This document shows positions 1-29,383 of a stretch of 29,383 nucleotides of DNA, one piece after another; position 1 is the stretch's first letter, and the number at the start of each line of letters is the position of its first letter. The notes beneath the pieces were generated by a model. The model was not told the origin of the DNA. It did not search any database and was given only the letters and a program-made list of their open reading frames with translations. The translations under genes were made by a program, and so were the position numbers. The DNA is from a virus, in the IMG/VR virus record IMGVR_UViG_3300027752_001286, positions 1 to 29,383 of that record; one strand, 5' to 3'.

Positions 1-222
1 CCTCATTTTCTCGGCGACTTTAAGTTCATACATTTCTTCCCAGTACTCAAAGTCTTTTCTTGGTAAACGGTTTGCACAGTTTACCAATATGTCTTTTTGT
101 CGAGCATTATTTGCTCCGTTTTTCCATTCAAACTTTTCTTGCATTGTTCTTCCACATGCAGGACAGTATTCGCCATTATTATCACATTCGGAAATGCATG
201 GCGAAATTATTTTAGTCTCCAA
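1..222 (-). CDS. DUF1289-like small cysteine protein (3' end outside window)
   Basis: The reading frame stays open to the window edge, giving 74 residues without a stop. The N-terminus has the pattern SPCISxC...G..C..CGRTM..K..W (cysteines at residues 9, 13, 20 and 23), which matches the DUF1289 family (SPCxxxC...G.C.GCGRTxxEI..W) common in alpha- and gammaproteobacteria. No function is established for that family; the four cysteines suggest a metal or Fe-S site (inference). No ATG is available at the 5' end. I chose the TTG at 222 because an AGAGGAG Shine-Dalgarno lies about 9 nt upstream. The start overlaps the end of the ferredoxin gene by 11 nt, so the two are probably translationally coupled in the clamp loader-oxygenase-ferredoxin unit. 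The missing C-terminus prevents a length comparison. Confidence 0.68.
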
Positions 223-565
223 GACCGGGCTCCTCTGATCCGTACTTTTCCATTTTATCTTTAACACCAAACCACTCTTCGTGATCTTCAGGCGGGTCTC
301 TTGCCTCAGTAATGTTTGGCCACATATCAGACATTTTTTGATTATGAATAGTTATTGCTTCAATCCTGTTAGGATCCCACCCTGGTTCGTTATCACCAAT
401 AATAGCATCAACAGGACATTCAGGAACACATACACCACAGTCAATACATTCGTCTGGGTTAATTACTAGCATGTTTGCACCTTCGTAGAAACAATCTACA
501 GGGCATACACTAACACATGTCATGTGCTTACAATTAATACATTCTTCTGTTACTAAGTAGGTCAT
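212..565 (-). CDS. fdxA: 7Fe (3Fe-4S/4Fe-4S) ferredoxin, FdxA type
   Basis: Small soluble electron carrier of 117 residues. The cysteines fall at 9, 12, 17, 21, 25, 40, 43, 46 and 50. This is the Azotobacter FdI pattern shifted by one: C9/C17/C50 for the 3Fe-4S cluster, C21/C40/C43/C46 for the 4Fe-4S cluster, and C25 as the extra free cysteine. The C-terminal extension of about 55 residues with WPNIT, DPP and EW is typical of alphaproteobacterial FdxA proteins, which points to capture from such a host (inference). It follows the 2OG-Fe(II) oxygenase with a 4-nt overlap and precedes the DUF1289-like gene, so all are likely co-transcribed from the promoter at 2091-2119. The redox partner is unknown. 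Family assignment is very secure. Confidence 0.93.
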
Positions 566-1140
566 TTCTCTTCTTCAAATTTGACAACGTAATTAGCGGC
601 AATCCGCTTACTTAACTGTGTAGGACTACTTGAATGATATATGTCACTTGGAAATATAACAACTCGCCCTTTTTTTGGTTGAACTCTTTCAACTATGTTA
701 TACGCTGATTCAGGGTTTTCTAAATTAGGATACACACTGTCTGTAAACACTGTAGGACTATCACCTTCTGTAACGTAGTAGATAATAGAATGCCAACCTT
801 GTTCATGTCTATCTGCATGTATAGGATGGTTATCAGTTTCTTTAGACAGCGGAGTATGCATTAATGTATTTACTTTACATCGCTGTATATTTACAATTTT
901 CCGGCCAATTTCTTTTTCAATAAAGTATAACGGAACGCTTAATAACGGCCACAAGTAAGTTCCGTCACCTTCAAAAAACGCGGCATGTACTAGCTGAGGC
1001 TCTTCAACTTCACCTTTTCTAAGTTGCTTATCTCTACCATAAGTCTGGTTAGCATATTGCCAAGGTGTATCTACATGTAACATTGCCCTTTCGATTTCAT
1101 CTACTAACCGATCCGGAAATATGTTATCAAGTACCTGCAT
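562..1140 (-). CDS. 2-oxoglutarate/Fe(II)-dependent oxygenase (prolyl-hydroxylase-like)
   Basis: A 192-residue double-stranded beta-helix oxygenase of the P4H/2OG-FeII_Oxy type. The iron-binding facial triad is visible as H108-x-D110 and H169, followed by R179 as the expected 2-oxoglutarate-binding basic residue. The central segment [18 protein letters not shown] is the usual core strand pair. Such genes are frequent in T4-like marine phages and their substrates are mostly unknown. The ATG overlaps the stop of the clamp-loader gene, and the end overlaps the ferredoxin start by 4 nt. The ferredoxin neighbour could help keep the iron reduced or supply electrons to another step; that is inference. 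The substrate cannot be read from sequence. Confidence 0.86.
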
Positions 1141-2054
1141 TAAAGTCCTGCCAATCTAATCAACGTTGCCGCAAGATTAATCTCTGGATCTGCTACTAGT
1201 GTATGATCAACTAGTCCTTGCTTAATTGTAAGTACGGCTCTGTCCTGTGTTGCATCATCACCAAACAGTTCAATGTTATCATACAGCCAGCGATAAATCT
1301 CTTCCATTTCTTCTGGGCGTACAGCACCACAAAGCAATTTACGAGCCTCTTGAATTTTACCTGCTTTAAATAATTCAACCATCTCTAGTTTCCAGTCAGA
1401 TTGCCCTGTGTCACCTTCGTTGGGTCTAAGCAAGCTGTTATCCTGTACGTTCATTTGTACTGTATTAATACATTTACGCAAGTCTGGATATGTTGCTTTT
1501 ACGTAGGTATCGAGCGTATCCAAATCAGGAGTAACACCTTCTGTAATAAGAATAGTTGCAACTCTTGCTGTAAACTCTGTTTGATCGACCTTAGCAATAT
1601 GAAAGCCTTGACAACGACTATGAATAGCAGGAATAATTCTGTTTTCATAATTGCATGTTAAAACAAATCTTGCAGTTGAGTGATACTCTTCCATAACACC
1701 ACGTAGTGCTGCTTGTGCGTTAGGTGACAAATAATCAGCCTCGTCAAGTAGCACAACTTTAAAGTCACCAAACGGAATCATTTGTACAAAGTTAACAATC
1801 TTATTACGGACGTCTTCTACTGAGTTTGTACGCGATGCGTTAATTTCTAAAACATCTAACGGATTAAGATCTAGTTCGTTAAACAACAGTTTAGCAAGTG
1901 TCGTCTTACCGATGCCAGCAGCCCCACTAAACAACAAATGCGGAATACTTTTGTCTTCAATCCAAGTCTTTACTTGTTTCTTTTGTGCTTCATCTCGAAA
2001 CACATAACCGTCAACTGTCTTCGGTCGATATTTTTCTACCCATAATTCTTTCAT
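1140..2054 (-). CDS. 44: Sliding clamp loader, ATPase subunit (gp44-like)
   Basis: AAA+ ATPase of 304 residues that loads the sliding clamp onto primer-template DNA. Visible motifs are the N-terminal WVEKYRP signature of clamp loaders, Walker A GAAGIGKTT (44-52), Walker B VVLLDEAD (about 100-107), a sensor-1 region VLTCNYENRI (131-140) and the SRC motif (146-148) that carries the trans-acting arginine finger. T4 gp44 is about 319 residues, so the length is normal. The start ATG follows a GAGG Shine-Dalgarno and lies about 36 nt from the -10 box of the promoter at 2091-2119. It heads an unit with the oxygenase, ferredoxin and DUF1289-like genes. Partners gp45 (clamp) and gp62 (small subunit) are not in the window. 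Confidence 0.95.
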   Translation of the reverse strand: MKELWVEKYRPKTVDGYVFRDEAQKKQVKTWIEDKSIPHLLFSGAAGIGKTTLAKLLFNELDLNPLDVLEINASRTNSVEDVRNKIVNFVQMIPFGDFKVVLLDEADYLSPNAQAALRGVMEEYHSTARFVLTCNYENRIIPAIHSRCQGFHIAKVDQTEFTARVATILITEGVTPDLDTLDTYVKATYPDLRKCINTVQMNVQDNSLLRPNEGDTGQSDWKLEMVELFKAGKIQEARKLLCGAVRPEEMEEIYRWLYDNIELFGDDATQDRAVLTIKQGLVDHTLVADPEINLAATLIRLAGL

Positions 2055-2090
2055 ATGCTTGCCTCTGTTATCATTTTAATATTATTAGTT

Positions 2091-2119
2091 ATTGTAGCAC
2101 TAAACTTGTCGTTTGTCAA
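2091..2119 (-). promoter_or_regulatory. Sigma70-type (early) promoter for the clamp-loader unit
   Basis: Read on the minus strand, a perfect -35 TTGACA (2114-2119) is followed by a 17-bp spacer and the -10 TACAAT (2091-2096). It overlaps the last codons of the GNAT-like gene and points at the clamp loader start at 2054, with a predicted leader of about 30 nt. It belongs to a set of five similar elements in the window. Confidence 0.85.
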
Positions 2120-2607
2120 GTGCTAATCTTGTATTCAAAGTTTTGTGTTTCAGCACTAATTTTCTTTAGTTTGGCACCGTTCTTAATATGAAAGTGTGTT
2201 GCCATTGGTGTTAGTGGCGATAGAGTAACTACTGTCTTAATCTTTTCGTTTGTTTTACAATGCTTTAATAGTTTATGTATTATCTCTTTACCTGCGCCAC
2301 GCTTACGTGACCATACAGTATATGCAACTGCGGTATTGAAATCATTTTTTAAACTAGCATTCTCACTCATAAGTTCTAGTTCTTTAACAGTAGTAGGTAT
2401 GTCATTGGTAAATGCTACGCACACAATACCTTCTATTGTGTCTTGATATTTTAGTCCGTAAATCTTACGACCATTGGCCTTACGCCATTCTAAACTTAGT
2501 TCTGGTCTCACTGGATCTTCTTCTACATTAATATTTTCTAGTTCTACAAGCTCTGTGCCCTTAACCCATTTGAAAAAATCTGCGTAGGTATCTTTGATTG
2601 ATTTCAT
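2116..2607 (-). CDS. Putative GNAT-family acetyltransferase
   Basis: 163 residues. The central segment AVAYTVWSRKRGAGKEIIHKLL (93-114) resembles GNAT motif A: a beta strand followed by R/Q-x-x-G-x-G/A (R101-K-R-G-A-G106), which binds the pyrophosphate of acetyl-CoA. The C-terminal half (ATHFHIKNGAKLKKI) resembles the motif B region, where a Phe-hydrophobic-xx-NGA/GF turn is typical. The N-terminal 40 residues are not recognised. The substrate is unknown. It follows the exonuclease directly (TAA immediately followed by ATG), so it is co-transcribed from the promoter at 3325-3353. The assignment rests on one good motif and overall layout and is moderate. Confidence 0.6.
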   Translation of the reverse strand: MKSIKDTYADFFKWVKGTELVELENINVEEDPVRPELSLEWRKANGRKIYGLKYQDTIEGIVCVAFTNDIPTTVKELELMSENASLKNDFNTAVAYTVWSRKRGAGKEIIHKLLKHCKTNEKIKTVVTLSPLTPMATHFHIKNGAKLKKISAETQNFEYKIST

Positions 2608-3144
2608 TTACTTTTTTAATCCTAGCTCTTTGTATGCTATCTGAATTGCTTTACTTTGATAGTAAGCATCGGCTAATGCGTTGTGCAAATTGCTTTGCAT
2701 AGCCTTACGTGGGTCTTTCTCACAACACCCGAAAAGGGTCCTAGAATCCCGTATTTGCCAGAAGTTCCACGGAACCGGCTTTCCGCTGCTACGGAACATG
2801 TGTTCCATTATGGTGTAGTCAAAACCATAACCTTGTCCCCATAATGTGTCAATACCAACAGTCCATTTGCTAATTTGCTTTAAAGCCTCATCTATGCTAA
2901 CAGCACCAGTTTGATCAAATGCTTCTTCCATAATAGCAGGGTCTTGTTTGCTCCACCATTCAATAGTACTATCACTAGCTGTACGTCCTTGTGCGTCTTG
3001 CTCGTCGATATTAATCTTTAAGTAAAGCTCTGAGTGTGGTTCGCTATCATCTAGCGGATTAAACTTAACTGCCCCTAATGAAAGTACAGTTGCACTTGGA
3101 CTAGTATCAATAGTCTCTAGATCGATCGTTCCGTGTATACTCAT
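2608..3144 (-). CDS. dexA: DEDDh 3'-5' exonuclease (DexA/DnaQ-like)
   Basis: 178-residue exonuclease of the DnaQ/RNase T superfamily. Exo I is IDLETIDT (D8-x-E10), an Exo II-like aspartate lies in GYGFDYTIMEHMF, and Exo III is HNALADA (H-x-A-x-x-D), so it is of the DEDDh type. T4 DexA, a 227-residue 3'-5' exonuclease acting in DNA degradation and metabolism, belongs to the same family, so this copy is slightly short. The start ATG overlaps the stop of the 53-residue membrane protein gene (ATGA). The GNAT-like gene follows without a gap. It is most likely transcribed early from 3325-3353. The DNA-versus-RNA substrate is not certain. Confidence 0.87.
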   Translation of the reverse strand: MSIHGTIDLETIDTSPSATVLSLGAVKFNPLDDSEPHSELYLKINIDEQDAQGRTASDSTIEWWSKQDPAIMEEAFDQTGAVSIDEALKQISKWTVGIDTLWGQGYGFDYTIMEHMFRSSGKPVPWNFWQIRDSRTLFGCCEKDPRKAMQSNLHNALADAYYQSKAIQIAYKELGLKK

Positions 3145-3302
3145 TTCTTAGTGTTCTCCTGGCCAATGCCACCTATGATTAAGATTACATACAGCAAGGG
3201 CCATGCCCAACCTGTTAGATCGTTAGTGATATGTAGGTACATTAACACAATGCCGGATAACCCCATTGTGCCTAGTCCTGTTAATTGTGTTGGTAACTTC
3301 AT
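3141..3302 (-). CDS. Small two-segment membrane protein, 53 residues
   Basis: Begins MKLPTQLTGLGTMGLSGIVL and ends GGIGQENTKK. Two hydrophobic stretches are visible: about residues 9-24 (GLGTMGLSGIVLMYLH) and 31-47 (GWAWPLLYVILIIGGIG), separated by a short polar turn. It has a strong AAGGAG Shine-Dalgarno (3310-3315) 7 nt before the ATG, and its stop overlaps the exonuclease start (ATGA). It is the first gene behind a near-consensus promoter, which argues it is a real early gene rather than spurious. No family recognised; an inner-membrane effector is possible but is only a guess. Confidence 0.74.
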   Translation of the reverse strand: MKLPTQLTGLGTMGLSGIVLMYLHITNDLTGWAWPLLYVILIIGGIGQENTKK

Positions 3303-3324
3303 AAAAAAACTCCTTAGTGTGTAT

Positions 3325-3353
3325 ATTATAATACATAAACACTAAAGAGTCAA
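3325..3353 (-). promoter_or_regulatory. Sigma70-type (early) promoter for the membrane protein-exonuclease-GNAT unit
   Basis: On the minus strand TTGACT (3348-3353), a 17-bp spacer and a perfect TATAAT (3325-3330). Transcription would start near 3318, only a few nt ahead of the AAGGAG Shine-Dalgarno of the 53-residue gene. It lies in the 76-bp gap behind mazG. Confidence 0.88.
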
Positions 3354-3378
3354 GTTCTTTTGGAAGAATTATTTTATT

Positions 3379-3738
3379 TTATTTGTCAATAAACTGTGAT
3401 AGTTCAGGAGCCTGCCAGCCTTCTGGCTTTAGTACTTTTCCATCTTCACGTTTACGTACTTTACCTGTAGTTGGATCAATCTTAGCAAAGTTTGTGTCCA
3501 TTACTTCTTTCCAAGCTGCTTCTCCGTCCCAACCTGCAGCACGAATAGCACCCATAGTAACAACAAGGATGTCAACTAGTGCATCAAGTTGTTCTACTTT
3601 GTCATCTGCTGCTACTGCATCTACAAGTTCGCCGTATTCTTCGTCAACTAGACCAAGATACATTTTGTAGTTTTCAGGGCTTGCTGGTTGATCACATGCT
3701 GTTGCAAATGTGTCAATGTCTTTAAATGTATTAGTCAT
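3379..3738 (-). CDS. mazG: MazG-like nucleotide pyrophosphohydrolase
   Basis: 119-residue all-alpha NTP pyrophosphohydrolase of the MazG/HisE superfamily. The metal-binding signature ExxE...(E/D)xxD is visible as EEYGE (33-37) and EQLDALVDI (E49, D52, D56). It presumably hydrolyses a nucleoside triphosphate, or an aberrant NTP or alarmone, to the monophosphate. MazG-type genes are recurrent in marine T4-like phages, where a role in (p)ppGpp or nucleotide balance has been proposed; recent work on cyanophage MazG favours dNTPs. The C-terminal third (KIDPTTGKVRKREDGKVLKP) is typical of the phage/bacterial subfamily with a charged tail. It follows the gp31-like gene by 3 nt and is likely translated from the same mRNA. 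Confidence 0.85.
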   Translation of the reverse strand: MTNTFKDIDTFATACDQPASPENYKMYLGLVDEEYGELVDAVAADDKVEQLDALVDILVVTMGAIRAAGWDGEAAWKEVMDTNFAKIDPTTGKVRKREDGKVLKPEGWQAPELSQFIDK

Positions 3739-3741
3739 TAA

Positions 3742-4197
3742 TTATCCTCTTGCTTGATCTACAAAGTCTTGTGGGTTTACTGTATCAGGCCCATCTTGGC
3801 CACCGTATTCAGCACCAATTCGTAAGTCGTTTGGCTTCTCGTCTGCATAACCTAAGACACTTTCTGATTCTACCATTCTAAGATCTAAAACCTCAGTACC
3901 AGTATCACATTTAAATCCTCGTGTCCAACGTCCATGTTCAACAAGTATCCATTGACCTACATTGTACTCGTCTTTATTGTTTGGCCCTTTGGAGTATACT
4001 TTACCCCAGCGCGGATAAATTCCTCTAGTCTTACCATCATCACTTTGGATAATAATGCCACCTTCGGTAATCTGATCGCCAAAGTCTAAATCTGTAACAA
4101 GTACTCTGTTACCTATTGCTCTAGGCGTTCCTGTTGCGTTTTGCTGGACGCCTGTAACACCCTTAGCTATCGCATTGTAATCTACGTAATCAGTCAT
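3742..4197 (-). CDS. 31: GroES-like co-chaperonin (gp31 analogue)
   Basis: 151 residues. Residues about 27-110 form a GroES-like barrel: GNRVLVTDLDFGDQITEGGI matches the GroES start (DRVLVKR...KTAGGIVLP), with a GG-I-I mobile-loop sequence (TEGGIIIQSDDGKTRG), then GxVxSxGP (WGKVYSKGP) and VGQWILVEHGRWTRG, the counterpart of the VGDxVLF strand. T4 gp31 (111 residues) replaces GroES so that GroEL can fold the capsid protein, and this is the expected role here. The N-terminal 25 and C-terminal 35 residues are extensions. Its start overlaps the stop of the preceding gene (TAATG) and mazG follows 3 nt later. Confidence 0.88.
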   Translation of the reverse strand: MTDYVDYNAIAKGVTGVQQNATGTPRAIGNRVLVTDLDFGDQITEGGIIIQSDDGKTRGIYPRWGKVYSKGPNNKDEYNVGQWILVEHGRWTRGFKCDTGTEVLDLRMVESESVLGYADEKPNDLRIGAEYGGQDGPDTVNPQDFVDQARG

Positions 4198-4619
4198 TAG
4201 TCACCTTTTTGTACAAAATTGCCATCGTCATCTTCAACCCAGTCTTCATCATCAAACTCTGCAAGTTCAGCTGCTGTAGGTGCTTCTATTTCTTCTTCTA
4301 CTTTAGCTGCTACTTTCTTTTGAGCTCGTGTTGTTTTAGGCTTAGAGGATGTTTCTTCTGCTACAGGCTCGTCAGCAACAATAGTTTTTGCTACACTTTC
4401 ATCAGGCACTGTTGCAGGATTGTCTGCATAATAGTCTCTAAGTTTGTCTTCTTTTTTACGTATAATTTTGCCGCCAGCTCCTAATTCGTCGCCTCTTGCA
4501 TTAACTCTAGCATTTCCAACAGCTGGAGTCATTTCATTTCTTTGTCTTAACAGTTCTAAATCTACAATTTTACCTTTCATAGTTCTGTACTGTTTGTTAG
4601 CACCTTTGTTCATCGCCAT
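4197..4619 (-). CDS. Conserved phage-type protein with basic N-terminus and acidic tail, function unknown
   Basis: 140 residues and no enzymatic motif. The first about 60 residues are basic and rich in N/G/R (KQYRTMKGKIVDLELLRQ, VNARGDELGAGGKIIRKKED). The middle is low-complexity with a K/T/A stretch (SKPKTTRAQKKVAAK). The last about 30 residues are strongly acidic (EFDDEDWVEDDDGNF). The layout resembles small phage proteins that bridge nucleic acid or a basic partner, but that is inference. It has a GGAG Shine-Dalgarno, follows the DnaE fragment after 30 nt and overlaps the gp31-like gene, so it belongs to the unit read from 5184-5212. I recall similar proteins in marine T4-like phages but know no function. 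Confidence 0.72.
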   Translation of the reverse strand: MAMNKGANKQYRTMKGKIVDLELLRQRNEMTPAVGNARVNARGDELGAGGKIIRKKEDKLRDYYADNPATVPDESVAKTIVADEPVAEETSSKPKTTRAQKKVAAKVEEEIEAPTAAELAEFDDEDWVEDDDGNFVQKGD

Positions 4620-4649
4620 AATAATTCTCCTAATTGATTATATTAGTAC

Positions 4650-5177
4650 TTATCTCAGGAACTCTCGCCAGTCTAGGTCATACTGGATTGAGTTTACTTT
4701 GTGTACACCTATTAAGTATAACACATAACTTGCTACACTACTACCTCTACCTACTCCCCATACGATATCATTTTCACGCATAAAGTCTACAAGATAGATC
4801 ATATAACGTAGTAGTGGATACATATCACGTTCCTGGAACGCTTCTAGTTCCTCTATACATCTAGCCCATTCTGTAGTAAGTTTGCCGCCTATCTTGCCTA
4901 GCAAAAATGCTTCGATATCAAGTTCTTTATATTCATCAGGCATAAACCATTCAGATTGTAACGCTGTGTCAAAGTCTTTCTGTTCTACATCTATTGGAAT
5001 ATATTTTTGCAATAATCCCATACCTTGATCTGCCATTGCTTTATTAAACTTATCTATGTCATCGCTTGCATCACATAATACCACATGAACTTTGTCCGCA
5101 TGACCCGAATAGATCATATCAACTAAGTCTTTGTTAGAGAATCGTGGAATACCGAGTTTGTCAGTTTTCATAAGCAT
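4650..5177 (-). CDS. Orphan fragment of bacterial DNA polymerase III alpha (DnaE-like)
   Basis: 175 residues that match only the stretch of C-family polymerases between the PHP domain and the catalytic aspartates. Visible are a linker-like region (SEWFMPDEYKEL, 75-86, like the DnaE segment where the residue pattern SPEEMxxLF occurs), helices ELEAFQERDMYPLLRYMIYLVDFMRENDI (like IxxMGFxxYFLIVxDFIxxAKxxGI), and the palm signature GVGRGSSVASYVLYLIGV (141-158, canonical GPGRGSAAGSLVAYALGI). It ends at DLDWREFLR, where full polymerases read FERFLNPER just before the PDxDxD catalytic motif. It therefore has no PHP nuclease, no catalytic aspartates and no fingers, and cannot polymerise alone. No continuation is found in other frames downstream. 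Met1 (5177) and Met3 (5171) are both possible starts; neither has a clear Shine-Dalgarno. Confidence 0.8.
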   Translation of the reverse strand: MLMKTDKLGIPRFSNKDLVDMIYSGHADKVHVVLCDASDDIDKFNKAMADQGMGLLQKYIPIDVEQKDFDTALQSEWFMPDEYKELDIEAFLLGKIGGKLTTEWARCIEELEAFQERDMYPLLRYMIYLVDFMRENDIVWGVGRGSSVASYVLYLIGVHKVNSIQYDLDWREFLR

Positions 5178-5183
5178 ATGTAT

Positions 5184-5212
5184 AGTTTAACTGATATTGA
5201 TTAGATTGTCAA
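5184..5212 (-). promoter_or_regulatory. Sigma70-type (early) promoter for the DnaE fragment-gp31-mazG unit
   Basis: On the minus strand a perfect TTGACA (5207-5212), a 17-bp spacer and TAAACT (5184-5189), a weaker -10 box. It overlaps the end of the 75-residue gene. The expected transcription start is close to 5177, at the ATG of the DnaE fragment, which implies a leaderless or nearly leaderless mRNA. Confidence 0.72.
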
Positions 5213-5414
5213 GTCCTTTTTCGCCATTTTCTTGTGAAAGTTGCGCTTTTGCTCGACGAGAACCTAGTTCTAAACGATAATCGTCTAGAACCATCATAAT
5301 TTGATTTTGTACTTCAGGATTGGATGTTTGCCAGTAACGAGAACTTAGTTCAATAATTTTCTGTTCTAACTCAGGATCCTTTAATAGATGTACTTTTGTT
5401 AGAGGATGTGCCAT
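5187..5414 (-). CDS. Small conserved phage protein, 75 residues, function unknown
   Basis: A charged, helix-rich protein beginning MAHPLTKVHLLKDPELEQKI and ending DNLINIS. There is no transmembrane segment, no cysteine cluster and no catalytic motif. The middle (PEVQNQIMMVLDDYRLELGSRRAKAQL) would form one or two amphipathic helices. It starts within the stop of the 209-residue tail protein (TAATG overlap), so it is translated from the late structural mRNA. Its position behind tail genes suggests a virion or tail-assembly accessory, but nothing in the sequence proves it. Similar small proteins occur in T4-like cyanophages as far as I recall, without function. Confidence 0.75.
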   Translation of the reverse strand: MAHPLTKVHLLKDPELEQKIIELSSRYWQTSNPEVQNQIMMVLDDYRLELGSRRAKAQLSQENGEKGLDNLINIS

Positions 5415-6043
5415 TATGTAGTAAACTGACCTAAGTATTTTCCGTAAACAGTGTTACCACCGTCTGTTGACCAAAAGTCAATAATGTGTGGATTTGTTGA
5501 ACTATTTACAACAAATGAACTCCATATTGCATTACTGTCTGTTTTTAGAACACTGCCTAGTCCTGCTGCCCATGTTACTGTAATAGCATGTCCGCTTTGT
5601 GCAAAAATTTCACAACGCATCTCAGCATACTCACCTGATGCAGGCCACCCTGAAACATTAATGGTCATTGATGCTGCAACAGCTGGAGAAACTGCACCAA
5701 CTGTAACTTTATGGTAATGTCCGCCTTCAATGCCGGAAAAGGAAACATCAAATGGTGATACTTCTTGAGCACTACCTTGCGAACCTGTTTGATGATACGA
5801 CTTAGTAATTTCTCTTAGTCTTGGTTTAATTAATTCTACAGGAACAGCATTTTCACTATCGTAAAATGTGTTGTTTGCGTTTAGCTTTGCAGTAGTTGAC
5901 TGTAAAGATGTTATCTCTGTAGCCGCTGTACCTAATCCTGTTTTAATTTGACTAAAGTTATCACGAAAGCCTTGGCTATCGTTATCCTGACCTGCTATTG
6001 GGAAGTCAGCGTCTATATTTGCATTGGTTATATTACTTGCCAT
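5414..6043 (-). CDS. Tail/fibre-associated structural protein, 209 residues
   Basis: The N-terminus (NANIDADFPIAGQDNDSQ then GFRDNFSQIKTGL) carries the short NDxxxxFRDNFxxIK motif also seen, as NDGTGDxxREAFxKV, in the 244-residue and giant fibre proteins. This is followed by a helical spacer (TAATEITSLQSTTAKLNA). The rest is beta-rich with Gly/Ser/Ala repeats, ending DGGNTVYGKYLGQFTT. There are no cysteines outside one in a strand (MRCEIF), and no enzymatic motif. The late box at 6065-6072 and a TAGGAG Shine-Dalgarno (6055-6060) precede the ATG. The most likely role is a short fibre or baseplate-attached protein trimer (inference from composition and neighbours). Confidence 0.72.
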   Translation of the reverse strand: MASNITNANIDADFPIAGQDNDSQGFRDNFSQIKTGLGTAATEITSLQSTTAKLNANNTFYDSENAVPVELIKPRLREITKSYHQTGSQGSAQEVSPFDVSFSGIEGGHYHKVTVGAVSPAVAASMTINVSGWPASGEYAEMRCEIFAQSGHAITVTWAAGLGSVLKTDSNAIWSSFVVNSSTNPHIIDFWSTDGGNTVYGKYLGQFTT

Positions 6044-6064
6044 AATGTTATGTTCTCCTACACT

Positions 6065-6072
6065 TATTTATC
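6065..6072 (-). promoter_or_regulatory. T4-like late promoter box GATAAATA
   Basis: Minus-strand GATAAATA, 21 nt upstream of the 209-residue tail gene, with TAGGAG between box and ATG. T4-like phages use (T/N)ATAAATA boxes read by the gp55-programmed polymerase. Confidence 0.8.
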
Positions 6073-6076
6073 TGGG

Positions 6077-8833
6077 TTATACATTAAACTCGTAGTTTGC
6101 GAATAGTATGTATTGTTCTTCGCTGTTACCTTTAGTTGAGTCAATAATATATCTATCTACTTCAAATTCTAAATTAGTAAAATCAAAACTACTGTTTTTA
6201 ATGTTTGTAATTATATTAGCACTGTCTCCTGCTTTACAATAACAGAGTGGTACTGCTGTAATGTATCCTAGTTCTTCAATACTGTTTTCTTGTGGTGTTC
6301 TCATCCATAGTGGTAAAAACGCTCCATCTGAAACACCTACTTTAGCAAGTTGAGCTCGCATATTTGTTATGTTACTAATGTATCGTTTGTTGTCTAAGTT
6401 TTCGCTGATTTGAACGGCATCACTGCTTATGTCAATTGGGTTGGTCTTAGGACGAAATCTTTCACTATATTCATCAATTATTCCTGATGTGTTATCTTGT
6501 GTTTCAAAATTTGTTTGATTAATTTTAAGAGGGTTACTAGTTTTAATTTTAATACTTTCTCTTACAACACCTTTGTTACTATCTGCAGGATCTATAATAT
6601 CAACATACACTACTTCGTATACGGAATTAGTAGTTCCTGGGGTTCTAGCAATCGCTGATTTTACAGTACCAAACTTAAACTTTTTACGTTTATGATTTTT
6701 AGCACTTGCTGCAACATATTCTTTTATAAATTTTGTTTCAATTCCTGCATACACTAACATCTTAATTTGATTCTGAATACCAAATTGCACATCACTTGGT
6801 CTGTATATTTTACTAGGTTCAAATATAGTTGGATCACTAATAAAGTTATTAAATATTGACTTTTGTGTTTCCTTCATAAACGGTTGTACTACTAAGTTAC
6901 TGTAAACATAATCTTCCGGATCAGATACTTTAATAGTAAATGCTCGTGTTACAGCACTAAATCCAAATTGATCTTCAGCGTTAACTGTAAACGTATAGGA
7001 TTTATCAACAGTAGTACTATCGCCATCAAGTATTAAATCACCCGAATCAAATGTTGCCAATCCTGATTTAATAAACTTGTACGGTTCCCATTTAGATGTA
7101 AGATCAGTTGCAAAGTCTGCACTTGCTGTGTGTGTACTATTATTAATATATAAACTTCCATTATAATTTACAACATTAAAGGCGTTATATACTCTGCCTG
7201 TCTTCCAAAAAGATCTATAATAGTTTTCACCAAACTGTCTTACCTTGCCAAATATCTCTCCATCGAGTGCAAGGGTAAGCCCGGGCGGCAATCTTCCACT
7301 GGACAATGTATATCGTACAACAGCATTAGGAACTGATGTTTTTGCATTAACAGCAAACACACTAGTATAGTTTGCACCAATAGTTCCTAATGCACTAGGA
7401 GTATTCCATGTAATAGTAGAATCAACTTCACCTAATAGTGTTACTGTAAATGTTTTCTTTTTGTTTGCTTCTAGTACACTAGTTGTGCTATCAGTAAGTG
7501 CTTCAGTAAATACAAGACCTGCTCGTGTATATGTTTGTAATCCTCTATTAATAGTTATAGTGTCGTATGCTAAGACAGCATTATTAACTGCTGTTATTAA
7601 ATACGTTTGACCTTTAATTGTAATTGTTTGATTTAACAAATCAAGGAGTCTACTATTTTTCTTAATTTTAATCACAGTATCATTTTGTACAGCATTATCA
7701 TATATAACAATTTCTACATTTTCAAATGTAGTTGTACCGGTAGCTGCATAACGAACAGCATTTACTGTAAATTTATATTCTTTAGTTATAGACGGTTGAT
7801 AAGGAACAATACCAACTAGCTCGCCAGTAGCACTATCAAGTTCTAAACCAGGAGGTGTAATACTTGGTGTGCCGTCATCGTTTGTATCTTCTAAGGTAAA
7901 GCCGATAAATCCAGATAGTGTTTCACTGTCAACAACATCTAAAAATAATGTAACATAGTTATTAGCACGTCTGAATCCAAGGTTGCTTGGAGTTAACCAA
8001 ATCGGTGTTCTAACGTTAGTGTTATCTGCTGAAAAGATACCATTGCTAAGTTGTAATATAGTATTGTCAGTTCTTAAAAAGTCATCCCCGACTACATATA
8101 TTCTAAACTTTCTTTTAGATACAGTGTCACCATCAGATGCACTAACTGTAAACTGATAGTTCCTATTAAGTTTCTTAGGTGATTTAGTTGGTACACTTAA
8201 ATCGTATGTATCAACATCGTAGAAGTAACTGTCATACCCGTTTGCTGGGCGTGTACCAAAGTCGAATGCATACGATCCATATGCATTGTCATCGTAATAT
8301 CCTTGTGCTGCTAATTTATCTAATGCTAATACTGGGTCAACAACTCCACTAATCAGCCCAGATGCTGACAATGTAATACCCGGGGGTAGTTGTCCGTCGC
8401 CTGATGCTATAAAATATTCTAAATTTTGACCTGCTGCCAAGTCGCTGTCAGTTGCTAACAGTTGATAGTTTATAGGACTTGAATCTAGTACATACAGTGA
8501 GGAGTTATTACCTAGTGGTAGTTCACCTTCTGGAGTAACCCATACAGGAGCATCTGCACCCACAATAGTAATTTTAAAAGTTCGATCCTCAACGGCGTTG
8601 TTAAAAGTTGCACGTAACACAAATTTAAATTCAGTTTCTCTAGCAACTTCTAGAGGTGTACCTCTAAGAGTTAGTCCGTCGAGTCGCAGTCCAGGGGGTA
8701 TATTGCCACTGATTAATGCTACTGTTGATGAAGCAGGAAGACCTAACTGAACTGCAGTAGCGCCACTAAGCGATACTGATTCGTTATATGTTCCTAAACT
8801 TATATTATTTTCTACTGTCCAGATGTTCGCCAT
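6077..8833 (-). CDS. Ig-repeat (He_PIG/cadherin-like) tail protein with an inserted carbohydrate-binding-like motif
   Basis: 918 residues, secretion signal absent, beta-rich. The putative-Ig (He_PIG) signature G-x-LPPGL-x-L...G-x-I/L-x-G occurs four times: IPPGLRLDGLTLRG (45-58), QLPPGITLSASGLISG (148-163), TPPGLELDSATGELVG (326-341) and RLPPGLTLALDGEIFG (514-529), each followed or preceded by FTVxAxD/FxIxVxGD strands. Residues about 545-587 (GRVYNAFNVVNYNGSLYINN ... KWEPY) resemble a CBM5/12-type chitin-binding module inserted in the last repeat. The C-terminal 280 residues are not recognised. It sits between two fibre-like genes behind its own late promoter, so it is probably an adhesive tail or fibre component (inference). 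Confidence 0.8.
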   Translation of the reverse strand: MANIWTVENNISLGTYNESVSLSGATAVQLGLPASSTVALISGNIPPGLRLDGLTLRGTPLEVARETEFKFVLRATFNNAVEDRTFKITIVGADAPVWVTPEGELPLGNNSSLYVLDSSPINYQLLATDSDLAAGQNLEYFIASGDGQLPPGITLSASGLISGVVDPVLALDKLAAQGYYDDNAYGSYAFDFGTRPANGYDSYFYDVDTYDLSVPTKSPKKLNRNYQFTVSASDGDTVSKRKFRIYVVGDDFLRTDNTILQLSNGIFSADNTNVRTPIWLTPSNLGFRRANNYVTLFLDVVDSETLSGFIGFTLEDTNDDGTPSITPPGLELDSATGELVGIVPYQPSITKEYKFTVNAVRYAATGTTTFENVEIVIYDNAVQNDTVIKIKKNSRLLDLLNQTITIKGQTYLITAVNNAVLAYDTITINRGLQTYTRAGLVFTEALTDSTTSVLEANKKKTFTVTLLGEVDSTITWNTPSALGTIGANYTSVFAVNAKTSVPNAVVRYTLSSGRLPPGLTLALDGEIFGKVRQFGENYYRSFWKTGRVYNAFNVVNYNGSLYINNSTHTASADFATDLTSKWEPYKFIKSGLATFDSGDLILDGDSTTVDKSYTFTVNAEDQFGFSAVTRAFTIKVSDPEDYVYSNLVVQPFMKETQKSIFNNFISDPTIFEPSKIYRPSDVQFGIQNQIKMLVYAGIETKFIKEYVAASAKNHKRKKFKFGTVKSAIARTPGTTNSVYEVVYVDIIDPADSNKGVVRESIKIKTSNPLKINQTNFETQDNTSGIIDEYSERFRPKTNPIDISSDAVQISENLDNKRYISNITNMRAQLAKVGVSDGAFLPLWMRTPQENSIEELGYITAVPLCYCKAGDSANIITNIKNSSFDFTNLEFEVDRYIIDSTKGNSEEQYILFANYEFNV

Positions 8834-8857
8834 ACAAGATTATTCCTTTATATAGCA

Positions 8858-8865
8858 TATTTATC
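8858..8865 (-). promoter_or_regulatory. T4-like late promoter box GATAAATA
   Basis: Minus-strand GATAAATA, 24 nt upstream of the Ig-repeat protein ATG, with an AAGGAAT Shine-Dalgarno in between. A TTGACA (8869-8874) lies just upstream, but no -10 box sits at the right distance, so I read this site as late only. Confidence 0.8.
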
Positions 8866-8875
8866 GATTGTCAAA

Positions 8876-9610
8876 CTAGAATGCCGGAGTATTAATAGAG
8901 CCAGCGTCTAGTGTTACATTAGGCTGTGATGTACTAATGCCACCAAAGTCTACATCTGCTGTCTTAATTAAAAAGTCGTATATGTTAGTAACAGTTATGT
9001 TACTAATACTTCCAAAGTTCCAACTATTTGTTGGTTGACGATAGTAATCTAAATCTCTAATATCGATATTATGCACGTTGCCAGTAACGTTACCAGTTAA
9101 ATTACCTGTTACGGCAACCGCTGTTAAGTTTTGTATGTTACCAATACTTTGCCCATTTGCGTTCAACGAGGCACTTAGTTGTGGAGCAGGGTCCTGTGAA
9201 AGACTGCCTAATGCACTAGAGTCAATTCTAATGTTATTACCGTCTCTAGTAGTAGTTATTAACGTTCCACCTTGCATTGTAACTGTAGTATTTTCAGTTA
9301 CAGTTAAACTTCCAGTGTCGCCTGCAACAATAAACTGTGTTACACCAGCATCAACGTTAATTGTTATATCATTATTTGTTGATGTTAGTGTTGCATTAGT
9401 GCCGCCTATTAATGACTTAAACCTTAGATCGTTAACATTTGTATCAAAGTATAGGCCACTTCCTGATCCTAAATTTGATACTGTGGTTGCTTCCGGAGTT
9501 CTAGCATCTAAATCGGAAAAGTTAAATACAACCTTTTCAAATGCTTCTCTTAAATCGTCACCTGTGCCGTCGTTAGCAACACTGCCTAAATTAATTGTCT
9601 TTAATGCCAT
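8876..9610 (-). CDS. Fibre protein paralogous to the N-terminus of the giant fibre, 244 residues
   Basis: Starts MALKTINLGSVANDGTGDDL followed by REAFEKVVFNFSDL, which aligns by eye with the giant protein start (NINIGVEGNDGTGDSIREAF then RKVNDNFTQLYAVFG). A second shared block is SQDPAPQLSASLNANGQSIG, which resembles EEDETPKINSTGGGINASGN in the giant. The remainder is Gly/Ser/Thr-rich beta repeats, with the marine-phage fibre motif VTGNLTGNVTGNV (about 178-190). It lies directly downstream of the giant gene with its own late box at 9634-9641. It could be a short partner fibre or an adaptor that docks at the same site as the giant (inference). No enzymatic motif. Confidence 0.75.
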   Translation of the reverse strand: MALKTINLGSVANDGTGDDLREAFEKVVFNFSDLDARTPEATTVSNLGSGSGLYFDTNVNDLRFKSLIGGTNATLTSTNNDITINVDAGVTQFIVAGDTGSLTVTENTTVTMQGGTLITTTRDGNNIRIDSSALGSLSQDPAPQLSASLNANGQSIGNIQNLTAVAVTGNLTGNVTGNVHNIDIRDLDYYRQPTNSWNFGSISNITVTNIYDFLIKTADVDFGGISTSQPNVTLDAGSINTPAF

Positions 9611-9633
9611 TTATTAAAACTCCTGTATACTTG

Positions 9634-9641
9634 TATTTATT
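9634..9641 (-). promoter_or_regulatory. T4-like late promoter box AATAAATA
   Basis: Minus-strand AATAAATA, 23 nt upstream of the 244-residue gene, overlapping the stop of the giant gene by 2 nt, with CAGGAG before the ATG. The first base differs from the T/G seen elsewhere; cyanophage late boxes tolerate any base there. Confidence 0.68.
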
Positions 9642-12600
9642 ATAAGCGACCAACAACAACTTCTACAATACCTCTGCCGTCGTCGTCTTTTGTTCCTACA
9701 GCTTTACCAATAACAGTACCTAAACTAGGATCGTTATTAACAATAGCATAACCTGGTATTGCACTAGTTACAAGCATGTCGCCTTTAGCAACATGTCCAA
9801 TTACTTTACATGGTACACGCCCTGTTAGTGCTAATGGTACAACCGTGTCGCCTTCTAATTTATTGTTCATTAAGTATGCTGGATTTGTTGATACAACGCC
9901 TGCAACTTTACGATCACCCTTTATTGTACAAGCAGTAATTTCTTCATCACCGCCAAATACAACAACAGTGCCTGCTTCATATGCTTCATCGCCTATATAA
10001 TTCTCCGCCAAATCCGCATAGTTTGCTGACGAAGCTACAGTATTAAGTACGTCGGTTGCAGCGTTAAACGTAATTCCGCTACTATCTACTAAACCAGGTG
10101 TATTACCAGTATTGGCCCCAACCATTACAATATTATAAGTTCCACTAGGTGCCGCACTAACATTAAAGTTAGTTGCGTTTGTTGCATTTGTTGCAGACCC
10201 TACGCTTCCGCCGGTTGTAGCATATCCTTTACCTTCAACAAAGTTTTTAATAGCAGCTGCTGTTAGTAATGTTGTATCGTTGTCGGTAGTACTTGCACCA
10301 GCAGCGCCTACTTCAGTACTTGTTTGTATAGCTGCGGCAGACATCATAGCAACAGTTACATCTGGTATTCTAGCTGCAGCAAATGTACCACTGCCAATTT
10401 TAGAAGCTGCTAAACTTGGTATTCTTGCATCAGCAAATGAACCACTAGTAATTTTACTTGCACCTAAACTTGGTATTCTTGCATCAGCAAATGTACCACT
10501 GTCAACAGCACTTGCATCAAGTGTGTCCCATACAGGAGCTGCACCAGCAGAACCATTGCCAGTCATTGCTAAGAATTTTTGTGTTGCTACTGTATTTGCT
10601 GCTAGATAACTAGTTGCTCCTGTGCCGCTTTGATACGGTATTTGGTTAGCTGCACCATCTTTTAAATGCGTAGCTGATGCCGCGTTACCTGTTGTTGAAC
10701 CCGAACTTCCACTTACATTACCAGCGAAAGCACCTGTGAATGTAGTTCCTGTAAAGTTAGTTGAATATACGTGATTGAATCTAGTACCAGTAAGTCCAAT
10801 GTCTATTGTTCCACTAGGTACAATGTTTGCTGACGTTGTAATAGCATCACTAATACTCAATCGTTGTGCTGTAGTATCAGTTCCACTTGCTGTTAAGAAG
10901 TCAAATCTAGTTTTCTCACTGCCACCAGTAAGTGTAGTAGCTCTAACATTCATTAATGCTTTAGCACCTCCATCTACAGCGACAGTTGTATTGTCCATTT
11001 CAAATGCTAACGAACCTAACCAGTCATTAACTGCTGGGGAAGTTGTATCATGGAAGAAACTAATTTGATTAGTTGCACTTCCAGTTCCAGCTTCTGTGTT
11101 ACGGATATTAATTTTTGGAGTATCAAGCGTACTTGCAATAGTAAATGTATCAGTGCTTACATCACCTAAGTCAAAGTTTCCTTTAACAGTTAAGTCGCCG
11201 TCGAGTACAGTATTTCCTGCAACATCTAAATTAGTTCCAACGTATAGTTTCTTAGCAATGCCAACACCACCGTCAATTATTACTGACCCTGTTATTGAAC
11301 TTGATGCATCAGTTGTATTGTTAACAACAAGAGTACCATCAATATCTGTGTTACCATTAGATGCTGTTACATTGAAGTTGCCACCTATGTCAAAGTCGCT
11401 ACCAACAAATAGTTTTCCAGCAATACCAGCACCACCGGCAACAATTAATGCACCTGTTGCTGTACTTGTTGATGCTGTTGTTGCATTTGCATTTATTATG
11501 CCACTAACATTTAATACGCCAGTAACATCAACTTCATCGTCAATTGCTATTGCTGTAGTAAGAGTGTTTGCTCTTTGTACTTGTAATTCAATCTTACCAT
11601 CTTTACTTGCCGTCGCTACATCTGCTATTGTTGATTTTATAGCACCATATGTATGTAAAGTAGTAATTGGTCCTGCACTGTCGTTACTTCTAAAGTTAAT
11701 AGTACCAACACCGTCTGCGGTTGCAACACTGCTTGTTTTCTTAATAATGTCTAAAGTATAACCTGCTGCATCTGTATTAGTTCTTTGTAAGTCAAGATCG
11801 CTAACAATAACGGAGTTAACGGTTAATGTATCAGTTGCAGTATTACCAATTGTTGTGTTACCTTGTACCGATAACGCATTTTTAATTGTAGTTGTTCCAG
11901 ATAGTGCGGTTAGTACATCAACATTACCTGATCTTAATACAACACCTGCGCTATCTGCTAGTAATGCATTTTGACCATTAGCAACAATCGCTGTTTGACC
12001 AGCTGTTGTGTATGGTGAAACGCCGCCTAGTGCAATACCAGAACCAGTTGCTGTTAAGTCAGCTGGGTCTTGAATAAAGTTGGTATAGATCCAATCAACT
12101 GCTAAATGCGGTTTTTGGTTTGTAAGTGGAGTATCTTCACCTGCATTTTGTGCAAAAGCACTAGCAAAGCCGTTAATGCCTGAGCCTGCCGCTACAACTC
12201 TTACGCCAACATTACCAATGTCAACACTGGCAGTTGGAATTTCAATTATACTTTCATCAACTTCTACGCTAGTAGGTGTTACGCCTGATATGCTCATTGC
12301 TAAGTTTTCGTTTGGTGTGTAAACATCTAAGAATGTATCACCGCCTGCTGAACGTGTATCTAATGTTCTACGACTATCAACTAACAGTCCTTTAACATCA
12401 ATAAAGCCTTCAGTATTTGCTGATACAAACGTTAAGCCGTTTTGATCATTTGAATCAAGTGTGCGTACTAATTGATTACCTGCGCCAGCCTTTGTAATTT
12501 GTGTAGTGCCATAAACACCATCTGCTAGTTTAATTAGTGCTTCGCCTGATGTTGAAAACTGAGTTGCACTTACAATAGTTGCGGCACTTGCATGACTGTC

Positions 12601-15600
12601 AGCTGTAACACCTGCAAGTGTTCCTGTGCCAGGGAAAGTACCAGTAGCATTAATAACAACTACTTTGTTTTCACTTGTAACAGCGCCTTGTACGACAGCA
12701 TCAACACCACCTGAACTAACTGTTGCACCTGTTGCAACACTTACAAGTCCCTCAGTTTGAATAACCCAACCTGCAACTTCTGTAACTGTACTATTTGCAA
12801 AATCTTTATCTTGTATAGCACCACCTAAGTCAATGATTTGATCGAAGCTAACAGCATACGGTACACCATCTGCATTGTAAGCAGGATCACCTATGTCTCC
12901 TCTACCAATAACACTGTTCTCAGGTATGTCTTGAATCTTGTCAAACGTTATACCTCTATCTTTAACATTTACAAATCCTGTTTTCTCTATTGTAGTAATA
13001 GTTCTAGTTGAATTTACAGGAGTTCCTTTAATAGTTGATGTTTGTTGTACAGCGTTTGCACTTCCTGGTAAACTATATGTTGTTACAGGTGTAACATATG
13101 TTGTAGTAGCACCACCTGTAGCAAATACATCGCTTGTTCTAATTTTAAGCGTAGTAGTATTAATAACTTTGTCAACATACCCAGTAACTGCTCCTTGTGT
13201 AATAATGTCATTAACATTAGCACTAATTGTTCCGCTGAATATAAAGATTTGATCTTCAGCAAACGCATCTGCACTAAACGCTGCAATACCTTTATTTGCT
13301 TGACTAGTTCTTCTTCCACTAGTTGTAAAGTCTTCAAACAGATCACTATTGGCTAACAATGGTGCTTTAGTCATCAACAGTTTTTGTTGTTGAATATCTG
13401 CTGAGGTATTAACATCAGCATCTAGTAAACTTTCTGCTTGATACTGTAAGTTAATACTTGTAGCATCTTCGGATCTAGTTACTGTTAAGTTAATATCACT
13501 ACGTGTTGCATCTCCTGGACTACCAACTTTGCTTTCGCTTGCGTTAGCAACTTCAATCATTGGATATACAGCAAGTCCGTCTCTACCTTGTGTAGTATTT
13601 CTTGACACATTACCATTTGATATAGTTTCTGCTTGGAAGTCTATTGGATCTCCACTTGAGGCGTCTGCAATAAGTGCGGTACTAGTTACTAATGCTGCTG
13701 TTGCAACTATAGTTTCACTACCACCTGGGTTATTAACAAGCTCAATAGCAGTACCGTTAAATACGCCTGTTACTTCTCTAAGCATAATTTGAGTAGCTGT
13801 TGTTTTACCTGATCCAACTACTGTTTGTGGATGTAATACATAACCTTGTGCGCCCGTACTTGGCTGTCTTAATAGCTGTCCTCTTACAGCAACAGTTCCA
13901 GTAGCATTTAATGCAACCATTGTTAATGGTAACACTGTGTAAGTTAGTACCTGAACATTAAGTCCTGATGCTACGTCTGTACTGTTTTCACCATTATCAA
14001 ATTTAAACGAATCACTAATGTCAACAATACGTCCTGCACTATTTGAATCTTGTCCAAAAATAACATCGTTTACACTAAACATAGTGCCAGCAACGTATTT
14101 GATATAAACTTTCTTTTGTCCTGTTAGTACAAGTAAGTCACTTCTACCGTTTGCATTATTAAAATCTGTTTGATATAAACTTACATTGCGTAGGTCTTCA
14201 AATTCATCGTTAGCAAAGATTCTGTTATCAACATATTCTTTAGTTGCTGCATCAGTATCTGCTATAGGACGTTTGAGTAAAGTAATTCTACCATTCGTCA
14301 TGTTCAGTGTATGTGTGGTTTCTCCACCACTTGTTACTGGTGTCAGTTGCGGATTAGTTGCACTCATTACTGTTGTAAGTGCTGCAGGATCTACTACGTT
14401 AAATTCGTCAAATCCTAAACGTCTGTTTATGTAATCTACTACAGCAACTTCAGTAGGAACATTTTTAAGTTCTGCTGTTGCCTGTGTAAAGCTACTTGTA
14501 AACTTACTAATAATCTCGCCGTCTTTAAATCCTAGTCCGTCAAGTCCTGAGATATTAATTTGTGCTGTAAACGATATAGTACCAGTACCTTGGTCAACTG
14601 TAAAGAACTTACCAACTCTAAAGAATCCATCTTCGTCTGTTGATGCAAAGAACACACGCCCTTTGTTTCTTTCCCATACTTGGGCTTTGGTTGCCGTTGC
14701 GTCACTTGTTACAATCGCTGTTTTTGCAACTGCAGGTTGACCAAAGATAATGTTTGGATAGTTAGATGTATTAAATCCACCTGTACCAATATTACTAAAG
14801 TCATGTCCTGTTGCTCTACATAGTGAAATATTAACAGTAATTTCTGCACCTTCACCTGACGGAACACCAATTGCAATGTTTACGTTGTCTGTTTCGTTAC
14901 CAACACTTAATGAATCAGCAATACCTGTTGTAGGAGCTGCTTCGTCGGCATCGTAATACTTGTCACTTGCTGGAGTACGATCAATTTCTAAGTATGGGAA
15001 CCCAGTTATAGCTGAATTAGGCTCGCCAGTTTCTCTAGTTCCTATAGCACCTATTGATGTACCTGCCCCATCGTGATATGCAAGTACTTTGTGTATTCTG
15101 TCTTTCCATGCAAATATCATATCTGCATTTTGAATTCTTACTGTAGACTCACTGCCTAGTGCTGGAATAGCAATATATCTATCACCCGGTGTGCCACCAA
15201 ACGATTCTATTTTACCAAGAGTTGTAAGGTAACTTAGTTTTACTACACCGCCTGTGGCTAATGCACCAATACTAGCAAACGTACCGTCACCTGCTGTGTC
15301 TCGTTCAACATTGCCGCCGCCTACAGTATAATCAGTTCCGTTCCAATTTTTAACATAAAGTACAGTAGCACCTGCAGCAACTGCTTTAGTTATTGTACCT
15401 GTTGCTGACCCTTGTCTAACAATAGACCCTACACTTATAGGACCTGCTAATACTACGTTTAATGTTAGCTTAACCTGTGATTTGTAGAAACCGTAATCTA
15501 CTCTTTGTCTAATGTACTCATAGTTACTATCAAATGTAAGTATGTTTTGATCAGTGGGTAATTGTGTTTCACCTAAACCGTCAAATGTTGTTATTGGTGT

Positions 15601-18600
15601 TGTATCAAAGTTAATAGAACGATAAGTGTTCTCAGGTTGTTCTTCAAACACAACTGCTGTAGATGGTCTAATCGGAACAGTCTGTACTCCGTCTAAAATA
15701 AACTTTGCTCTAGACCTAAGGTTAACTGCGTCACCTGCTCCTAATGGACTTGATAATCCGCCTGTGCTTACTGACTCATCGTTAGTTGAATTGGAGAATG
15801 ATAGTTTCCATACCGCTCCTTGTTCACCTATTAACACGTTGCCACCACTGCCTGTTAAAGTAGCTTTACCTGATCTTGCTGTGTATGACCCTGCCCATGA
15901 TGTGCCGTCTACTGTTGTTGTTAATGCTGAATCACTGTATAGTGCAACATAGCGTTTATCGTTTGTAGTACCGCCAGTAGTTGTACTAACCTTAGCATAG
16001 TAAGTACCGTTTAAATCTGTTACTCCTAATGCATCAACAATCGTAATAGGATCTTCGTCTACAAAGTTATGTCCTATTGTTTCGATTATAACAGGATTTG
16101 CTTTTGTAACACCAATAATAGTTTTACGACCTGCTTTATCTAAATTACTTTCAATTGCTGTAATAGTTCTGCCTGTAGTTGTACCATTAATGTATATCGT
16201 ATCACCTAACGCAAACTGATTTCTGTTTTCTGGAAGTGTTACATATAGCTTATCATTGTTAGTAGCAGCGTTAATTGGTCTAGATACTCTACCCAGGGCC
16301 ACTGTTGCCGATTGACTTGTTCCAGCTGTAAGAGTTGCTCTTGCATTGTACGCAATGCCAGTAAGAGTGCCACTTAGTGTAAGTTTAACTTCGTTGACTC
16401 CAGGAATACCGTCTGCTGAAAACGCATCAGTTACAGTTACAACTTCAAATCTACTAAGACTACTAGCTTCGCCGCCTGCATCTTGTATTGTAGCTGTATT
16501 ACCTAAGTTGCCTGTGTTATATGATGAACCGTTTAACGTTGTTGTAAGAGCTGCATCAGTATAAAGTGTTAGTGTACCTGTTGATGGATTGGTTCCTACA
16601 TAACGTATACCGTCTAGTCCTGGATTAGCGCCGCCGCCACTAGTAGGAATATTACTGCTTTCTACTAGCACTCTTTGTCCTGCAATAAAGCCATGTGCTG
16701 CTGCGTTAACTGTTACTGGATTAGATGCGCCGATACTAGCAATACCTATTTTTTTATTGTAAAGTACGTCAACTTCGCCTTCTGGTAATGGAGCAAAGTC
16801 AGTATCAGTTACGTATAGGAATGTTTGTAATGCGTTAGCGTTAGCACTTACTCCTGAGTTAACATATACTTTAGCTGTTTGTGAAGTATCAAATGCTAAC
16901 GAACCTGTTTGTGCAACTTCGTTCGGGTCCCCACCTGCAGCAACTAGTCCAAAGTTACCATAAGCATTAGAACCGTTTAACGATCTAATCTCAGAACCGT
17001 TGTTTGCATAATAAGCTGCGTGGCAATAGTACGTAAACATACTAACCATTTCTGATATACCGTTGTTAGTACATAATAGACCGTAACCCAAATCGTTAAC
17101 TTGCGTAAAGTCATTACCAAGCATAGATCTGTTACCAGCTGTTTGTAATACGATTGGAAAGTTTTCACCGCCAATCCAACCTTGTCCTTCGCCGTTGGCA
17201 TCTGGATTTGAATTCTTATCAAGAATAAGTTCTGCTGTACCGTTAGTTGGGCTATAATTCCTAATAGCATTAACTTGATAACGTACACCATTTACATAAA
17301 ATGGTGCTGGTAGTTGTGGACGTCTTGAAAACAATCCAAGCCCTACTCCGTTGCCGCCAACTAGTTTTGAATCTCTTCTACTTCTTACAAATATTTCAAA
17401 GGGTGAGTTAGAACCTGCACCTGAAATATTATCAGTGATCTCTAACGGCATGTTACTAACAAAACCATCAACAAACATACCACCTCTAAATGCTTGCTTG
17501 TTTATTGATTGTGAGAAACTTGAACCTGTTTGTATGTATGGTGACTTAGTAAGTACCTGGCCGTCTGGGTCAAGTACACACATAAATCCGCCATGTCCTT
17601 GCACAGTCATATTACGTAAGATAGTAGCATCGTTCATTAAGAAGACGTCCATATCTTTGTTGTCTTTAGGTGGATTGTATTCTGTATTGAATGCAAACAC
17701 AATAATATTCAACAGTCCGGAAACAATAGTACTTGTGCCTACCTCAGCAAGTTGTGCAGTCGTTACTGTAATATCCCAAGCTGATGCCGCTTGTCTTGCA
17801 CTTGGCACACTTGGAGTACCTACTGGTGAACCTGATGCACCTAATATTGCTTGTGCAATGTTACCAATTTCTAGTATTGAAGCTGACGTTATAATTTCTT
17901 GCCCTACTTCTACAGCGCCTGCATAATATTTACCCTGGATCTCAAGTGACTGATCAACAAGACCTTTGTCTAAGTCAAACGCTAATGCATCAACAATAAG
18001 ACCTAAGTCTCTTGCACATTTTGGTCCATAAGTAAATGCTACTGCACTTGACACAGTTGCCGGAACACTATTTGCTCCTTTACTTACACCGCTAACACTT
18101 AATGCGCCTGTGGTATTAAATATTCCACTTGGTCCTACAATAGTAACTGTATTATCTGTGCTATCGCTTTTTACTTTACCAGTTACGTTTGTACCTGCTT
18201 GAATAACTGTGTCGCCTCTGGTGAAAGTTACGTTACCAGTTAGTGTTAAATCAACTTGTGTATAATCACCAAAACCACCGTTATTTAAGTTAGCTTGTGA
18301 ACTTTCAGCTAAAAATAATAAAACTTCTTGTACAATCGCATCTCTGTTTTTCGTTAACAAACTAACAGCATTTGTATAACCACCTGGGTTAACAACAGTG
18401 CCTGCTTGTGTATTAACTGGTCTTCTTGGATCAAGTGCATAATGATAACCAAAGTTTGATGGTCTTGCATATTGCACTGGCGTACCAGTTAAGTATGTAC
18501 CTGCTTGTACGGCATTGTTAATAGAAATATTGTTACTTACTACAGTATCAAACGCTGTTACGTCAGCATATCCGTTACCAGTTTCGCTTGGTGGTACACC

Positions 18601-21285
18601 GTTATTTGTAACAGCATCGTACCCGTCATAATACTGAACTACAATGCTTGTAGAGTTAGTTGCTTTGTTTTGCACATACGCTATTGCTGTACCAGCTGAA
18701 ACAGTTTGTGATATTTTATCACCTACAGCAACAGTTACCGCTTGTGTTAAAGTTAGTGTTATTTCGCCTTCAATTTCTACACTGTGATTGTGTAGTGTCA
18801 TGTTATCGAAATAATTGTCTCTATGGAAATATTGTCCTGCCCACTTAGATTGTGACACACGCTTTCTTGGACGAATGTGTGTACGTCTAAACTCGTCACC
18901 TTTAACGGAAACGTTAGCTGGAACACGTAATGGATAGTCTTCGTAGAATATACCAGTTTCAAGGAACACTGTAATATTTTGTTGACTTACTTTGTTACCA
19001 AACTCAAGTACATCACCTGCTTCATAAGTTGGGTCAGCTTCAGTAGCAACACCTGGATCTGATCTAGCAATAAACTCTACTGGTTCTTCAAGTATAAGTT
19101 CTATTTGGTCATGTGCTGAACCACCTAGTTCGTCACCTCTATAATAGTTTACAATTCTTGATACAGCACCTGACTTAGTACCTGTAATAACTTTACCTGG
19201 TATTAAGTCTGTATTTGATGCTTGCCCTTGGAATACGTTTCCGTTTCCACCATTGTCAAGTTCAATAACATATACTGAACCTTCTTGTAATGTTGGAGCA
19301 CTGTCTACTCCGTTATCAATAATATTTCCAATGATATCAAATAGGTCGCCTACTCTTGCAATAGCATCTGCTGGAGCAGCTGTACCTGGACTAACTACGT
19401 TTTGTATAACGTCAGTATTGTATACACCAGGGTTACCAGAACCACCTTGCCATTGAAGGTTAGTTAAGATATACTGTCTAGTAATTTCTTCAACTTTGTC
19501 AATGGTTGCTTTTGTTTGTGCTTTCTGCGGACCAATAGCAATAGCACCACTGGCATTACTATAGTATCTTAAACCTGCTTGCCTTGAAAGTTTGTTAGCA
19601 TTGGTACCGCTGATAACATCAAGTTTTAAACTTTCATAAATTAACCCAACATCACGCTTACACGTAGCTTCTTTGTATGTAAAGTTTTTCCATTTAATTA
19701 ACTCTGCTTCTGCAGGAACGTTTGGGTCTAGTGTAACAGCTGCATTTGCTAATGTAATTTGAGCTGTTATCCATGCAATAACTTCTTCTTGGACAAACTT
19801 TTTGTTGTTGTCCATAAGTGCTTTAAAGTTAGCAGTTGTTTGTGCATTGTATGTAGCAGGAACTTTAAATCCTAATGTATTTGTGTTTCCACTTTTTACA
19901 AATGTAGGAGTAAGTGTACCAGAGTTATCAACTGTGATAGTCTGCATATACGGACCAGGCTCTAACCTGCTTGTTTCTATAATTTCTTCTGCTTTTCTAA
20001 GTGCAGCATTTACTGTACGATATGCATAACTTAATGCTCTACCTTCTTTACCAGCAGGAGTATTAACTTGGTTATCGTCACCTTGTAAACTAACATACAA
20101 GTTTACATTACTTGCATAACTTGTGTTGTCTACATAAAATTTAGTAGCGGCTTGTAAATCTTCTAAGCCAGTTGTAATATTTGCTAAGTCTCCAGGATGC
20201 TTATCAAGGTAAAGCGTACCGTCCATTTGGTCGCCTTGACGTCTAAGTGCTGCTTCTCTTGGCATTGCTTCGTTAGCAAGGAACTTACCGTCTAGTATAT
20301 CTGGTTGATATTCTGCATCAACTAATGTTTGTGTACCTGAACCGGTACCTGCTTGGAAACTAATTTTTCTATTTGCTGTAGCTGCTTTAGCTGCGTCTGC
20401 ATTTTCATAAAATTCTAATGTTGTTGCACTTGCAACTCTAACATAAATTGGGTTTAAGTTTTTAAGTGGTTGAGCTACCGCACTTGATGCCGGAGTTGCC
20501 GTTGCACTTGTTCCTGTAGTTTCGTATCTAAATGGTAATCCGTTTGCACCACTATCAAGTCCGTGTCCTGCCGGAACAGTAATTAAAGTCCCGTCAACTG
20601 TTCTACCAGTAATATTAGCAACACTAGCTGTAAAACTATTAATTGTAAATGAGTAGTCTGCTGTAAAGATTTGATCTTCAGTACGTACTCTAATTTGTGC
20701 GCCAGTACCACCACCTGTTGATTTTAAGTAGTTAGTATCTGCAAAGCCTTTTGATATTGCAACACTGTCAGTTGTAAACCCAGCGCCGTTATGTGCGGCA
20801 TTAAGTACAGACAGTTTAGTTTCAATGTCAGTAAGACTTGTTGGCATGCCTGCAACAATATTTCCAGATGCATTTATGCCGCCACCTGTTGAATTAATTT
20901 TAGGTGTTTCATCTTCTTCAAGTTTGCCACCTGCCGCTGTTACAACAATGTGTCCACCTGACGTTAAACTAAATGTAACAGTATCATCGATAGACGCATC
21001 TAAGAAACTGTTACTAACTAATTTTCTAAATTCTAACTTACTACCTTCAGCAGCAACATCAACTACTGGAAGTACAGGTCTTGAAAATGTACTTGGATTG
21101 GCTTGTAATTGGGCTAGTGTCGGAGTATCACTAAATTCAGTAAATGATATTGAACCACCTTGTCCAAATACAGCATATAGTTGAGTAAAATTATCATTTA
21201 CTTTTCTAAACGCTTCTCTGATACTATCGCCAGTACCGTCATTACCTTCTACACCGATGTTGATGTTTTGTTTACCTTGTGCCAT
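9640..21285 (-). CDS. Giant multidomain tail-fibre protein, 3881 residues
   Basis: The N-terminus (NDGTGDSIREAFRKVNDNFTQL, 15-36) is shared with neighbouring fibre proteins. Residues about 385-430 (YVSLQGDDNQ ... YRTVNAALRKAEEII) look like the start of a pectate-lyase-type right-handed beta-helix, resumed at about 780-840 (ANVSVKGDE ... DNMTLHNHS) and 1230-1470 (ATILRNMTVQGHGG, GGMFVDGFVSNMPLEIT). Two copies of a helical module (CKRDVGLIYESLKLD; CARDLGLIVDALAFD) interrupt it. Then come beta modules with H-G-hx..LNG..Y, GxxIVxGGxGIAxKLFVG repeats (about 3275-3350), ADARIPSLxASKIxSG repeats (about 3598-3645) and a C-terminal domain (about 3755-3881: ADLAENY, VAGVVSTNP, LTGRVPCKVIGHV) like phage intramolecular-chaperone domains. 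The start has GGAGC (21294-21298) inside the end of the Fe-S carrier gene. Virion adhesin is the likely role. Confidence 0.9.
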   Translation of the reverse strand: MAQGKQNINIGVEGNDGTGDSIREAFRKVNDNFTQLYAVFGQGGSISFTEFSDTPTLAQLQANPSTFSRPVLPVVDVAAEGSKLEFRKLVSNSFLDASIDDTVTFSLTSGGHIVVTAAGGKLEEDETPKINSTGGGINASGNIVAGMPTSLTDIETKLSVLNAAHNGAGFTTDSVAISKGFADTNYLKSTGGGTGAQIRVRTEDQIFTADYSFTINSFTASVANITGRTVDGTLITVPAGHGLDSGANGLPFRYETTGTSATATPASSAVAQPLKNLNPIYVRVASATTLEFYENADAAKAATANRKISFQAGTGSGTQTLVDAEYQPDILDGKFLANEAMPREAALRRQGDQMDGTLYLDKHPGDLANITTGLEDLQAATKFYVDNTSYASNVNLYVSLQGDDNQVNTPAGKEGRALSYAYRTVNAALRKAEEIIETSRLEPGPYMQTITVDNSGTLTPTFVKSGNTNTLGFKVPATYNAQTTANFKALMDNNKKFVQEEVIAWITAQITLANAAVTLDPNVPAEAELIKWKNFTYKEATCKRDVGLIYESLKLDVISGTNANKLSRQAGLRYYSNASGAIAIGPQKAQTKATIDKVEEITRQYILTNLQWQGGSGNPGVYNTDVIQNVVSPGTAAPADAIARVGDLFDIIGNIIDNGVDSAPTLQEGSVYVIELDNGGNGNVFQGQASNTDLIPGKVITGTKSGAVSRIVNYYRGDELGGSAHDQIELILEEPVEFIARSDPGVATEADPTYEAGDVLEFGNKVSQQNITVFLETGIFYEDYPLRVPANVSVKGDEFRRTHIRPRKRVSQSKWAGQYFHRDNYFDNMTLHNHSVEIEGEITLTLTQAVTVAVGDKISQTVSAGTAIAYVQNKATNSTSIVVQYYDGYDAVTNNGVPPSETGNGYADVTAFDTVVSNNISINNAVQAGTYLTGTPVQYARPSNFGYHYALDPRRPVNTQAGTVVNPGGYTNAVSLLTKNRDAIVQEVLLFLAESSQANLNNGGFGDYTQVDLTLTGNVTFTRGDTVIQAGTNVTGKVKSDSTDNTVTIVGPSGIFNTTGALSVSGVSKGANSVPATVSSAVAFTYGPKCARDLGLIVDALAFDLDKGLVDQSLEIQGKYYAGAVEVGQEIITSASILEIGNIAQAILGASGSPVGTPSVPSARQAASAWDITVTTAQLAEVGTSTIVSGLLNIIVFAFNTEYNPPKDNKDMDVFLMNDATILRNMTVQGHGGFMCVLDPDGQVLTKSPYIQTGSSFSQSINKQAFRGGMFVDGFVSNMPLEITDNISGAGSNSPFEIFVRSRRDSKLVGGNGVGLGLFSRRPQLPAPFYVNGVRYQVNAIRNYSPTNGTAELILDKNSNPDANGEGQGWIGGENFPIVLQTAGNRSMLGNDFTQVNDLGYGLLCTNNGISEMVSMFTYYCHAAYYANNGSEIRSLNGSNAYGNFGLVAAGGDPNEVAQTGSLAFDTSQTAKVYVNSGVSANANALQTFLYVTDTDFAPLPEGEVDVLYNKKIGIASIGASNPVTVNAAAHGFIAGQRVLVESSNIPTSGGGANPGLDGIRYVGTNPSTGTLTLYTDAALTTTLNGSSYNTGNLGNTATIQDAGGEASSLSRFEVVTVTDAFSADGIPGVNEVKLTLSGTLTGIAYNARATLTAGTSQSATVALGRVSRPINAATNNDKLYVTLPENRNQFALGDTIYINGTTTGRTITAIESNLDKAGRKTIIGVTKANPVIIETIGHNFVDEDPITIVDALGVTDLNGTYYAKVSTTTGGTTNDKRYVALYSDSALTTTVDGTSWAGSYTARSGKATLTGSGGNVLIGEQGAVWKLSFSNSTNDESVSTGGLSSPLGAGDAVNLRSRAKFILDGVQTVPIRPSTAVVFEEQPENTYRSINFDTTPITTFDGLGETQLPTDQNILTFDSNYEYIRQRVDYGFYKSQVKLTLNVVLAGPISVGSIVRQGSATGTITKAVAAGATVLYVKNWNGTDYTVGGGNVERDTAGDGTFASIGALATGGVVKLSYLTTLGKIESFGGTPGDRYIAIPALGSESTVRIQNADMIFAWKDRIHKVLAYHDGAGTSIGAIGTRETGEPNSAITGFPYLEIDRTPASDKYYDADEAAPTTGIADSLSVGNETDNVNIAIGVPSGEGAEITVNISLCRATGHDFSNIGTGGFNTSNYPNIIFGQPAVAKTAIVTSDATATKAQVWERNKGRVFFASTDEDGFFRVGKFFTVDQGTGTISFTAQINISGLDGLGFKDGEIISKFTSSFTQATAELKNVPTEVAVVDYINRRLGFDEFNVVDPAALTTVMSATNPQLTPVTSGGETTHTLNMTNGRITLLKRPIADTDAATKEYVDNRIFANDEFEDLRNVSLYQTDFNNANGRSDLLVLTGQKKVYIKYVAGTMFSVNDVIFGQDSNSAGRIVDISDSFKFDNGENSTDVASGLNVQVLTYTVLPLTMVALNATGTVAVRGQLLRQPSTGAQGYVLHPQTVVGSGKTTATQIMLREVTGVFNGTAIELVNNPGGSETIVATAALVTSTALIADASSGDPIDFQAETISNGNVSRNTTQGRDGLAVYPMIEVANASESKVGSPGDATRSDINLTVTRSEDATSINLQYQAESLLDADVNTSADIQQQKLLMTKAPLLANSDLFEDFTTSGRRTSQANKGIAAFSADAFAEDQIFIFSGTISANVNDIITQGAVTGYVDKVINTTTLKIRTSDVFATGGATTTYVTPVTTYSLPGSANAVQQTSTIKGTPVNSTRTITTIEKTGFVNVKDRGITFDKIQDIPENSVIGRGDIGDPAYNADGVPYAVSFDQIIDLGGAIQDKDFANSTVTEVAGWVIQTEGLVSVATGATVSSGGVDAVVQGAVTSENKVVVINATGTFPGTGTLAGVTADSHASAATIVSATQFSTSGEALIKLADGVYGTTQITKAGAGNQLVRTLDSNDQNGLTFVSANTEGFIDVKGLLVDSRRTLDTRSAGGDTFLDVYTPNENLAMSISGVTPTSVEVDESIIEIPTASVDIGNVGVRVVAAGSGINGFASAFAQNAGEDTPLTNQKPHLAVDWIYTNFIQDPADLTATGSGIALGGVSPYTTAGQTAIVANGQNALLADSAGVVLRSGNVDVLTALSGTTTIKNALSVQGNTTIGNTATDTLTVNSVIVSDLDLQRTNTDAAGYTLDIIKKTSSVATADGVGTINFRSNDSAGPITTLHTYGAIKSTIADVATASKDGKIELQVQRANTLTTAIAIDDEVDVTGVLNVSGIINANATTASTSTATGALIVAGGAGIAGKLFVGSDFDIGGNFNVTASNGNTDIDGTLVVNNTTDASSSITGSVIIDGGVGIAKKLYVGTNLDVAGNTVLDGDLTVKGNFDLGDVSTDTFTIASTLDTPKINIRNTEAGTGSATNQISFFHDTTSPAVNDWLGSLAFEMDNTTVAVDGGAKALMNVRATTLTGGSEKTRFDFLTASGTDTTAQRLSISDAITTSANIVPSGTIDIGLTGTRFNHVYSTNFTGTTFTGAFAGNVSGSSGSTTGNAASATHLKDGAANQIPYQSGTGATSYLAANTVATQKFLAMTGNGSAGAAPVWDTLDASAVDSGTFADARIPSLGASKITSGSFADARIPSLAASKIGSGTFAAARIPDVTVAMMSAAAIQTSTEVGAAGASTTDNDTTLLTAAAIKNFVEGKGYATTGGSVGSATNATNATNFNVSAAPSGTYNIVMVGANTGNTPGLVDSSGITFNAATDVLNTVASSANYADLAENYIGDEAYEAGTVVVFGGDEEITACTIKGDRKVAGVVSTNPAYLMNNKLEGDTVVPLALTGRVPCKVIGHVAKGDMLVTSAIPGYAIVNNDPSLGTVIGKAVGTKDDDGRGIVEVVVGRL
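10387..10500 (-). repeat. Two-plus tandem 54-bp repeats encoding an 18-residue motif in the giant fibre
   Basis: Units 10387-10440 and 10441-10494 are near-identical over their 3' two thirds, with a degenerate third copy at about 10345-10386 and the start of the next unit at 10495. Each encodes SG(T/S)FADARIPSLxASKIx. The same peptide motif is scattered through marine phage fibre proteins, probably as one coil of a beta-helix. Confidence 0.8.
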
Positions 21286-21669
21286 TTATGTGAGCTCCGT
21301 TATTAATTCATTATTTTTTTCGACAGCTTCCATGTCGAAGTTTACGCTAATTCCACAACCACATGCACTACTTGCATTGGGGTTACTAATTACAAATTGC
21401 GTTTGAAATACGTCTGTTTCGTAGTCTATTGTGCAATCAAACAAATACATGTGTGCCATAGCGTTTATAACTAAGTTTCCTGTACCTGTATTAATGATTT
21501 CATCATTTGGTTCAACACTTTCTTTTGCTATCATACCCCAATCATATTCAAATCCAGCACATCCACCACCTTTAAGGCTTAAATGTACTCCAAAATGCTC
21601 TGTATTAGCCGCGCAAAGCCCGTTAATCTTATTTTTAGCATCTTCTGTGAGTGTAATAGGTAAAATCAT
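21286..21669 (-). CDS. A-type Fe-S cluster carrier (IscA/ErpA/HesB family)
   Basis: 127 residues, normal for the family. The three ligand cysteines are present: C37 in GGGCAGFEYDW and C103-x-C105 in SSACGCGISVNF; the strand LVINAMAHMYLFDCTIDYE corresponds to the conserved LVVDxxSxxYLxGxxIDY. A-type carriers hold or hand on an Fe-S cluster. The gene is driven by a late box (21686-21693) with AAGGAG (21675-21680), and the Shine-Dalgarno of the giant fibre lies in its last codons, so the two are co-transcribed and probably coupled. Late timing and a fibre neighbour are unlike a housekeeping biogenesis gene. HesB-like genes are known in T4-like cyanophages. The recipient is unknown. Confidence 0.92.
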   Translation of the reverse strand: MILPITLTEDAKNKINGLCAANTEHFGVHLSLKGGGCAGFEYDWGMIAKESVEPNDEIINTGTGNLVINAMAHMYLFDCTIDYETDVFQTQFVISNPNASSACGCGISVNFDMEAVEKNNELITELT

Positions 21670-21685
21670 TGTGTCTCCTTACTGT

Positions 21686-21693
21686 TATTTATC
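21686..21693 (-). promoter_or_regulatory. T4-like late promoter box GATAAATA
   Basis: Minus-strand GATAAATA, 16 nt before the Fe-S carrier ATG. The short leader leaves just enough room for the AAGGAG Shine-Dalgarno. It should drive both the carrier and the 11.6-kb giant fibre gene. Confidence 0.8.
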
Positions 21694-21726
21694 GATAGTT
21701 TTTATAATCTTAATGTAAATATAGTT

Positions 21727-22014
21727 ATGTTTATTAAAGAATATAAAAAAGAAACCCGGCATGTCCGAAAAAGTAAATTAGGCAAGGAACACGCCTATAA
21801 ACGTGATATAACTATTTGTGTATTACGTTGTGATAGTTGTGATACAGAGTTTGAAAGACCTAGAGGAAGTATGGACCCTGCACGTCTTAACAATCATTAC
21901 TTTCATGTATGTGGTAACTGTGATAGTAAAGTATTTGCTCAGAAGAAGGGTATAGAGCGAAAGCAAATATGGAATGTAAGTGTGTCTAGTGGATTAGATA
22001 TTAGTAAATTATAA
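21727..22014 (+). CDS. Small zinc-ribbon-like protein, 95 residues
   Basis: One of two plus-strand genes. Two CxxC pairs are visible: CDSCDTEF (residues 38-45) and CGNCDSKVF (62-70), separated by 20 residues that include RPRGSMDPARLNNHYFHV. The N-terminus is strongly basic (KEYKKETRHVRKSKLGKEHAYKR). This is a zinc-ribbon or HNH-like zinc-binding fold, plausible for nucleic-acid binding, but no HNH catalytic signature is convincing. The ATG has no clear Shine-Dalgarno; a TATAAT lies at 21703-21708 without a good -35. The stop lies 30 nt from the convergent end of the 55-residue membrane protein gene. I recall similar proteins in T4-like cyanophages. Function unknown. Confidence 0.78.
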   Translation: MFIKEYKKETRHVRKSKLGKEHAYKRDITICVLRCDSCDTEFERPRGSMDPARLNNHYFHVCGNCDSKVFAQKKGIERKQIWNVSVSSGLDISKL

Positions 22015-22043
22015 ACTTACTACGATATTAATTGGAGTTGGCA

Positions 22044-22211
22044 TTAGTCTTCCTTCTTCCAGATAGTCCATGCCCCATATGCAATAGCGGCATAGGCTAC
22101 TATACTTGCAATTGGTTTAAAAATTAAAAATGCAATGCCAGCACCAATTAGTACAGCACCGTCTAAAGTTGTACGTTCTTTTAAACGTGTTTTAATGAAT
22201 TTCTCTATCAT
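22044..22211 (-). CDS. Small membrane protein, 55 residues
   Basis: Begins MIEKFIKTRLKERTTLDGAV and ends YGAWTIWKKED. There is a basic N-terminal segment, then two hydrophobic stretches (about 18-31, DGAVLIGAGIAFLIF, and 33-49, PIASIVAYAAIAYGAWT) with a K-P turn, so it could span the membrane once or twice. The ATG overlaps the stop of the preceding 60-residue gene (ATGA), so the two are translated together from the late promoter at 22412-22419. Proteins of this shape recur in T4-like cyanophages as far as I recall, with no known role; a holin-like or virion-associated membrane role is only a guess. Confidence 0.78.
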   Translation of the reverse strand: MIEKFIKTRLKERTTLDGAVLIGAGIAFLIFKPIASIVAYAAIAYGAWTIWKKED

Positions 22212-22390
22212 GATGTTTTTGCTCCGCGGAATGAGTTAGTGTTTGACATATCTCTTTTTTCGTCTTGTAGTTTTTCTGATTTAATCACTGGAACAATAGT
22301 GCGTATTCCAACGCCGTTTTGACCGTCTGCACGTAATCCTGTGATTCTATCAAGTTTTAAACTTTTTGTTCCAACCATTGTATTAGCCAT
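22208..22390 (-). CDS. Small late protein, 60 residues, function unknown
   Basis: A polar, Gly/Asn/Ser-rich protein (GTKSLKLDRITGLRADGQNG ... SNTNSFRGAKTS) with no cysteine, hydrophobic helix or recognised motif. It has a CAGGAG Shine-Dalgarno and sits 21 nt downstream of a perfect TATAAATA late box in a divergent arrangement with the plus-strand gene at 22456. Its stop overlaps the start of the 55-residue membrane protein. Late expression suggests a minor virion or assembly protein, which is inference from regulation only. Confidence 0.74.
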   Translation of the reverse strand: MANTMVGTKSLKLDRITGLRADGQNGVGIRTIVPVIKSEKLQDEKRDMSNTNSFRGAKTS

Positions 22391-22411
22391 TTCTAGTATC
22401 TCCTGTACTAG

Positions 22412-22423
22412 TATTTATAAATA
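22412..22423. promoter_or_regulatory. Palindromic divergent late promoter TATTTATAAATA
   Basis: A 12-bp perfect palindrome holding two overlapping T4 late boxes: TATAAATA on the plus strand (22416-22423, ahead of the gene at 22456) and TATAAATA on the minus strand (22412-22419, ahead of the gene at 22390). The four central bases are shared, so both directions cannot be melted by two polymerases at once. Confidence 0.85.
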
Positions 22424-22455
22424 AATGTACCAGAACTATATATTATGGAGTAATT

Positions 22456-22725
22456 ATGTTAAAATGGCTTAAAGCCTTTTTTGGTTTAGACATGAAAGAA
22501 GGAAGTGTAGCATCAGTTACTCAAGCCGTCTTTGGTGAAGTAGAAACTAAAAAAGCAACAGTAAAGAAAACACCAGCTAAGAAAGCAACAGTTAAGAAAG
22601 CTGAGCTTACTAAGTTAACCAAAGCTAAACTCGAAGAAAAGGGTAGAGAATTTGGTATTGAAATTGACAAGAGAAAGAAGAAGGAAGAGCTAGTTAAAGA
22701 AGTATTTAACGCTTCTAAGATCTAG
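22456..22725 (+). CDS. Lysine/alanine-rich basic protein with SAP/HeH-like C-terminus, 89 residues
   Basis: The plus-strand gene of the divergent late pair. The N-terminus (MLKWLKAFFGL) is an amphipathic or membrane-active helix. The middle (about 32-50) is a histone-H1-like repeat (KKATVKKTPAKKATVKKA). The C-terminal 38 residues (LTKLTKAKLEEKGREFGIEI then KRKKKEELVKEVF) have the helix-extended-helix pattern of SAP/HeH DNA-binding motifs (Lxxx-L-K-x-x-G-xx-xx-T-K-x-x-L). A TATGGAG Shine-Dalgarno precedes the ATG. A late DNA-binding protein, perhaps acting on packaged DNA or the host nucleoid, is a reasonable but unproven reading. Its 3' end overlaps the end of the convergent 99-residue gene by 11 nt. 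Confidence 0.76.
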   Translation: MLKWLKAFFGLDMKEGSVASVTQAVFGEVETKKATVKKTPAKKATVKKAELTKLTKAKLEEKGREFGIEIDKRKKKEELVKEVFNASKI

Positions 22726-23014
22726 TTCTTGCAATAGCAGCTGTATGTTGCTCAACAATTTTTTCGCAGCGAGACAGTTTACGTTCTAGGACGGTTAAAG
22801 CTGCTCGCTGTTTTCTTATCTGCTCTTCCAAACTACTAACGTAACGTTGACTTGGAATTTGTAATTCTGAGCCATCTTCACCTAGCATGGTGAAATGATC
22901 AACACCTTGACCTTTAAGTCCACCCGCTACACGGTTAGGATTTTTTGTTAATTCTTTTTCAGATGGTTTCGAGCTCGCGCTTTTGTTCCCATACATTGTG
23001 TTTAAATAGCTCAT
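22715..23014 (-). CDS. Late protein with C-terminal coiled coil, 99 residues, function unknown
   Basis: I chose the ATG at 23014 (MSYLNTMYGNKSASS) over one further upstream because it has AAGGAAAG about 6 nt before it and a perfect TATAAATA late box 20 nt upstream. The N-terminal half is polar (KPSEKELTKNPNRVAGGLKG); residues about 58-90 (SSLEEQIRKQRAALTVLERKL then CEKIVEQHTA) form a clear heptad coiled coil. The 5' end overlaps the uvsE 3' end by 56 nt in another frame, and the 3' end overlaps the convergent plus-strand gene. The role is unknown; late expression suggests a structural or assembly factor. Confidence 0.75.
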   Translation of the reverse strand: MSYLNTMYGNKSASSKPSEKELTKNPNRVAGGLKGQGVDHFTMLGEDGSELQIPSQRYVSSLEEQIRKQRAALTVLERKLSRCEKIVEQHTAAIARTRS

Positions 23015-24047
23015 AATCTTTCCTTGCTTCGTTATATTTATACAAGTCAATACTTGCAAGATTTTTCATCTTAGACTCACACATGATATCTGCATAGTCT
23101 AAAAATTCTAATGCCCAGTTGTTTACATCGTCATTCGGATACCAATCACTGTGCGCTCGTAGTTTGCCTTTCTTATAGCCTGCTTCTAATAATGCAGGCA
23201 TGTCAGGCAATGTGTCGTGTGCATAGCCTTCTGGTAGTTGTTCTGTTCTACTATAGCTGTAATGTATTGCAGGTCGAACACCACGCCAGCTATCAATTAC
23301 GCGAGCAAATCTATCGTCGTTGGGTTGTATGTATTCACCTTCACGGCACCAGTGATGGTGTATGTCGAGAACGAGTGCGCAGTCGTTAACAAGTTCGAGA
23401 CTGTCTGCAATTCCCCATTTATTTTCGTCATTTTCGATCGTAAGTACATTTCGCGCTTCTGGCGAGAGTCGCTTGATTGCATTCCGTATGCCGGTAGGAC
23501 CGTTTCGACCCGATATGTGGACATTGCACTTAAAGTCTTGGAAGGTCTTGCCGTATCCCATCCAGCGTATGACATCGGTGTGATATTCAAATTCTTCTAT
23601 GCTCCTATCTACAATTTCGGGGTTGTCGCTTGCAAGTACAGTAAATTGGCCTGGGTGCATCGATAGTCGGACATCGAGGGCTCTTGCCGTGGCACCGACT
23701 TTTGCGAACTCTCGTTCTGCATACGTAACAACGTCAGGACGCTTCCAAAAATAACTCCAATCACGCTGGGTATAAACAGGAAGTACATCACTGCCCAATC
23801 GTACCATTCTAAGTCCTGCAGGAAGTGATCCAACATATTCTATTAACCTTTTGTATGCGGCAATGTTGTGTACCATAATGTCCCACAAGCGTTGCTCGGC
23901 TACATCAACAGTTTGTCTGTTAAGCCATTGTACTGTTGTGCTACGAGTATTTAGCGGCCGCTGAATTTCTTCTAGTACTTTTTTCTTCTGCGATTGATCC
24001 GAGTCCATAAACTTACATGCAAAGCCTATACGTTTAAGTGCGTTCAT
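22959..24047 (-). CDS. uvsE: UV-damage endonuclease (UVDE/UvsE family)
   Basis: 362-residue TIM-barrel endonuclease that nicks DNA 5' of UV photoproducts with a divalent-metal site. Visible family motifs are the N-terminal IGFACKF, MVRLGSDVLP (81-90), LSMHPGQFTVL (129-138, metal His 131), CNVHISGRNG (174-183, H177), LTIENDE (202-208, metal Glu), LVLDIHHHWC (225-234), HYSYSR and RAHSDWY (metal His region). Length and order match the family. Excision repair by UVDE is an alternative to the T4 DenV glycosylase and occurs in marine T4-like phages. The gene has its own near-perfect promoter (24085-24113) inside the phosphomannomutase gene, which it overlaps by 14 nt. Confidence 0.95.
   Translation of the reverse strand: MNALKRIGFACKFMDSDQSQKKKVLEEIQRPLNTRSTTVQWLNRQTVDVAEQRLWDIMVHNIAAYKRLIEYVGSLPAGLRMVRLGSDVLPVYTQRDWSYFWKRPDVVTYAEREFAKVGATARALDVRLSMHPGQFTVLASDNPEIVDRSIEEFEYHTDVIRWMGYGKTFQDFKCNVHISGRNGPTGIRNAIKRLSPEARNVLTIENDENKWGIADSLELVNDCALVLDIHHHWCREGEYIQPNDDRFARVIDSWRGVRPAIHYSYSRTEQLPEGYAHDTLPDMPALLEAGYKKGKLRAHSDWYPNDDVNNWALEFLDYADIMCESKMKNLASIDLYKYNEARKDYELFKHNVWEQKRELETI
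23035..23042 (-). promoter_or_regulatory. T4-like late promoter box TATAAATA inside uvsE
   Basis: Perfect minus-strand TATAAATA within the last quarter of uvsE, 20 nt before the ATG of the 99-residue gene. It uncouples that late gene from early uvsE transcription. Confidence 0.82.
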
Positions 24048-24759
24048 TTTTTAGTATGCCCCAAGTTTGTTTATAATTTAGTATATTATAACAGAATCCT
24101 AGGTTGTTGTCAACAATGACTTTGCTCAAAGGATAGTCGTTACCTGCAATGTCCATCCTATCACCAAAGAAGTGCAATACATCAGTAGAATCGAAGTCTA
24201 CTAGTATCTGGCTTTTGTCAGCACCTTTTGGACTAATATCAATACCTGTTTCTCCGCCTGGTCTTGCTTCTAATGATGCAAACTCTATGTTAAATAGATC
24301 AGCAATAAGGTTACGTTCGGAATACTTTGTATCATATTCAACATATAACTTACGCTCTCTTAGTGTAGCATTACGTCCTACAATACTAAAGTTAATCATT
24401 CCAGGGCGTTGTTCGATATGATTGCCTGTTCGTAATGCAAAGTCACTTTCTTCTAATTTATTTTCTAAGAATGTTTTTACGTGGTACGGAATCTTCCAAT
24501 CTTGTGTTCTAATGTTAGTTTCACCTTCCCAAACGTCACTGCCACTACAGTTGTAAACACGTTTACATAAACTATATATTTCTTCGCCAACTTGTTCAAC
24601 TGTTTTAGCTCGATCACTTCCTGTAACAAGATACACTTCATTCTCAGCACAGAAGGTTGAAAAGAACACAGCAAAGTCGTGATCAATTTCACTCCGACTT
24701 GGCGTGAGTGTACCGTCAACATCAAATATATATTTTATACCCAATTCTCTAACACCCAT
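24034..24759 (-). CDS. Eukaryotic-type phosphomannomutase (HAD superfamily)
   Basis: 241 residues, matching the PMM family (PF03332) that interconverts mannose-6-phosphate and mannose-1-phosphate. Catalytic FDVDGTLTPSR (12-22: nucleophile D13, acid/base D15) is intact. Further family blocks are PGMINFSIVGRNATLRER (119-136, cf. GMLNVSPIGRxxxxxER), GGETGIDISPKGADK (168-182, cf. GGQxSFDVFPxGWDK) and HFFGDRMDIAGNDYPL (196-211, cf. FFGDKTxxGGNDxEI), with K178 and the metal-binding D200/N207/D208 present. It overlaps the end of the glycosyltransferase gene by 25 nt and so is translationally linked to it. It likely supplies mannose-1-phosphate for nucleotide-sugar synthesis. Sugar-nucleotide partners are not in the window. 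Confidence 0.88.
   Translation of the reverse strand: MGVRELGIKYIFDVDGTLTPSRSEIDHDFAVFFSTFCAENEVYLVTGSDRAKTVEQVGEEIYSLCKRVYNCSGSDVWEGETNIRTQDWKIPYHVKTFLENKLEESDFALRTGNHIEQRPGMINFSIVGRNATLRERKLYVEYDTKYSERNLIADLFNIEFASLEARPGGETGIDISPKGADKSQILVDFDSTDVLHFFGDRMDIAGNDYPLSKVIVDNNLGFCYNILNYKQTWGILKNERT
24085..24113 (-). promoter_or_regulatory. Consensus sigma70-type (early) promoter for uvsE
   Basis: Minus-strand perfect TTGACA (24108-24113), 17-bp spacer, perfect TATAAT (24085-24090), plus an extended -10 TG one base upstream. It lies in the 3' end of the phosphomannomutase gene. Confidence 0.9.
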
Positions 24760-25577
24760 GGATCTTCACACATTTCAGGATTTGGGTCGCCGTGGAATAC
24801 AACGACACAACATTCAACTCTTGGAACTACATTTTCTATTGTCTTAAACTTTCTTGACCCTCTTCTGCCACCTAAGGCAAAATCTCTGCTTGCTCTAACT
24901 TCCCACTTCCAACTTTGCGTCCAACTATCTGGGTATAGCATTGCTTGTTGATGCCGTGTAGCTGCAAACAACCAATCCTGATCACCAAAGTGCTGTCGCA
25001 TTATTGACTTAGGATCTCTATTAAACTCCGACCATACATGATCAAGTTCACCTGTTTTAAATCTTACAACCGAACTGTTATACTTGGGCCACTTTGGTCT
25101 CATTGCTCGAGTATAATCTCTAACAGTACACCAGTTGTTTGGTTGATACGTAAACAGTTTATCTATATTAGCAGATATAACTACATCTAGGTCTAAGTAA
25201 AGTATACTGCCGTCTAATGGCAAGTCTTTTGAAAACATATAAGGTTTGCACCACCAGCCTTCTATTCCTTTTGGTAACGGTATAGTCTTAATACCAGGAA
25301 GAAGAAACGCAGGATCTTCAGTCATGCATACAAATTCATGTTCGAGTGTACAATGACGTTGTGTCATATTATACAACTTGTTTACATAATCTGCAGAATA
25401 CTTTTGTCCGTGCTTTAAACAAAGAATAAAAAGTTTATTACTAGTGCTTGGACTATTCTTAACTGGTGCGACTACGTTACTCGCTATAGGCTGTACTGTG
25501 ACAGCCTTTTGTTTTTCTTTTCGCTTGCGAGCTTTACGTTGTTCTTTGGATTCACCTTCAATATACGTCTTAGTCAT
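24735..25577 (-). CDS. Putative glycosyltransferase, GT8-like (GT-A fold)
   Basis: 280 residues. The first about 45 are a basic, low-complexity leader (KEQRKARKRKEKQK). The catalytic part starts at KLFILCLKHGQKYS (48-61), typical of GT8-type folds, with VCMTED, then WWCKPYMF (108-115) and the metal-binding D-x-D in SILYLDLDVVIS (124-135, D129/D131). YNSSVVRFKTG and QDWLFAA correspond to the substrate-side NSGVMxxx and DQDxLN blocks. It probably transfers a hexose from a nucleotide sugar; the acceptor (host glycan, virion protein or DNA) cannot be told. It overlaps the QueD-like gene by 8 nt and the phosphomannomutase by 25 nt in one early unit. Confidence 0.72.
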   Translation of the reverse strand: MTKTYIEGESKEQRKARKRKEKQKAVTVQPIASNVVAPVKNSPSTSNKLFILCLKHGQKYSADYVNKLYNMTQRHCTLEHEFVCMTEDPAFLLPGIKTIPLPKGIEGWWCKPYMFSKDLPLDGSILYLDLDVVISANIDKLFTYQPNNWCTVRDYTRAMRPKWPKYNSSVVRFKTGELDHVWSEFNRDPKSIMRQHFGDQDWLFAATRHQQAMLYPDSWTQSWKWEVRASRDFALGGRRGSRKFKTIENVVPRVECCVVVFHGDPNPEMCEDPWVLENWV

Positions 25578-26049
25578 CTACATGAGACAACTTTTGCATA
25601 GTATATGGTGTGTAGATTGCACTGTTTGCACCGTGCTCTGCACATTCTGCTGATTCACACCAGCAACGGTTGTCTGTAGCTTCACGTATAAGTGTATCTG
25701 CAAATCTCCATGCATGTTCTGCAAACTTCTCTGCACCTACACCATCAAATACACGTATTTCAGCTAGACCTTTTTCTTCTAGATCCATAAATGTTTGCAT
25801 ATGGGGGTCTGTCTTGTCAATTGCTGTTTTGTGATCAAAGTGATCTTCTAGCCAAGCCTTCAAAGGTTTTAATCCTCCAAAGTCAACAGCCCAGTTTTTG
25901 TTGTCTAAGTCTGCACATCCAAATACAAACTTAAATTGTAAACTGTATCCGTGTAATAAATGACAATGTGAATGATCTGCGTTAGGTTGACGGAACACAG
26001 CTGATAAGCCTATGTTGTGTCCGTATGTTTTTGTACTGTAATAAGCCAT
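25570..26049 (-). CDS. Divergent QueD/6-pyruvoyl-tetrahydropterin-synthase-like protein
   Basis: 159 residues of the T-fold PTPS/QueD superfamily. Recognisable: the cysteine of HCHLLHG (C29, catalytic in QueD), H33-G34, VDFGGLK (55-61, the DFG substrate motif), and HFDHKT (70-75, D72/H73 catalytic pair), with a C-terminal CESAEC...AIY region that could hold the pterin-anchoring Glu. By hand alignment two of the three zinc histidines are replaced (F19 and Y35; QueD has HRxxH... and HGH). This alternative subfamily is known, as far as I recall, from phages and alphaproteobacteria. It may keep a pterin-like function or have changed chemistry. FolE, QueC and QueE partners are not in the window. 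It leads an early unit from 26123-26151. Confidence 0.8.
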   Translation of the reverse strand: MAYYSTKTYGHNIGLSAVFRQPNADHSHCHLLHGYSLQFKFVFGCADLDNKNWAVDFGGLKPLKAWLEDHFDHKTAIDKTDPHMQTFMDLEEKGLAEIRVFDGVGAEKFAEHAWRFADTLIREATDNRCWCESAECAEHGANSAIYTPYTMQKLSHVDD

Positions 26050-26122
26050 AATTGTTCTCCAATAGTTTTAACGGCGGAGTATTTAAAGAGGGTCGACGTA
26101 TAAAGTCCTCATAATAGTAGTT

Positions 26123-26151
26123 ATTATATTACAATTTTGTCTTGTTGTCAA
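26123..26151 (-). promoter_or_regulatory. Perfect-consensus sigma70 (early) promoter for the QueD-GT8-phosphomannomutase unit
   Basis: Minus-strand TTGACA (26146-26151), exactly 17-bp spacer, TATAAT (26123-26128). The leader is about 67 nt. It overlaps the 3' end of the sialyltransferase-like gene. Just after the expected start lies a tiny frame ATGAGGACT..., 9 codons, whose meaning is unknown. Confidence 0.92.
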
Positions 26152-26713
26152 GTGAAATATTGGATAAAACCCAATTACTTGGTACAGCCCATCTTTCATT
26201 TTGATAGATGTTAAAGTTAACTTTAGGAAAACACTTAAAAACCATGCCGATTTGATGTATCCAATACCTAGGATCTATGTTTCTACTTTCAGCTTTAGCA
26301 TAGTTAGGTGTACCTTTGTACAAGTTGTTAACATCATGTGTATTACTGTACAAATCAAACCCAATTAGATGAACTGTTTCACCTCTTGATTTCATTGCGG
26401 CTAGTAATAGTGCGTATGGTCCACTTCCCCATTGAAAGGGTTGGTCTGGTCTTGTCATTCCGTTGTAGGGTAGTTTAGGTACTGTTCGTACTCTTTCAAT
26501 ACCTTTGTATCTTTCAATCCAATCTTCTCGGGTGTATACTATTGTTAGACTGTTAGCAACAGTTTTTACAGCTTCGTCAACCATTCGCCTATCAACACAT
26601 ACTAGGTGATCCATATGATAGTCACGCATAATAGCATTACAACCAAATTTCATACCAGACAAGGATTCTATATCAATATTAATACGGCTTTCGCCATTAC
26701 CAAAAACGTACAT
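26129..26713 (-). CDS. Sialyltransferase/GT42- or DUF115-like protein, 194 residues
   Basis: No close family recognised, but the layout resembles the GT42 sialyltransferase and MptE/DUF115 fold: an N-terminal VFGNGESR (3-10, cf. AGNGPSL in GT42, the nucleotide-sugar loop), FGCNAIMRD (23-31, cf. CN-x-FY), LVCVDRRM (37-44), then GSGPYALLLAAMKSRGE (96-112, cf. SGVYMCAVAIALGY) and VHLIGFDLYSN (114-124, cf. IYLSGIDFY). The C-terminus is basic and polar. It may move a CMP- or nucleotide-linked sugar in the same surface-sugar module as its neighbours, which I infer. GT42 proteins are longer (about 260-290 residues), so it may be a short relative. Next to a membrane protein gene. Confidence 0.5.
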   Translation of the reverse strand: MYVFGNGESRINIDIESLSGMKFGCNAIMRDYHMDHLVCVDRRMVDEAVKTVANSLTIVYTREDWIERYKGIERVRTVPKLPYNGMTRPDQPFQWGSGPYALLLAAMKSRGETVHLIGFDLYSNTHDVNNLYKGTPNYAKAESRNIDPRYWIHQIGMVFKCFPKVNFNIYQNERWAVPSNWVLSNISLDNKTKL

Positions 26714-26721
26714 GGAAATAT

Positions 26722-27072
26722 TTAGTGTTTGTTGCGGTCTTCAAGATCTTTTTTCGCTTTTATTACATCTTCTTTGACTTTAGTTATGTCCTCTGTAACG
26801 CTATTAAAAGTTTCAGTAGCTCTAGTCATTAAATTTACAATAGTCATCATTACGTCAATGACCCACCACCACCACATACATGCTACAAAAAAGAAAAATG
26901 CGCCACCTACTACTAACGCCCTTTCAGAAAGATCATCAAAGCCAAATAGATGAAGTAGAAAGAGAACACTAAGTACAAATAACGGAATAGTCTTGCCAAA
27001 GAGCTTCCAGAACGCAGCTCGTTTTGTAAAAGAGGTCCTAATTTTGTCGTAAATATTCTCTTTTTTTATCAT
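26722..27072 (-). CDS. Two-pass membrane protein with C-terminal coiled coil, 116 residues
   Basis: Basic N-terminus (MIKKENIYDKIRTSFTKRAA), two hydrophobic segments (about 26-45, KTIPLFVLSVLFLLHLFGF; about 53-78, LVVGGAFFFFVACMWWWWVIDVM with four consecutive tryptophans), then a long helix (LMTRATETFNSVTEDITKVK) ending in a lysine-rich tail. No holin or spanin signature. A GGAAAT Shine-Dalgarno precedes the ATG. It lies between the fibre gene and the sialyltransferase-like gene on the minus strand with no promoter of its own that I could see, so it is probably read through from upstream. Function unknown. Confidence 0.76.
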   Translation of the reverse strand: MIKKENIYDKIRTSFTKRAAFWKLFGKTIPLFVLSVLFLLHLFGFDDLSERALVVGGAFFFFVACMWWWWVIDVMMTIVNLMTRATETFNSVTEDITKVKEDVIKAKKDLEDRNKH

Positions 27073-27097
27073 AAAGATTTCCAGTGCGTGTTTGTTT

Positions 27098-28261
27098 TTA
27101 AGAAGCTATTTGTCCGAAAGGCTTCCAAGTTCCTGGAGTGCCTTCTCGAACACAAACCCACCCAACATAGCCTGTTGGCTTAGGATTATCGGACCACACA
27201 ATATCACCTTTTCGATAGGTTCCATTGGTAGGTATACTATTTCCGACTTCGAACTTCTTACCTTCAAGCCGCACTGGACCTGCAGTACTTATATCAACGT
27301 CAGCGGAAGGTGTAATGTTTATACCTAACTTGCCGTGTACTACAGTTTTTGATTCAATGTTAGAACCAAGTACAATTTTTCCGGATTCAGAAATACTAAT
27401 TCTTGTTGTATTGTCAGTAACAATATTAAGATCAGTCGTAGTATACGCACCAATTGTAATACTGTTAGTGTCTGGCTGAATAATAAACTCAGCATCTGCA
27501 TCAACAATACTTACTAGAGCATTACCTGCATCTGTTCCTATGCCAAGACGCATAGTATTAGTATTCCAAAAGATAAATTGGTCAATAACTAAGTCACCTA
27601 TAGTTTGTAGGTTTCTTAACGTGCCAACATTTCTTAGACTACTATTAACAACATTAGTTCCTAATGTGTCATTTGAAAGAACGCTAGTTCCTCCGATTGC
27701 AAACGACGAATCTGTATGCAAGTCGATAGTTTCTGTTGAGAAAAACTTATCACCTTGGTATACAAACTGACGTGTATGTGCATCACCTACAAACAATAAT
27801 CCTTTACCATGTATAGAACCATTATTATCAGGTGTAAATGTTAGTGGGCTGTTTCTTTCTTGTCTTACGTCTGAAATTAATTCATTTACGTTCAACTTAG
27901 TAACAGTCAACTCGCCATCAACGAACATGTTGCCATGTACTTGAGCGCCTTGACGCATATGTAGTCTACCTGTTACAGTAGTTTCTCCTACTATGTTGTC
28001 AACATCGATACTGTCTGTAGTTATTCCGTCATCGTCGATGACTACAACTAATTGCGTGGCATCATCCCTTATTCCAACACTCTGGAACTTGGCAATTTTA
28101 CCTGCATATATTTTATCGCCACTTATACTTCTATCTGCTAGAGAGTCTAATGTGACGGGCTGGTTAGCAAGTATGCCTAGCACGTCATTCAACTGTGCAA
28201 AACCTTGTGCTATTGTTTGTAAGTTACTTCTATCAATATCGCTCATGTAAGTATTTATCAA
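27098..28261 (-). CDS. Fibre-like virion structural protein, 387 residues
   Basis: Short helical N-terminus (DRSNLQTIAQGFAQLNDVLGIL), then a Gly/Asp/Thr-rich beta-repeat body (VTGRLHMRQGAQVHGNMFVD, IHGKGLLFVGDAHTRQFVYQ) typical of phage fibre shafts, and a C-terminal knob about 60 residues long (GDIVWSDNPKPTGYVGWVCV then GTPGTWKPFGQIAS) seen in many marine phage fibre and tail proteins. Start choice: a TTG at 28261 has GAAGG 5 nt upstream and overlaps the stop of the upstream gene (TTGA); an ATG at 28246 (MSDIDRSN) lacks a Shine-Dalgarno. I keep the TTG but the ATG is possible. It stands away from the giant-fibre block. Confidence 0.78.
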   Translation of the reverse strand: MINTYMSDIDRSNLQTIAQGFAQLNDVLGILANQPVTLDSLADRSISGDKIYAGKIAKFQSVGIRDDATQLVVVIDDDGITTDSIDVDNIVGETTVTGRLHMRQGAQVHGNMFVDGELTVTKLNVNELISDVRQERNSPLTFTPDNNGSIHGKGLLFVGDAHTRQFVYQGDKFFSTETIDLHTDSSFAIGGTSVLSNDTLGTNVVNSSLRNVGTLRNLQTIGDLVIDQFIFWNTNTMRLGIGTDAGNALVSIVDADAEFIIQPDTNSITIGAYTTTDLNIVTDNTTRISISESGKIVLGSNIESKTVVHGKLGINITPSADVDISTAGPVRLEGKKFEVGNSIPTNGTYRKGDIVWSDNPKPTGYVGWVCVREGTPGTWKPFGQIAS

Positions 28262-29383
28262 GTTACCTTCAGTAATATGGTTTCCGCATTTATCCGCCCG
28301 TTTAGCTTTGTATCGGTGGTTTTTATGTCTTCCATAAACTTACGTAACGCAACCTTGCCAGCGTTCTTAAACTCTTTTAACTGTTCCTCAGGCTTACGCA
28401 TTGTCTTCTGTATACTTTCTTCTTCAATGAATCCTGTGATAGTAGTGCCTTTAACTTGTAACCCACTACCTGGACGTTGTGCTTTCAACGGATCAGGAGC
28501 ATCAGCAACATACTTGCCTAGTTTACGTGTCTTAATATTAAACACCCAAAGTTCACTAGCATATATAATGTCTGCAGGATTAATACTTACAAGACTGTAC
28601 TTCTCGTCTTTTATTTTAAACTTTAATTTCTGTACTAATTTCTCAGCACTGTAAATTTTTGTCTTACGTGGCTTACGTGTTACTTTAGCACTTTCAATAA
28701 CCATGTCACAAGATGACATAATCTTTTCGTATGCTTTAAGCAATGTTGCCATTTGCTTTTTAGATCTATGTGAATAACCTTCTCTAAGTTGTTCCCACAT
28801 ATCAGCGTCATGCTCGCTTAATTTTTTAAGTTGTCCTGCTGTAGGTATATTGTGCCACGCAACTATTTCTTGCAGCTCGAGTGAGTACATATCCTTAATT
28901 TTTCTAGCGTGTGCTTGTGATACTTTATGTGTAATAAAGTGTGTACTAATGTCTAAACTGTCTAACTTAAAATCATCTACTGATTCTATATAACCATCTA
29001 GCCATAAGTCAATAGCTTCACATGCTTCTTGTGCTTGTAGTAAAATACGATCTTGAATTGTCAGCTCAGGCCTTGCACCAACTTTCTGAAGCTCTTTTTC
29101 TTCTTCAGCCTTTTCTTCTACTACTTTGCTACCTTCTAAAATAGCTGCCTTAATCTTTTTACGTAGAAAACTATCAACACCACACTTTAGATCGCCACCG
29201 GTGCCAGGTAAACTTATCCAATGCTCTGCTTCTTTTTCGTTTAGTCTAGGAGCGCCTTGTATATCCATACGTGCTACAATGCCACCAGTAATACTTAATA
29301 TACTATTTGGCGCAACTTTAACACAACGAATTTCATCTTTAGTATAAGACCCATCCTTTTCCATCCACTTAGAAACGTTTGTA
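28258..29383 (-). CDS. Unrecognised phage protein, 5' end outside window
   Basis: At least 374 residues; the frame stays open through the window edge upstream of an internal ATG at 29364 that has no Shine-Dalgarno, so the true start is probably outside. The protein is mostly alpha-helical and charged, with an alanine/glutamate-rich helix (IKAAILEGSKVVEEKAEEEK) in the first third. A basic segment follows (AKVTRKPRKTKIYS, about 230-245), then a beta-rich part (YSLVSINPADIIYASELWVF, LGKYVADAPDP). No domain or motif is recognised. Its stop overlaps the start of the fibre-like gene. It could be a head or tail component, but nothing in the sequence proves it. Confidence 0.75.
   Translation of the reverse strand, partial: TNVSKWMEKDGSYTKDEIRCVKVAPNSILSITGGIVARMDIQGAPRLNEKEAEHWISLPGTGGDLKCGVDSFLRKKIKAAILEGSKVVEEKAEEEKELQKVGARPELTIQDRILLQAQEACEAIDLWLDGYIESVDDFKLDSLDISTHFITHKVSQAHARKIKDMYSLELQEIVAWHNIPTAGQLKKLSEHDADMWEQLREGYSHRSKKQMATLLKAYEKIMSSCDMVIESAKVTRKPRKTKIYSAEKLVQKLKFKIKDEKYSLVSINPADIIYASELWVFNIKTRKLGKYVADAPDPLKAQRPGSGLQVKGTTITGFIEEESIQKTMRKPEEQLKEFKNAGKVALRKFMEDIKTTDTKLNGRINAETILLKVT

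Follow-up and report, generated by a model that had tools for sequence, protein, structure and literature searches.

The divergent genes for a 60-aa protein (minus strand) and an 89-aa protein (plus strand) flank a single copy of the palindrome TATTTATAAATA, at positions 22412-22423 of the window (the whole 29,383-base stretch of viral DNA analysed here). The late box opens with TATA, a tetramer that is its own reverse complement, so that one 12-bp palindrome can contain a full box on each strand. TATTTATAAATA consists of two perfect TATAAATA late boxes, one per strand, with a common TATA, exactly as an earlier note on this DNA had described, and this is its sole copy in the window. The palindrome and the features around it are as follows.

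22412-22423, both strands: palindromic double late box TATTTATAAATA, with the common TATA at 22416-22419; identical in 12 related contigs (L014-L025)
22416-22423, plus strand: late box TATAAATA of the 89-aa gene, ending 33 nt before the ATG at 22456; predicted +1 at 22429
22412-22419, minus strand: late box TATAAATA of the 60/55-aa pair, ending 22 nt before the ATG at 22390; predicted +1 at 22406
22398-22450, no strand assigned: conserved core of the promoter, bounded by the ribosome-binding sites of the two genes; identical to L017, L018 and L021 at 51-52 of its 53 positions
22456-22725, plus strand: P0001, an 89-aa lysine-rich protein with weak matches to phage DNA-binding families
22208-22390, minus strand: P0002, a 60-aa protein, followed by the 55-aa gene
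22044-22211, minus strand: P0003, a 55-aa predicted membrane protein, overlapping the end of P0002
23035-23042, minus strand: third TATAAATA, the single late box of a convergent 99-aa gene (ATG 23014), in the same relative place in relatives
21686-21693, minus strand: GATAAATA, the single late box of an Fe-S assembly-like gene (21286-21669), upstream of a 3881-aa tail-fibre-like gene; GATAAATA is also found in relatives

The gene caller overlooked the 99-aa gene that follows the late box at 23042. No relatives of P0002 were detected among 50,697 phage records, and the sole blastn match to the palindrome region is a stretch of 52 bp inside a staphylococcal phage lysin gene. Elsewhere in the window, the tail-fibre-like ORF (9640-21285, minus strand) occupies 40% of the sequence, and its C-terminus alone matches known tail families. 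Other minus-strand genes include the phage-encoded Fe-S cluster assembly-like protein (PF01521), a ferredoxin-like protein with Fer4 domains (212-565) and an ORF at 2116-2607 with a weak match to the malonyl-CoA decarboxylase C-terminal domain and to GNAT acetyltransferases.

Late boxes and late-transcription genes in the window

Of the eight copies of the octamer [ACGT]ATAAATA in the window, most precede a gene start, in some cases that of a tail gene, by 17-33 nt, and the plus-strand box of TATTTATAAATA is the sole copy on the plus strand. Enrichment of this octamer upstream of structural genes is also seen in three related contigs, with little or none for control octamers. NATAAATA is the published late box of the T4-like cyanophage S-PM2 (PMC2984593), and the first base of the late box is variable in T4-like phages generally (PMC1524935). 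On sequence grounds, NATAAATA is likewise the late box in the marine T4-like lineage to which the window belongs. The count of TATAAATA by itself is uninformative, with three copies found in the window and 3.6 expected; what matters is the placement of TATTTATAAATA between divergent genes.

With transcription predicted to begin 6 nt past each box, the starts would be A22406 (minus strand) and A22429 (plus strand), 23 bp apart, giving the leaders ACAGGAGATACTAGAA and ACCAGAACTATATATTATGGAGTAATT respectively. A Shine-Dalgarno sequence precedes each of the two divergent genes, and the leaders and ribosome-binding sites on the two sides of the palindrome are unlike. The site thus has the layout of a T4-type late promoter: a TATAAATA box, a predicted start at the proper distance downstream, a short leader and a ribosome-binding site. 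A -35 element is absent, in keeping with such a promoter, and a sigma-70 promoter reading was dropped, since no sigma-70-like site overlaps TATTTATAAATA.

The window encodes a T4-type (gp44-type) clamp loader and other T4-like genes, the clamp loader being the only late factor among them. It is nearest to those of Pseudomonas jumbo phages such as Paride, at 55% identity. Models for gp55 (phrog_234) and gp45 (phrog_223) have no match in the contigs of this lineage, which are fragmentary; a gp55 relative is present only in Paride, the nearest isolate by clamp loader.

Conservation of the palindrome and co-variation with the flanking genes

In the 12 closely related contigs, TATTTATAAATA is unchanged. 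The core between the ribosome-binding sites is 96-98% identical, compared with 50-67% at third codon positions of three flanking genes (Fisher P about 5e-8 to 1e-10). An outer GTAC...GTAC dyad (22405-22408 and 22427-22430) surrounds the palindrome in the close clade only: L051 and L095, in which the 60-aa gene is absent and the flanking bases are changed, have no such dyad and keep the 12-mer. The earlier note had proposed conservation of the 12-mer in related phages as a check, and had named loss of the palindrome with one box retained in close relatives as evidence against its reading. The 12-mer is conserved, no such loss is found in the close relatives, and distant relatives lose a half only where no partner gene is detected. 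At another marine locus (L062, L063 and L082), the 12-mer is constant while the first gene on one side, encoding a 55-aa-type membrane protein, is present or absent.

For a wider comparison, IMG/VR was searched with the family of the adjacent 99-aa gene, a choice that is independent of the promoter; of the 178 relatives found, the best 80 went into the analysis. Loci in which an 89-aa-type gene diverges from a 60-aa- or 55-aa-type gene form a class of 49, the window included. Exact inverted hexamers, TATTTA-N(0-4)-TAAATA, lie between the genes in 44 of these 49, and the spacing k is 0 in 13 loci, 1 in 19, 2 in ten, and 3 and 4 in one each; because the loci compared are related, these and the following counts overstate the number of independent events. 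The implied starts in relatives are 23-27 bp apart, within the 10-27 bp that define bidirectional promoters with a shared -10 element, and the distance from box to start codon stays near 20-33 nt despite the variation in spacing. Among the divergent loci outside the exact 44, L266, L258, L262 and L264 differ by one mismatch. In L235, where the gene caller had picked the wrong start, k is 3 by eye.

The remaining loci from the best 80 relatives lack one detected gene or the other. All 14 loci with an 89-aa-type gene and no detected partner keep that gene's own TAAATA box, and none has an exact inverted box, although L204 preserves a one-mismatch remnant of it. Conversely, the double box is missing in 15 of the 18 loci in which no 89-aa-type gene was detected, and in most of those 15 the partner genes lie directly behind the 99-aa gene, in the same direction and with no box. 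L252 is a double-box locus whose rightward gene was missed by the family model, and L212 and L213 keep TATTTA, probably with an undetected 89-aa-type gene. In these last two loci, upstream of 3521, the two late boxes apparently overlap in reverse register (GATAAGTATTTACA), so that they point towards each other instead of away.

Across the relatives, to judge from this comparison of box and gene content, each half-box goes with the gene that it serves. This co-variation indicates that both halves of the palindrome very probably function. The divergent late promoter with shared central bases proposed in the earlier note is therefore borne out by its conservation in relatives, with comparative evidence for use both ways.

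Distribution of the 12-mer among phage gene pairs

The 12-mer lies between divergent ribosome-binding sites at 108 IMG/VR loci, compared with ten for a palindrome of equal composition. ORFs are found on both sides at 94 of 109 12-mer loci (window included) and at none of the ten control loci. At least 34 classes of gene pair flank the 12-mer in IMG/VR, and the flanking genes include those for baseplate hub proteins, a head-tail adaptor, a tail tube protein, a head-closure protein, an endolysin, a baseplate wedge protein and the protease inhibitor Inh. The forms with k = 1 (102 loci, seven pair classes) and k = 2 (100 loci, 14 pair classes) are both dominated by the locus seen in the window. 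The largest number of unrelated gene pairs has arrived at the exact shared-TATA form, an expected outcome given that both octamers then stay at consensus. A second pair known from T4 turns up in L033, a virus contig of 160 kb, whose 12-mer separates an inh-like gene from a gene for a UvsW-like helicase.

Interpretation and comparison with known systems

Given its sequence, placement, conservation and the co-variation of its halves with their genes, TATTTATAAATA is very likely a bidirectional T4-type late promoter, for which we infer gp55-type recognition, the two start sites and exclusion between polymerases. Each strand of the palindrome would hold a complete gp55-type -10 box, and the late RNA polymerase could dock in either orientation and open the same AT-rich DNA. 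Initiation would then occur near 22406, leftward into the 60/55-aa pair, or near 22429, rightward into the 89-aa gene. There would be room for one polymerase at a time, yet both genes could be transcribed across infection. Such a layout would be economical, requiring four bases beyond a single box and saving space. Mutual exclusion of polymerases at binding or initiation is plausible on steric grounds, from the geometry of the site.

How direction might be chosen at such a promoter is a separate question. In T4, the nicked strand determines the polarity of late activation (PMC2988020), which suggests that a symmetric box without a preferred direction may be read according to the orientation of the sliding clamp, itself set by the replicating strand that loaded the clamp. 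A box that is palindromic and has no -35 element would lend itself ideally to gating of this kind. However, clamps of either orientation are probably frequent on replicating phage DNA, so that the effect would average out, and gp45 was not identified in the lineage's fragmentary contigs; clamp gating is possible at this locus but somewhat doubtful. The broader proposal, that palindromic late promoters are direction-neutral readers of clamp orientation through which the replicated strand chooses the operon, and that they have evolved repeatedly in phages for that purpose, appears unlikely.

The earlier note had envisaged that two transcription units compete for the shared box and that this competition fixes the ratio of their proteins. 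Two polymerases could not hold overlapping boxes at once, and steric exclusion has been stated for E. coli bidirectional promoters (PMC12825309). A fixed ratio does not follow, because, at their basal activity, E. coli promoters of the bidirectional, shared -10 type fire too seldom for the two directions to compete (PMC12825309), because the half-boxes are free to lie 0-4 bp apart at the homologous locus, and because the translation signals differ, with unlike leaders and ribosome-binding sites on the two sides. At the E. coli promoters, moreover, loss of one RNA leaves the other unchanged. The fixed stoichiometry is thus unsupported, and competition that sets a protein ratio is judged quite unlikely.

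It is very improbable that the palindrome instead serves as an operator or in replication, as a binding site for a dimeric protein. The outer GTAC dyad of the close clade would suit such a site, and T4 DsbA binds AT-rich sites that overlap two late promoters (PMC2988020). However, L051 and L095 retain the 12-mer without the outer dyad, and the 0-4 bp spacing of the hexamers is unlike a rigid dimer site, while start-codon distances remain steady. The outer dyad as an operator was dropped because it is missing in L051 and L095. Finally, the idea that a single half works and the other is a chance by-product of AT-rich sequence, to which the self-complementary TATA, the 62% AT content of the DNA and the cost of only four bases for a second half might lend some appeal, is scarcely credible when the 12-mer appears in none of 100 dinucleotide-preserving shuffles of the window, both halves are kept with both genes, the inverted half is absent where no partner is detected, and ORFs flank most of the collected loci (94 of 109) on both sides but none of the ten controls.

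As a bidirectional late promoter, the site can be compared with three known systems. The NATAAATA promoters of S-PM2-type cyanophages share with it the octamer, the variable first base and the position relative to gene starts, but are described as one-directional (PMC2984593). A second, established kind is the bacterial bidirectional promoter whose two directions share a -10 element, studied by Warman, Grainger and colleagues; distances of 18, 10 or 23 bp between its divergent starts are common (PMC12825309). There, as predicted for the window from its sequence, a symmetric -10 element is read both ways and one polymerase excludes the other (PMC12825309). The bacterial promoters differ in their use of a housekeeping sigma factor, -35 elements and host regulators, in contrast to the 8-bp late box without a -35 element in the window.

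The closest likeness is found in T4, which has one copy of TATTTATAAATA, at 116450-116461, between late genes 26 (start 116428, minus strand) and 51 (start 116479, plus strand). The 12-mer is identical, the late genes are divergent and the predicted starts are also 23 bp apart; the T4 site differs in serving baseplate hub genes and in lacking the GTAC flanks. A limited literature search for overlapping or bidirectional T4 late promoters found no paper, although Scarlato and colleagues reportedly described, in Virology in 1989, overlapping promoters that direct divergent transcription of a T4 base plate gene cluster at the 26/51 site. Because the same 12-mer stands between genes 26 and 51, and in many other phages too, the novelty suggested by the earlier note, which knew of no described case of this exact overlap, fails at the level of sequence. 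The overlapping divergent late promoter of T4 26/51 is no curiosity, as dozens of unrelated gene pairs have the exact 12-mer between them. At the marine locus, half-boxes that appear and vanish with the genes they serve add to the comparative case that a symmetric late box is used both ways. The same locus is well suited to testing which factor sets the direction of transcription, clamp orientation or polymerase competition.
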